From positions 1 to 46,374 of IMG/VR virus record IMGVR_UViG_3300007276_000011: a stretch of 46,374 nt of DNA; one strand, 5' to 3'. The notes under the pieces were generated by a model. That model was not told the origin of the DNA. It saw only the letters and a list, made by a program, of their open reading frames with translations, and ran no database searches. The stretch comes from a virus. Shown here one piece after another: positions 1 to 46,374 of the stretch. Position numbers and translations under genes: made by a program. Within the stretch, counting starts at the first letter, position 1. Each line of letters begins with the position of its first letter.

Positions 1-123
1 CAAGCGACCAGTGCCAGATGTAGCTTTAACAACTTTACCTGTTGCAGCTTTAGTTACAAAAGTACCAGGCAAGTAAGCGCCGGTAACTGGTAGATTTAGC
101 GTTTCAGCTTCGCGCTCAACTGG
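1..123. repeat. Terminal overlap, left copy
   Basis: The first 123 bases are identical to positions 46252-46374. The repeat lies inside the decoration protein gene and its reading frame continues across the joined ends. The sequence is therefore a closed circle of about 46,251 bp cut open at an arbitrary point. The Sf6-like large terminase implies headful packaging, which gives permuted ends, so this is more likely an assembly overlap than a physical terminal repeat. Confidence 0.93.
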
Positions 124-147
124 GCCGCGATAGATTACGTTAGCCAT
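1..147 (-). CDS. Head decoration protein, N-terminal part (continues at 46251)
   Basis: This is the beginning of a 142-residue protein split by the window ends. The ATG at 147 is preceded by a good AGGGGAG ribosome binding site. The reading frame leaves at position 1 and continues at 46251 down to 45970. The protein is small, alanine- and valine-rich and predicted beta-rich. It lies between the DUF2213 protease/scaffold gene and the major capsid gene, which is the usual place for a capsid-stabilising decoration protein. The role is inferred mainly from size and position; no diagnostic motif is visible. Confidence 0.7.
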   Translation of the reverse strand, partial: MANVIYRGPVEREAETLNLPVTGAYLPGTFVTKAATGKVVKATSGTGRL

Positions 148-151
148 GTGA

Positions 152-1561
152 TTACTCCCCTAAGCCAGCATTTAAATCAATTGAATTCCAAGCTTCTGCA
201 TCTGCTTTATCAGCATTTACTTGTGAAGCACGACCGCGTGGAGCTGTGTAGCCGCCCGCAACGTATTCAGCAGAGTTGGCAGTTAAGAATGCTTTAGCTT
301 TAGTTAAGCCTAATGCTTTAGCGTCTTCTGCATCTAAGCCTTTATTAAGCGCTGCGACTTGCTCAGCAACTTCGTTAAGCTCTTTATCTGCATTGGCTGT
401 GAGCTGGTCTTGCAATGGTTTAACAGCAGCGTTAACAGCAGCGTTAACAGCTTTTTCAACAATTGAAGTCACTGTGCTTTCGTCTAAAACCTCGCTAGCG
501 TTTGCGGCAAGCTTAGTTTTTAGTAGTGTTTTAAGCTCATCGTCTGTGACCTGGCTATTAGTAGCTAAGCCTAGCGCTTCGAGCATTTCAGTACGATCCA
601 TAATAGGAGCCTCGTGGTTTGTGTTTAAATCAGTGTTATTGTAACCCGTTTGATTATTGTTAGCAAAGCTGCCCGCTTTAACGTATTTCTTTTCTACTTT
701 CTCAGCATCCCCGCTAACAATTACATCACTGCCAACTACTGAGTAACTAAGCTGATAGTAATCACCACCATCAGAGTCATCAACATATACAAAGTAATCA
801 TTATAAACCTCAACGACCCACTTGCTGTGAGTTTCTGGGTAACTTGGGTTTATTGCTGCATTTATTTCTCGCCTAATATCATCGTGACTTAAAGCATTTA
901 ACCCAATCGCTTTCCTAGCCGCATTCCAGGCTTTAATGTGAAGGCTTCTCTTATCTTCGCTTTTATTTTTAGCTAACTTAATGTCTGAAAAGTTGCACGC
1001 AAAAGTATTGCCGCTATTAAATACAGCAGTTGTACCTTTGCCACCGGCGGGATTATCAACAGCAGCTAAATGGTTAAAGCTCTGCGCCATTGCTACACGG
1101 CTATACTCCTGACCTGATGAGTTTGTACCAGCAACTTGATTATTCTCAAAGTAAAGTCCAGTTGATACACCTAAATCGCCTTTACCTTCAAGTTTTTCGG
1201 TTAACTCTTTGCCATTGGTTTGCGCTGCCAGTAATGATTTCTTAATCTCAGCGTCAACATACCATACGTCGCCAACCTCATACGCATTAGTAACAACGCC
1301 ACCGCTAAAGTAGTCCATCAAGCCATTACCTTCAAGCGCACTGATAAAGTTGCCGTTCTCGTCCGCTGGATGGTCAATAGTAAACGGCTTACCCTTAATG
1401 CTAGGTATGCCCTTTGCGTTTTCTTCTTTAGAGTAAAGCACTCCATTCATTACTGAGTCGTTTATAGTTATCGGGATGCCCTTTAACTTATAATGCGTTT
1501 CAGTGCTTTCAATCTGCGACCGCTTTGCATTGGTGCTGATTATAAATTTATTAACTGACAT
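152..1561 (-). CDS. DUF2213-type prohead protease/scaffold protein
   Basis: This 469-residue protein probably matures and scaffolds the procapsid. Residues about 25-175 resemble the DUF2213 phage family, with a TIDHP motif (His64) and a GVSTG motif (Ser133) that could form the His/Ser pair of a herpesvirus-type prohead protease fold. Residues about 205-300 form an inserted domain rich in acidic and aromatic residues. From about residue 320 the sequence is alanine-, leucine- and glutamate-rich and looks helical, like a scaffold. An internal Met at about residue 321 (MDRTEML) could start a separate scaffold protein, as in lambda C/Nu3. It lies directly before the decoration and capsid genes. 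The catalytic assignment is an inference. Confidence 0.75.
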   Translation of the reverse strand: MSVNKFIISTNAKRSQIESTETHYKLKGIPITINDSVMNGVLYSKEENAKGIPSIKGKPFTIDHPADENGNFISALEGNGLMDYFSGGVVTNAYEVGDVWYVDAEIKKSLLAAQTNGKELTEKLEGKGDLGVSTGLYFENNQVAGTNSSGQEYSRVAMAQSFNHLAAVDNPAGGKGTTAVFNSGNTFACNFSDIKLAKNKSEDKRSLHIKAWNAARKAIGLNALSHDDIRREINAAINPSYPETHSKWVVEVYNDYFVYVDDSDGGDYYQLSYSVVGSDVIVSGDAEKVEKKYVKAGSFANNNQTGYNNTDLNTNHEAPIMDRTEMLEALGLATNSQVTDDELKTLLKTKLAANASEVLDESTVTSIVEKAVNAAVNAAVKPLQDQLTANADKELNEVAEQVAALNKGLDAEDAKALGLTKAKAFLTANSAEYVAGGYTAPRGRASQVNADKADAEAWNSIDLNAGLGE

Positions 1562-1589
1562 AAAAAAACCCTATCGTTATTAGATAAGG
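1562..1589 (-). terminator. Hairpin and T-tract just before the protease/scaffold start
   Basis: In the minus-strand RNA, CCUUAUC (1589-1583) pairs with GAUAGGG (1575-1569) around a 7-base loop, with one G-U pair. Seven Us follow at 1568-1562, and then the ATG at 1561. It could end the small-gene operon from 3583. It also leaves AGGG seven bases before the start codon of the next gene, so it may act in translation instead. Confidence 0.5.
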
Positions 1590-1601
1590 CTATTATATCA
1601 G

Positions 1602-1757
1602 CTATTGGTTATTGGTGGTATTTTGCCTAATAAACTTCTCATACTTAGCTATTTCTTTGTTAATGCGCTTAACCTCTGATTCATTACATAGGTCAGCATT
1701 AGCAATTAGCTTAGCCTTTAGGTTTTTAATTTGTCGCCTGTAGTAGCTAAGGTTCAT
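1602..1757 (-). CDS. Small basic helical protein, unknown
   Basis: A 51-residue reading frame starts at ATG 1757 and overlaps the stop of the preceding gene by ATGA, which indicates translational coupling. The product is rich in Lys, Arg, Asn and Glu and looks like a short charged helix. It is the last gene of the compact operon beginning at 3583 and is followed by the hairpin before the protease/scaffold gene. No family recognised. Confidence 0.6.
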   Translation of the reverse strand: MNLSYYRRQIKNLKAKLIANADLCNESEVKRINKEIAKYEKFIRQNTTNNQ

Positions 1758-1921
1758 TTAAACAACCCCTTAATTGCATGCTTTAATCCCTCGAAAAAAC
1801 CCAGCGACTCTATACTAACTACATTATCACACAGAGATAGGTCGTATACAGATGAAGACCTAAGCTCAACTATAGATTCAACCCCGCTGTCTGTAGTTAC
1901 TTTGTAATAACTAAACATCAT
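1754..1921 (-). CDS. Small hypothetical protein
   Basis: A 55-residue frame starts at tandem ATG codons at 1921/1918, inside the end of the preceding gene, with GAGGGG as a plausible ribosome binding site. It ends in an ATGA overlap with the next gene. The N-terminal half looks like two beta strands (SYYKVTTDSG, ESIVELRSSS) and the end is basic and helical. The tight overlaps on both sides support it as a real gene. Function unknown. Confidence 0.6.
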   Translation of the reverse strand: MMFSYYKVTTDSGVESIVELRSSSVYDLSLCDNVVSIESLGFFEGLKHAIKGLFK

Positions 1922-2093
1922 TAAACCCCTCGCTTTCTATTAAGCGCCAACCTGTGACGCGATTAATTGGAAATAAGCCGTTATTAGCATAGAAGCGACC
2001 CATTTTATATGTGGCAACAATGTACCCAGCGTTAGTACCATCATTGCCATTGAATTTGCATAGTAGTGGCGTGTTAGTTGGTATTTCTTCCAT
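1911..2093 (-). CDS. Small beta-rich hypothetical protein
   Basis: A 60-residue protein starts at ATG 2093, with GGAGGTG about ten bases upstream, and overlaps the previous gene by 20 bases. Sequence such as LLCKFNGNDG and AGYIVATYKMGRFY suggests a small SH3-like beta barrel. No family is certain. It belongs to the small-gene operon upstream of the capsid module. Confidence 0.65.
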   Translation of the reverse strand: MEEIPTNTPLLCKFNGNDGTNAGYIVATYKMGRFYANNGLFPINRVTGWRLIESEGFNDV

Positions 2094-2280
2094 GTATGAA
2101 CACCTCCATTTTCTTTAACCACTTTGGTGCGTCGCTGTGGTATGGTGATTGTATGAAGCCACCGACAACAACAAGAAGCTCGCCAATAATAAATAAGCTG
2201 TAGAGAACAATAAACCCAGCAATCAGTACAGGCAAACAAACCCACCAACGCCAATTATTAAACTTTTTAACTTGCATCAT
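2074..2280 (-). CDS. Small inner-membrane protein
   Basis: A 68-residue protein starts at ATG 2280, with AAGGA upstream, and overlaps the stop of the 262-residue gene by ATGA. Residues about 10-45 are strongly hydrophobic (WWVCLPVLIAGFIVLYSLFI, then more), enough for one or two membrane spans. The C-terminus is basic and probably cytoplasmic. Membrane proteins of this kind in phages often alter the envelope or exclude other phages, but nothing here proves that role. Confidence 0.65.
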   Translation of the reverse strand: MMQVKKFNNWRWWVCLPVLIAGFIVLYSLFIIGELLVVVGGFIQSPYHSDAPKWLKKMEVFIHGRNTN

Positions 2281-3065
2281 TTGAGTTCCTTGTTTATTTC
2301 TTCTGCCCACAATGATGCGTAACTAACCAAGTCCAACAAGCTATCCTCGTGAACCCTCGTAGGGTCGCTGTATTGGCGCACAGCCTTAACGCAAGTTAAT
2401 ATCAAGCAAACATCAGAGCCTTTTATGTTTTGCCCTGTCATTGCGTTAAAAGCTTTAGCCGCTGCATCAAATGAGCGCTCACCTGTGCCTTTTGAGTCGT
2501 ACTGCTCGCCGCGCTGCTTTTGCACTTCCATACATTCGTTAAGGTAGTCGATTGATTTTTTAGGCTCTGAACTATTCGGAGTTTCCGAAGTGTTGCTAAT
2601 CTCAAGTAATTGAGACTCAACCTTATCTAACATAGCTCGCTTTAATTTACCGATTGCCATTAGTTGCGGGTAGGTTATTTTTCGCTTAATGTTCGCTAAG
2701 TCATGGTTGATATTGTATACAAGCTGCGCGCAAGAATCCTTAATCAAGAAGCCACAAGCCTTTCTTTTTGCGTGCTCTAAAAACCCAACGTTATCCAGTC
2801 CACAATTAAGGTAAGGATTAAACCCAAACAGCCCAAACACAGATACAGCATCATTATACTTTTGCTCTGTGTCTAGCTCAGATGCTTCGATGTAATCGCC
2901 CTGGCGTATTTCGTTTAGCTGAAAGTCTGGAATATTAATAACCATTGGTGGTGCAACCCCTTTAGTGCCAGCTTTATTAAGAAAGATGCTAAAACCACCT
3001 GAAAGCCACTGTTCACCAAAGGCAAAACATACCGCCCCATCTTCCCATTTAATATTATTCATCAT
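2277..3065 (-). CDS. Phage protein with DUF6378-like C-terminal domain
   Basis: In this 262-residue protein, residues about 170-258 resemble the DUF6378 phage domain: a RGEQYDSKG start, a helix around KAFNAMTGQNIKGSDVCLIL, then KAVRQYSDPTRVHEDSLLDL and a terminal helix with SYASLW. This all-helical region recalls MazG-like folds, but the function is unknown. The N-terminal half (about 1-100) is a separate beta-rich part with no recognised relative. It is the third gene of the operon from 3583. Tandem ATG codons at 3065 and 3062 could both serve as start. Confidence 0.75.
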   Translation of the reverse strand: MMNNIKWEDGAVCFAFGEQWLSGGFSIFLNKAGTKGVAPPMVINIPDFQLNEIRQGDYIEASELDTEQKYNDAVSVFGLFGFNPYLNCGLDNVGFLEHAKRKACGFLIKDSCAQLVYNINHDLANIKRKITYPQLMAIGKLKRAMLDKVESQLLEISNTSETPNSSEPKKSIDYLNECMEVQKQRGEQYDSKGTGERSFDAAAKAFNAMTGQNIKGSDVCLILTCVKAVRQYSDPTRVHEDSLLDLVSYASLWAEEINKELK

Positions 3066-3072
3066 CTAACCC

Positions 3073-3258
3073 TTACAGTTGAGCAGCAAAGCCGCTAATG
3101 AATTTCTTGGTGAATTTAAGCTTGCTAATTGCATCTGCTTTTTTATCATCACTCATAGCGCTTTCATCTATTTGTGCTAATAGCTCTTCAATATTATCAA
3201 GCATAGCTTCTGCTAACTCTACATCTGTACCTAGTGATTCGTATTGCTTGCCATTCAT
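3073..3258 (-). CDS. Small acidic helical protein
   Basis: A 61-residue protein, predicted almost entirely helical (ELAEAMLDNIEELLAQIDES), acidic at the N-terminus and more basic at the end. It starts one base after the stop of the upstream gene, so the two are surely co-transcribed. No family recognised. Confidence 0.65.
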   Translation of the reverse strand: MNGKQYESLGTDVELAEAMLDNIEELLAQIDESAMSDDKKADAISKLKFTKKFISGFAAQL

Positions 3259-3259
3259 G

Positions 3260-3583
3260 TTATTTAACCCCTATATTGAAATCATCTGCCATTTGTATGA
3301 GTTGAATTGCAACTAGGCTTCTAACCGCAGTTGTGAATATATCTCTCATGTCGCAGCATTCAGCCCCATGCAGCCATTTAGTCAGTAAATCCTTAGTACA
3401 ATCTAAACCTAAAACATCCTCCATGACATTATCAAGCGATATAAAAGCCTCCTGACCCTTTGGTGTGCTGCGGTCATATTGATATTCACCACTCATTACC
3501 AACTCAGCTGCGCCATCAATCCAATCATCGCGGTTGATATTAGTTGCAGCCTCAGCCGCTTCTATTGCCTTTACGGTTTCCAT
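3260..3583 (-). CDS. Hypothetical protein, first gene of the minus operon
   Basis: A 107-residue acidic protein, mainly helical, with two adjacent cysteines (AECCDMRD) and no recognised domain. It is the first gene of the minus-strand operon that runs to 1602. Its ATG at 3583 follows GAGAGGG. The region upstream carries AT-rich divergent promoter sequence shared with the plus-strand gene at 3746. Confidence 0.65.
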   Translation of the reverse strand: METVKAIEAAEAATNINRDDWIDGAAELVMSGEYQYDRSTPKGQEAFISLDNVMEDVLGLDCTKDLLTKWLHGAECCDMRDIFTTAVRSLVAIQLIQMADDFNIGVK

Positions 3584-3745
3584 TACTTACCCTCTCAATT
3601 AAACTTGCACTAACTATAAACATATAATTAATTAAAAACAACACCTAAAATTAATTTAAATAAATATGCACAAAAGTGTTGCTATTGATAACAGATTTGA
3701 TATTATAACCTCACTGAAGCGCAATACCGCGTTATTAATTGGGGA
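3584..3745. promoter_or_regulatory. Divergent promoter region
   Basis: This intergenic region serves the minus operon (3583) and the plus island (3746). On the plus strand TTGCTA at 3679-3684 and TATTAT at 3701-3706, 16 bases apart, form a plausible sigma-70 promoter. AT-rich elements TAATTAATTAAAA (3625-3637) and CTAAAATTAATT (3645-3656) lie upstream. The latter 12-mer recurs exactly before the plus island at 39326. Confidence 0.55.
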
Positions 3746-3952
3746 ATGAAAATGAAAAGAGGAACAAAAGAGTTTTACGAAATGCAAGCTAGCTTTGAGG
3801 ACTCAGTAAAAAACGGAAACTTTGGATATATCTCAGGTGACCTAACGAAGGATGACTTTAATTCTGTAACATTTTATGCCAATGGCGAAGTTAATAAAGC
3901 ATTTAGAATTTTTATGGTTGGTTACGCTGCTGCAAAATGTGAGTATCAATAA
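3746..3952 (+). CDS. Small hypothetical protein
   Basis: A 68-residue protein preceded by GGGG nine bases before the ATG; an ATG six bases later is an alternative start. It appears helical with several aromatic residues (KEFYEMQASFEDS). It is the first gene of the plus-strand island 3746-5271, which runs opposite to its neighbours on both sides. The next gene starts immediately after its stop. Confidence 0.6.
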   Translation: MKMKRGTKEFYEMQASFEDSVKNGNFGYISGDLTKDDFNSVTFYANGEVNKAFRIFMVGYAAAKCEYQ

Positions 3953-4162
3953 ATGACCGCCTCAAAGCAAGCAAAGCAAGCAGGGCTAGTAAGCCTTGCT
4001 GAGCTATCAGAAATAACCAACCAATACCGCAGCATGTACGCTGCATCTAAGGCTTTAAATATATCAGCTATGCAACTAAAGCGCCTAGTTGATAGAGGCG
4101 CTTTAGTTGACTCTAACGGTGTTATTTATACACCATCAACTAACAAAATTAACGTTAATTAA
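3953..4162 (+). CDS. Small helix-turn-helix protein
   Basis: A 69-residue protein. Residues about 15-55 look like a helix-turn-helix: SLAELSEITNQYRSMYAASK, then ALNISAMQLKRLVDRGALVD, where the second part would be the recognition helix. It may be a transcription regulator or DNA-binding accessory factor for the island or the divergent minus operon. It starts right after the preceding stop. No specific family assigned. Confidence 0.6.
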   Translation: MTASKQAKQAGLVSLAELSEITNQYRSMYAASKALNISAMQLKRLVDRGALVDSNGVIYTPSTNKINVN

Positions 4163-4175
4163 TAGGAATAGAGAA

Positions 4176-5093
4176 ATGAGATATCCATCAATTTTTACAC
4201 CAGAGTATGACAAATCTATAGCGGTTCTTGTATTTAATGAAAATAAAGCAAAGCATAATGCGGTGCATTTAACTGGGGAGCGCAAGGGTAAATGGGTTAA
4301 CTACATTGTTAACGGAATGGTTAAAAACATCACCCACGAATACCTTTCAAACACATGGGGAGTAGTTGAATCAAAAGAACATGCAGAGTTTATTGTTGAG
4401 CTGGCTGAGTCTGCAAAATGCACAGGCTTAGAGATTGCAAAGCATAAAATCGCAAGCGGTCAAACCTTTAAAGGAGTTTGCTTTAACTTTTACACTGACA
4501 ATGGGGTTCTTTGGTTTTCTTTCCACCATGAGAGTCAAGCAAAAAACCGAGGAGAAAAACAAATCACAATCCCTATACCACCTAAAACCGAGCTACCAGA
4601 AGCCGGCTACAATTTAGTGTTTGCGCCTGAGCAGGATTTGAAAGCAGCTAGAAACAAAGCTAACGAGCTGCGCAAAAACTCAGGTTGCAGTGATGAGCTA
4701 CTAAGCAAGGTCGTTGATGATGCTAAAAGCAAATTGGTAGGAGTCATTAAAGACCCTGTAGCGGAACGTAAAGAATGGCCTTGTGTTGGTGATGATGTAT
4801 TGATTTGCGATAAAGTAAACTTGCTTGAACAATCAAGGTTTAACGGCAAAAAGTGCAGAGTCATAGGTGTATGTGTTAATGGTGATGATAAGGTAATAAC
4901 GGTTACTCATGAATCATGCGGTCTAGCAGCGTTTAACTTTGGTGACTGGATTAAAAAACCAAAAACACCAGAGGAAGCTTTGCGGGATGAGTTGTGGAAT
5001 ATTATCTGTAGAGATTCGGTAACTGGTGGTGACGCTGGAGAAATACTTGAGTCGCTACTAACAAAATACAACATCACACCTAAAGAGGTTTAA
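4176..5093 (+). CDS. Hypothetical phage protein with C-terminal SH3/KOW-like segment
   Basis: A 305-residue protein starting at ATG 4176 with an AGGAATAGAG ribosome binding site. The middle (about 150-195) is a charged helical stretch. Residues about 200-265 look like a small beta barrel of the SH3 or KOW kind (VGDDVLICDKVN, KKCRVIGVCV, DDKVITVTHE) followed by FNFGDWIKKPKTPEE, a tail seen in various phage hypothetical proteins. The C-terminal 40 residues are helical. Function unknown. It is the largest gene of its island and may be virion-associated or a host modulator. Confidence 0.65.
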   Translation: MRYPSIFTPEYDKSIAVLVFNENKAKHNAVHLTGERKGKWVNYIVNGMVKNITHEYLSNTWGVVESKEHAEFIVELAESAKCTGLEIAKHKIASGQTFKGVCFNFYTDNGVLWFSFHHESQAKNRGEKQITIPIPPKTELPEAGYNLVFAPEQDLKAARNKANELRKNSGCSDELLSKVVDDAKSKLVGVIKDPVAERKEWPCVGDDVLICDKVNLLEQSRFNGKKCRVIGVCVNGDDKVITVTHESCGLAAFNFGDWIKKPKTPEEALRDELWNIICRDSVTGGDAGEILESLLTKYNITPKEV

Positions 5094-5094
5094 T

Positions 5095-5271
5095 ATGAAA
5101 AAAGAACAGTTAACAATCACATTTGAAAGCCATGATGCCAAAGATGACTTTATTCAATGGCTTCGTGATAATGGTCAAGATAACCTTTGTGCTCACTTGG
5201 AAGATAAGCAGTTAGACGCTTTACGCCTTGATTTCATCAATGACAATGAAAGTATCTACGTGTTTGGCTAG
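5095..5271 (+). CDS. Small acidic hypothetical protein
   Basis: A 58-residue protein (starts MKKEQLTITFESHDAKDDF) with an AAAGAGG ribosome binding site, one base after the previous gene. Its pattern of a beta strand, a helix containing QWLRDNGQDN and a second strand is compact. It ends directly against the stop of the terminase gene coming from the other side, with no room for a separate terminator. Function unknown. Confidence 0.65.
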   Translation: MKKEQLTITFESHDAKDDFIQWLRDNGQDNLCAHLEDKQLDALRLDFINDNESIYVFG

Positions 5272-6705
5272 CTAAAGCCAATCGTCCCATCCGTTTTGCT
5301 CTCTAGTAGTAAACGCCATAATAACAGCCTCTAATTCATTGGGGCTGTTAACACCACGTTTTTTCATCTTCTCTTTCGATTCTACTTTAAGCTTGCCGTT
5401 TAAGTATTCGCGCCTTGGTTGACTAGCCTCGCCTTTAAGTTTGCTCAACACCTTTTCGGGTATCGTGTCGCTATCAAAGCTAATAAGTTTATTCTCATCG
5501 TATGGCTTGCCGTTTAATGCTTTCCATGCGTTGTAACACCTATCACGCAACCCCCAATAATCTTGCGCCTTGATGTTGGTAAACATATCTTTATTTGTGC
5601 GGTCAATGCCATGTTCGGCTTTAATGCTTTCCACTCTATAGCCTTGCTCGTAGAAATCATCAGGGTTAGCTACTGCGCCAGATGCATAATAAGCCGTTAT
5701 AGCCGGTGGCTTTTGGCTTCTCATTTCCATACGCTCAACTTCATGGCGCAACTCACCTTTAGCGCCGGCGCCTACTCCAATAGCATCAAATATTACCTCC
5801 TCGCTACCGAACTCAATAGACTTTTGCCATACATGATTAGCTGCGCTATTTGGGTCGGTATCTTTCCATTCTTCTAGGTATTGAACAACCCAACCATGAA
5901 CGTATGCCGCCGCGTTAAAGTCTGCACCCTCATCAGCAACGTCAAACCCAGTAACTTTACCGCCACTTGGTTCAATGCCTAGGTGCTTATGCAAATCAAT
6001 AGTAGCTGCAAACCATTTAGGGGGGATAATAGATAAATCAGAGTTTGCTACTGGCTCGCCAAGATAAACATGCTGGAATAAATCAGGATCGTGCTCCTTC
6101 ATTAATCGCATATCATCAATAAGCTCTTGTGGGAAGCGTGGATTATCGGTGTAGTTTACTTTTCTACTTATGCAATACGCCTTGCCATCCATCTCATCAG
6201 GATAGATTCGCTCAGTCACAAAACGCCTATACGTATCGTCAAGGGGTGATTCAGGGTTAAAGCATACCCATATTTCAGAGCCGCCTTTACGCAGTGTTGG
6301 TATTAACATCTTCCAACTATCAGCGGTTACGTTGGCAGCCTCTTCCACAAATGCACAATCAAAGCTTGAGTAGCCTTTAATCTTTTGCTGGTTACGAAAT
6401 AGGCCATCAAACTTAAATACGCCACCTGAGCTAGTGCATTGAATTTCAGCACGCAGTATATTGAAATGAGCGTCCAATCCCCTGCGGTGAACCTCTTCAA
6501 CTATCTCTTGATAAACAGAGTCATCAAGTGATTTCATAACCTCGCGAAAGCAAACAACGCGCCAACCGTAGTAAAGCACGTTATCAACTAGCAGTGTTAT
6601 AAATGTCCTTGTCTTCCCGCTACCTCGGCCACCGTAAGCAACCTTAAATCGAGCGGGTTGCAAGTAGTCCTTGAATATTGGGAATATCTCAACAGGTTTA
6701 CTCAT
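5272..6705 (-). CDS. terL: Terminase large subunit, Sf6 gp2-like
   Basis: This 477-residue ATPase/nuclease packages DNA into the prohead through the portal. The Walker A motif GGRGSGKT is at residues 25-32 and the Walker B with catalytic acidic pair (CAFVEEA) at 117-123. The conserved segments VNYTDNPRFP (183-192) and YLGEPVANSDLSII (214-227) closely match those I recall from phage Sf6 gp2. The RNase H-like nuclease begins near GFDVADEG (Asp255), and further acidic residues lie in the second half. Sf6-type terminases cut by headful, which fits the permuted genome. It overlaps the small subunit gene by 8 bases. The portal gene is unusually not next to it. Confidence 0.95.
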   Translation of the reverse strand: MSKPVEIFPIFKDYLQPARFKVAYGGRGSGKTRTFITLLVDNVLYYGWRVVCFREVMKSLDDSVYQEIVEEVHRRGLDAHFNILRAEIQCTSSGGVFKFDGLFRNQQKIKGYSSFDCAFVEEAANVTADSWKMLIPTLRKGGSEIWVCFNPESPLDDTYRRFVTERIYPDEMDGKAYCISRKVNYTDNPRFPQELIDDMRLMKEHDPDLFQHVYLGEPVANSDLSIIPPKWFAATIDLHKHLGIEPSGGKVTGFDVADEGADFNAAAYVHGWVVQYLEEWKDTDPNSAANHVWQKSIEFGSEEVIFDAIGVGAGAKGELRHEVERMEMRSQKPPAITAYYASGAVANPDDFYEQGYRVESIKAEHGIDRTNKDMFTNIKAQDYWGLRDRCYNAWKALNGKPYDENKLISFDSDTIPEKVLSKLKGEASQPRREYLNGKLKVESKEKMKKRGVNSPNELEAVIMAFTTREQNGWDDWL

Positions 6706-7066
6706 TTACGATAGTGTAGCCTGGGTGCTGTAGTTTTTCACCACCGCTTGTGATGTCCGTCTCTTGCTTGTCGCTGTAACCATGCTTACCAAGTAGCAGC
6801 TTGGCAATGGTTGGATTAAAGCTATTATCTAGGCCACCATTAAGTAATTTACGCTCTTGATTTGTCGATAATCTCTTGACAATGTCGGAAAATGCTTCTT
6901 TACCTTCCTCCTTTGCCCAAGCGTAAATAGTATCCCTATGAGTCTCTAGGGCAACAGCCAATCCAACAACAGAAGGTATTGCATCACCGTAGTTAGAGAA
7001 ATTAACAATATAATCCTCTGCGGTTTCAACCACTTCTTCGCTGTACTTTGTTGGTCTACCAGCCAT
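6698..7066 (-). CDS. terS: Terminase small subunit, gp3-like
   Basis: This 122-residue protein would recognise the packaging start site and hand the DNA to the large subunit. The N-terminus AGRPTKYS, the helix-turn-helix region about 30-55 (IPSVVGLAVALETHRDTIYA) and the later IAKLLLGKHGYSDKQE are typical of the DNA-packaging gp3 family. It overlaps the large subunit gene by 8 bases. The start codon is preceded by AGG and seven Ts, a form also seen before the protease/scaffold gene. The AT-rich region upstream (TAATTAATTAATTAAAATA at 7082-7100) probably holds its promoter. Confidence 0.9.
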   Translation of the reverse strand: MAGRPTKYSEEVVETAEDYIVNFSNYGDAIPSVVGLAVALETHRDTIYAWAKEEGKEAFSDIVKRLSTNQERKLLNGGLDNSFNPTIAKLLLGKHGYSDKQETDITSGGEKLQHPGYTIVNE

Positions 7067-7116
7067 AAAAAAACCTAAAAATAATTAATTAATTAAAATA
7101 TGCCTTGAGTATATCA

Positions 7117-7143
7117 TAAAAAATAAAAGGGGCACTAAGCCCC
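7117..7143 (-). terminator. Terminator of the small-gene operon upstream of terminase
   Basis: GGGGC (7129-7133) and GCCCC (7139-7143) form a perfect 5-bp stem with loop ACTAA. Reading leftward it is followed by TTTTATTTTTT. It overlaps the last codons of the 49-residue gene and separates that operon from the terminase genes. Confidence 0.75.
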
Positions 7144-7284
7144 ATGCACATTAAATTTAACGTTGCGAACTTTCCACGCTGGCAAGTCCAAAGTATATCC
7201 GCGATTGTACCCCATCATTTGCATTGTAAGTATGCCGTTAAAGTGGGCGTTGCTTCGTGTTCTGCATTGTTTTTGCTTAGTCAT
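7135..7284 (-). CDS. Small hypothetical protein
   Basis: A 49-residue basic protein starting at ATG 7284, which overlaps the stop of the previous gene by ATGA. Its stop codon lies inside the terminator hairpin that follows. The sequence has an arginine-rich start and an aromatic middle (MQMMGYNRGYTLDLPAWKV). Coupling and position support it; function unknown. Confidence 0.6.
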   Translation of the reverse strand: MTKQKQCRTRSNAHFNGILTMQMMGYNRGYTLDLPAWKVRNVKFNVHGA

Positions 7285-7463
7285 GTTTTCATTGCCTTAT
7301 TTATTGCCCGTCTAGCTCTTTCGAAAGTTATAATATTTTTACGCTTATTGGAAGTTGACATTTCTTTATCTGAAACATCAAAAACCAGTCCCTTAAACAT
7401 TACATTCCACATTGGAGGGAAGTCAGGACGCCAAGGTTCGTGTTGTTGCGGGTAACTCTCCAT
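7281..7463 (-). CDS. Small hypothetical protein
   Basis: A 60-residue protein with a proline- and tryptophan-rich N-terminus (HEPWRPDFPPMWNVMFKG) and a basic C-terminal helix with KRKNIITFERARRAINKA. It starts one base after the upstream gene and overlaps the downstream one. No family recognised; it may bind nucleic acid or membrane through its basic end. Confidence 0.6.
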   Translation of the reverse strand: MESYPQQHEPWRPDFPPMWNVMFKGLVFDVSDKEMSTSNKRKNIITFERARRAINKAMKT

Positions 7464-7464
7464 A

Positions 7465-7710
7465 TCAACCTCCCAACTGCCAAGCTGTCATAACAAACGC
7501 CACTGCAAATAATGCGAATGAGCCTAATATCATAATCTTCTCTGTACGCGATTTTAAGCGCTTAACTTCTGCTACGTGACAATTCGCCTGACTAAATAAT
7601 TTAAATCGCTTCTTGGCTATGCTACAGGCCATAAATTCGGTTTTAGCCTCAACTGTAAAGGTTATATTCTTTTCATGGCTGGTTAATGCAATTTTGTATG
7701 TGTTCATCAT
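7465..7710 (-). CDS. Small tail-anchored membrane protein
   Basis: An 81-residue protein starting at ATG 7710, overlapping the stop of the secreted protein gene (TAATG). Residues 1-55 form a soluble alpha/beta domain with a basic region, followed by a clear hydrophobic helix near the C-terminus (IMILGSFALFAVAFVMTAWQ). The likely topology is cytoplasmic domain with a C-terminal membrane anchor. It sits in an operon with a signal-peptide protein, which suggests an envelope-related task. Confidence 0.65.
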   Translation of the reverse strand: MMNTYKIALTSHEKNITFTVEAKTEFMACSIAKKRFKLFSQANCHVAEVKRLKSRTEKIMILGSFALFAVAFVMTAWQLGG

Positions 7711-8024
7711 TATTGCTCCATGCATGTTTTGATAACTTGAATCATGACATTCTTACCAAGCTGCTTTTGAGCCTCTACGCTATCAAGTATTGGGTAATCA
7801 AAAGCAACGTCAACGGCCATATATCCGATTTCTTTAAACTGCGCCTCTGCATTAGTAGCTCTAATTGCATCTAGCAGTATGATTTTACTTTTACCTTGCT
7901 GTCTCAACTCTACTGCTGTGCTTGCAAGCTCACCAAGCGCTACACACTCAGAAGTCGTTACATTTGCACTCGCATTAAAAGATAAAGTAACCGCTGCGAT
8001 TGTAGTAAGTATTAGTTTTTTCAT
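7710..8024 (-). CDS. Secreted (periplasmic) small protein
   Basis: A 104-residue protein with a textbook signal peptide: MKK, a hydrophobic core (LILTTIAAVTLSF) and an ANA-type cleavage region near residue 20. The mature part of about 84 residues has two cysteines (near 27 and 101) that could form a disulfide, and is mostly helical. It would act in the periplasm. Phage-encoded periplasmic proteins often block DNA entry of rival phages or modify the envelope; that is inference. A promoter precedes the operon at 8305-8333. Confidence 0.7.
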   Translation of the reverse strand: MKKLILTTIAAVTLSFNASANVTTSECVALGELASTAVELRQQGKSKIILLDAIRATNAEAQFKEIGYMAVDVAFDYPILDSVEAQKQLGKNVMIQVIKTCMEQ

Positions 8025-8025
8025 T

Positions 8026-8268
8026 TTATAATTCCTTTTTCCAGTTATCTAAAGACATAATCGCCTCACCCATTGCCGCTTGTTGTGACTCTTGCCAATT
8101 TGATAATTGAATAACACCAGCAAATACGCAAAACATTAAAACACCTGAATTATCACCTACCTTTGCATCAGCAAGGATGCCAACCTGTTTTTTAACTTTA
8201 AGCTCAGCCGATAAAAGATATTCAGCCTTTTCTTTATCGCTAGCTTTTAACCATTCATTCTTTTTCAT
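8026..8268 (-). CDS. Small protein with hydrophobic segment
   Basis: An 80-residue protein, the first of the five-gene minus operon ending at 7135. The N-terminal 35 residues are basic and helical. A hydrophobic stretch (GVLMFCVFAGVIQLSNW, about 41-58) could be a membrane span, and the C-terminus is polar. AGAGAAATG gives a usable ribosome binding site. A consensus-like promoter lies 37-65 bases upstream. Confidence 0.6.
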   Translation of the reverse strand: MKKNEWLKASDKEKAEYLLSAELKVKKQVGILADAKVGDNSGVLMFCVFAGVIQLSNWQESQQAAMGEAIMSLDNWKKEL

Positions 8269-8304
8269 TTCTCTATTCCGTTTATGTTTAATTAACTGTG
8301 ATTA

Positions 8305-8333
8305 AATATAATCTAGTTATTTGTAGTTGTAAA
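8305..8333 (-). promoter_or_regulatory. Promoter of the 8268-7135 operon
   Basis: On the minus strand TTTACA (8333-8328) and TATATT (8310-8305) are separated by exactly 17 bases, a good sigma-70 match. The first ATG is at 8268. TTAATTAA follows downstream of the -10 box. Confidence 0.65.
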
Positions 8334-8518
8334 GTGTTTTATAAAAATAAAAAATAATACTTTTGTATTATTCCATTGGGTTAATTTCTATGTCATCATG
8401 GAGAGGACAATAACCTTATAACCTTATAACGTAGTTATAGAAAAAGATTAAAATATCTCTTTATATATAAGGGAAAGCCCATAAACGACGAAACCCGCAA
8501 TTAAGCGGGTTCTTAGTA
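8334..8518. other. Non-coding region with short repeats and a GC-rich hairpin
   Basis: No plausible gene. It holds a tandem ACCTTATA pair (8414-8429), a small inverted repeat TATAAC-GTA-GTTATA (8425-8439) and a perfect hairpin AACCCGC-AATTAA-GCGGGTT (8492-8511). That hairpin lacks a T-run on either side, so it is a poor terminator for the primase gene. With the nested repeat that follows it makes up a 504-base gap between genes. Confidence 0.6.
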
Positions 8519-8734
8519 GATAGTAACTTGATAGTGAAAATCTTACTACGTACATGTTGTTGTTTTAATTAGGATTTTAACCCTAATTTGGGATTGATAG
8601 TAGATAGTAGGATTTTTCTATCTGTTAGCGCGATTATAAAACGCTGTTTTTCTCACTATCTACTATCAATCCCTAAAAGCCTTTATATTTCAATAACATC
8701 TACGTAGTGAGGATTTCACTAGCTAGTTACTACC
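8519..8734. repeat. Nested inverted repeats, candidate replication origin
   Basis: An outer 43-base inverted repeat (8519-8561 against 8692-8734, 35 of 43 matching by hand alignment) encloses a perfect 19-base inverted repeat (8590-8608 against 8655-8673). Between the left arms is AATTAGG/CCTAATT (8567-8573, 8582-8588). The word TAGTAGATAGT occurs at 8514-8524 and 8598-8608, and inverted at 8655-8665. The structure sits just downstream of the primase-helicase gene in DNA without genes, as expected for an origin. The origin role is inferred. Confidence 0.6.
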
Positions 8735-8772
8735 AAGGCTTTAAATTCTTATAAAGAGCGTTTGAGTAACCA

Positions 8773-11058
8773 CTATAGCACAGAGAAATACTTTGTCGCT
8801 ACTTTACCGTTATATTTACTTTTTGTTTGTTGTGATTTAATTAAATTGTTCTCTTCCATGCTTTTTAGCACTTCTTCTACCTCTTCTTTTTTAGCTGGTC
8901 GTAAACGATTACATATAACGCCCAACGTTTCACCATGGTCTGAATTAATCAGATTTAATATTTTAGCGGCCATAGCCTGGTGCGGGCTATCCTTCTCGCG
9001 CTCGTTGGCATACGCTAGGCGCGTTTTTTCTTCAATGTCGCGCTGCATCATGGCAAATGCCCACCTAACATGTTCGCTGGTACGAACTCCGCTAGGCGCT
9101 GCCAATATTAAGCTAATCTTAGCCATAATCTCATAGCCACGACGAACAACGGCTTCTAAGCCTGTGCGCTCTTTGTGCTTTTCCGCCTCATCCTCAATCC
9201 AGTCGAGTGCTGCGTCTAGCATCTTCACTGCGGGCGCTTCTGTTTTTATCTCAATCTTAGGACCGTAATACTCAACACGGTTACAATCTTGATCAAAACT
9301 TCCGCCACTATAAAGCGCTTTTAATGTGTATTCCATGGATTCAGGCATTGGCGCTTTTTTAAATCTGCGTTTAGCCCGTGGGTTTGTTTCACGCTCATTA
9401 ATTAGTAGTGAGCGACCAATAAAGCCGTTAGTTGCTTGTTCGTGCGTTATAAGTCCGTCAAACGTTACTGGTGTTGTGTAACCTATCATTGATAGGAATG
9501 GGCGCTCTAAACCGTTATCTATTTGCTGTAAGCTTCTCTCAAGCTGTGGTATACGCCTTTGGTATGCGCCGGTCTTGTCGTCGTTTTCTGATACTGATTT
9601 GCGACAGCTTGCCAGCTCTTGCATCATCGCCTTTTGCACTTCGTCTTTAGTATCACCTGTTAAAAGCATAAAGCCGTCTGCTTTTGAATACGCGCTCATC
9701 ATCATGCCTATTACGCCATCAAGATAAGCCGCGCCGCCTTTCTTTTGCGCGTTGGCAATCTTTTGTAGGAATATACCCACCTCATCTATTATGTACGCTG
9801 CCATTTGGTTTCGTATTAAGTTGCGAATAATTTCTTGCTCTGATTTAATCGCGCCGTGTGTAGCGCCATGAATGCCAGCCGCTCTATGGATTGCAGCTTG
9901 CGCTTGTTGCACCGCCTCTTTACCTGTACCCGAGCCAGCAACACAGAAGCAAAATAGGTTTGCATTAACTCCGTCTAAGTCGTCCGTGTATCGCATGCCA
10001 ACAACATTACCTACCGCTGTAAGTGCTGCGGCAACTGCTAAATTTTCGCGAGGGTAGCGCGATTGTTCGTTGATCCATTTTGTTACCTGGCCCACAAACT
10101 CAGGCGGACGCAATAAATCAACGCCTTCAATGCTAAATGGTAAGCCGCTTTTGTTTTCTTCTTCCTCTATTTCAAATTCAATCGTTGGTTTAAACGTTAC
10201 TGATTGTTGGTAGCCGCCCTCTTCTGCGTAGTGCATTAGTGTAGCAATGGTAACAGGTGAGCCAGACTTGCCAAATGAATGCCAGCGCTTTTCTAGTGCT
10301 GCACTACCAGGGTACTTTTTACCTTTACTGCTCCAATTATCCCATATATCAAACCCCGCCCCGCTTGTTGCATCATGCACAGCCATTCCGCAGCGATACC
10401 ACACTTCATGATCACAATCAGAATCAACAAACGATAACATTTCACTAATGTCTGAGTCAGTTACATCAATTGGCGCACCTTTATAGTCAGCTCTGTGGGT
10501 ATCTGGCTTTTTAAGTAAATCAATTAAACATTGTGGTGCGTCATCTAACTCTCCAGGTGAGCCGTGTATCGCTTCGTATGTGTTACCGCTGGCATGTTTA
10601 GAGTTTGGACCAACTACAAAGCCGCTGCTTTTGAAGTCTATACCTTCATACTCTTTATGGTGCTGCATTAATGGCACACCTTCAGGTGCTTTAAAGTAAA
10701 GGTGCATTGACCCTTGACCGCTACCGGTTGCCACCGCTAAACCTGCTATGCCTAAAAAGTCTGTGTTTAAGTCCTTGCATAATTTCTCGAATGACTTAAC
10801 ACCACCGTTGCGAGCGTCTACATCAATAATAATGAGACCGTTCACAATAACCCCGTAGCCTGTGTCGAACTGGCCCGACATTTCCATGACTTCTAATTGC
10901 TCATCGCTCCACATTGGCGTGTGTTGCCAGTTAGATGCGATTGGGTGCTTAAACGCCGCGTTACATTCAGGGTTTGCACAAGCGCAATTACCATCTTTGT
11001 CACCGCCATAAAGACCGAATACTTTTATGCCCTCATCTAAAAACCAATATTGATCCAT
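8773..11058 (-). CDS. Primase-polymerase/helicase replication protein
   Basis: A 761-residue replicative protein. The chosen start is the ATG at 11058, with GGAG seven bases upstream; an upstream in-frame ATG would overlap the HTH gene. Near the N-terminus a CACANPEC motif (25-32) may bind zinc. The primase-polymerase domain shows IIIDVD (Asp79, Asp81) and a later GSMHLYF with His119. A PriCT-2-like domain lies at about 200-285. The C-terminal half resembles the DUF3987 helicase family, with Walker A GSGTGKE at 375-381 and a later winged-helix-like tail. No separate replicative DNA polymerase gene is seen in the genome, so this protein probably starts replication and recruits the host polymerase. 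Confidence 0.88.
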   Translation of the reverse strand: MDQYWFLDEGIKVFGLYGGDKDGNCACANPECNAAFKHPIASNWQHTPMWSDEQLEVMEMSGQFDTGYGVIVNGLIIIDVDARNGGVKSFEKLCKDLNTDFLGIAGLAVATGSGQGSMHLYFKAPEGVPLMQHHKEYEGIDFKSSGFVVGPNSKHASGNTYEAIHGSPGELDDAPQCLIDLLKKPDTHRADYKGAPIDVTDSDISEMLSFVDSDCDHEVWYRCGMAVHDATSGAGFDIWDNWSSKGKKYPGSAALEKRWHSFGKSGSPVTIATLMHYAEEGGYQQSVTFKPTIEFEIEEEENKSGLPFSIEGVDLLRPPEFVGQVTKWINEQSRYPRENLAVAAALTAVGNVVGMRYTDDLDGVNANLFCFCVAGSGTGKEAVQQAQAAIHRAAGIHGATHGAIKSEQEIIRNLIRNQMAAYIIDEVGIFLQKIANAQKKGGAAYLDGVIGMMMSAYSKADGFMLLTGDTKDEVQKAMMQELASCRKSVSENDDKTGAYQRRIPQLERSLQQIDNGLERPFLSMIGYTTPVTFDGLITHEQATNGFIGRSLLINERETNPRAKRRFKKAPMPESMEYTLKALYSGGSFDQDCNRVEYYGPKIEIKTEAPAVKMLDAALDWIEDEAEKHKERTGLEAVVRRGYEIMAKISLILAAPSGVRTSEHVRWAFAMMQRDIEEKTRLAYANEREKDSPHQAMAAKILNLINSDHGETLGVICNRLRPAKKEEVEEVLKSMEENNLIKSQQTKSKYNGKVATKYFSVL

Positions 11059-11059
11059 T

Positions 11060-11233
11060 TTATTTCTCCAACTCTTCAAAGTAATCAGATAGCTTTTTAA
11101 CCAGTTCGTAAGAAGGGTTAACCTTTTGGTGTTTAAGGTTGTACATATTAGCCCTGCTAGTGCCAACGGTCTCAGCTATCTTTGACAGGTTTGCATGTTC
11201 AAGTCTTTTTATAATTTGCTCTAAAGTCATCAT
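11060..11233 (-). CDS. Cro-like helix-turn-helix regulator
   Basis: A 57-residue DNA-binding protein starting at tandem ATG codons (11233/11230). Residues about 10-45 form a Cro/XRE-type helix-turn-helix: RLEHANLSKIAETVGTSRAN then MYNLKHQKV, with recognition helix around TSRANMYNLK. It lies just before the primase gene, one base from its start, and faces the Sak4 operon across a promoter region, so it probably represses one or both divergent promoters. No partner repressor is visible. Confidence 0.75.
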   Translation of the reverse strand: MMTLEQIIKRLEHANLSKIAETVGTSRANMYNLKHQKVNPSYELVKKLSDYFEELEK

Positions 11234-11397
11234 TTTGTTTAATCTCTGCTGTTTATATAAGATAGGCCGATTGTCTATTTTATTTAGTGTTTTGTCAAAT
11301 AAAATAAATAAATTTAAAAATATGTTTGACAGGATAAAATTAAGTGCGCTATAGTTCGTCCTGTCGAAGAGAGACAAACAACCCAATGAGGTAATTT
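11234..11397. promoter_or_regulatory. Divergent control region of the replication genes
   Basis: The rightward promoter has TTGACA (11326-11331) and TATAGT (11350-11355), 18 bases apart. The leftward promoter has TTGACA on the minus strand (11298-11293) and GACAAT (11275-11270), 17 apart. TGTC/GACA words recur at about 11273, 11293, 11328, 11362 and 11372 and may be operator half-sites for the Cro-like protein. A perfect 9-bp AT-rich inverted repeat spans 11277-11285 and 11297-11305. The operator role is inference. Confidence 0.65.
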
Positions 11398-12162
11398 ATG
11401 AGTTTATTAGAAAGTATCACAAAGCCAAAAGATAGAGCGACCATTGTTACTATCTGCGGTGATAGCGGATTAGGTAAAACAAGCCTTGCTGCAACATTCC
11501 CTAAGCCGATTGTTATACGTGCAGAGGACGGTTTGCAAGGTGTGCCAGAAGATATACGCCCCGATGCGTTCCCAGTTATTAAAGCGGTTGAAGATTTATG
11601 GGGGCAATTAAAATCTTTACTGCAAGAAGAGCATGAATACAAAACGCTGGTTATTGATTCTGCAACAGCTTTAGAACGTTTGTTTATCAGTCACATTATT
11701 GAGAGCGACCACAAAAAGCCACGTTCGATCAACCAGGCTTTAGGTGGGTACGGTGCTGGCCTAGCTGCTGTAGCTGCTTTACACCAACGAGTGCGTAAAG
11801 CTTGTGGGCTTCTTAACGATCGTAAGGGTATGCACATTGTGTTTGTAGCGCACGCTGACACAGAAACAATTGAGCTGCCAGACCAAGAACCTTACACGCG
11901 TTACTCTTTACGACTTGGTAAAAAGTCTGTAGCGCCTTATGTTGATGATAGTGACCTAGTAGGTTTCTTAAAGCTTGAAACGTTTCTTACGGGCGATGGC
12001 GAGCGTAAAAAAGCACTAAGCGATGGAACGCGCCAACTAATTTGTTATGCGACAGCGGCAAACGTAAGCAAAAACCGCTATGGCATTGAAGAAGAATTGA
12101 TTGTACCAAAAAACGAAAACCCATTAATTAACTTTATACCATCATTAAAAGCAGGAGAATAA
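11398..12162 (+). CDS. Sak4-like RecA-fold ATPase (recombination)
   Basis: A 254-residue ATPase of the phage Sak4 type, thought to assist single-strand annealing with SSB. Walker A is GDSGLGKTS (about 21-29). A Walker B-like TLVIDSATAL is near residue 85 and a further conserved strand HIVFVAHAD near 150. It follows the strong rightward promoter, with TGAGGT before its ATG, and is coupled closely to the SSB gene (2-base gap), which is the usual Sak4 neighbour. Alternative name: AAA_24-family ATP-binding protein. Confidence 0.85.
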   Translation: MSLLESITKPKDRATIVTICGDSGLGKTSLAATFPKPIVIRAEDGLQGVPEDIRPDAFPVIKAVEDLWGQLKSLLQEEHEYKTLVIDSATALERLFISHIIESDHKKPRSINQALGGYGAGLAAVAALHQRVRKACGLLNDRKGMHIVFVAHADTETIELPDQEPYTRYSLRLGKKSVAPYVDDSDLVGFLKLETFLTGDGERKKALSDGTRQLICYATAANVSKNRYGIEEELIVPKNENPLINFIPSLKAGE

Positions 12163-12164
12163 TT

Positions 12165-12704
12165 ATGTCATTTTGGAATCTAAGCGATAACAACCCAATC
12201 GAAAAAACAGGTTCATTTGAGTCAGGTGGCGGAGATATTGAGCCAATCCCAGCAAAAACGCAGGTATTATTTGCGCCAGATGAAGCTAAATTTGATAGCT
12301 ATGACGGTGAAGAATACATCTCATTGCGCTGGAACGTATTGCAACCTAAAGAATTTGCAAACCGCAAGATATTTCAAAAGCTACGTGTTTTTGATAAAGA
12401 CGCTAAAAAGTCAGATAAAGCTAAGCGTATGTTAGCGGCTATTGATACAAACGCCGGCGGTAAATTGCTTTCAAGCGGTGAAGCGCCAACGGATGAAAGC
12501 TTAACACGCTGCTTAGTGAATAAGCCAATGCTTGGCCTATTGCAAGTATGGGAAATTGAGCAAGACGATGGCTCGAAAAAACGCGGTAACTGGGTAAGCG
12601 CTGTTAGCCCGCGAGGTAACGGTAAAGCAGCCGCAGCGCCAGAAGTTAAAACCGAAGCGCCAGCACAAACAAATAACGACTTTGATGATGATGTAGGTTT
12701 TTAG
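12165..12704 (+). CDS. ssb: Single-stranded DNA-binding protein
   Basis: A 179-residue protein of the DUF669-like phage group. Residues about 25-140 are beta-rich as in an OB fold (EYISLRWNVL, FQKLRVFDKD, LGLLQVWEIE). A flexible alanine/proline-rich linker follows and the last eight residues are DFDDDVGF, closely like the acidic tip of E. coli SSB (DFDDDIPF), which recruits repair enzymes. Next to the Sak4-like ATPase and upstream of a YqaJ exonuclease it forms a recombination set. A terminator follows directly. Confidence 0.85.
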   Translation: MSFWNLSDNNPIEKTGSFESGGGDIEPIPAKTQVLFAPDEAKFDSYDGEEYISLRWNVLQPKEFANRKIFQKLRVFDKDAKKSDKAKRMLAAIDTNAGGKLLSSGEAPTDESLTRCLVNKPMLGLLQVWEIEQDDGSKKRGNWVSAVSPRGNGKAAAAPEVKTEAPAQTNNDFDDDVGF

Positions 12705-12713
12705 TGATGGAGC

Positions 12714-12738
12714 AAAGGGCGTGTAAACGCCCTTTTTT
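12714..12738 (+). terminator. Intrinsic terminator after ssb
   Basis: AAAGGGCGT (12714-12722) pairs perfectly with ACGCCCTTT (12727-12735) around the tetraloop GTAA, followed by further Ts to 12738. It probably limits expression of the genes downstream relative to the ATPase and SSB. Confidence 0.85.
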
Positions 12739-12759
12739 AACCACAAGAGGGTGATAGAA

Positions 12760-12993
12760 ATGGAAAATAAAGACAAGATTATAAAAATGTATGTTGAGCT
12801 ACACGGTGATGTTGATACATCAACAGGGTGTTCTCTGGTTGTTTATCAGCACGAATTTGACAAGTACGATGAAGAGTATGATGGGCTAGAAATGAGTGAG
12901 GACTCTTTAGTTTTATTTAAGGATGGCAATTATTGCTGGCACATTACTAAATCCCATTTACTTTTCGATTATGTAACAAAAGACTGGGTTTAA
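12760..12993 (+). CDS. Small acidic hypothetical protein
   Basis: A 77-residue protein starting at ATG 12760, after AGAGGG; a GTG nine bases earlier is an alternative start. It is very acidic in the middle (HEFDKYDEEYDGLEMSED) with beta-like flanks. Such acidic small proteins may mimic DNA, but that is only a possibility. The next gene follows after two bases. Confidence 0.65.
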   Translation: MENKDKIIKMYVELHGDVDTSTGCSLVVYQHEFDKYDEEYDGLEMSEDSLVLFKDGNYCWHITKSHLLFDYVTKDWV

Positions 12994-12995
12994 CT

Positions 12996-13175
12996 ATGGC
13001 AACAACAGAATTAGAAACAAAAGTACATATTACGCTAACAGTTGACGAGGCTTTATTTATTAAGCTTGCATGTCAAAACTCTAAAGGCGATAAGTACGAC
13101 CCGTTAAGGCAGTCAATTTTTAATGGATTGCCTGAAATACCACACCTTGAGTCAATACGGAGATTAGAGAAATGA
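12996..13175 (+). CDS. Small hypothetical protein upstream of the exonuclease
   Basis: A 59-residue protein (starts MATTELETKVHITLTVDEAL) whose stop overlaps the exonuclease start (ATGA). A strand-helix pattern is followed by a basic tail (ESIRRLEK). The tight coupling to the nuclease suggests co-expression. No family recognised. Confidence 0.65.
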   Translation: MATTELETKVHITLTVDEALFIKLACQNSKGDKYDPLRQSIFNGLPEIPHLESIRRLEK

Positions 13176-14050
13176 TTGAACAACGCTCAAAAGAATGGTT
13201 TAACGCTCGCAAGGGTTTAGTAACAGACAGCGCAGTTGGTGCAATCCTTGGGTTAAGTCCTTTTATGAAGCCTAACGACGTTTTACGTAGAATGGTGCGT
13301 GATAGTTTAGGCGCTGAAAGTGAGTTCCAAGGCAACGTAGCCACAGAGTACGGAACGTTTCACGAGGATGGCGCTTGCTTTGAATACGAATTAGAAACTG
13401 GTAACACAGTAGAGAAAGCGAGCTTTTACGTACATGATAACGGATGGTTAGGCGCAAGTCCTGACGGATTTGTGGGCGAGCATAAGCTTATAGAAATTAA
13501 ATGCCCGTTCGGACAACGTGATAAAAACCCGCCAGTATTTAAAAGCATTAACGAACAACCTCACTACTACGCGCAAATACAAGTACAGCTTTACGTGACA
13601 GGTCGAGCGCAATGTGATTTTTTTCAGTGGTCGCAGCATGGCACTAAATTAGAAGTGGTTGATCTAGATTTAGAATGGCTAGAACAAAACTTGCCTGACC
13701 TTGAGTTATTCCATCAAGAATATTTAAACACGCTTGAAGTTAAAGCCTTGCGCGAATTGCATCTTGAACCGCCTTTAAAAGAAATAACAACTCTTGATTG
13801 CGCGAAGCTACTAGATGAATACGACGAGCTAAGCGATGCCATTGAGCGAGCGCAGGAACGCAAAAAGGAAGTGCTAGACGACTTAATAGCTAAAGCCGGT
13901 GAGCAAAACGCGCTAATCCATGGCAGAAGCTTAAAACAGATTGAACGCAAAGGATCTGTTGATTACGCCAAGATTATTAAAAAGCATTGTCCTGATGTGA
14001 AAACTGACGAATACCGCCGTAAATCTTCTAAATATTGGAAATTATCATAA
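13172..14050 (+). CDS. YqaJ-family recombination exonuclease
   Basis: A 292-residue nuclease of the YqaJ/lambda-exonuclease type, expected to chew 5' ends of double-stranded DNA. The N-terminus RSKEWFNARKGLVTDS is typical. The catalytic core is GASPDG (Asp98) and LIEIKCP (Glu108, Lys110), the D-ExK signature. A Q-rich helix near NEQPHYYAQIQVQLYVTG is also a family hallmark. A coiled-coil region (about 212-240) follows. It works with the Sak4 ATPase and SSB. The stop overlaps the helicase start. Confidence 0.92.
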   Translation: MIEQRSKEWFNARKGLVTDSAVGAILGLSPFMKPNDVLRRMVRDSLGAESEFQGNVATEYGTFHEDGACFEYELETGNTVEKASFYVHDNGWLGASPDGFVGEHKLIEIKCPFGQRDKNPPVFKSINEQPHYYAQIQVQLYVTGRAQCDFFQWSQHGTKLEVVDLDLEWLEQNLPDLELFHQEYLNTLEVKALRELHLEPPLKEITTLDCAKLLDEYDELSDAIERAQERKKEVLDDLIAKAGEQNALIHGRSLKQIERKGSVDYAKIIKKHCPDVKTDEYRRKSSKYWKLS

Positions 14051-15849
14051 TGTATCAACTACGAAACTACCAAAACGAAGCGTGCAATGTCACCATGGAG
14101 TGGGTTCGTAAAAGTGTTGAGCCATGTTTAATAGAGCTGCCAACAGGGGCGGGTAAGTCCCTAGTGGTAGCGGAGTTGGCAAAAAGACTTTATGAAATAA
14201 GCGGCGGCAAAAGCGTCATGTGCTTAGCGCCGCAAAAAGAGCTTGTTATACAAAACCGTGAAAAATATCTGTTAACAGGTGAGCCAGCGAGTATTTATAG
14301 TGCAAGTGCTGGCACTAAATGCTTACGTCACCCTGTGGTGTTTGGTAGTCCTCAAACAGTCAAAAACGCGGCGCATAGACTTGGCCCCAATTACTGCGCT
14401 GTTATAATTGATGAAGCACATGGATTAACACCAACAATTAAATTCATCATCGACAAGATGAAAGAAAGCAACCCAAAACTAAGAATAATAGGGTTAAGCG
14501 CGACACCGTACAGGCTAGGTGATGGGTACATATACCAAACAGATCACAATGATAAACCTGTATTTGAAGGCTCAACAAAAAACCCATACTTTGCAAAACA
14601 GGTTTACCGCTTAACCGCGCACTACTTAATACAGAAAGGATTTTTAACACCGCCAGTTGTTGGTGCTATCAATGTTGATTCTTATGATACAAGCGGCTTA
14701 GTCCTTAACAGTATGGGTAAATACAACAATACAGATATAGATAAAGCGTTTGTAGGCCATGGAAGAAAGACAGCGGCGATTGTTGCTGATGTTATAAAGC
14801 AGAGTCAAAACCGTAAAGGCGTTATGTTTTTTGCGGCTACCATTCAGCATGCTGAAGAAATAATGGCATCGTTACCGCCAGCTAAAAGCAAAATAGTAAC
14901 CGGTAAAACATCAAGCGGAGACCGTGAAAAAATAATATCGGACTTTAAGAATCAAGCCTTTAAATACCTTGTTAATGTATCAGTGTTAACAACGGGTTTT
15001 GATGCTCCACATGTTGACGTTATAGCTATTTTGCGCGCTACTGAGTCGGTTGGCTTAATGCAACAAATAATAGGTCGAGGGTTGCGCCTAGATGATGGTA
15101 AAGAGGATTGTTTAGTTTTAGACTACGCCGAAAACGTTGATAAACATTGCCCTGATGGTGATTTGTTCAACCCTGAGATAAAAGCAGGGCCAACAGGTGA
15201 AAAAGGCGATCCACTAACGTGCCTATGCCCTTCATGTAACGGTGAAAATCAATTCAGCTACAGGAAAAACGATGAGGGTTTTCAAATTAGCCAAGACGGT
15301 TATTTTGTTGACCTAGATGGCAATGCCATACCTACAGACTTCGGCCCTATGCCAGCGCATTACGGTAGACGATGCCAGCACTTTAGATTACGACCCGATG
15401 GTAGCGGAGAACTAGATCAATGCTCGCACAGGTGGACGTTTAAGCCATGCCCTCACTGTGAAGCTGAAAACGATATAGCCGCGCGTTATTGTACGACATG
15501 TAAGGGTGAAATAATCGACCCTAACGACAAGCTAAAAGCAGATTTTAAAGCGTTTAAAAAAGACCCTACGCAATTGCAAACTGATTTACTGGTGGGTTGG
15601 ACTGTTAGACCGACAATGACACGAAGCGGTAAAGATTGTTTGCGTGTTGATTATGTTACAGAGTATAGGCAATTTAGTATTTGGTATATGCCAACAATAA
15701 AGGGCGGTAAAAAGTACGCTGAATATAAGCAGTTTTGCGAGGCTACAGAAAGCGGAGAGATAATGCCAAAAACTATAAGTTACCGTAAAAACTCTGATAG
15801 TGGATTTTATGATGTTTATGGATATAACGGGGAAGCAGATGAAATTTGA
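14050..15849 (+). CDS. SF2 DEAH-type helicase with zinc-finger region
   Basis: A 599-residue DNA helicase. ATG 14050 overlaps the preceding stop (TAATG). Motif I is LPTGAGKS (30-37), motif II DEAH (121-124), motif III SATPYR (about 154) and motif VI QIIGRGLRLD (about 340). After residue 385 it contains several CxxC pairs (CLCPSC, CPHCEAEN, CTTC), which should bind zinc. Such helicases help phage replication restart or recombination. It is coupled to the VRR-NUC nuclease gene by overlap, suggesting joint action on branched DNA. Confidence 0.9.
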   Translation: MYQLRNYQNEACNVTMEWVRKSVEPCLIELPTGAGKSLVVAELAKRLYEISGGKSVMCLAPQKELVIQNREKYLLTGEPASIYSASAGTKCLRHPVVFGSPQTVKNAAHRLGPNYCAVIIDEAHGLTPTIKFIIDKMKESNPKLRIIGLSATPYRLGDGYIYQTDHNDKPVFEGSTKNPYFAKQVYRLTAHYLIQKGFLTPPVVGAINVDSYDTSGLVLNSMGKYNNTDIDKAFVGHGRKTAAIVADVIKQSQNRKGVMFFAATIQHAEEIMASLPPAKSKIVTGKTSSGDREKIISDFKNQAFKYLVNVSVLTTGFDAPHVDVIAILRATESVGLMQQIIGRGLRLDDGKEDCLVLDYAENVDKHCPDGDLFNPEIKAGPTGEKGDPLTCLCPSCNGENQFSYRKNDEGFQISQDGYFVDLDGNAIPTDFGPMPAHYGRRCQHFRLRPDGSGELDQCSHRWTFKPCPHCEAENDIAARYCTTCKGEIIDPNDKLKADFKAFKKDPTQLQTDLLVGWTVRPTMTRSGKDCLRVDYVTEYRQFSIWYMPTIKGGKKYAEYKQFCEATESGEIMPKTISYRKNSDSGFYDVYGYNGEADEI

Positions 15850-16246
15850 TATTAATGTGCCAGTGTTTGGTGATACTTCATTCAGAGATAAAAAGTGTCC
15901 AAGCGAAGCGTTAGAGCAAGTCACATTTTTTAACCGTATTCGTAGAGAATACCCTGAAACGTGGGGAGTTATTGCTACGCATATAAGGAACGAGGGGAAG
16001 GCTAGTGTAAACCAACGAGTTAGACAAAAAGCAGAAGGCATGACGCCAGGCGCTAGCGACATAATAATACCAGGCAAGACAACATTTGTTTGCGAACTTA
16101 AAAGGCGTGACCACACTATATGCAAATGGCAAGCTGGACAAAAGGAATATTTAACCACAGCGCAGGAATTAGGAGCGTTTGCATGTGTTGCGCTTGGCGC
16201 AGATGGAGCGATGGAGGCGTTTAAAAAATGGATCTCGCTACAATAG
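15839..16246 (+). CDS. VRR-NUC domain nuclease
   Basis: A 135-residue stand-alone VRR-NUC nuclease (PD-(D/E)xK superfamily). GASDIIIPG (Asp74) and CELKRRD (Glu86, Lys88) are the catalytic signature; the RNEGKAS segment near residue 51 is also typical. The ATG lies 11 bases inside the end of the helicase gene. Phage VRR-NUC proteins are believed to cut Holliday junction-like structures, so it may process branched DNA before packaging. Confidence 0.88.
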   Translation: MKFDINVPVFGDTSFRDKKCPSEALEQVTFFNRIRREYPETWGVIATHIRNEGKASVNQRVRQKAEGMTPGASDIIIPGKTTFVCELKRRDHTICKWQAGQKEYLTTAQELGAFACVALGADGAMEAFKKWISLQ

Positions 16247-16476
16247 ACCAATTAAATGACATGCTAAACAGTGTTTTAGATGGCGATGAAAGCGCTGACG
16301 GAATGCCCGACGAGGTGCAACACTGGCTTTTAATGTCTACCGCTAATATGGCTTGCCATGTAGCAAAGGGCGATACAAAACAAGAGCGCCAAGAAAGACT
16401 AGAGCGAGTACCTCATATATTTAAAGATGATGTAAGTGCCCTTGCTAAAGAAATGTTTAAGCATTACTTAAATTAA
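16228..16476 (+). CDS. Small acidic helical protein
   Basis: An 82-residue, predicted helical protein overlapping the nuclease gene by 19 bases. Acidic N-terminal half (LDGDESADGMPDEVQHW), more basic C-terminal half. No family recognised. Non-coding promoter sequence follows it, so it ends this transcription block. Confidence 0.6.
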   Translation: MDLATIDQLNDMLNSVLDGDESADGMPDEVQHWLLMSTANMACHVAKGDTKQERQERLERVPHIFKDDVSALAKEMFKHYLN

Positions 16477-16507
16477 TTATTGATTATTTGAATTAATTGA
16501 TTATAGT
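16470..16507 (+). promoter_or_regulatory. Promoter for the 16545-18444 genes
   Basis: TTGATT (16480-16485) and TATAGT (16502-16507) are 16 bases apart. AAATTAATTATTGA (16470-16483) is shared exactly with the candidate promoter at 39257-39270, suggesting one class of phage promoter. Confidence 0.65.
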
Positions 16508-16544
16508 TTGCTTACTGAAACGCAATAACTAAAGGGTTGGTTAT

Positions 16545-16763
16545 ATGGATAACACAAAATTTAAGCAGACCAAAAATAAATACGGCTTGCCATCAACAAG
16601 CACTATCCATGGAATATTTACTAAGCACTGCGTACAAGATGATTATATTGAAGGTATTGCAGTTAGTCCGTGCGGTAAGGTTTGCGACTATGGTAAGCAC
16701 GAAGAAATGCCAGATAAATTAAATGCACAGTGGGAATTTTGCAAGGAGTTGGAAAATGGCTAA
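16545..16763 (+). CDS. Small hypothetical protein with three cysteines
   Basis: A 72-residue protein after the promoter at 16480-16507. Cys residues near 29, 43 and 47 with His27 and His52 nearby could bind a metal, though the spacing (SPCGKVCDYGKH) is not a standard finger. The stop overlaps the start of the next gene. Function unknown. Confidence 0.6.
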   Translation: MDNTKFKQTKNKYGLPSTSTIHGIFTKHCVQDDYIEGIAVSPCGKVCDYGKHEEMPDKLNAQWEFCKELENG

Positions 16764-17220
16764 ATCAAGAAATAAAAAATACAACCCAATGAAAGGAGCG
16801 TTAAAAAGCGCCAAGGTTGGGCTTAGGAATTTAGGAGTGTGGCATAGTCAACGTACTGAATCGGATTACACGGCAGAAGTGGTTAACTATAAAACTCTTA
16901 AATCAGAAGATGTTGGCCCATCAATGGTTTTTGCAATAACTAAAGTTAGGCATTTTTGGCAAATACTGTTACTTGCAATTGGTGAAGATGATAACGGGAA
17001 AAAGTATTTTAAAGTTGACCCTGTGCAAGTTAAGCATGAAATGTTCCAAAGCGATTTAGCTGAATATTTAGACCAGCGACACAAAGATTTTATTGCTAAG
17101 TCATTTAATAAAAATCACCTAACGAACGTTGCTTGGCTAGCCGTTCCAAATGGAAGTGAAGCCGACAGCATAACGGACGAAATGATTGATAACTTAATTA
17201 CAGCTAAAGTGGCTTGGTAA
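16756..17220 (+). CDS. Hypothetical protein
   Basis: A 154-residue protein starting at ATG 16756 with AAGGAG upstream. The first 30 residues are very basic (MAKSRNKKYNPMKGALKSAK), and a compact alpha/beta domain follows (SMVFAITKVRHFWQILLLAI). The basic start suggests nucleic acid binding. No family recognised. It overlaps both neighbours by a few bases. Confidence 0.65.
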   Translation: MAKSRNKKYNPMKGALKSAKVGLRNLGVWHSQRTESDYTAEVVNYKTLKSEDVGPSMVFAITKVRHFWQILLLAIGEDDNGKKYFKVDPVQVKHEMFQSDLAEYLDQRHKDFIAKSFNKNHLTNVAWLAVPNGSEADSITDEMIDNLITAKVAW

Positions 17221-17411
17221 TGAAAAAAGACTCTTGGGGTACTTTAAAGTACCAGAATTTAATAGCGCTTGTTGATGAGGGGTTTTGCAATAAAAGCCTG
17301 TCAATGGCATTCAAAAAAGAAACCAAAGAAATAAGAGATAGGTTTAAGCGGTACTTCGGAATTAACTTAAATCAATATCGAATTGAAAATAACATAACAG
17401 ATAAATTTTAA
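17220..17411 (+). CDS. Small basic HTH-like protein
   Basis: A 63-residue protein starting at ATG 17220 (TAATG overlap). Residues about 10-50 read as two helices with a turn (LIALVDEGFCNKSLSMAFKK then EIRDRFKRYFGINLNQYR). It could be a minimal DNA-binding protein. No certain family. Confidence 0.55.
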   Translation: MKKDSWGTLKYQNLIALVDEGFCNKSLSMAFKKETKEIRDRFKRYFGINLNQYRIENNITDKF

Positions 17412-17421
17412 AGGATAAGTA

Positions 17422-17880
17422 ATGAGCAACGAAATAAAAACAATAGTTAAATGGTTTTCAGATGCAAAGCCTAACCCAACAATTGAGGATATAGCAACCC
17501 AGTACGGTTGCCACTTGGAAGAGTTTGCAGAAGGATTGCAGGTCACTAATGATTTTAGAGGTGATGTCGTCACAGCTGCCTGCGCATATAAGAATCACAA
17601 TAGACCTTACTTGCACACGTTAACAGAAGTTGCTTTGAGTAATGAGAGAAAGGTTGATTTGCTTGATGCTTTTTGCGATCAAATAGTAACAGCAGTTGGT
17701 ACGGCTCAATATATGGGTTTTGATATCATAGGCGCACTAAATGAAGTTATCGCATCTAACGATTCTAAACGCATGCCTGATGGTGGCTTTCCACTGGATG
17801 AAAACGGCAAGATTACAAAAGAGAGCCCAAACTTCTTTAAACCTGACCTAAGTAAGTTTATAGGTACCAACAATGATTAA
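17422..17880 (+). CDS. MazG/PRA-PH-like nucleotide pyrophosphohydrolase
   Basis: A 152-residue all-alpha NTP pyrophosphohydrolase-like protein. The conserved region RKVDLLDAFCDQIVTAVGTA followed by MGFDIIGALNEVIASNDSKR, then FPLDENGKITKESPNFFKPD, is typical of phage proteins annotated as phosphoribosyl-ATP pyrophosphohydrolase-like. The acidic residues around LLDAFCDQ would bind magnesium. Possible roles are nucleotide pool control or lowering of alarmones such as ppGpp. The N-terminal 60 residues are an additional helical region. Confidence 0.8.
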   Translation: MSNEIKTIVKWFSDAKPNPTIEDIATQYGCHLEEFAEGLQVTNDFRGDVVTAACAYKNHNRPYLHTLTEVALSNERKVDLLDAFCDQIVTAVGTAQYMGFDIIGALNEVIASNDSKRMPDGGFPLDENGKITKESPNFFKPDLSKFIGTNND

Positions 17881-18211
17881 CTACCAAAAATACTTATGCC
17901 TAATGAATTTAAACAAGAAAAACCCACTGCCAGAATGCACGCTTAAAGCAATGTGGGAAAACTGGATTTGCAACGATGAAGATAAAAAGCATCACCCGTA
18001 TTATTTCGGCATTAATCAAGGTTGGCGTGAAAGGCAGTTATCAGTAATGCGCGAATTGAATATTGAAGAGCCAATAAAATATACGGTAGGCGGCGATCAT
18101 AGAATTAAGCCTATTAAATTTACAGATAGCACAAAGCATTTATTTGCAACATGCCAAAACTTAATTATGAGCAAGGCGCATTTTAACGAGTATAGTGGGG
18201 TGACAGTATGA
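17873..18211 (+). CDS. Hypothetical protein
   Basis: A 112-residue protein overlapping both neighbours by a few bases (ATGA type at its end). Rich in Lys, His and Trp, with a motif CTLKAMWENWICNDEDKKHH. No family recognised. Overlap shows co-expression with the pyrophosphohydrolase. Confidence 0.65.
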   Translation: MINYQKYLCLMNLNKKNPLPECTLKAMWENWICNDEDKKHHPYYFGINQGWRERQLSVMRELNIEEPIKYTVGGDHRIKPIKFTDSTKHLFATCQNLIMSKAHFNEYSGVTV

Positions 18212-18444
18212 GCATTGACCAATCACTGATAAACGAAAATCTTAATGTAATTCAAGCAATACATGAAGGTCGAGTAACCGAAAAGGACGAAGCTATAAAA
18301 CTTTATGAGTTACTACATAAAACAAATGAAGCTTACAAATCACTAATCGAGCAAAACGCAGAGTTACACAAAGAGCTTGCAAAGCTAAAAGGCGATCTAG
18401 TGTTTGTTGTTAATGGGGGTGAGGAATGGATTGAGCCAAAATAG
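18208..18444 (+). CDS. Small coiled-coil protein
   Basis: A 78-residue protein. Residues about 12-65 are a continuous charged helix with heptad-like leucines (YELLHKTNEAYKSLIEQNAE), so a short coiled coil. The last residues form a strand (GDLVFVVNGGEEW). It is the last gene of the block before a terminator. Function unknown. Confidence 0.65.
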   Translation: MSIDQSLINENLNVIQAIHEGRVTEKDEAIKLYELLHKTNEAYKSLIEQNAELHKELAKLKGDLVFVVNGGEEWIEPK

Positions 18445-18470
18445 CCCACCTTAACAATCAATGATACAAT

Positions 18471-18499
18471 AAAGCCATACTATTAACGTGTGGCTTTTT
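18471..18499 (+). terminator. Terminator directly before the portal start
   Basis: AAAGCCA (18471-18477) pairs with TGGCTTT (18491-18497), loop of 13 bases with a further CAC/GTG-like closing, then TTT. The portal ATG at 18501 follows at once. It ends the 16545-18444 genes but also leaves the portal gene without a normal ribosome binding site. Confidence 0.7.
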
Positions 18500-18500
18500 T

Positions 18501-19889
18501 ATGCTTAAAAATAAATTAAATTCTACATTTGCGGCAAATATGGCACAGCCTAAAAGCCGCACAAGAGACCTTTCACATCTTTTTTCATCACCTGTGAATT
18601 TTGGCGATACAAACCGCGATGATTCAAAATCGTATGGTTATCCCGACGCTTTAACGTTTGACATAATGTATAACGCATACAATCGCGGAGGCTTCTTTAA
18701 GGCTGTTGTTGATATTGTGCCTGAGCGTTGTTTCTCAGAGCACCCTACTGTTATTGATGGTGCAGACGAAGATACCGAGCAAGACAGCGCCTTTGAGGTC
18801 GCATTCAAAGAGTTTGCACGCAAATATGACTTTTGGCGTGTAATGCGTGAAGCGTTTAAGCAATCAAGGCTTGGCAATTACTCAACTATTGTTCCTATCT
18901 TTACCGAATCAAGAGCCGATGCAAAGTTAACGGATGAATTAATCGAAGCCGTCAGCGTATTGGCAATCAATCCGTTTTATCAAACTCAATGCGAAGGCGC
19001 AACTGAATACGTAAGCGACTACTTTGATAAAGACTGGAATAAGCCTAAATGGTATGAGCTAGACCCCGCAGCACTTGCAGATAAGCAAACAACTAACGCA
19101 GAGCAACGCAATTTGCACCGCAGTCGTGTATTTGTTGTAACTAATGCGGTTGGTGCGCAAATCGAAGGTACACCAGTTTTAGAAGCTCCATTTAACGCGT
19201 TATTTGACTGCAATAAGATACGCGGCGCATCTGCTGAGGGCTATCGCAAAAACGCCAAGCAACGAACCGTAATGAGCGCTGACGACCCTAAAGCAGCTCA
19301 AGCTATGAATGCTAAGAAGGAAGAAATCGACCAAGCTATCGACGACTTTGAGAATGGTGTAAATAACTATTTAAAACTTGCAGGTTCAAGTGTTAGCTCG
19401 CTTCAATCAAATATAGCCGACCCAACAGGCGCGTTCACTATTGCAATGCAAGAAGCGTGCGCAGCTCAGCGTATACCGGTTACTGAGTTAATCGGCTTTA
19501 TGACGGGTGAGCGTTCAAGCACTGAAAATTCAAGCGCATTTAGTAAGCGTTTACGCAGTGAACAAAATAACGAATATGGCCCAACTATCATTAAGTTTTT
19601 ACAGTGGCTAGTTGACTTGGGTGTATTGCCACAGCCTAACGATGAAATCACGATTAAATGGCCTGACATTTCAGAACCTACAAAAGCTGAAAAGCTAGCA
19701 AATGCCAAGTCTATGATTGAGCAAAACAAACTTGCTTATGAAGCGCAAGAGGAAGAGCCTTGGACAACGGAAGAGATACGAGAAGCAGCGGGCGCAGATA
19801 AAGAAAAGCCTAAAAGCGAATATGAAACGTTAGAGCCTAAAGCTGAATTAACATTGGACGACATGACCGATGAAAATACGCCAGATTAA
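18501..19889 (+). CDS. Portal protein, DUF1073-like
   Basis: A 462-residue portal protein; twelve copies would form the channel at the unique head vertex. The N-terminal region (YGYPDALTFDIMYNAYNRGG, then FFKAVVDIVPERCF) and the later SLQSNIADPTGAF and RIPVTELIGFMTGERSSTEN are characteristic of the DUF1073/HI1409-like phage portal group. The C-terminal 60 residues are acidic. The ATG follows a T-run with no clear Shine-Dalgarno. The gene is on the plus strand, about 11.8 kb from the terminase gene and on the opposite strand, which is unusual. Confidence 0.9.
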   Translation: MLKNKLNSTFAANMAQPKSRTRDLSHLFSSPVNFGDTNRDDSKSYGYPDALTFDIMYNAYNRGGFFKAVVDIVPERCFSEHPTVIDGADEDTEQDSAFEVAFKEFARKYDFWRVMREAFKQSRLGNYSTIVPIFTESRADAKLTDELIEAVSVLAINPFYQTQCEGATEYVSDYFDKDWNKPKWYELDPAALADKQTTNAEQRNLHRSRVFVVTNAVGAQIEGTPVLEAPFNALFDCNKIRGASAEGYRKNAKQRTVMSADDPKAAQAMNAKKEEIDQAIDDFENGVNNYLKLAGSSVSSLQSNIADPTGAFTIAMQEACAAQRIPVTELIGFMTGERSSTENSSAFSKRLRSEQNNEYGPTIIKFLQWLVDLGVLPQPNDEITIKWPDISEPTKAEKLANAKSMIEQNKLAYEAQEEEPWTTEEIREAAGADKEKPKSEYETLEPKAELTLDDMTDENTPD

Positions 19890-19914
19890 TCCATAAATAT
19901 ACAAGGTAAATAAT

Positions 19915-20223
19915 ATGAATGACCATGATATTGAAAAAGAAATCAAAGACAAAGGTTTAACAGCTCCTAGAGTAACTAAAAGCTACATTGAGTCATTAGT
20001 GGTTAAAGAACAGTTCCACGTATTTGATGGAAGTACCTTCACAAGCTGCCTTCTTACGCTGAAAAATGGGTTTACAGTGCATGGCGAATCAGCTTGCGCA
20101 AGCCCTGAAAACTTCAACAAGGAGCTAGGTGCTAAGATTGCTAGGGATAATGCTGTTAATAAAATATGGATGCTTGAAGGTTATCTTTTAAAAGAGAAGC
20201 TTAATGAAAATCAAGCAGATTAA
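19915..20223 (+). CDS. N4 gp49/Sf6 gp66 family protein
   Basis: A 102-residue member of the family named after phage N4 gp49 and Sf6 gp66. The signature FHVFDGSTFTSCLLTLKNGF, followed by VHGESACASPENFN and the helix with AVNKIWMLEGYLL, is clear. The family is widespread in phages and its role is unknown. An AAGGTAA site precedes the ATG and the gene overlaps the MuF-like gene by 20 bases. Its place between portal and MuF is odd for an early-type gene. Confidence 0.85.
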   Translation: MNDHDIEKEIKDKGLTAPRVTKSYIESLVVKEQFHVFDGSTFTSCLLTLKNGFTVHGESACASPENFNKELGAKIARDNAVNKIWMLEGYLLKEKLNENQAD

Positions 20224-21265
20224 AAACGGGCCAGCCATGCCAAAGGATGCAGCCGACCCAGCGCATCAAAAGAAAAACCTATCTCGTGAGCAGCGTGAAT
20301 TGAAGGTTAGGTTTGAGCGCATCTTGACAGGTGTGCGCAAACTTGCTGCTGACCAATCCAATTACCGCACTGTATCAGCAGTTAATTCGTCTGCATCAAT
20401 GGCATGGAATCCTCTTGTTTATTTCACAAATACAAAGGGTGAGCTTGATACTCACAAATCAAGCATTGCAGTTAATAAAACGACTTACTATGAATATCAA
20501 ATAGACCTAGCGCGTTATGAATCGATTAACGGGTTTATTGAGCGCCTTTTGTATGATGAAATTTTAGAATCATACACCGGTAAAATGACGCCCAATTGGT
20601 TTTTTCAATCGTACCTATCAAGCGCATATAACGATGGCATTAACGACACTATTCAAGATATTAAAAATCAGTCAACACCCAGCCTAGTTGGTGAAATTGT
20701 ATCGCGTCAAATTCAATCAATAAGCAGTGACGAATTCAATCCCCAGGCTACACAATCATTAGCACTGGTTTATGGGCGTGTATTTAATGAAATGAAAGGT
20801 TTAACCGACTCGATGAAAGTTGACCTATCAGAAACATTAACGCGCGGCATGGCTGATGGTTTAGGTATTCGTGCAATATCTGCGGACGTGCAAAAGCGTG
20901 TAGGCGTTGGATTTAGTCGAGCGCAACGAATCGCACGGACTGAGATTTTAGGCGCTTACAGAACAGCACAGCGAGCCAAAACGAAAGAAGTTAACGAGAC
21001 TGTATTTGATGACTCGCCATATGAATTTAAGCAATTATGGTTTAGTGCGCTTGCTGAAAGCAGCAGAAAGTGGCATGTGAGTCGGCATGGCCATATATTT
21101 ACACAGCAGGAAGTTGAAAAGTTTTATAGTGAGAATGGTAATTCCGTAAACTGCCTCTGCTCCCAATCACCTATACTCGTTGATAAGAAAACAGGCAAGC
21201 CATTAATTGACGACACGGTTAAACGAATGGATGAGCAGCGCGAGAAATACCAAGCCACACACTAA
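20204..21265 (+). CDS. SPP1 gp7/MuF-like head morphogenesis protein
   Basis: A 353-residue minor head protein of the SPP1 gp7/Mu F group, thought to bind the portal and assist head assembly or DNA ejection. The C-terminal third has the family pattern: FSRAQRIARTEILGAYRTAQ, then KQLWFSALAESSRKWHVSRHG, and a cysteine-containing NSVNCLCSQSPI segment. It starts in the 3' end of the preceding gene and is followed by a bidirectional terminator. No extra toxin or peptidase domain is seen at the end. Confidence 0.88.
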   Translation: MKIKQIKNGPAMPKDAADPAHQKKNLSREQRELKVRFERILTGVRKLAADQSNYRTVSAVNSSASMAWNPLVYFTNTKGELDTHKSSIAVNKTTYYEYQIDLARYESINGFIERLLYDEILESYTGKMTPNWFFQSYLSSAYNDGINDTIQDIKNQSTPSLVGEIVSRQIQSISSDEFNPQATQSLALVYGRVFNEMKGLTDSMKVDLSETLTRGMADGLGIRAISADVQKRVGVGFSRAQRIARTEILGAYRTAQRAKTKEVNETVFDDSPYEFKQLWFSALAESSRKWHVSRHGHIFTQQEVEKFYSENGNSVNCLCSQSPILVDKKTGKPLIDDTVKRMDEQREKYQATH

Positions 21266-21292
21266 AAAGCCCCGTTATGGGGCTTTGTTTTT
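21266..21292. terminator. Bidirectional terminator
   Basis: AAAGCCCC (21266-21273) and GGGGCTTT (21279-21286) form a perfect 8-bp stem with loop GTTAT and TTTTT-like tracts on both sides. It stops the portal operon and the convergent minus gene ending at 21275. Confidence 0.88.
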
Positions 21293-21514
21293 AATGTCAT
21301 TGTAAGCAGCTAGTATCAACTCACCTGTCCTAGCTGTAACATTCCCCCTCTCTACAGCTTCCATTGCCCCTTGACTTATCCCGTACTCGCTATACCTTTC
21401 TCGTTTCGTGGTCTTTGTCTTTATAAACTCGAAAAGCGCCACAAAGTGCTTGGCTTTACTTCTTGGCAGCGTTACGTGCTTGCCGTCAAACTTTCTCACT
21501 CTTTTATCCATCAT
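21275..21514 (-). CDS. Small DNA-binding-like protein
   Basis: A 79-residue basic protein starting at ATG 21514 with AGAGGG upstream; ATG 21511 or GTG 21520 are alternatives. The segment YSEYGISQGAMEAVERGNVT, followed by ARTGELILAAYND, resembles a helix-turn-helix with recognition helix. It is a lone minus gene between two plus-strand blocks and may regulate the divergent lysis promoter at 21538-21565. No definite family. Confidence 0.6.
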   Translation of the reverse strand: MMDKRVRKFDGKHVTLPRSKAKHFVALFEFIKTKTTKRERYSEYGISQGAMEAVERGNVTARTGELILAAYNDIKNKAP

Positions 21515-21537
21515 CAACACCCTCTTAAAATTAACTA

Positions 21538-21565
21538 TTGAATTGTTACTATAGCGTGCTATTAT
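21538..21565 (+). promoter_or_regulatory. Promoter of the lysis region
   Basis: TTGAAT (21538-21543) and TATTAT (21560-21565) are 16 bases apart, 31 bases before the first gene at 21596. ATAATTAATTATAA follows downstream. Confidence 0.6.
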
Positions 21566-21595
21566 GATTAAAACAACATAATTAATTATAATCTT

Positions 21596-21784
21596 ATGAC
21601 TGATGAGCTACTAGTAAAAGCAAAGCAAGCCGAATATGAAGGAAACGCAAAAAAGGCGCGTAAGTTTTACCTTATGCTTGCTCGTAAATGTGAGCGAGTG
21701 AATGATATAGTAAATGCTCACAGCTACGAGATTAAAGCCGAAGTTTACAACGATGAAAAGCCTATGAGGTTTATAAATGAATAA
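21596..21784 (+). CDS. Small basic helical protein
   Basis: A 62-residue protein resembling a single helical-hairpin repeat (LLVKAKQAEYEGNAKKARKF). Start just downstream of the promoter; the stop overlaps the following gene. The ATG has no clear Shine-Dalgarno, and the short leader could mean leader-poor initiation. Function unknown. Confidence 0.55.
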   Translation: MTDELLVKAKQAEYEGNAKKARKFYLMLARKCERVNDIVNAHSYEIKAEVYNDEKPMRFINE

Positions 21785-22043
21785 TGTAGAGTTAATAATT
21801 AATATAGCGGCAGTGCCTGCAATGCTTTCCGTGCTGGTAATTCAAGGGTATATGTTTGGTAATCTTCTTACCTGTAAAATTCTTGAGTGGTACGATATTT
21901 ACATGATTAAAAAGAAAGTGCCAGAAGGTTTGTGTTGCTGCGGTGACTCCATTGAATATCACCAAGGGTACAATAGCAATCACGGCTTTGTTTCAGCTAT
22001 TAACTACGGAATTAAAAACGCAAAATCTTGGAGTAGAGGTTAA
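21777..22043 (+). CDS. Small membrane protein with cysteine cluster
   Basis: An 88-residue protein with one hydrophobic helix at about 4-32 (IINIAAVPAMLSVLVIQGYM), then a soluble part with GLCCCGDSIEYHQGYNSNHG, whose three adjacent cysteines and histidines could bind metal. It overlaps both neighbours. It lies in front of the lysozyme and holin genes and may be part of the lysis set, but no homologue is recognised. Confidence 0.6.
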   Translation: MNNVELIINIAAVPAMLSVLVIQGYMFGNLLTCKILEWYDIYMIKKKVPEGLCCCGDSIEYHQGYNSNHGFVSAINYGIKNAKSWSRG

Positions 22044-22195
22044 TGAATAACTACAAAGTTACACTTAAAAATGCCGATGGTGAAAAGTGCTATGTCACTA
22101 TTTACGATTGCGACTCAATGAAAATGGCTAAAGAAGAAGCTGAGCTAGAGCGCGGTCACGGTTGGATGGCGACTGATTGTAAGGAGGTTAAATGA
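22043..22195 (+). CDS. Small hypothetical protein
   Basis: A 50-residue protein starting at ATG 22043, overlapping the previous stop (TAATG), with GAGGT upstream. The pattern is beta-beta-alpha (YKVTLKNADGEKCYVTIYDC, SMKMAKEEAELERGHGW). This resembles small phage proteins of unknown function. Its end carries the AAGGAGG ribosome binding site of the lysozyme gene and overlaps its ATGATG. Confidence 0.65.
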   Translation: MNNYKVTLKNADGEKCYVTIYDCDSMKMAKEEAELERGHGWMATDCKEVK

Positions 22196-22728
22196 TGAAC
22201 GCACAGCAGCTACACGATTATATAATTAAACCAACACTGCAATATATGGGCGGTAATTATTACAGTAAAGAGTCTGCATTTTTACTTTTATGCACTGCGG
22301 CAATAGAGTCTAACTGTGGTCAATACATCAAGCAAATTAACGGTCCCGCGCTTGGTGTTTGGCAGATGGAGCCAGCTACGCATGATGATATATTTGCCAA
22401 CTGCGACGTTATGCAGGATATTGACGGTGATATGTCAAAGTTAAAATATGAAATATTTAGTCTCGCACCTACGTATAATGCAGATGAGGATCTTGAAGCT
22501 GTTCACTCTGATTTAATTGACTCACCAAAATACGCTTGCGCAATGGCTCGCCTTAAATACTCAATGGACCAAAATCCACTTCCAAAATTAACAGGTGTTG
22601 GCCAAGTTGATTCACGTAACTTTTATGATTATTACAAGCGCGTGTTTAACACTGAGTTAGGCGCAAGCACATTTGCTAAATGGTCAGCGGCTTTATATGC
22701 AAATAAAATAAGTGAAGTTAAATTATGA
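22192..22728 (+). CDS. Lysozyme-like endolysin
   Basis: A 178-residue protein with a lysozyme/transglycosylase-like N-terminal part: FLLLCTAAIESNCGQYIKQI with Glu39 as the candidate catalytic residue, followed by PALGVWQMEPATHDD, which matches the conserved GLGQM/WQ region of such enzymes. It has no signal peptide and would need the holin to reach the peptidoglycan. The family assignment is by motif only. A strong ribosome binding site precedes the start. Confidence 0.75.
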   Translation: MMNAQQLHDYIIKPTLQYMGGNYYSKESAFLLLCTAAIESNCGQYIKQINGPALGVWQMEPATHDDIFANCDVMQDIDGDMSKLKYEIFSLAPTYNADEDLEAVHSDLIDSPKYACAMARLKYSMDQNPLPKLTGVGQVDSRNFYDYYKRVFNTELGASTFAKWSAALYANKISEVKL

Positions 22729-22907
22729 CCGCCCACATTGATGCAGAAAACCTTGAATCCGAAGTGCAGGAATGCGATCCTCATGACGTGCACGATTTGC
22801 AAAAAGCGCTTAGAAGAGTTGAATTTTGTAAACGCGGGTATATGCTTTTACTCAGCGTGTCAGTGTTTTTCAATTTAATATTTATATTTGCGAGGGTTAT
22901 AGAATGA
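22725..22907 (+). CDS. Small membrane protein of the lysis region
   Basis: A 60-residue protein: a charged, acidic N-terminal helix of about 38 residues (ENLESEVQECDPHDVHDLQK) and a C-terminal hydrophobic helix (GYMLLLSVSVFFNLIFIFAR). This reversed topology does not match a classical i-spanin. It may be an antiholin or a lysis accessory protein. It overlaps both the lysozyme gene and the next small gene. Confidence 0.6.
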   Translation: MTAHIDAENLESEVQECDPHDVHDLQKALRRVEFCKRGYMLLLSVSVFFNLIFIFARVIE

Positions 22908-22996
22908 GCAAAGAGCAAAGATTTGTTAAGTGTGTGCTGGTTTGTAGCTTGATTGGCTCTGTGTTTTGGGTTTCATTATTTAAGGTTCTTTTATGA
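22904..22996 (+). CDS. Very small membrane peptide
   Basis: A 30-residue reading frame whose start overlaps the previous stop and whose stop overlaps the holin start (ATGA on both sides). It is one hydrophobic helix after a short basic head (KCVLVCSLIGSVFWVSLFKV). The double overlap supports translation. It may assist or regulate the holin. Confidence 0.55.
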   Translation: MSKEQRFVKCVLVCSLIGSVFWVSLFKVLL

Positions 22997-23484
22997 ATTG
23001 GTCAGAGTTAGGTAAAAAGGTTGCGGACTATGCGCCACTGTTAGGTAGTGCATTAGGTCCTGTCGGTGCGGGTGTGGGCGCATTAATATCGTCAGAATTT
23101 GGCACTGAAAATACACCAGATGCCATCAATGGTTTTTTAACTGGTAATCCAGAAGCACAAGTAAAGCTAAAGGAAATTGAATTAACTCACAAGACGCAGC
23201 TTCAAGAAATTAAGCTTCAAACCCTACAGGCTGAATTAGGTGATAAAGCTAACGCACGTAGCAGCCATAAAAATAGCATCATGCCAGCGGTTATAACGGT
23301 TTTAATGTCTGTTCTTGCAGTGTGCTACGGTGCTTGCCTATTCTTTGTTGATATACCCGCAAGCAATAAAGATATGGTTAACTATTTTGGCGGACAATTA
23401 ATAGCAATGTGGTTTGCAAGTGTTGTTTATTGGACTGGCACAACGCGCGGAAGTGAGGATAAAACAAGGTTATTAGGGAAGTGA
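22993..23484 (+). CDS. Holin, 3TM type
   Basis: A 163-residue membrane protein resembling the 3TM holin family linked with gene-transfer-agent release. The first part has a glycine-rich hydrophobic region (LLGSALGPVGAGVGALISSE). A charged helix with many Gln and Lys (about 55-92) follows. Two membrane helices are at about 95-120 (IMPAVITVLMSVLAVCYGAC) and 130-150. It would make the lesion that lets the endolysin reach the cell wall. Last main gene of the lysis block. Confidence 0.8.
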   Translation: MNWSELGKKVADYAPLLGSALGPVGAGVGALISSEFGTENTPDAINGFLTGNPEAQVKLKEIELTHKTQLQEIKLQTLQAELGDKANARSSHKNSIMPAVITVLMSVLAVCYGACLFFVDIPASNKDMVNYFGGQLIAMWFASVVYWTGTTRGSEDKTRLLGK

Positions 23485-23485
23485 A

Positions 23486-23548
23486 ATGACTAACGAGAAT
23501 ATTAAAAATACTGCTTTGAATATGAATGCAGTGGTGAAATACCGATAA
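23486..23548 (+). CDS. Possible 20-residue peptide or gene remnant
   Basis: A short frame starts right after the holin stop with GGGAAGTGAA upstream and reads MTNENIKNTALNMNAVVKYR. It could be the 5' remnant of a gene disturbed by the HNH insertion downstream. Weak support. Confidence 0.25.
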   Translation: MTNENIKNTALNMNAVVKYR

Positions 23549-23563
23549 GCCATGAAAAAGTAA

Positions 23564-23579
23564 GCCCCAATCAAGGGGC
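23564..23579. terminator. Hairpin, left of the HNH gene
   Basis: GCCCC-AATCAA-GGGGC forms a perfect 5-bp stem. Read leftward it is followed by TTACTTTTT, so it can terminate the HNH transcript. It differs from the hairpin at 23898-23913 at one loop base. It covers the last codons of the HNH gene. Confidence 0.75.
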
Positions 23580-23885
23580 TAACCAATTCTTCTCTTTAAG
23601 CGTTTTTAGTCTGTGACAATTAGCGCATAAAGTTTGGTAATTATCAGGATGATTGTTATTTGAATTACCGTCAATGTGGTCTAAATCTAACTGGCAAGGA
23701 TGCTCAGGTTTAAAACCACATCTTTCACATAAACTATTTTTAAGAGTCTTATTGATTCTTTCTTTTTTACCATGTTTTGTCTTAGCGCATGAGCGGCAAT
23801 AACTGTTGTATAGTTGCCTACCATTAACTTTACTAATTCCATTTTTCTTGCACATGTTTCCACAAATGCATAACGGTCTTTTCAT
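23571..23885 (-). CDS. HNH endonuclease, free-standing
   Basis: A 104-residue HNH nuclease, probably a selfish homing element. The core is QLDLDHIDGNSNNNHPDNYQ (Asp69, His70) followed by LCANCHRLKT. Zinc would be held by CERC (53-56) and CANC (87-90); the N-terminus adds two more cysteine pairs (CICGNMC and CRSC). It lies alone between the convergent holin and tailspike genes, bounded by two nearly identical hairpins, which points to insertion into the terminator. Confidence 0.9.
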   Translation of the reverse strand: MKRPLCICGNMCKKNGISKVNGRQLYNSYCRSCAKTKHGKKERINKTLKNSLCERCGFKPEHPCQLDLDHIDGNSNNNHPDNYQTLCANCHRLKTLKEKNWLAP

Positions 23886-23897
23886 ATATGCTCCTTG

Positions 23898-23922
23898 GCC
23901 CCAATTAAGGGGCTTTATTTTT
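23898..23922. terminator. Terminator right of the HNH gene
   Basis: GCCCC-AATTAA-GGGGC (23898-23913) followed by TTTATTTTT is a good terminator for rightward transcripts. It overlaps the stop of the tailspike gene by two bases. It is 15/16 identical to 23564-23579. Confidence 0.8.
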
Positions 23923-26455
23923 ATGGGTTAGTTGAGATTGAACGCCAGTTAGCGCCGTTATACCTCCACCCTGTAGGTGTTCCGGTTGTGAATGAGCCGT
24001 TCCAACACACAAAGTACGGCGGGACAAGCGGTATTCCCACAGGTAAAGGATCGTTATTAATATGTGGGTTTACTACATTGTACGCGTTAAACCCTAAGAT
24101 TGTGGGGTATGTCTGAAAACCCGTTGTAGTATTCGTCGATATTGTATTACCAAACAAATCAAAGAATCCTTGGCTAGACACTGGAAATGCCACGTTACTG
24201 GCAAATACAAACTGCGCTACGTTTATAGTGTTATCTTTAACGCTTACTTTAGGTTTGTCGTTTACAGTATTATAAACACCCGTTGTTAAACCGTCATGAT
24301 ATACAATGTAGCCTATGTTACCTAGCGATGCGTCCCGATGTATGTCATTGTCTTTAATATCGTAATTCTTAACACCTCCAATCCAGTACACCGCAGCAGT
24401 ACCTATTGATGTAGCGCCTAAATTGTATTCATTACCTCTAGATTTAAAGTTTCTAACACCACCCACAGTAACCGCCCTGTATATTGATAGCGGCATATCC
24501 ACATTATTGTCATTAAATTTAACGAGCGCTTCTTCTGTCGAAGATGCGAACCACATTTGAAACTCCCATACAGATGCAGCGTTCTCTCTAGAAAAATAAT
24601 TATCACTTATATCAACTTTACCGCTGATAGTGGTATTTGAAAAAGCCGCGTTAGGCGCTAGACATATCGTAGCGGTTGTACCATCTTTAATAGTAAACTT
24701 GTTCCTACCCGTTACTGACATGCTTTTTATATTGATCATCGCGTCGCCGTCTCGGTTTATTACCGCTCCGGTGCTCGTGCCGCCGCGCGCCCATAAAACA
24801 CCGCTGTTACCTTCAATGCGTAAGTTTTCTATATTCACCGTTTGACCCGCTGTTGCTGCGACTGTCGCTGAGATTCTAAGAAACTGTGATGGTTTATCTG
24901 TCCCCGAACCTATCGCTTCCCCGTCCACTTCCGTTCCGTGGTCACTATAACATGTGTTATCTTTAATCAACATGTTTGTTAGGTTGTAGTTATAGTTCGT
25001 TGACGGGTTTGAACCACCTTGAGGTTGCAGACTAAAACCACCCAGCAAATTGTTAAATGTATTATTAACAATTTGCGTGTCGTTTGTGTTAGTTATAAAA
25101 CCTGAAATATCTCGGAACGTGTTGGCAGTTATCATCACAGCGCGACCTTGATCCGACTCTTGTACTAATTTAATAAATCCGTACCGGAAGTTATTACCGT
25201 GTATCAATAGTTCTTCGGTGGCTCCGTAAGTCATGCTCATTAATTGCCAACAATTATAAAAATCACAACCACTTACCTCTGAGCGATAAGTATTCATAGG
25301 GTCTGGGGTCGGTATCGTGAATGTTCTGTCGTCCGTAATAACTAGCCCAACTTCACAATGGTGTACTGGACAATCTATAAATTTAAAGCCTGTGGTACGA
25401 ATAGCTATGAAACCAGCTTCACCCGTCACAGTTGGAACACCGCGATTAAAGTAATTAGTAGGGTCTATCCAATTAGGAACCTTATTGTTTAAATCAGATT
25501 CTAGTTTTAACCCGTAAACTTTCACGTCGTCCGCTTCGATTGATGTCATCATACAGAACGGGAACAGCGGGCTAAAAGTTGCTGTGTCACATATTAAGCG
25601 AGCACCGTAACCGCGAATAGTTATGTTTTCTACTTTCGTAGTGAGCGTGCCAGCTTGTCCTTGGTTATATCTATCTAGCGTGTTCTCACCCTCTGGCAAC
25701 GGGCTTACAGTGCTAGTAATGTAAAAGTCTTTAGGTGGGTAAAGTATAACTGCGCCGTTACCTACGTTATTAGCGTACTCTACAGCCGCTACGTTAGCGC
25801 GCTGGATTGGTAAGTAATCATCAGTAGCTCCGTCACCCACAGCGCCAAACGCACAGACATTAAATTCTCCATTATCAATAATTAATTCTAGCTGCTTGCC
25901 ATTTGCCGCATTTAGAATGTCATAACCGTTGGCTGCCTTTCCGGTAACTACTTTAAACTTTGCGTAATCTCTTTCTGTGATATATATGAATCTACCAACC
26001 GTAAAATCGTATAGTGCAAGCTCGCTTATCATGTATGATTTTATTGCTATATTTTCATCCATAAAATCCTGAACGCTACCGCCATTATTATTAGAAATTA
26101 CGCTAGCTGAATTGTATGTTACTTGTTGATAGTCGGGAGCGCTTGGCACAGTTCCAGCAGTTACAATTTTACTTGGTGCACCCGCTCCGGTGTAAATCCA
26201 GCTATTGCCGTTTGCGTCAATTCCAACATCGTTAAATAGCTCGTATGCAAAACCATCCGCGAATGTGCCGACAACGCGAAAGCCGCGTGATTTATTCATC
26301 TCAAGAATTGCCGCTGCTATTTCAGTATTCCATCCATCAATCAAATATTGGTAGCTAGGTTTAGGCCCATTTCTTAACGTTGGTATTAGTGCGTTATCAT
26401 TGACTAGGCCGTCCAGTGATGCGGCATTAGCTTCTACATCTGCTATTTTTGACAT
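23921..26455 (-). CDS. Tailspike with pectate-lyase-like beta helix
   Basis: An 844-residue receptor-binding protein. The first 190 residues form a virion-binding part. At about 203 FGAVGDGATDDYLPIQRANV is the typical opening of a Pfam pectate lyase 3 (right-handed beta helix) domain. Repeated short strand segments with many Asn and Gly (GNNFRYG, ANTFRDIS, VNNTFNN) continue to about 790. The C-terminus ends in a small domain with WRYNGANWRSI. It may bind or cut host surface polysaccharide; catalytic residues cannot be named. Its neighbour upstream is the tip protein. Confidence 0.85.
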   Translation of the reverse strand: MSKIADVEANAASLDGLVNDNALIPTLRNGPKPSYQYLIDGWNTEIAAAILEMNKSRGFRVVGTFADGFAYELFNDVGIDANGNSWIYTGAGAPSKIVTAGTVPSAPDYQQVTYNSASVISNNNGGSVQDFMDENIAIKSYMISELALYDFTVGRFIYITERDYAKFKVVTGKAANGYDILNAANGKQLELIIDNGEFNVCAFGAVGDGATDDYLPIQRANVAAVEYANNVGNGAVILYPPKDFYITSTVSPLPEGENTLDRYNQGQAGTLTTKVENITIRGYGARLICDTATFSPLFPFCMMTSIEADDVKVYGLKLESDLNNKVPNWIDPTNYFNRGVPTVTGEAGFIAIRTTGFKFIDCPVHHCEVGLVITDDRTFTIPTPDPMNTYRSEVSGCDFYNCWQLMSMTYGATEELLIHGNNFRYGFIKLVQESDQGRAVMITANTFRDISGFITNTNDTQIVNNTFNNLLGGFSLQPQGGSNPSTNYNYNLTNMLIKDNTCYSDHGTEVDGEAIGSGTDKPSQFLRISATVAATAGQTVNIENLRIEGNSGVLWARGGTSTGAVINRDGDAMINIKSMSVTGRNKFTIKDGTTATICLAPNAAFSNTTISGKVDISDNYFSRENAASVWEFQMWFASSTEEALVKFNDNNVDMPLSIYRAVTVGGVRNFKSRGNEYNLGATSIGTAAVYWIGGVKNYDIKDNDIHRDASLGNIGYIVYHDGLTTGVYNTVNDKPKVSVKDNTINVAQFVFASNVAFPVSSQGFFDLFGNTISTNTTTGFQTYPTILGFNAYNVVNPHINNDPLPVGIPLVPPYFVCWNGSFTTGTPTGWRYNGANWRSISTNP

Positions 26456-26499
26456 TTTAAAATTCTCTTATTAATAAGTTTCTTTATTATAACTTAAAT

Positions 26500-28980
26500 T
26501 CAATCTGCTTCATAAATACGCTCGTCATAGCCTATCATGCTAATTTGAACATCATAACCCGCAGTTTCTCGCTCCATCACACGCCAGCGTCTATTTATAG
26601 TGTTGTTAATTTCTGTGATGTAGTAACGACTACCCATGCGACCCCCTTCAAAACCTTCAAGATAAACTTGAGATAAATCACCGCATGTAAAACTATTATT
26701 AGATGACGCAGTTACAGTTTGCGGGCCCACCGCCTCTCCTAGCGCATTAGTGTAATAAACTTGGTAAGTTTTGCCACTTTGTAATTCAAGCTCTTCACGA
26801 ACTGTCGCAGTACCACCGCTAACCGATAGAATCTCACCGCCCCATGCGTCACCGCCTTCATATACTTCATTATACAAAACGACAGCACCACGCTCTAAAA
26901 ATCTGTGTGCATCGATAAATGTATCTGATAAAGTCCAGCGCTGATATAGCATTCTTCGTATCTCAAGTTCAGCGCGATTAGTTGCGTTAACCAAGCTTTG
27001 ACAGCCTGATAAAACAACCTCTTTAGCATTTGCACCGGCTACATCTTGAATAGTGCCAGCAGCATCGATAGAGCGATAAATGTAAGCTTTCTTGTTTATT
27101 TCGCGGTTAATGTATTCAATTTGAACGCTGTCGTACTCGCCATTTACAAAGCTAGATCTAGATATTGAATAATTGCGGTCTGACTCTGCCGCCAAATCAG
27201 CGCGACTTAACAGTGCCGAATTAAACGGAGCAGCCTCATCACGCCAGAATCTAATTTGTTGACCGTCCCAGTATTTATATACGCGCGCTACATTTAAGAT
27301 GGTATCCAGCACCGTGCCTACACCATTGCTCGCATCATCAAATGTATAATCAAACGTTTTTAGGTTTTCAGGCAGTGAATCAGCTATAGTGTAAAGCTCA
27401 TCAAGATTAAGAATGCTAACGTCTTGATTGTAGAAGTCGCGCCAAACAAACAAAACTGCATCAGCGAAGTTACGGCTTGGCGCATCAGCTAGTATTGTTT
27501 GCGTTGATTTGTCATAACTTGGCATCATAATTTGACCGCCGACAAGATTTATTTTGTTATCAACGCCTGAGCCTGTCGGGATTTGCGTTGTCGGCATTTT
27601 AACGGATAGCATTGTGCCGCCGTCTGGGAAAGAATAATCACCCAGCTCTTGTATACAGTAAACAGCATCCAGCGTTGGTATGTCTGGGTCACTTGTGTTC
27701 TGCGATGCTTCGTTTGTACGCTTAATCTCAAACTCATACCAAGAGCGGCCAATTGTAGGAGTTACAGTAAATGTTTCATAAACGGCGTCTACAGTGTCAT
27801 CGGTATACGTAACATTAAAAGACTGCTCGTTACCTGTTCTAGCGCCACCTTTAGAATCAAGCTCATACACCACTACGTTGATTGGCACTTCTTTTTTTAG
27901 ACCTCTGTCAAATTTGATATTAAAAAATAGCTTTTCACATTCAGTCGGGCATGAGAAAGGGCCTATTGTATTATCTAGTTTATTGGTGAAAGTGTAGGGG
28001 CCTGAGTAGTCACTACTATCAGAGTAAGGCCCGTTAAAGTCTACTACTATAACCTGATATTCAGTGCCATTTAATGTTATTGATGATATCTTCCCAGTGC
28101 CTGCAACAAATTCTGGCACTGGCGGCCCGCCATTACTTATAGATGCTGTATATGCCAGCTTTATGTTTTCATTACCAGCGTCAAAAGATGCTTTTAATAG
28201 ATCAGATTGCGAGTCTTGAGCTAAGTAAGTCTCAAAAATACCTCCAGCATAGTTAGAATTTGTTGCACTCTCTGTGCATGAATACGTTGCACCGTCACTG
28301 CCCTCATTCGTACCCTTTATTATTTGCCCGTCAACCTCATCAACTTTTTGCCCTATGCGATAGCTTGGTATCGTTGTTACGCCAACAACAGGATAGTACA
28401 AAGCTGTTGCTGCTGTGCCGAATTTCGCTATATTTGTGTTTCCAGCTTGAATTGTTGCCCCATCTAAAACGCCAGTACATACTTCAAAATACTGCTCTGA
28501 TTGCTTTATATTATCTTGATAATACTCAATTGCTTGCCCTATTAAATCTGGGTATATAACAGGGCTGCCAACAACTAGCGGGCGCTGAGAGTAAGCGCGT
28601 GAAACGTTTGTTTGTGACGAGTAAGTATTGTTTGGACTTGTTTGCTCGCCATTAGATCCGATATCTGGCGTTAAAAGCTCAAATATTTTTCCTATTTCAT
28701 CAAACATTCCGGTCACAAACGGCGTTAAGAAGTTTCCGAAGTTCTTCATAAACCCCTTAACTTCATGCGTTACAGTTACGCTGTCCTTGTCACTTATAAC
28801 CTCAAACATCATGGGGCTGTAGGGAGGTACTAGCCTGTCATTTAAGTGTATCGTTATTTTGCTGGGGTCAATCTTATCGAATTTAAATTTAACAGCATCA
28901 ATAACGCGCATTGGCTCGGTTATAGGGTAAACCTCTGGCGCTCTTAATTTTAATTGATCTTGTATAATCAGCCTAGCCAT
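26500..28980 (-). CDS. Tail tip attachment protein, TipJ/lambda J-like
   Basis: An 826-residue central tip protein. The N-terminal region (about 20-95, with PMMFEVISDKDSVTVTHEVK) and the segment RAYSQRPLVVGSPVIYPDLI (about 130-150) are typical of TipJ-family host specificity proteins. The middle is beta-rich, and residues about 535-760 carry the phage tail baseplate-hub-like region. It overlaps the NlpC-type gene by 8 bases, in the lambda order K-J. It has no long fibre extension at the C-terminus, so the separate tailspike probably contacts the receptor. Confidence 0.88.
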   Translation of the reverse strand: MARLIIQDQLKLRAPEVYPITEPMRVIDAVKFKFDKIDPSKITIHLNDRLVPPYSPMMFEVISDKDSVTVTHEVKGFMKNFGNFLTPFVTGMFDEIGKIFELLTPDIGSNGEQTSPNNTYSSQTNVSRAYSQRPLVVGSPVIYPDLIGQAIEYYQDNIKQSEQYFEVCTGVLDGATIQAGNTNIAKFGTAATALYYPVVGVTTIPSYRIGQKVDEVDGQIIKGTNEGSDGATYSCTESATNSNYAGGIFETYLAQDSQSDLLKASFDAGNENIKLAYTASISNGGPPVPEFVAGTGKISSITLNGTEYQVIVVDFNGPYSDSSDYSGPYTFTNKLDNTIGPFSCPTECEKLFFNIKFDRGLKKEVPINVVVYELDSKGGARTGNEQSFNVTYTDDTVDAVYETFTVTPTIGRSWYEFEIKRTNEASQNTSDPDIPTLDAVYCIQELGDYSFPDGGTMLSVKMPTTQIPTGSGVDNKINLVGGQIMMPSYDKSTQTILADAPSRNFADAVLFVWRDFYNQDVSILNLDELYTIADSLPENLKTFDYTFDDASNGVGTVLDTILNVARVYKYWDGQQIRFWRDEAAPFNSALLSRADLAAESDRNYSISRSSFVNGEYDSVQIEYINREINKKAYIYRSIDAAGTIQDVAGANAKEVVLSGCQSLVNATNRAELEIRRMLYQRWTLSDTFIDAHRFLERGAVVLYNEVYEGGDAWGGEILSVSGGTATVREELELQSGKTYQVYYTNALGEAVGPQTVTASSNNSFTCGDLSQVYLEGFEGGRMGSRYYITEINNTINRRWRVMERETAGYDVQISMIGYDERIYEAD

Positions 28981-29383
28981 TAATTACCTCGTGAAATGTT
29001 ACGTTTTTATATGCTTTTGATAGCACGCTGATTGAATGTATTTCAACTTTCCCGCCATCCGTTTCATTGCCGCGAGCGTGTAATACCTGTTGATTTCCAA
29101 AACATATTCCAATATGCACCGCCTGCATAGAGTTATCGTAGAAAGTCACCATCGCTCCATTTGTCCACTTGCCAACTTGCCACCATACTCGTTTGGTTTC
29201 TCTGCGCCAAATGCTATTAAATGCAAACCCTTCTTTGTACCCTGTGGCCTGTGGTAATTCAACACCTTCAACCATTCTTTTGTATAGCTTAACTAACCCA
29301 TAGCAATCAACCGCATCAACTGTATCAGCGCGGTTTACCCACGGTTTGCCAATCATTAAATTAATAAATTCTAGCTGCTGCAT
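28973..29383 (-). CDS. NlpC/P60 tail peptidase, lambda K-like
   Basis: A 136-residue protein with an NlpC/P60-type catalytic triad: VDAVDCYGLV gives Cys27, AVHIGICFG gives His90 and QVLHARG gives His102. Short phage versions sit at the tail tip and probably cut peptidoglycan during DNA entry. It overlaps the tip gene and is coupled to the DUF1833-like gene upstream by a one-base overlap. The lambda tail order supports the role. Confidence 0.88.
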   Translation of the reverse strand: MQQLEFINLMIGKPWVNRADTVDAVDCYGLVKLYKRMVEGVELPQATGYKEGFAFNSIWRRETKRVWWQVGKWTNGAMVTFYDNSMQAVHIGICFGNQQVLHARGNETDGGKVEIHSISVLSKAYKNVTFHEVING

Positions 29384-29886
29384 TATAGCCCCTTTAGACC
29401 AATGTAAATAGATGGGTCAAATATCTTGTTAACCTTGGTTTGTTTCTCAAGATTTTCAGTTGTCAGTGACAGTTTAACTTGTCTTGCTCCAGCGGTGAAA
29501 TTAGACATGTACGCAGAGTAGTCGTAAAGCGCGTCTCGCTCGCCCTCCAAGTACGTCAAAAATCTGACAGTAACAGATTCAAACGTTGGTGAATTATCAA
29601 GCTTGCGTATTTTGCTAACAACCTCAAATCCCACTCGGTCGAATGACACCTCGCCTTTATCAACATCATCGCTTGATAGTATTGATTGCTCAGGAATTGA
29701 CGCGGCACAACCTGTAAACTCTTTTATTTCACTGTCAACGTAAAAATCTAGGTTATCAGATTGGTCAATCACAAATCTAAATTCACCAATTGTCGGGCTG
29801 CTAATAATGAATGCATTATAAACAATCTTTTCAGAATCTTGCGTTACGTAAAACTGCTTTAATTCGTCATTCATTGTTTGGGCCAC
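29383..29886 (-). CDS. Minor tail protein, DUF1833-like
   Basis: A 167-residue beta-rich protein in the position of lambda L. The pattern FIISSPTIGEFRFVIDQSDN near residue 25 and KLSLTTENLEKQ near the end recall the DUF1833 phage tail family. It would form part of the tail tip complex that links tube and central tip protein. It overlaps the upstream tail gene by 16 bases. Confidence 0.75.
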   Translation of the reverse strand: MAQTMNDELKQFYVTQDSEKIVYNAFIISSPTIGEFRFVIDQSDNLDFYVDSEIKEFTGCAASIPEQSILSSDDVDKGEVSFDRVGFEVVSKIRKLDNSPTFESVTVRFLTYLEGERDALYDYSAYMSNFTAGARQVKLSLTTENLEKQTKVNKIFDPSIYIGLKGL

Positions 29887-30347
29887 CTTTCGTTTACTGC
29901 AATATCAAGCGGGTCATAAAAATCATTAGCAATTAGGTAATCCCAATAGTCATCTTTTTCTTGGTCTGTGCTATTTTCCCACCCTTGTAATAATTTATCA
30001 GCGTAGATAGTGCCTGAGTATGTGTAATATCCTTTACTTTCCGTAGGGCTTAACGGAATATCTTTCCATGTGCATGCATACTCATTAAATCCACCCTCAG
30101 TTTTTAGCGTCATTTTAAACTGTGTAGCATCGTCAACACCCTCAAGCCATAACGCCATTAGCTGGGTTTTTTCGTACGGAATCAAAAACGACACATCAAA
30201 ATAAACAGTAGAGCTATCGCGCTTTTTGCGGGTTAGCATTTTACCGTCAAAGTTCTCACGTGCGTCATATTTTTGCTGCGTACTGCGTTTTTTACCGACA
30301 AGTGGCGCAGGTAATAAATCGTGTGGATAATCTATTGGGACTGGCAT
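29871..30347 (-). CDS. Minor tail protein, lambda M-like position
   Basis: A 158-residue protein directly after the tape measure gene. Sequence such as VYFDVSFLIPYEKTQLMALW and GYYTYSGTIYADKLL suggests the beta-rich fold of distal tail proteins. It probably joins the end of the tail tube to the tip. The assignment rests on gene order; no signature motif is certain. Confidence 0.7.
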   Translation of the reverse strand: MPVPIDYPHDLLPAPLVGKKRSTQQKYDARENFDGKMLTRKKRDSSTVYFDVSFLIPYEKTQLMALWLEGVDDATQFKMTLKTEGGFNEYACTWKDIPLSPTESKGYYTYSGTIYADKLLQGWENSTDQEKDDYWDYLIANDFYDPLDIAVNERWPKQ

Positions 30348-30350
30348 TTA

Positions 30351-32939
30351 TTACCTCTTTGCATTGTTTGAGTAGTTGCCGCCTGACTTCATTGCATTAT
30401 ACATGCTGCCGCGCCCTTTTTGTAACTTACCCGCTTCATTGCCAATTTCAACTTTTGCAATGTTAGTTGCTTGGTCTTGCGTTACGTAAACCTGGTACGG
30501 CGTATAGTTATTGACTTGTACAGTCATGCTACCACCGCCACCGCCCATTTTATCCGCCGGTATAACCTCGCCATTCTCCCCTGGTATCATTGAAAGCTTG
30601 CCTAAGTTATCCTTGTAAAACTCAGGTTTACCCTTTTCACCCACGCGATACATAGAGCCAGCGCTTACAGGACCACCAAATTCACGGCCGCCACTGCTCG
30701 CCATCATTTTTGATATTGCCATCGTGCCAAGCAATGCCGCGCCACCAATTAACGCAGCAGAGCCAAAACTAAACGTTGACGTTAGGGCTGCTGCTGGAGC
30801 TGCTGCCGTTGCCGTAGTTGCCGCCGCTGTTACCGTGCTTGCTGTAGCTGTTTGTTGAGCTGCAACGCCAGTTGCTGTTGTTGATAGTATGTTTGCTTTT
30901 TCAGATGCTGCTAGTACATTGCCAAGCATCTGATTTTTAACCATTTCAACTCCGTATTGTACTGCCGCGCCAATTAGCTGGGTAAGCATTGTATTGGCAA
31001 GACCTCGAAGTGCATCTTCCCCATCTTTTGCACCCGTGACAACTTGCGCCATCGTGCCAGCTATTTGAGTGTCAAGATTGCCAAAAGCATTTTCTAAAAA
31101 CTCGCTGGTGCCTCCTTGTATTTGTTTTAATGCCTCTGACTCTTCGAGTGCTAACTGCTCGCGCCTTTCTTTGTAAGTGCCGCGTATTTCAATTCCTTGC
31201 TCTTCTGCTTCTCTCAGTAGTTCAAGCTCTCGCTCGTAACGCGCCTTTATCTCTTCCTCGTCAGTTAAGCCAACGCTTTGAACTTGAGTTGTTAGCGTTG
31301 CTTTGCGTTGATCGTCTTTTTGCGTGCTGTCGCTACTTTCTTTATCAAAGAATGCATCAAGCGAGTCGTTAACGTCATCTATTGATTTTTTATAGGCTTC
31401 GTTATCTTTTGCAGCTTGTTTTGTTGCTTCTGCATCAGCTTCAATTGCCATCTTTTTATCGTATAGCGTTAGTATTTGCTCTTTGCTAGCTTCGTCAGCA
31501 CCTTGCATTTGAAGCCTAAAAGAAAGAGCTGCTCTTTCACCATCTTTAAGCGCAACTATCTGCTCAACTAGTGCCAGAGTCATTTCTGCAATAGATCCTC
31601 TTGCCGCGCTTATTTTTTCATTACTGTTTTCAATTGCGTCGCCATTTCCATTTAACGCCAGCTTTAACCCGTTAGCTCCATCTGTTGCTTGCTTTGACGC
31701 TACAAAGTGCGTAACCATGCCAGAGGTTAGCTTTGTTAGTTTTTCGTTTGAGTAGCCGTAAGCGGATGCCAAGTCTTCCGTTACGTTTTGCAGTGACTTT
31801 ATTGAGCCTGCATCGCCTTTCTTTATTACGTCTGACATGGCTAAACCAAGATCGAGTGCTTCAAGCCTAGTTATTTTAAATTTCTTTGCTATCCGATCTA
31901 AATCGGTAGTCAAGTAACTTGCAGACGAGCCAAGTTTCAGCGACTTTCCTGAAATAGCCTCAGCTACATCATCCATATTGCCGCCAATATCATTAGCCAC
32001 ACTTTCAGTTAGAGACCTTATCTCTTCAAATGTTGATTTATATGCTTTTGACGTTTTCTCTGCGGACTCTATTATTGCTTTTGCTGAGTTCTTTACTATC
32101 TCATTCTGACTTAATATTGCCTCTGCTAATTTTATCTTAGCTAACTGTTCGCTTACCTTATTTAGCTCTCTAAGTTCGTCGGTGTAGTTTATTAGCCCGT
32201 TTGCACCAATAGTCATTACAGCTTTAACTTGCTCGATGGCCTTCTCTAGCATTTGTGCTGTTGTCTTGGTGTTAGACATCGCCGTTATTAGCCCGCCAAG
32301 TATTGCAACAACAGCACCTATAGCCCCAGCAGCAGCACCCATACCAACCATCATTTGAGGGAATTGCTGAGCAAATATTATAGCTGCGCTAGTTCCCATT
32401 TGAGCCTGAACTGCAACATCTTGTATTTGGTATGATAGGTTGGTCATTTGAAAAGATGATTTATTAGCGGCTTTCCCCGCATTACTTACCGCCGTCGCAA
32501 CCTTGCTAACCTTTGGTACTGCGCTAGTTGTTCTTGATTGCATTTCATCAAAAGAGCTATTCAGCTTAGCGAGAGATTTGTCAGCCATCGCTTCAAGGTT
32601 TTGCTTGAGTAGGTCAGCACTTGATGATGCAGCAACAAAAGAGTTTTTAGCGCTAATCTTGGCTCTCTCAAAGCTTTTCTCAGCCTCACTTGCCAAGGTT
32701 CTGTATTGCTGAGTTTGCTTTGTTAGTATACTGCCGTTAGCGTCTATTACTTGACCAAGTGAATTAATAGTTTTACCAGCGGACTTTTGCGCAGCCTCAA
32801 ACCTTCTTATTGCCTTATCGGCAGCATCAAAAGATTTGACTTGATTGCTTATACTTTTGTCAACGATTGACTCAGCTTTCAACATAGATGAGGTTTCAAC
32901 CTCTACGTCATACCTAATCGAGCCTAAGTTCTCAGCCAT
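30351..32939 (-). CDS. Tape measure protein
   Basis: An 862-residue protein that sets tail length and is ejected with the DNA. The first 240 residues are helical and end in a hydrophobic stretch (MMVGMGAAAGAIGAVVAILG). Long charged coiled-coil-like regions follow (about 480-590), then an Ala/Thr-rich segment (about 675-735). The C-terminal GREFGGPVSAGSMYRVGEKG motif is typical of lambda-type tape measures. At about 1.5 angstrom per residue a tail near 130 nm is expected. It overlaps the chaperone gene by 8 bases. Confidence 0.92.
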   Translation of the reverse strand: MAENLGSIRYDVEVETSSMLKAESIVDKSISNQVKSFDAADKAIRRFEAAQKSAGKTINSLGQVIDANGSILTKQTQQYRTLASEAEKSFERAKISAKNSFVAASSSADLLKQNLEAMADKSLAKLNSSFDEMQSRTTSAVPKVSKVATAVSNAGKAANKSSFQMTNLSYQIQDVAVQAQMGTSAAIIFAQQFPQMMVGMGAAAGAIGAVVAILGGLITAMSNTKTTAQMLEKAIEQVKAVMTIGANGLINYTDELRELNKVSEQLAKIKLAEAILSQNEIVKNSAKAIIESAEKTSKAYKSTFEEIRSLTESVANDIGGNMDDVAEAISGKSLKLGSSASYLTTDLDRIAKKFKITRLEALDLGLAMSDVIKKGDAGSIKSLQNVTEDLASAYGYSNEKLTKLTSGMVTHFVASKQATDGANGLKLALNGNGDAIENSNEKISAARGSIAEMTLALVEQIVALKDGERAALSFRLQMQGADEASKEQILTLYDKKMAIEADAEATKQAAKDNEAYKKSIDDVNDSLDAFFDKESSDSTQKDDQRKATLTTQVQSVGLTDEEEIKARYERELELLREAEEQGIEIRGTYKERREQLALEESEALKQIQGGTSEFLENAFGNLDTQIAGTMAQVVTGAKDGEDALRGLANTMLTQLIGAAVQYGVEMVKNQMLGNVLAASEKANILSTTATGVAAQQTATASTVTAAATTATAAAPAAALTSTFSFGSAALIGGAALLGTMAISKMMASSGGREFGGPVSAGSMYRVGEKGKPEFYKDNLGKLSMIPGENGEVIPADKMGGGGGSMTVQVNNYTPYQVYVTQDQATNIAKVEIGNEAGKLQKGRGSMYNAMKSGGNYSNNAKR

Positions 32940-33531
32940 TGTTTTTTAACTCCGCTTGTTGTTTTGCCGCTTCTGCTGCCGCGCTAAATTGCCCGTATGA
33001 CTTACCATCAATGTCACGCTCCCCAGCTTCTACTTTTTTGTGCAGTTCAGGGTATTTTGTACGCATGCGCCTGACAAATTGCGTCATAGTCATTTTTGCT
33101 GCTTCGTCGTAGCTCAAATTAAAATGCTCAACAGCTAAATCAATAAATTCGTATGCGTCAAACTCTGTTAGTGGTTCGCCTTTTTCACCTTTACTTTCAA
33201 CGTCACCGATAACCCCATGCTTAATACAGTGGCTGGCCAACACAATTAAGTCGTTAATTTGTTCGGGTGAAATATCTAATTCGTTTATACCATCATCAGT
33301 AACGGATAAGTCACCAAATAATTCAGGCGGAAAGTCCTCATCACAACATGATTGCAGTATAGAAAACGCTGAACAGTAAACATCAAGGGGGTCGCTACTA
33401 TGCAAGCCCTTGATTGTTTCTACTATGTCGTTCGGCTCGCCAATTTTAGAGATATTAATAAAAGAGGGTACGATGACGTATTTAACGCCATCGTATTCAA
33501 TAGAGCCGTGACCATACTTTTTTAAAAGCAT
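32932..33531 (-). CDS. Tail assembly chaperone
   Basis: A 199-residue acidic, mostly helical protein between tail tube and tape measure genes, the constant position of the chaperone that coats the tape measure before tube assembly. The segment FDAYEFIDLAVEHFNLSYDE, then MTQFVRRMRTKYPELHKK, is consistent with such proteins. It ends 8 bases inside the tape measure gene. I see no second overlapping frame of useful length, so there is no clear G/GT-type frameshift product. Confidence 0.75.
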   Translation of the reverse strand: MLLKKYGHGSIEYDGVKYVIVPSFINISKIGEPNDIVETIKGLHSSDPLDVYCSAFSILQSCCDEDFPPELFGDLSVTDDGINELDISPEQINDLIVLASHCIKHGVIGDVESKGEKGEPLTEFDAYEFIDLAVEHFNLSYDEAAKMTMTQFVRRMRTKYPELHKKVEAGERDIDGKSYGQFSAAAEAAKQQAELKNNG

Positions 33532-33541
33532 GATTAAGCCC

Positions 33542-34042
33542 TTAAGTTACTGGTGTTATCTTGATTGCATCAACGCCATTAAAGCCCGTGGCTGTAGCGC
33601 TAAATGTCATTGAAAATGTAACAGTATCGTTAGTGCCACCGCCTAGGCCAGGGCCTTGCGTGATATTAACGAAGATATTGTATTTCAAGCCGTAACCAGG
33701 CGCTGAAATCTCAAGCCATCCACAAGGCTGACGACCAGCCATTACTTCATCAACAAAATATTGCGTTAGCTCTAATTGATTTGACACTAATGCGGTGTCG
33801 GATTTATCAGCCCAGCCAGAAACTGTAATTTCTGCTGACAGCGTTGTAACTAATGTTGAGTTTACAGCGCCTGATACATCGCTTGTGTTGTCGGTGGTGT
33901 TACCCGTAAAGTCTAGGCTCTTTGTGTTGATTGAACCAAATACTTTAAATGTTGCAGCCGCCAAATCTAAATCTCCGCAGCCTTCCGCGAATTTTACGAT
34001 TAGATTGCGACCTGTCATGTTTCCAACTGAACAATCAGCCAT
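33542..34042 (-). CDS. Major tail tube protein (copy 1)
   Basis: A 166-residue beta-rich tube protein. It is followed by the chaperone and tape measure genes, as expected. CSVGNMTGRNLIVKFAEGCG at the start and NITQGPGLGGGTNDTVTFSM near the end are nearly identical in the second copy at 43055-43612; about three quarters of residues match over the shared length. Copy 2 carries a C-terminal extension, copy 1 ends with ITPVT. The gene has its own promoter (extended -10) and GGAG site. Confidence 0.85.
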   Translation of the reverse strand: MADCSVGNMTGRNLIVKFAEGCGDLDLAAATFKVFGSINTKSLDFTGNTTDNTSDVSGAVNSTLVTTLSAEITVSGWADKSDTALVSNQLELTQYFVDEVMAGRQPCGWLEISAPGYGLKYNIFVNITQGPGLGGGTNDTVTFSMTFSATATGFNGVDAIKITPVT

Positions 34043-34082
34043 AATGTTATTACTCCGAAGTTAAATGAATTAATTCAGTGTA

Positions 34083-34091
34083 ATTATACCA
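34083..34091 (-). promoter_or_regulatory. Extended -10 promoter of the tail genes
   Basis: TGGTATAAT on the minus strand (34091-34083) is a consensus extended -10 box without a clear -35, about 40 bases before the tail tube ATG. It lies just after the terminator at 34110-34135, so it starts a new late transcript. Confidence 0.6.
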
Positions 34092-34107
34092 CTTACGAGT
34101 AGATAAA

Positions 34108-34135
34108 AGAAAACCCACCGATTAGAGTGGGTTTT
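34108..34135 (-). terminator. Terminator between RNA region and tail genes
   Basis: AAAACCCAC (34110-34118) and GTGGGTTTT (34127-34135) form a perfect 9-bp stem with an 8-base loop. In the leftward direction it is followed by more Ts (TTTTCTTTT). It ends the tRNA/RNA transcript. Confidence 0.85.
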
Positions 34136-34168
34136 AGAGGGTTGGAAATAGAGAAGAGTGTATGGGTT

Positions 34169-34271
34169 GTGTGATAATTAATGACTCGAACCTGAACCAG
34201 CAGTTACTATCGAAACCGCTTTCATAGCTTAAACGAGATTAAGCAAGTCTACCATTAAAACAATTACACAC
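34169..34271 (-). ncRNA. Structured RNA with tRNA-like parts
   Basis: A 103-base element closed by a long helix (GTGTG/CACAC plus TAATT/AATTA with one bulge; 34169-34179 with 34262-34271). Inside, on the minus strand, are a D-arm-like GTTT-TAATGGT-AGAC (34261-34247), a perfect 6-bp hairpin with a 6-base loop (34244-34227), an 8-bp hairpin with one bulge and tetraloop (34227-34207), and a T-loop-like GGTTCGAGTC. The T stem does not pair and the anticodon loop is wrong, so it is not a normal tRNA. It could be a decayed long-variable-arm tRNA or a tRNA-like regulatory RNA. Confidence 0.45.
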
Positions 34272-34286
34272 ACCTATAAACTCTTT

Positions 34287-34315
34287 TAAAAGACCGCCCA
34301 AATAAATGAGCGGCT
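34287..34315 (-). terminator. Terminator after tRNA-Lys
   Basis: In the minus-strand RNA CCGCUC pairs with GGGCGG (plus positions 34314-34294, one G-U pair), followed by UCUUUU. It separates the tRNA-Lys transcript from the structured element at 34169-34271. Confidence 0.6.
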
Positions 34316-34348
34316 AAATCTAAATTGATTGGTACAGAATGCACCGGT

Positions 34349-34420
34349 TGTGAGCTATCGGACTTGAACCGATATACAGTAATTAAAAGTTACCAGCTTT
34401 GACAGTTAAGCTAAACTCAC
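34349..34420 (-). tRNA. tRNA-Lys (anticodon TTT)
   Basis: A complete 72-base cloverleaf: acceptor GTGAGTT/AGCTCAC (one G-T pair), D stem GCTT/AAGC, anticodon stem GGTAA/TTACT with loop CTTTTAA (anticodon TTT), a four-base variable loop and T stem ATCGG/CCGAT with loop TTCAAGT. The discriminator is A; the genome then reads ACC, so CCA must be added by the host enzyme. The D loop (AACTGTCA) lacks the second of the usual paired Gs. It would help translate the AAA-rich phage genes. Confidence 0.85.
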
Positions 34421-34453
34421 ACCATTGTATTCTATTTATATCTGTTAAGTGAT

Positions 34454-34520
34454 TGGTGGTGCGGCTATGGAATCGAACCAAAACACTGCAAGTGATGCAA
34501 ACCAATATTGCCACCGCACC
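34454..34520 (-). ncRNA. Short tRNA-like RNA with encoded CCA and no proper anticodon loop
   Basis: On the minus strand GGTGCGG and CCGCACC form a perfect acceptor stem followed by A and CCA. U8-like T, a perfect D stem GCAA/TTGC with a GG-containing loop, and a T arm with TTCGATT are present. Between D and T arms only a hairpin CACT-TGC-AGTG remains, about nine bases short of a normal tRNA. It cannot decode as it stands. It may be a degraded tRNA-Ala-like gene or a deliberate tRNA mimic. Confidence 0.5.
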
Positions 34521-34521
34521 A

Positions 34522-34869
34522 TAATTCTGCCTCACTCTATCTCGCGACCGTATTTAAACAACACCATTTTATCGACAATGGCATCGAGATTATCACCGCC
34601 TTATCTAGTAAGTTAATGAAAAACTGCTTTAACGCTCTTTCGCAATCAGCGCGTTAACTGATTCTGCGGGAGAAATTCAAACCCATGCTTGTATATTTCA
34701 TTATAGTCATCAATGGAAAAAAGGGGAAACCATCTAACTTAAACTATAAATCAACGCATATACCGGACGCTATTTTTATTGTTAATCCTTGTGACTAACC
34801 GCTGCACATGACAAACAATAGTCTAATTAAATTTATAGGTCAATCACTAATTGCATTAAATTTAATTTG
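34522..34869. other. Non-coding stretch with inverted repeats
   Basis: No gene of convincing length on either strand. Inverted repeats include ATCTCG/CGAGAT (34539-34544 and 34583-34590 region), CCATT/AATGG around 34564-34582, and TTAACGC/GCGTTAA around 34629-34658. These may be further folded RNA on the minus transcript that enters the tRNA region. The right part is AT-rich promoter sequence for the plus gene at 34933. Confidence 0.4.
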
Positions 34870-34898
34870 TTGACTATTTAAAGGTGGTGATGTACATT
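34870..34898 (+). promoter_or_regulatory. Promoter of the plus gene at 34933
   Basis: TTGACT (34870-34875) and TACATT (34893-34898) are 17 bases apart. The surroundings are full of TTAAATTTAATT and TTTAATTAAATT words like those before the other plus-strand islands. Confidence 0.6.
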
Positions 34899-34932
34899 TA
34901 ATTAAATTGTTTTTACTTAACAAAGGTAAGTT

Positions 34933-35295
34933 ATGAGAGATTTAACAGAAGAAGAATTGAAATTAGCGCCTGATTGGGCTACGCATTATTTTAAAGATGA
35001 TGACGGAGATATATTGTTTGAGTCCACCAATGGATATCAGTGGGCTGTAGGGTTAAAGCTAAAGAAAAGGGTGGTAGTTAGGGGTTATAGCGTTAAGCTA
35101 TCAAAGCCGATAAAACCATTTGAAATAAGCCGGTATCAATTTTCAGATAAAGACATTAGGTTTTCTAATTTATGCAATTCAAAAATGGAACTTGCTCTTG
35201 ACGACTGCGGAATTGAGCATTACTTTACGCTACATAAAAACGACGCCATAGCAATAGCTAAGACCTTAGGTATAACAGCAAAAGACTTAACCTAG
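34933..35295 (+). CDS. Hypothetical protein, paralogue of 43749-44138
   Basis: A 120-residue protein, alone on the plus strand inside the late region, with its own promoter and AAAGGTAAG before the ATG. Its C-terminal half (KPFEISRYQFSD, then a final AIAKTLGITAKDL) matches the protein at 43749-44138 (KPFDFESYKFSD, AMAKALGMTGENL). Both genes lie next to, and diverge from, a tail tube gene copy. Function unknown. It ends in a 4-base overlap with the convergent tail terminator gene. Confidence 0.7.
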   Translation: MRDLTEEELKLAPDWATHYFKDDDGDILFESTNGYQWAVGLKLKKRVVVRGYSVKLSKPIKPFEISRYQFSDKDIRFSNLCNSKMELALDDCGIEHYFTLHKNDAIAIAKTLGITAKDLT

Positions 35296-35732
35296 GCACC
35301 AAATTTAACTATCAACGGTATTTCACAATAAGGGCGGCTATCATCAAGCGGATATGGCCCACCTTTTCCTAGCGCCTGAATTGCTATAATGCACTCGTCA
35401 GAACTAGCAAAGTTCTTACGCAACCAGTTTCTAATGTCATCAGTTAAGCCCGTAACTATTGGCGCATCATCAAGATTAGCTTTACCAAATACATAAACGC
35501 TAACAGGGTATTGACTAAAGTTAACAGACCCGTCTGCTATTTGGTCATTGCCAGCTAATCGCACTTGCAACAATCTTTGATCGCTCGGTAATTCTGTCAA
35601 ATCAACCATACCAGATGCGCTTAACGTTGCGCCTTGCGCATTGCCTTGGTAGTCGGTAAATGAAGCCAACAACCCACTTGACCGAATGTGATTTAGTACG
35701 CGCTGACTTTCAAAATCTGCTAGTAGTGTCAT
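35292..35732 (-). CDS. Tail terminator protein
   Basis: A 146-residue alpha/beta protein in the place of lambda gpU/HK97 gp10-followers: after the neck genes and before the tail tube. It starts with a helix containing FESQRVLNHIRSSGLLASF, and has beta strands such as VNFSQYPVSVYVFG. It would cap the finished tube and attach it to the head. The assignment is by order, size and general sequence character. Confidence 0.7.
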   Translation of the reverse strand: MTLLADFESQRVLNHIRSSGLLASFTDYQGNAQGATLSASGMVDLTELPSDQRLLQVRLAGNDQIADGSVNFSQYPVSVYVFGKANLDDAPIVTGLTDDIRNWLRKNFASSDECIIAIQALGKGGPYPLDDSRPYCEIPLIVKFGA

Positions 35733-36124
35733 ATTTTAAATATCTCTAAGTATTTCTGAATATTGGCTTTACCCTCTGGTGATTCAAAGCCGTATTCTAA
35801 AAAGTGCGGTGTCGCGTTAGGGTTCCAAGCTGGGCCTTTCTTATTTGCTGGCGCTCTTGGTTTCCACTTGTAAACGCCATCGTTAAGAATTGACGCATAC
35901 ATAGTATTGTAGCTTAGCGTGCCTTTTATATACCCTACACCTTTTGTCACATCAAACATCTGGCTATTGTGCAGCGTGCCAAACTCAAGCGGCGCTTTCT
36001 CCTTTGACAAAATACCAGCCTGAGCGCCAACAGCGTTAATAAACTGCAAGCTTTTCTTGTTGGTAACATCACCGACAAAGCTTTTCATTCTGGCTTTTAT
36101 TTGATTAGCTCCGACAACTGGCAT
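35729..36124 (-). CDS. Neck/tail completion protein, HK97 gp10-like
   Basis: A 131-residue protein. The pattern of an N-terminal helix with KARMKSFVGDVTNKKSLQFI, then APLEFGTLHNSQMF and YNTMYASILNDGVYKWKPRA, then a final ATPHFLEYGFES is typical of HK97 gp10-like minor tail/neck proteins. It overlaps the tail terminator gene by ATGA. Confidence 0.78.
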   Translation of the reverse strand: MPVVGANQIKARMKSFVGDVTNKKSLQFINAVGAQAGILSKEKAPLEFGTLHNSQMFDVTKGVGYIKGTLSYNTMYASILNDGVYKWKPRAPANKKGPAWNPNATPHFLEYGFESPEGKANIQKYLEIFKI

Positions 36125-36126
36125 AG

Positions 36127-36258
36127 TTATGGTCCTGTAAATTCTGAGCCTAAAAAATCTAAACCTTGGTCGTCACCAATGCCGCTTGAGCCGCCACCAA
36201 TAAGTGGCTCGTAGTCATCTGAAATAATAGTCCATTTTTCTTCTTTAAATTTAATCAT
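36127..36258 (-). CDS. Very small acidic protein
   Basis: A 43-residue frame (starts MIKFKEEKWTIISDDYEPLI) with AAAAGGTG upstream, followed two bases later by the neck protein start. It ends in a glycine/serine- and acid-rich tail. Position in the tight late operon supports it; function unknown. Confidence 0.55.
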   Translation of the reverse strand: MIKFKEEKWTIISDDYEPLIGGGSSGIGDDQGLDFLGSEFTGP

Positions 36259-36262
36259 GTAA

Positions 36263-36388
36263 TCACCTTTTGGTTAGTTTGTAAATGGCTTTGCCATTGT
36301 CAATCTTGTGGAACTTATATGAGTAAGTGCAGCTGTCATCATATATTAACTTGCTAAAACCCAATGCAATTACAGCTAAAATAATCAC
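36263..36388 (-). CDS. Very small protein with hydrophobic start (GTG)
   Basis: A 41-residue frame starting at GTG 36388 that overlaps the preceding stop (GTGA). The start is hydrophobic (IILAVIALGFSKLIYDDSC), perhaps a signal anchor, and the end is basic. AGGAGATT-like sequence lies upstream (GGAGATTGTTAC). Function unknown. Confidence 0.45.
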   Translation of the reverse strand: MIILAVIALGFSKLIYDDSCTYSYKFHKIDNGKAIYKLTKR

Positions 36389-36741
36389 GTAACAATCTCC
36401 AAGTCGTCAATATCACCAAGCTCTGAGCAATCCTGTAGCGCGACAATTCGTATTGCCTCAGCCTTATCTGCATCACTGGGTTTAGCTATTAAGCTTTGGT
36501 CTCCTAAAGCTATAAAGTCACCATATGATGGATTTTCACTAAGCACCTCAAGCCAAAATGTAGACTGAGGATTAAACTCAACTCCCATAGTATCAGTTCG
36601 GTTTGTGCTGCCACCTTGTTGATAGCACGCTTGAGTAGTTACAACATCATAAGTCGTAGTTTTTTCATTACCAAAGCCAGACGTACGCTTAAACCATATG
36701 GTCACAGTTTTATTTGATGTTTCGCGAGTTTCTATACTCAT
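36385..36741 (-). CDS. Head closure/connector protein (putative)
   Basis: A 118-residue beta-rich protein between the adaptor and the neck protein genes, where the head-closure (stopper) protein usually is. VTIWFKRTSGFGNEKTTTYD and FNPQSTFWLEVLSENPSYGD suggest strands. It overlaps the adaptor gene by ATGA. Assignment by gene order only. Confidence 0.6.
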   Translation of the reverse strand: MSIETRETSNKTVTIWFKRTSGFGNEKTTTYDVVTTQACYQQGGSTNRTDTMGVEFNPQSTFWLEVLSENPSYGDFIALGDQSLIAKPSDADKAEAIRIVALQDCSELGDIDDLEIVT

Positions 36742-37121
36742 TGCGGATTGTCCGCAGGGTAAACAGTACCAGCAGTGCCAACAAGGAAATACGAATCATC
36801 AGTAGGCAAGCAGAAATTAGTATCGGACTTATATGCAGCCTCTAGTAGCGCATTATCATATTCACCCGAATCACCGTATTTGTTTTGCTTGAAGTTACGA
36901 CTTGCACCGTTAGGAGCTTTACGGCTTGTTACTTGACTCTCACCGCTCACTGCTTGCAATGTACCAGCCATGTAGCTGTTTGCTATATCATCAGCAATAG
37001 CTTCATCGTAAGAGCTTGTGAGGCATGCGTAAATACTTGCAAATGCGTCAATCTTGGCTTGAATAACAATATCGTTACCAGTGCCGCCGTATGCCTTCAC
37101 TGTTTCTAATGTGAACGCCAT
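36738..37121 (-). CDS. Head-tail adaptor protein (putative)
   Basis: A 127-residue protein starting at ATG 37121 with GGGGG upstream; TTG 37127 is an alternative. An N-terminal helix (DAFASIYACLTSSYDEAIAD) and later ALLEAAYKSDTNF recall the helical adaptor proteins that dock on the portal. It is followed by the closure and neck genes. Assignment by order and helical character. Confidence 0.65.
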   Translation of the reverse strand: MAFTLETVKAYGGTGNDIVIQAKIDAFASIYACLTSSYDEAIADDIANSYMAGTLQAVSGESQVTSRKAPNGASRNFKQNKYGDSGEYDNALLEAAYKSDTNFCLPTDDSYFLVGTAGTVYPADNPQ

Positions 37122-37123
37122 TG

Positions 37124-37327
37124 TCAAACCCCCATGAAGCCAAATGATTTAATTAATAAAAAGGTTATTGATGCAGATATCATTGCACCAATAAGAAACC
37201 CAATCACAAATTTGAAATCTGAACTTGTATCTGCGTTATATTTTATACCAACATACTGCACGGTAGGCGGCCCTTCCAACTTGCACTCATCTATATTTGG
37301 ATTCATTTCATTAGCTGAATGCATCAT
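37124..37327 (-). CDS. Small membrane protein
   Basis: A 67-residue protein starting at ATG 37327, overlapping the previous stop by ATGA. A soluble N-terminus with one cysteine is followed by one long hydrophobic helix at the end (FVIGFLIGAMISASITFLLI). It is the third membrane protein in a row, placed among structural genes. Confidence 0.65.
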   Translation of the reverse strand: MMHSANEMNPNIDECKLEGPPTVQYVGIKYNADTSSDFKFVIGFLIGAMISASITFLLIKSFGFMGV

Positions 37328-37647
37328 GCACCTCCAAAAACCGGTATTCCTGCCGCTTTTGCTGCAACAGCTAGAATTCCTATGCAAAAAATAGGGATAC
37401 CCCACTTAACAAGCACGGAATCAAATATCTTTTTTATGCCGCCGACCCAGTTAATATACTGCTGGTTGTCGTCCATTTTATCCTCCACCTTAGTCAGTCT
37501 AATGTCCATATTAGCATCACGCTCAGCCCTTACTCGCTCTTGAATTACAAGCTCATTAACCGAGTTTGCCAGATTACTTACTGCCGCTGACATTGATTCA
37601 ATATTTTTATTGATGTGCCTTATTTCTGCTGCGTTTTCATCACTCAT
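37324..37647 (-). CDS. Coiled-coil protein with C-terminal membrane helix
   Basis: A 107-residue protein starting at ATG 37647, coupled to the previous gene by ATGA. Residues about 3-60 form a charged coiled coil (EIRHINKNIESMSAAVSNLA). A membrane helix follows at about 78-105 (VLVKWGIPIFCIGILAVAAK). This layout resembles XhlA-type phage proteins, which act in lysis, but similarity is only in topology. GGATAAAATGG-like context is normal. Confidence 0.65.
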   Translation of the reverse strand: MSDENAAEIRHINKNIESMSAAVSNLANSVNELVIQERVRAERDANMDIRLTKVEDKMDDNQQYINWVGGIKKIFDSVLVKWGIPIFCIGILAVAAKAAGIPVFGGA

Positions 37648-38213
37648 AATAATCTTTTGTTGATTTGCCAATTTTTAATAGTATACCAAAAATATAGGAA
37701 AGCGTAATTATTGCGCAGGAAACTGAAAGCACAAGCAAGCTTATCCACCATATCGTCAATGATGGATCTTGGTTTATAAAGCGATATAATGAGGCACACA
37801 TGAATGAACAAAATGATGTTCTCATAATTACGCCAAGTAAGCGTCTCAGTGTATGCATTTATATACGAGTCCCAAGTCATCAACAGTAAGAATGAAATCA
37901 TTATAGCACAGCACAAAAGGGTGTTTCTGTTTGTTGTATTGCGTATATGTACGCCAGCAATGCATAGCCATGATATAAGGTATGCGCAGTAAAATGAAAG
38001 CCCATATATTGGAGCACTTAATCTTGATGGTATAAAATCAATAAGCACTACAATCTCGCATAATAAAAAAGCCATACCAAATAGGTATGACTTTCTAATA
38101 GTTAAAATATAGGCAATAAAAATTACATTACTTAGATTTTGGCTTGTTACCACCTTGCTGTGCTGGACGGCTAGGCTTAGAAGTTCCACCCATATCAAAA
38201 AATCCTCAATCAT
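37644..38213 (-). CDS. Polytopic membrane protein
   Basis: A 189-residue protein with about five hydrophobic helices (for example NVIFIAYILTI, LFGMAFLLCEIVVLIDFI, LSFYCAYLISWLCIAGV, TLLCCAIMISFLLLMTW, IILFIHVCLIISLY). The true start is doubtful: ATG 38213 lacks a ribosome binding site. In another frame a 21-residue lysine-rich peptide (MGGTSKPSRPAQQGGNKPKS) begins at 38193 after GAGGA and ends near 38128, so the membrane protein may start later. The end is coupled to the coiled-coil gene. Function unknown. Confidence 0.55.
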   Translation of the reverse strand: MIEDFLIWVELLSLAVQHSKVVTSQNLSNVIFIAYILTIRKSYLFGMAFLLCEIVVLIDFIPSRLSAPIYGLSFYCAYLISWLCIAGVHIRNTTNRNTLLCCAIMISFLLLMTWDSYINAYTETLTWRNYENIILFIHVCLIISLYKPRSIIDDMVDKLACAFSFLRNNYAFLYFWYTIKNWQINKRLL

Positions 38214-38237
38214 ATTAATAGAGCCTATATTGTAGCA

Positions 38238-38642
38238 TTAAATTAATCCATGCGGCTTTTTCATAACTCTATAGCGCTGCCATCTTGTACCAACCGCGCT
38301 AATCAATGCGACCTTTGCAGCCTCAAGTATTTCGTATATGTCGTCAAACTCACAAGGCTTTATTTCTCTTATCAATCTGTAACTTTGCTTTGCATCGTAA
38401 TCATGCCAAGTCTCATCAAAAAACTTGCCGCCTTTGGAGTTGATAAAGTGAATTACACCCCTCTCCCCACCAGCCCAAGCAAGCCAAACCTTATCACCCC
38501 TGCCAGCTCTATATGCCGCTACAGCATTGGCATGGCAAGCTCTATTTGACAGGGCAAACTCTGCATTTATTAGCTTGTCACTATCAACTTTAGGGTAGTG
38601 GGTTACAGCAAACGCATTTACTCTTTTTCGAATGTCACTCAT
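38238..38642 (-). CDS. Hypothetical protein with possible cysteine-peptidase-like motif
   Basis: A 134-residue protein. The central part NRACHANAVAAYRAG, then VIHFINSKGGKFFDETW, places Cys36, His65 and Asp76 in the order of papain-like enzymes (Cys on a helix start, His in a strand, acid in the next). This is an inference from pattern, not a recognised family. It overlaps the preceding gene by 4 bases. The C-terminal end is a basic helix. Confidence 0.6.
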   Translation of the reverse strand: MSDIRKRVNAFAVTHYPKVDSDKLINAEFALSNRACHANAVAAYRAGRGDKVWLAWAGGERGVIHFINSKGGKFFDETWHDYDAKQSYRLIREIKPCEFDDIYEILEAAKVALISAVGTRWQRYRVMKKPHGLI

Positions 38643-39214
38643 AAATCACCATATTCCTTTGCAGCTAAATCGAACTGCTCAACTTTATTTATCATGTTTT
38701 TAACTTGAGTATAAGTAACCCCTTTGCTTGATGAGCTCTCGTTAATACCCGCCCCGTTATCTATGCAATCAACTGTAGCAGCTTGAACTTTTCGGTTTAC
38801 CTCTCTGCCACCCATTACCTGAGCCATAACCTCAATCTTTGACATCGTGCTTGAAGGCCAGTTTGATAAAGCATGATGCGTTGGCACCAATCTTTTTACA
38901 GCCAATCGCTTGCCGTGATACTTTATAATGCTGCCATGTGGTAATTCATTTTCATAAGCATCTCTATCAAACAGGTAAAGTCTTGCTGACTCAATCAGTT
39001 TATCGCTAGGATTAACACCAGACAACACCTTTCTAAGTAGTGAGAGTAAGTAATCGAATTGCTCTACAGTTGATATAGGGTGGTCTTTGCTGGTGCTAGG
39101 AAGCAGCTCAAACTCACCTTTAACTAAGTTAATGCCCATGCCGTTTAGCATGCGGTTGTTAATTCTGCCAACCAAGTTTAATTCGCTAATCTTTTCTTGT
39201 GATAGTTTTGTCAT
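38639..39214 (-). CDS. Hypothetical protein
   Basis: A 191-residue protein, first gene of the minus block ending at 35292. No known domain. An N-terminal helical part, a central basic segment (GKRLAVKRLVPTHHALSNWP) and a C-terminal helix are seen. It is divergent from the plus island at 39326; the AT-rich region 39215-39325 serves both. Confidence 0.6.
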   Translation of the reverse strand: MTKLSQEKISELNLVGRINNRMLNGMGINLVKGEFELLPSTSKDHPISTVEQFDYLLSLLRKVLSGVNPSDKLIESARLYLFDRDAYENELPHGSIIKYHGKRLAVKRLVPTHHALSNWPSSTMSKIEVMAQVMGGREVNRKVQAATVDCIDNGAGINESSSSKGVTYTQVKNMINKVEQFDLAAKEYGDL

Positions 39215-39253
39215 TTATTTACAGCCTCTAATTAAGATGAGTTAAGTATATAT

Positions 39254-39295
39254 CTAAAATTAATTATTGACAACACTTGAAGTTTAAATTAAATT
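39254..39295 (+). promoter_or_regulatory. Promoter of the plus island 39326-40447
   Basis: TTGACA (39267-39272) and TAAATT (39290-39295) are 17 bases apart. CTAAAATTAATT (39254-39265) is shared with 3645-3656 and AAATTAATTATTGA (39257-39270) with 16470-16483. Confidence 0.68.
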
Positions 39296-39325
39296 TAGTG
39301 CAACTTAACTGAGAGGGTAGAGATT

Positions 39326-39637
39326 ATGAGCATAACAAAAGGCAAGTGGGAGGCTGTAGAGAATGACCACTTTATTGATATTAAAGTAGATGGAAATCCT
39401 ATAGCTCAGGTTATTGTAAATCAATATGCTGATGTAGATAAAGAGCAAATGCGAGCTAATGCGCGAATGATGGCGCTAGCTCCTGAGCTGTGCGAGCGCC
39501 TAAGTAAGGCTAATGACGAGATTGCTTTTTTGATAAATATATACAACAAGAAGGTTAAAGACCCTGCTAATTTCATAGATGCTGAAACGTGTCACGACAA
39601 TCAGCTATTCATAGCAAAATTAAAAGGCGAGCTTTAA
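39326..39637 (+). CDS. Hypothetical protein
   Basis: A 103-residue protein with GAGAGGGTAGAG before the ATG. It begins with two strands (GKWEAVENDHFIDIKVDGNP, AQVIVNQY) followed by ANARMMALAPELCERLSKAN, a pattern frequent in small phage proteins of unknown role in which a strand pair precedes an 'A.LIA.APE' helix. First gene of its plus-strand island. Confidence 0.7.
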   Translation: MSITKGKWEAVENDHFIDIKVDGNPIAQVIVNQYADVDKEQMRANARMMALAPELCERLSKANDEIAFLINIYNKKVKDPANFIDAETCHDNQLFIAKLKGEL

Positions 39638-39748
39638 ATGCTGCACTTTCTAGCTGAGTACGGCTTATTATTCTTTGGTGCTATTGCTGTAGCGCTTTGT
39701 ATTGGTCTGCAAGTGGTGGATTTTATTATTTGGATTAGCGGAGAGTAA
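39638..39748 (+). CDS. Very small membrane protein
   Basis: A 36-residue frame starting right after the previous stop. It is one hydrophobic helix (YGLLFFGAIAVALCIGLQVV) with short polar ends. Unknown function. Confidence 0.5.
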   Translation: MLHFLAEYGLLFFGAIAVALCIGLQVVDFIIWISGE

Positions 39749-39750
39749 GT

Positions 39751-39974
39751 ATGAAAGGTAAAGTTCAGTGTTTTTATAATGCAAATTATAATTATGGCGC
39801 ATATGATGGGCAGTCTAAGTTTGTGTGGGGGTTTAGCTGGTTTTACCACTTGATAGTTCAGAGCCGCTAACGGAGCAGATTCTAAAAGCTGCAAAGCTAG
39901 AAAAGAGCGATGTTTTTAATTTGAATCTAACGGCATTTACGCCTTTCACTAACGAAACTTTAGAGGGGAAATAA
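39751..39974 (+). pseudogene. Small gene with a frameshift in a T-run
   Basis: ATG 39751 opens a frame (MKGKVQCFYNANYNYGAYDG and on) that stops at 39870. From about 39837 another frame continues without a start codon to 39974 and looks coding (PLDSSEPLTEQILKAAKLEK and on). One extra T in the TTTT run at 39841-39844 would join them into a protein of about 74 residues. It may be a real mutation, a sequencing or assembly indel, or a -1 programmed frameshift, although no classic slippery heptamer is seen. Confidence 0.65.
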
Positions 39975-39975
39975 C

Positions 39976-40167
39976 ATGGCATTACAAGAATATAAAGCAG
40001 GAATGGCGCAGGATGTTTACGATGAATATCATCATTGGGCGAATATTAACGTGCAATATAAACCGTGGTTAATTGCCGTGCGTGATAATAACCGCAAGCT
40101 GAAGAAGCTAATTGATAGAGCGCGTGACGGTAAGAAAAGCAATCCAACTGTGTTTATGGGGTGTTGA
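39976..40167 (+). CDS. Small basic hypothetical protein
   Basis: A 63-residue protein with GAGGGG upstream. Mostly helical and basic in the second half (NRKLKKLIDRARDGKKS). It starts two bases after the end of the frameshifted gene. Function unknown. Confidence 0.6.
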   Translation: MALQEYKAGMAQDVYDEYHHWANINVQYKPWLIAVRDNNRKLKKLIDRARDGKKSNPTVFMGC

Positions 40168-40168
40168 T

Positions 40169-40447
40169 ATGGTTAAATTAAATCACATGAATCTGTGCGG
40201 CAGTCAAGTGCCTACCGTTGGTGATGTTCTTGTAGTGCAAACTAGAAAGAGCAAAGATGATAAGTTTCTAGCATCTGTCAAGGAGGTTGTTAATGGCAAT
40301 GAGGTCATATTGCAGAAGTCAACAAACAGCTTTTACAACCATGACAAGTATTACACCGGCGAGTCTTGGGTTAAAAGGATTTGGAATTTGGGTCAGATTA
40401 AATTAACTGCGGCAACAAATAGCATGGATCAATTTGCTGATAAATAA
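40169..40447 (+). CDS. Hypothetical beta-barrel-like protein
   Basis: A 92-residue protein starting at ATG 40169. PTVGDVLVVQTRKSKDDKFL then SVKEVVNGNEVIL reads as a small barrel. Last gene of the island, followed by a strong terminator. Function unknown. Confidence 0.62.
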   Translation: MVKLNHMNLCGSQVPTVGDVLVVQTRKSKDDKFLASVKEVVNGNEVILQKSTNSFYNHDKYYTGESWVKRIWNLGQIKLTAATNSMDQFADK

Positions 40448-40451
40448 AAAC

Positions 40452-40476
40452 AAAGCCCTCGCAACGAGGGCTTTTT
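40452..40476. terminator. Bidirectional terminator
   Basis: AAAGCCCTCG (40452-40461) and CGAGGGCTTT (40465-40474) make a perfect 10-bp stem with loop CAA and T- or A-runs on both sides. It stops the plus island and the minus gene ending at 40478. Confidence 0.9.
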
Positions 40477-40477
40477 G

Positions 40478-41017
40478 CTATCTACCTTTCTGAGTCCTTT
40501 CAATCTGCAACTCAATATCATAAATAGATGCTGTACCACCTATTGACGTTATTTTTGGTATGCCGCCATTAGCTAAAAATGTAGCGCCTGCGTAGCCTGG
40601 CATTACAAAGTTAAATGGTTGCTCTGTGTTTGCGCCCTTAATAAACAGTCGACTATCAGGGAATATAATCCCAAATGTGCCGCCGATATCTATGCCAAAG
40701 CTTAATGATGCGTTAGATGCTGAGCTAGTCTTAGCTTTGAATCTATACGTAAACACCATTTTATCTAACTCAGTATCGGGTGTTATTTTACCCGTTACGG
40801 AGTCGTAAAATGAAGTTACACCTGTCGGCAGTTGTGACGTTATAGTTTCGCCTGAATTATTAGGCAATGCCAAAGTCTGCCCTGACTGCACAACAAAAGC
40901 AGATGCTTCCGTATATTGCGTATCAGCATGGCGCGCCCAGCCTGTATTTTCATCTATAATACCTTGCACATCAGCAGCAGTTAATCCGCCAGTGCTTATT
41001 CCTAGTTTAAAGCTCAT
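40478..41017 (-). CDS. Putative virion appendage protein
   Basis: A 179-residue protein, last of the cassette with the second tail tube and SGNH hydrolase. The start (GISTGGLTAADVQGIIDENT) resembles short virion-binding regions of fibre proteins. The rest is beta-rich with many Ser, Thr and Gly (KTSSASNASLSFGIDIGGTF), like a jelly-roll domain. It might sit on the particle surface with the hydrolase. No family is certain. Confidence 0.55.
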   Translation of the reverse strand: MSFKLGISTGGLTAADVQGIIDENTGWARHADTQYTEASAFVVQSGQTLALPNNSGETITSQLPTGVTSFYDSVTGKITPDTELDKMVFTYRFKAKTSSASNASLSFGIDIGGTFGIIFPDSRLFIKGANTEQPFNFVMPGYAGATFLANGGIPKITSIGGTASIYDIELQIERTQKGR

Positions 41018-41044
41018 TTAAAATAATCCTCGTTTTATTTTCTG

Positions 41045-41098
41045 TCAGAGTGAATCACCCTCAACACTGCCTTTTTCGTCTAATCTATACCAAGTCAT
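41045..41098 (-). CDS. Possible 17-residue peptide
   Basis: A short frame starts next to the stop of the 99-residue gene (TAATATG) and encodes MTWYRLDEKGSVEGDSL. It lies in an otherwise empty 80-base gap. Support is weak and rests on the start position only. Confidence 0.25.
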   Translation of the reverse strand: MTWYRLDEKGSVEGDSL

Positions 41099-41099
41099 A

Positions 41100-41399
41100 T
41101 TAAACCTGTTCGATAATTTGCACCGTGATTAATCCATTTCTAACAGGGCTAGACACAAATGCGCCCGAGTCGTTTAAATTATTTGAAGCTTGTTGGTTGT
41201 AAATGATAGGTAATCCGCCAACCAAGTTAGTTGGCGCTTCGGATTTAGCCCATAAATAAATGGGCAGCGAGCCTTTGTTTACAACTAATAATTGATCCCC
41301 AACTGTTACTACTGGGAATCCTGCTTGTGCGTTAAGTGCTGCGTATAAATCTAGCGGTACGCCTTTTGGCACAATTATGTCAGGTCTAGTATCTGCCAT
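41100..41399 (-). CDS. Small putative virion protein
   Basis: A 99-residue protein, beta-rich with hydrophobic strands (FPVVTVGDQLLVVNKGSLPI). It lies between the SGNH hydrolase and the 179-residue protein and has GTGAGGAATT upstream of its ATG. It may be a small adaptor or decoration protein. Function unknown. Confidence 0.6.
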   Translation of the reverse strand: MADTRPDIIVPKGVPLDLYAALNAQAGFPVVTVGDQLLVVNKGSLPIYLWAKSEAPTNLVGGLPIIYNQQASNNLNDSGAFVSSPVRNGLITVQIIEQV

Positions 41400-41451
41400 T
41401 TTAATTCCTCACTTAAAAATTGTGTGCCGCCAAATTAATGGCGGTGTTTTG

Positions 41452-43050
41452 TTAGGCCGTTCTGGTTAAAGATAAACCAGATAACATACCGAAACCTAGC
41501 CCGTCAAGTGATTCTAGTGTTGCGTTTATCTCCCCGTTGCCATCAACTGTAACTGAACCTGTAGCCGTAGGGGCTACGCCACCTGATACTTGTGTTGTGG
41601 TTAATGATATAACAGTGCCATTAGCTGTAACTTTGGACGTTGATGCTGCATCGTTGTACGCTGCAACGATAGACATGTCAAATACAGTACCAGCCGTAAG
41701 ACCTGAAATATTAATATTCATAGTCTCACCAGTGTTGACGTAAGACGCACTCTTCAATAGATAATGATTTTGCAAGGATACAGTTTCATTCCCCGCGTTA
41801 CCACTACCTGATGTCGTTCGTGTATTTATACCAGAAGTCACCATGTAAGATCTATTACCCACAAGTGAACCATCAGATTTTTTAACTGTAGTTTCTCTTA
41901 AATCGGCGAGTGATATTATGTTAATGTTTGAATTTTTAAGGTAGCCCTGCTGTTCAGCAACGTGGGTGTCATAAACCCTAGAGAAGTCAAACAGACACTC
42001 CTCGCCGATCGCTAAACTAATTTCCTCTGGGTAGCTGTACAGCTCATCAACTGATATATCTGAAACATTAGATTCAGACGCTGCAAAACATCTGTTAGCG
42101 AAATATGTACGGTATAACTCTGATGTGTTTACATCTGGATGTATAGAATCGTTATCAGAGCCAAACCAATACCTAAAGTAGTTTCTAGTTTCGGTGAAGA
42201 AATCAAAGAAACAACGTCCATTAGCAAACCAATCCGGTGAGTGTTGCTGGCAAAGAGCATCAACAACCTCTGATTGCCATGCTACTGTCTGGTCGTATTG
42301 AGCTGCACTGCCGTCTATAATATCGAAACCTTGTGAGCCTCTTACGTTAATGTTTCGCCAATCATTATACGGCTGACTTGCAATCGCATAGTCAGCATCT
42401 AAACTAGAGTTTTTAATAGCGTTAGCGAGTGTCGCAGTCCAAGTTTCACATTCAGCTTTTTGCACTGCGTAATCGACGGAATTTACACAAACTTCTTTCC
42501 AATCATTGGTTCGTAATACATCTATGAATAATACCTTTTTACCAGCCAGTAGCGTTTCGTAATCTGAAAGGGTTCGGCTTGATGTTGTTGGCGCAACTTG
42601 ACCTAGGAATTTTTCAGTGAACGTTTTTGTGGTATGCCCTGAAATACCGCTACCGTAAACTTCAATAACAGGGTTAAAGCCAGCTTGTTCAAAAGCCAAA
42701 GCAAGCTTATCTTCCCTCGACTCTGCCGATTGATTTGTAATTGAGTCACCAACAAAGGCAACAGCATCATAATCAAAAGATGGCAAAGCAGGCGCAGACC
42801 CCTCAATAACACTATAGCCGCCAAATGCATTGGCTGTAGACTCAGTACCCGCGCCTGCGTTATTACCATACACCCAAACATTCTGACCGTCAGTGCCAGC
42901 GGTTCCGATATCTAATTCCACAGCTCCGCCAGTCGTAGCATGTACGCCAGACCACAAAAGCGTGTCCTGCTCTTTATTTGTCACAACCGCATTGATACTG
43001 GATAACCCAACTGGTGCGTTTTGCAATGTAAATTTAACTTTGTTAGCCAT
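41452..43050 (-). CDS. SGNH/GDSL hydrolase, virion-associated
   Basis: A 532-residue protein. Block I is AFVGDSITNQS (catalytic Ser103), block II-like YGSGISGH (about 132-139), block III-like LRTNDW (Asn182), and block V NDSIHPD with Asp301 and His304, which completes the SGNH set. Such phage proteins remove acetyl groups from capsule or O-antigen. Residues 1-85 form a separate beta-rich region that may attach it to the virion, and residues about 330-530 form another beta-rich region. It directly follows the second tail tube gene. Confidence 0.85.
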   Translation of the reverse strand: MANKVKFTLQNAPVGLSSINAVVTNKEQDTLLWSGVHATTGGAVELDIGTAGTDGQNVWVYGNNAGAGTESTANAFGGYSVIEGSAPALPSFDYDAVAFVGDSITNQSAESREDKLALAFEQAGFNPVIEVYGSGISGHTTKTFTEKFLGQVAPTTSSRTLSDYETLLAGKKVLFIDVLRTNDWKEVCVNSVDYAVQKAECETWTATLANAIKNSSLDADYAIASQPYNDWRNINVRGSQGFDIIDGSAAQYDQTVAWQSEVVDALCQQHSPDWFANGRCFFDFFTETRNYFRYWFGSDNDSIHPDVNTSELYRTYFANRCFAASESNVSDISVDELYSYPEEISLAIGEECLFDFSRVYDTHVAEQQGYLKNSNINIISLADLRETTVKKSDGSLVGNRSYMVTSGINTRTTSGSGNAGNETVSLQNHYLLKSASYVNTGETMNINISGLTAGTVFDMSIVAAYNDAASTSKVTANGTVISLTTTQVSGGVAPTATGSVTVDGNGEINATLESLDGLGFGMLSGLSLTRTA

Positions 43051-43054
43051 TATA

Positions 43055-43612
43055 TTAACCCATAGTAAATTGTTCTAAGAATGAGAATTGACCCAAATCT
43101 GGCTCAGGCGGATTTGCTGCATCGACAATTTGAATTGCATCAACGCCATTAAATCCTGTCGCTGTTGAGCTGAAAGTCATAGAAAAAGTAACCGTATCAT
43201 TTGTGCCGCCGCCAAGACCAGGGCCTTGAGTAATATTAACGAAAACATAATACTCAATAGCATAGCCAACTGCGTACACATGCAACCAGCCAGATGGCTG
43301 CCTCCCGTTAAGCACCTCATTAATAAAGTATTGAGTAAGCTCGAGCTGATTTGAAACAAGCGCTGTATCTTGCTTATCTGCCCACCCACTTACCGTTAAC
43401 TCTGCTGATAGTGTTGTTACTAGCTGAGACATTACACCCTCAGACAGGTCGCTGTTATTGTCTGTTGTACTGCCGGTAAAATCCAACTGCTTTGTGTTTA
43501 TAGAGCCAAACACCTTAAATGGCGCTGTAGCTAAAACCAAGTCCCCACACCCAGCGGCAAACTCAACAACTAAATTCCTACCTGTCATATTACCCACTGA
43601 GCATTCAGACAT
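43055..43612 (-). CDS. Second tail tube protein (copy 2) with C-terminal extension
   Basis: A 185-residue paralogue of the tail tube protein at 33542-34042. ATG 43612 follows AGGGGG; the N-terminus CSVGNMTGRNLVVEFAAGCG and the stretch NITQGPGLGGGTNDTVTFSM are almost identical. Unlike copy 1 it has about 20 additional residues at the end (PPEPDLGQFSFLEQF). It is placed between capsid and connector genes and directly before the SGNH hydrolase, far from the tail genes. It could be mixed into the tube or anchor the hydrolase. Confidence 0.82.
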   Translation of the reverse strand: MSECSVGNMTGRNLVVEFAAGCGDLVLATAPFKVFGSINTKQLDFTGSTTDNNSDLSEGVMSQLVTTLSAELTVSGWADKQDTALVSNQLELTQYFINEVLNGRQPSGWLHVYAVGYAIEYYVFVNITQGPGLGGGTNDTVTFSMTFSSTATGFNGVDAIQIVDAANPPEPDLGQFSFLEQFTMG

Positions 43613-43668
43613 AGAACCCCCTAGCACTTTTAATTCCCATCATGACTCCCATAAAAGTTTATAGCTTA

Positions 43669-43720
43669 ATTATACGCCATATAAAAACACCTTGCTTTAT
43701 TATAATTAATCAACTACAGT
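43669..43720. promoter_or_regulatory. Divergent promoter region
   Basis: Leftward, TATAAT (43674-43669) lies upstream of tail tube copy 2. Rightward, TTGCTT (43692-43697) and TACAGT (43715-43720) are 17 apart. TATAATTAATC and TTAAATTAATTAG words resemble those at other islands. Confidence 0.5.
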
Positions 43721-43748
43721 TAGGTTAAATTAATTAGAGGGTTTATTT

Positions 43749-44138
43749 ATGGAAGGTTTCAAAGTATTTTTGCGTGGTGAGGACATTGGCGAGCAAGTTG
43801 AAAGCTTGAGTGTGAACTCTGTCAGAGACTTTCGTGGCGGAATTAGCGCGGCTATTAGGGTAAAATACATTAACGGGAGCTTTGAGGCTTATGACTTTGC
43901 TGATGTCGTAGTTACTAGAGATTATGACTTTGCTGATGTCGTAGTTACTAGAGATTATGAAAAGCCTTTTGACTTTGAGTCATACAAGTTCAGCGATGAA
44001 GGATTATTTCGCGCTAGCGTTGAGGGTGATAGGTTGAAAATGCAGACAAGTGAAATTGAGGGTGAATTTTACATATGCGAAGAAGACGTTGCAGCAATGG
44101 CAAAAGCTTTAGGTATGACAGGTGAGAATTTAAAATGA
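43749..44138 (+). CDS. Hypothetical protein with internal duplication, paralogue of 34933-35295
   Basis: A 129-residue protein after an AGAGGG site. It contains the sequence YDFADVVVTRD twice in direct succession, from a 33-base tandem repeat that keeps the frame. The C-terminal part (KPFDFESYKFSD, AMAKALGMTGENL) is related to the plus-strand gene at 34933-35295. Both neighbours are tail tube copies on the other strand. Function unknown. Confidence 0.68.
   Translation: MEGFKVFLRGEDIGEQVESLSVNSVRDFRGGISAAIRVKYINGSFEAYDFADVVVTRDYDFADVVVTRDYEKPFDFESYKFSDEGLFRASVEGDRLKMQTSEIEGEFYICEEDVAAMAKALGMTGENLK
43890..43955 (+). repeat. 33-base tandem repeat inside a gene
   Basis: Two exact 33-base copies (43890-43922 and 43923-43955), beginning TATGACTTTGCTGATG, plus five bases of a third. 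The length is a multiple of three, so the reading frame is kept and eleven residues are doubled. The exactness suggests a recent duplication. Confidence 0.9.
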
Positions 44139-44356
44139 ACAAACAACAAGCAATTGAAATAATTGAGCGCGAGCCTGTAGGTGTGGCTCAGTTTTATTCA
44201 ACTCATGCTGGTAGGTTTTTCAATAAGTACAACAACCTTTGGTATGCATTCTTTGTTAAAGCTAATGAATGGGTAGTTTGTGACCCTCATATAAGCACGC
44301 TGCATACGATGAAGCCAATGCACGAAATACTCGAAATAGCTTTAGGGGAAGATTGA
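44135..44356 (+). CDS. Small hypothetical protein
   Basis: A 73-residue protein overlapping its upstream neighbour (ATGA). A helical start (KQQAIEIIEREPVGVAQFYS) is followed by strands with several Trp and Phe (NNLWYAFFVKANEWVVCDPH). Function unknown. Second gene of the island. Confidence 0.65.
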   Translation: MNKQQAIEIIEREPVGVAQFYSTHAGRFFNKYNNLWYAFFVKANEWVVCDPHISTLHTMKPMHEILEIALGED

Positions 44357-44574
44357 TGGAATTACAGCAAGCAGCTAATGAAGCAATGGCGTATTTAGAT
44401 AGCGTAGGCGTTGCGGCTGAATATGAAATACGCATGTACGATTACAAAACAGACCAGCTTATGGTTTTTACTGATGATTACATTACCGGCACTCACTCAA
44501 GCATGCCAGATGATAGTATTCGCATGTTTATTGACAATATAAAAGAGCAATACCCACAAAAAAGCCCCGCATAA
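44356..44574 (+). CDS. Small acidic hypothetical protein
   Basis: A 72-residue protein starting at ATG 44356, overlapping the previous stop. A helix (QQAANEAMAYLDSVGVAAEY), two strands and a final helix are seen, and the protein is acidic. Its end runs into the terminator. Function unknown. Confidence 0.63.
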   Translation: MELQQAANEAMAYLDSVGVAAEYEIRMYDYKTDQLMVFTDDYITGTHSSMPDDSIRMFIDNIKEQYPQKSPA

Positions 44575-44587
44575 TTGCAGGGCTTTT
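44559..44587. terminator. Bidirectional terminator
   Basis: AAAAAGCCCCGC and GCAGGGCTTTT pair with one mismatch around ATAATT. It stops the plus island ending at 44574 and the minus gene ending at 44603. Confidence 0.8.
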
Positions 44588-44602
44588 CATTAGCAAGTTA
44601 GA

Positions 44603-44836
44603 TTACTTTTTAGCAGCTAACTGCTTTTTAAGTTCGGCAACTTCTTTCTTTAGCTCGGCGTTTTCTTTCGATAATGCATCACTTTCAGAGCTAGTACCTT
44701 CAACCGCATCGCGTACACGACCAACCAGTGAAGCTGGTAAGTCGCCATCTTTCGATAGCTCAACTTCGATCACTTCGCCGTTTTTGTACTGCTCGCAACT
44801 CTTACCGACGTATAACTTTTTAACTTTAGCCATCAT
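44603..44836 (-). CDS. Small protein with C-terminal coiled coil
   Basis: A 77-residue protein directly after the capsid gene; tandem ATG codons (44836/44833). The first 45 residues form a small beta part (KKLYVGKSCEQYKNGEVIEV). The end is a regular heptad coil (ALSKENAELKKEVAELKKQL). It is probably a virion or head-completion protein expressed with the capsid, but no family is recognised. Confidence 0.68.
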   Translation of the reverse strand: MMAKVKKLYVGKSCEQYKNGEVIEVELSKDGDLPASLVGRVRDAVEGTSSESDALSKENAELKKEVAELKKQLAAKK

Positions 44837-44843
44837 TTACCCC

Positions 44844-45953
44844 TTAAGCTTTAGAGCCAACAGCTAGACCCATTTGCTTCTGGAAGTCTGACTTAAGCTG
44901 TATAGACTGCGCACACATGTTCTTAAATGCAAACTCATCCGTAGTATTAGCACGGAATTGTAAGATTTGAGTAAGCGGCATAGCATCAAGGATTTCAACA
45001 CACTCACTGTCACGCACAAGTGCAATGATTGTATCTACTGGTACGCTGTCACTTGCAACGATACGGTCAACACCTGGCAATTGTAACAACTCTTGCTCAA
45101 CTGTTTTGCGTAAAGCGCCTGTAGCGGTTGGTGTACCCACTGCTAGTGCGTCTTGTTCTGATGCAATGTAGAACCAATCATCCCAGTTCATGTATACAGT
45201 AAAGCCAGACTTAAAGTTATCAGCGTGACAAGCTTTAAGAGTACCAACAACAGCGGCCTTAATTTCTTTTGGCGTAGATTGCTGAATAGTAATGCCGTGC
45301 GTAAGCGTGTTACGGTCTGGGTGCGTTAGCATGCCGTAAACAGTAGAGCCACCAACGTTAATATCTTCAAATCCGTAAAGCGCCATGTTTTCACGCGTCT
45401 CAAGGATATGACGATTCTTATTACGCATTGCATTGTCGCGCATTAAGCCGCCACCGTTGCCACGCATAAGAGTTTGCATTTGACGCCAGCCGTACGAAAC
45501 GTTGTTGTCAATTACTGGGATTGCAGTACCAGCGTAAACGATAGTGTTTTGGTCTGTTTTGGCTTTACCGCGACCATCTAAAGTAACGTTAACATCACTA
45601 GAGTTGTCACTATATTTAGCGTAGTAGTCAACAATCACGCCAATGTCAACCGAACGAGTAACTGCGCTTGCTAAGTCGTCAAAGATACCAAGCATTGAGC
45701 GCTTAATATCGATACCGCCAGCAGCAAACTGAGCAAAAGCATCATGTGGCACGGTTGCAGCATTACCAACGAATGGGTTTGTTTCAACACCAAAACCAGC
45801 ATCGGCATCAACACCAATTCGATCACCTAAACGCTTTTCGTTTTTGTTCCATGCCTGAATGTGATTAAGCATAAGAGCTTGTTGCTCTTTAGTGTAGCCA
45901 ATCGGCTTAATAGTGCTAGAGCCGTTAGCTGTAATAATCTTGTTTGATTTCAT
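44844..45953 (-). CDS. Major capsid protein, DUF2184-like
   Basis: A 369-residue capsid protein. It follows the decoration protein gene, as usual. DAFAQFAAGGIDIKRSMLGI near residue 71, then IPVIDNNVSYGWRQMQTLMR, then the middle SGFTVYMNWDDWFYIASEQD and LQFRANTTDEFAFKNMCAQS near the end match the DUF2184/HK97-fold capsid group. The ribosome binding site TAGGAGC is strong. The upstream protease/scaffold probably trims the N-terminus. Confidence 0.88.
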   Translation of the reverse strand: MKSNKIITANGSSTIKPIGYTKEQQALMLNHIQAWNKNEKRLGDRIGVDADAGFGVETNPFVGNAATVPHDAFAQFAAGGIDIKRSMLGIFDDLASAVTRSVDIGVIVDYYAKYSDNSSDVNVTLDGRGKAKTDQNTIVYAGTAIPVIDNNVSYGWRQMQTLMRGNGGGLMRDNAMRNKNRHILETRENMALYGFEDINVGGSTVYGMLTHPDRNTLTHGITIQQSTPKEIKAAVVGTLKACHADNFKSGFTVYMNWDDWFYIASEQDALAVGTPTATGALRKTVEQELLQLPGVDRIVASDSVPVDTIIALVRDSECVEILDAMPLTQILQFRANTTDEFAFKNMCAQSIQLKSDFQKQMGLAVGSKA

Positions 45954-45969
45954 CTTTGTTAGCTCCTAT

Positions 45970-46374
45970 TTAAGCTTTGATGTATCGAGATGCAATAACT
46001 ACATCCATGAAGCCAGCAGTGACTAAGTTAATAGCACCATCAACAAATGCAACAACAGCATCACCAGCAACAGCAGCAGCAAGTACACCGTCAGCATTAA
46101 CAGCTAATTCGGCTTGGTCTGCATAGTTACCGATTACAGCGCGCGCATAGTATTCTTGCTCTGGCTCGATACGGTATTGAATGCCTGTCTCATCAGCAGC
46201 ATAAGCAGTATCAATATCACGCTCTAAATAGCGAGGGTTAGATAATAGCAACAAGCGACCAGTGCCAGATGTAGCTTTAACAACTTTACCTGTTGCAGCT
46301 TTAGTTACAAAAGTACCAGGCAAGTAAGCGCCGGTAACTGGTAGATTTAGCGTTTCAGCTTCGCGCTCAACTGG
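45970..46374 (-). CDS. Head decoration protein (main part; start lies at 147 across the junction)
   Basis: This segment contains residues 9-142 of the decoration protein when the circle is closed (46252-46374 repeat 1-123). It is beta-rich with many Ala and Val (TFVTKAATGKVVKATSGTGR, ELAVNADGVLAAAVAGDAVV). It is followed closely by the capsid gene with TAGGAG between them. Read alone it has only an internal ATG at 46323, which is not the real start. Confidence 0.75.
   Translation of the reverse strand, partial: PVEREAETLNLPVTGAYLPGTFVTKAATGKVVKATSGTGRLLLLSNPRYLERDIDTAYAADETGIQYRIEPEQEYYARAVIGNYADQAELAVNADGVLAAAVAGDAVVAFVDGAINLVTAGFMDVVIASRYIKA
46252..46374. repeat. Terminal overlap, right copy
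   Basis: Identical to positions 1-123; see the left copy. The unique genome is therefore positions 1-46251. Confidence 0.93.

Follow-up and report, generated by a model that had tools for sequence, protein, structure and literature searches.

A paralogous tail tube gene paired with an SGNH-hydrolase-like gene in a marine phage: a proposed tube-domain adaptor for displaying enzymes on the tail

The genome of a marine phage carries, besides its main tail tube gene, a second tube gene (copy 2) that is followed directly by a gene for an SGNH-hydrolase-like protein. Copy 2 probably serves as a tube-domain adaptor: it would assemble together with the main tube protein and dock the hydrolase via a C-terminal peptide; for this whole chain of events, we estimate a probability of roughly 0.64. 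In the proposed mechanism, the tube domain of copy 2 would have retained the residues for fitting into the phage's own hexameric tail tube and would fill some of its positions, its C-terminal extension would point outwards, as such additions do in this fold, and the peptide at its end would bind to the N-terminal region of the next gene's product, an SGNH-type enzyme. The tail would thereby carry enzyme molecules that are made as a separate chain. Extension and cargo would be swapped together between phages, with the tube domain staying matched to the resident tube. The copies of related viruses bear another peptide and another surface protein, which suggests a swappable way to hang enzymes or spikes on the tail.

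Results

Two tail tube genes at separate loci

The window (the whole 46,374-nt stretch of record IMGVR_UViG_3300007276_000011) comes from a marine phage with kinship to Pseudoalteromonas siphophages, e.g., H103 and XCL1123, chiefly via its tail genes. The record contains a 123-bp terminal repeat, which indicates a complete genome, so that two tube genes are the full count. The main tail tube gene (33542..34042, minus strand) encodes a protein of 166 aa that matches phrog_853 (1.2e-25) and stands in normal tail operon order, ahead of the chaperone and tape measure genes. A tRNA-Lys gene (34346-34421, minus strand) lies just upstream of the main tube gene, and in Klebsiella phages VLCpiS13a and KP591P3 tRNA genes likewise sit just upstream of the tube gene. 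Copy 2 (43055..43612, minus strand; 185 aa; phrog_853, 2e-23) lies outside the tail operon, behind the capsid genes; a location in the tail operon holds for 33542-34042 only. An independent contig (L001) contains copy 2 and the start of the hydrolase gene with 100% identity to the window.

The slot that copy 2 occupies begins after the gene for the major capsid protein (DUF6260, phrog_771; 44844..45953, minus strand), and its upstream border is the gene for a 77-aa coiled-coil protein that follows the capsid gene (44603..44836, minus strand). Ahead of copy 2, we identified a promoter-like site (TTAACC-18-TATAAT; 43699..43728, minus strand), which is a consensus match only, as promoter matches in the scan were not above the shuffled background. 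A terminator-like hairpin (41424..41447, minus strand; the hairpin is symmetric, and the scan listed its plus-strand version) was found after the hydrolase gene and before a gene for a 99-aa protein. The promoter-like site and the hairpin are consistent with a separate transcription unit for copy 2 and the hydrolase, though they are no proof of one. Two small genes, 34933-35295 (plus strand) and 43749-44138 (plus strand), sit divergently upstream of the main tube gene and of copy 2, respectively, and are distant kin of each other (30% identity over 73 aa, E = 8e-9). The small gene at 43749-44138 contains an exact 33-bp tandem duplication (43889-43954, plus strand), which is also present in contig L001.

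Copy 2 is a tube paralogue with a C-terminal extension

A BLASTP comparison aligned copy 2 and the main tube protein without gaps over 162 residues, of which 128 (79%) are identical (E = 1e-96). The excess length of copy 2 is located at the C-terminus, where 23 residues follow the alignable domain. The first-pass annotation had described copy 2 as roughly three quarters identical to the tail tube protein, with a C-terminal extension, and its coordinates and frames proved right.

The closest solved structure by sequence is 9OCC_A, both for copy 2 (2e-12) and for the main tube protein (1e-13). Although deposited as "putative neck whiskers protein gp24", this structure is demonstrated in the accompanying paper to be that of the Sf11 (Shigella phage) tail tube protein, with 7-161 of its 238 residues modelled and nothing beyond residue 161 (PMC12724387). 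Public annotations often call members of this tube family, including PDB 9OCC, fibritin, neck whiskers or decoration protein, and these names are misleading. An AlphaFold2 model of copy 2, built from seven sequences, was weak (mean pLDDT 59), with an order of strands and helix as in the tube topology (beta-sandwich, helix, long beta2-beta3 loop); the best PDB fold match of this weak model was again 9OCC (E = 9e-7). DSR2-SPR complexes were also among the fold-search matches of the model, a result that any tube fold would be expected to give. Where tube proteins of other phages bear C-terminal additions, these sit on the outer side of the tail (PMC8718954).

Copy 2 is old and constrained

Of the 123 identical residues with degenerate codons, 42 use the same codon in copy 2 and the main tube gene, versus 46.7 expected if the codons were independent; the shared-codon fraction is 52-71% for neighbouring tail genes compared between the window and H103. 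Saturated synonymous sites in combination with 79% protein identity point to long purifying selection on both tubes and to no decay; on this codon evidence, copy 2 is old and under purifying selection. The first-pass annotation had named a decayed allele as one of the outcomes that would refute its reading, and the codon analysis that tested this led us to reject it. A recent duplication is likewise ruled out by synonymous saturation with a conserved protein. The outgroup tube L037 is about equidistant from the two copies (61% and 59-60%), and the frame of copy 2 is intact in the independent contig L001, which further argues against a decayed or recently duplicated, functionless allele; we regard this reading as refuted.

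The tube of H103 at the main-tube locus is only 36% identical to that of the window, whereas the neighbouring tail genes are 77-91% identical; the two tubes of the window belong together. Residues 124-162 of the domain are nearly invariant between the two copies (37/39 identical) but agree at only 4-15 of 38 positions in relatives. The two copies also share 19 of 37 codons at residues 121-162, as opposed to 23 of 86 in the rest of the domain (Fisher p = 0.012). It is thus possible that the last part of the domain underwent gene conversion between the copies long ago; such a conversion, if real, would also need a long co-residence of both copies.

A second tube gene is rare

The tube family of the window was found in 308 named phage records at 308 places, one per record, and one tube each was present in the 14 checked relatives with a match. 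These counts bear out the earlier remark that paralogous tubes are rare. We found a second tube copy neither in these 308 records nor in the 240 records that carry a tube of the type found in contig L040. No relative of the tube or the hydrolase was seen among the pattern matches in bacterial genomes. Among the open-licence papers searched, none was found to describe an adaptor encoded by a second tail tube gene; papers mention "two major tail proteins" in phages of clusters DJ/EL.

The extension and the hydrolase encoded behind it

The C-terminal extension of copy 2 (approximately residues 163-185, VDAANPPEPDLGQFSFLEQFTMG; 43058..43126, minus strand) is absent from the main tube protein. It consists of a linker with PPEP and a short aromatic peptide, which we propose as the docking peptide. 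Copy 2 carries no folded Ig, FN3 or carbohydrate-binding domain in cis, the extension being just 23 aa long. The hydrolase gene (41452..43050, minus strand; 532 aa) starts directly behind copy 2, with a gap of 4 nt between the copy-2 stop codon and the hydrolase ATG (43051..43054, minus strand), and in a different frame. Copy 2 has a strong Shine-Dalgarno sequence and the hydrolase gene no clear one; the latter together with the 4-nt gap makes translational coupling by re-initiation likely. A frameshift fusion of copy 2 and the hydrolase was considered and rejected: the two genes are read in different frames, the frame of the hydrolase stays open for just 8 codons ahead of the ATG, and there is no known slippery site. 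The description of copy 2 as "fused" into a hydrolase cassette has therefore to be replaced by that of two adjacent open reading frames (ORFs) in different frames.

The 532-aa protein comprises an N-terminal beta-rich region (residues ~1-90), a hydrolase region (~95-325) and a C-terminal beta-rich region, all with approximate borders. The four SGNH blocks (Ser, Gly, Asn, Asp/His) occur in order, with the motif residues GDS101, GSG133, TND181 and DSIHP301; block III reads TND, not GxND. The match to Pfam Lipase_GDSL_2 (PF13472) is below threshold (16.0 bits vs. a cut-off of 32.9), and a single-sequence structure model (pLDDT 36) was unusable. On the strength of its motifs, the protein is probably an SGNH-type enzyme, an esterase or deacetylase. 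The first-pass annotation was correct in placing an SGNH hydrolase gene directly behind copy 2; its label "deacetylase" went further than the motifs, which are SGNH-like only.

Our searches returned no close relative of the hydrolase; a distant match was ORF229 of Vibrio phage BONAISHI. A distantly related protein of 448 aa (L057:6722-8068, plus strand) takes up the equivalent place after the capsid gene with no tube adaptor next to it, so the slot can hold such enzymes without one. This L057 protein has no counterpart of the first 90 residues of the window hydrolase (42780..43050, minus strand), the region that we propose as the binder of the copy-2 peptide, and its absence where the adaptor is also absent fits a docking role for it. 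The 448-aa protein has relatives at 36-40% identity in large Vibrio phages. Searches of phages with the N-terminal region of the window hydrolase gave chance-level matches only, and a second pair like the window's own peptide and hydrolase N-terminal region was not found in phages.

A cassette of its own for the 99-aa and 179-aa proteins

Behind the hairpin lie genes for a 99-aa protein (phrog_4770; 41100..41399, minus strand), which starts a separate cassette that in relatives comes after the capsid genes, and for a fibre-like 179-aa protein (phrog_8270; 40478..41017, minus strand), the second gene of that cassette. The first-pass annotation had counted these two beta-rich proteins as part of the tube and hydrolase system. 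This assignment was rejected, since relatives carry a cassette of the 99-aa and 179-aa type without either the tube copy or the hydrolase, and the terminator-like hairpin stands between. In L013-L019, the 99-aa MADTRPD family (phrog_4770) follows the capsid gene and is itself followed by ever-changing fibre-like proteins of 400 to 1119 aa, and in phage C7 it is fused to a fibre-like protein; the 99-aa family and its variable fibre-like partner are likely a second base-and-fibre cassette. Right behind the 99-aa gene of the window, a remnant ORF (MTWYRLDEKGSVEGDSL; 41045-41098, minus strand) resembles the start (MAWYKLDEEGNIEG...) of a 209-aa protein that H103 encodes behind the same gene, i.e., a truncated fibre-type gene.

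Related viruses carry like cassettes with other peptides and cargo

The first-pass annotation had proposed a search for the same pair in other phages. Two further cassettes of the same kind with another peptide and cargo were found, one in L039/L040 and one in L056. L039 and L040 were found by a search with the capsid protein and L056 by one with the L040 tube; all are short contigs. The capsid protein of L039/L040 is 85% identical to that of the window. In their slot, after the capsid gene and a gene for a small protein, is a gene for a 198-aa tube-domain protein that ends in TPEPPEPPEPTNNNGFFFTSDPTFNGEFL, and the cargo gene coupled to or overlapping with it encodes more than 500 aa, beta-helical by eye, with no family match. 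In L056, the gene order is capsid gene, small gene, three opposite-strand genes, tube-domain gene, spike gene and 99-aa-family gene. The tube-domain protein of L056 (202 aa) ends in TPAPSGDWYNTNTGLVDCSYGLLECNSEQILCL, and the gene that overlaps with it belongs to the tail spike family phrog_27786 (1e-9). Both adaptors thus consist of a tube domain, a Pro-containing linker and a short peptide and are followed by a coupled surface protein, with peptides that differ from that of the window.

The tube domains of L040 and L056 are of the H40/1 subtype: they share 75-80% identity with the main tubes of H40/1, L047 and L048 and ~30% with those of the window. The main tubes that we compared have no extension. 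The capsid protein of L056 is 74% identical to that of H40/1, which indicates that the tube type of an adaptor agrees with that of the phage group to which it belongs; the contigs are too short to include the main tubes of these viruses themselves. In a tree, the tube-domain adaptors need at least two origins.

A comparison of L040 with L056 revealed a sharp border. Their tube domains share 98% identity (26 differences over 513 nt, with 3 amino-acid changes; dN/dS 0.03), and the similarity extends 59 bp upstream of the tube domain; past the tube domain, the next 200 nt are only 27% identical, and the downstream proteins are unrelated. The location of this border at the end of the tube domain indicates that extension and cargo were replaced together. 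A block exchange of this sort would be expected if each peptide fitted no cargo but its own, although this is a single event; known so far are three cassettes and one block exchange. The first-pass annotation had suggested that the extended copy is built into the tail and carries the hydrolase there. Apart from the word "fused", this remains the best-supported reading, to which the like cassettes, the block exchange, the extra N-terminus of the hydrolase and the peptide/anchor pair described below all point. As a scheme for some marine siphophages, we favour by a narrow measure a modular display in which the tail incorporates a tube paralogue that matches the resident tube and bears a cargo-specific peptide, the cognate enzyme or spike docks in trans, and peptide and cargo are swapped together.

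Shewanella phages repeat the peptide/anchor pair of L056

At its N-terminus, the L056 cargo resembles spikes of Shewanella phages 1/4 and 1/40, with 79% identity over the first 28 residues; the remainder of these spikes differs from it. In phage 1/40, one such spike gene is immediately preceded by that of S140_132, a protein of 59 aa with EPPANLNWFTSLGIIRCNFIVPCDEEVIPCLA at its end. A search of Shewanella phages with the 33-aa extension of L056 returned nothing; the peptide was found by reading the upstream gene and scoring ORF ends. Among 245 ORF ends from two Shewanella loci, the end of S140_132 had the top score against the L056 extension (51, next 31). In a shuffle control, 1 in 20,000 scored as high; this value is partly post hoc, as the peptide was spotted by eye before scoring, and the 245 ORF ends are the fairer control. 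In phage 1/4, this peptide gene is again found ahead of an anchor, one that has diverged further. For two more spikes with the anchor, no peptide gene lies within 1.5 kb, and these two may share the one base protein. In both loci, L059 (7781-7960, plus strand; Shewanella phage 1/40) and L063 (phage 1/4), the 59-aa protein encoded directly before the spike gene has a Cys-rich end, and it looks like a general spike-docking base.

Weighing alternative explanations

Among the points against the adaptor reading are the location of the cassette among head genes and the occurrence of cargo of the L057 type without an adaptor. Both would suit an arrangement in which the tube domain is a scaffold elsewhere and adaptor and cargo decorate the head or neck, as the cassette stands directly behind the capsid genes among head-fibre-like cassettes and the distant hydrolase of L057 fills the same slot with no tube adaptor. 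However, no tube protein is known to bind capsids, and the tube subtype tracks the tail tube of the group rather than the capsid, in that L040 combines a capsid of the window type with an H40/1-type tube domain; decoration of the head or neck is therefore very improbable. On the tail, copy 2 might be confined to a single full or partial ring at a set position, adjacent to the terminator or to the distal tail protein, and hold few enzyme copies there rather than being spread over the shaft. The evidence for co-assembly fits such a ring equally well, and tube-fold proteins specialised for tube ends exist in contractile systems. The sequence is silent on position and copy number, so that the insertion "at intervals" suggested in the first-pass annotation goes beyond it. 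Yet specialised tube-end proteins are usually far more diverged, and the 79% identity and the nearly invariant residues 124-162 suggest an ordinary tube environment for copy 2, so we consider a dedicated ring unlikely.

The remaining readings do without display. Given that its tube domain is complete and conserved, and that an old gene conversion is possible, copy 2 could be an alternative or spare whole-tube protein, e.g., a source for recombination, with the hydrolase a chance neighbour. This is improbable in light of the two further cassettes in the same slot, which also have extensions and coupled surface-type cargo, of the joint exchange of extension and cargo, and of the lack of an extension in the compared main tubes. 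Tube proteins are also known triggers of defence, as in the sensing of the phage SPR tube protein by DSR2, whose complexes appeared in our fold search, and copy 2 might thus be a non-virion decoy or modulator that saturates tube-sensing defences; this would leave the cargo-matched extension and the coupled enzyme and spike genes unexplained, and its probability is slight. Comparative sequence shows homology, purifying selection, recurrence, block exchange and one recurring peptide/anchor pair; that copy 2 is present in virions as a tube-domain adaptor and docks an active enzyme there, and with it the place and number on the tail, is inferred.

Discussion

Decoration of the tail shaft is already known in the form of cis domains on a single tube protein, sometimes on a fraction of the subunits via frameshifting. 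If the adaptor reading is true, a second tube gene that serves as a socket for separate enzymes would split tail building from decoration. A whole surface activity could then be exchanged in one recombination step, and the tail shaft re-armed with the tail operon untouched. The system would also provide a naturally occurring peptide/anchor pair for tube-based display.

Several known systems share parts of this arrangement. Tail fibres and tailspikes with SGNH hydrolases that deacetylate host polysaccharide are a known class, to which the cargo of copy 2 likely belongs as an enzyme; the known ones, however, are fibre or spike proteins, and we have seen none whose gene comes right after that of a tube paralogue. 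Extracellular contractile injection systems have tube paralogues with specialised jobs, as do type VI secretion systems with their Hcp paralogues, and some of these carry effectors; these systems differ in being contractile and in holding their cargo in the lumen or baseplate, not on a docking peptide outside a siphophage tail. Sf11 gp24 and the phrog_853 and phrog_1407 tubes have a homologous domain, and members may bear a C-terminal domain outside the tube, but each genome has a single tube gene, in the tail operon, and the spikes of Sf11 are mounted on the distal tail protein rather than the tube. The "hairy" tail of phage CBB resembles the proposed structure in its appendages along the shaft, but CBB is a contractile jumbo phage, and the responsible genes are unknown (PMC5259590).

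The closest parallels are tube proteins with additions. TpeX of lactococcal 936 phages decorates the shaft through a tube protein and has carbohydrate-directed cargo (PMC6669499). It differs from the present case in that it is a frameshift product with a carbohydrate-binding module in cis, and there is neither a second tube gene nor a separate enzyme chain. In SPP1, the tube protein gp17.1 and its frameshift-extended form gp17.1* are present in the tail at 3:1, so that, as proposed here, a single phage uses a shorter and a longer version of its tube subunit, and the longer one bears extra C-terminal sequence that faces outwards (PMC8718954). The long form of SPP1 arises from the same gene by frameshifting and carries a folded FN3 domain in cis, whereas the marine phage has an old, diverged second gene, a short linker-peptide and a separately encoded enzyme.
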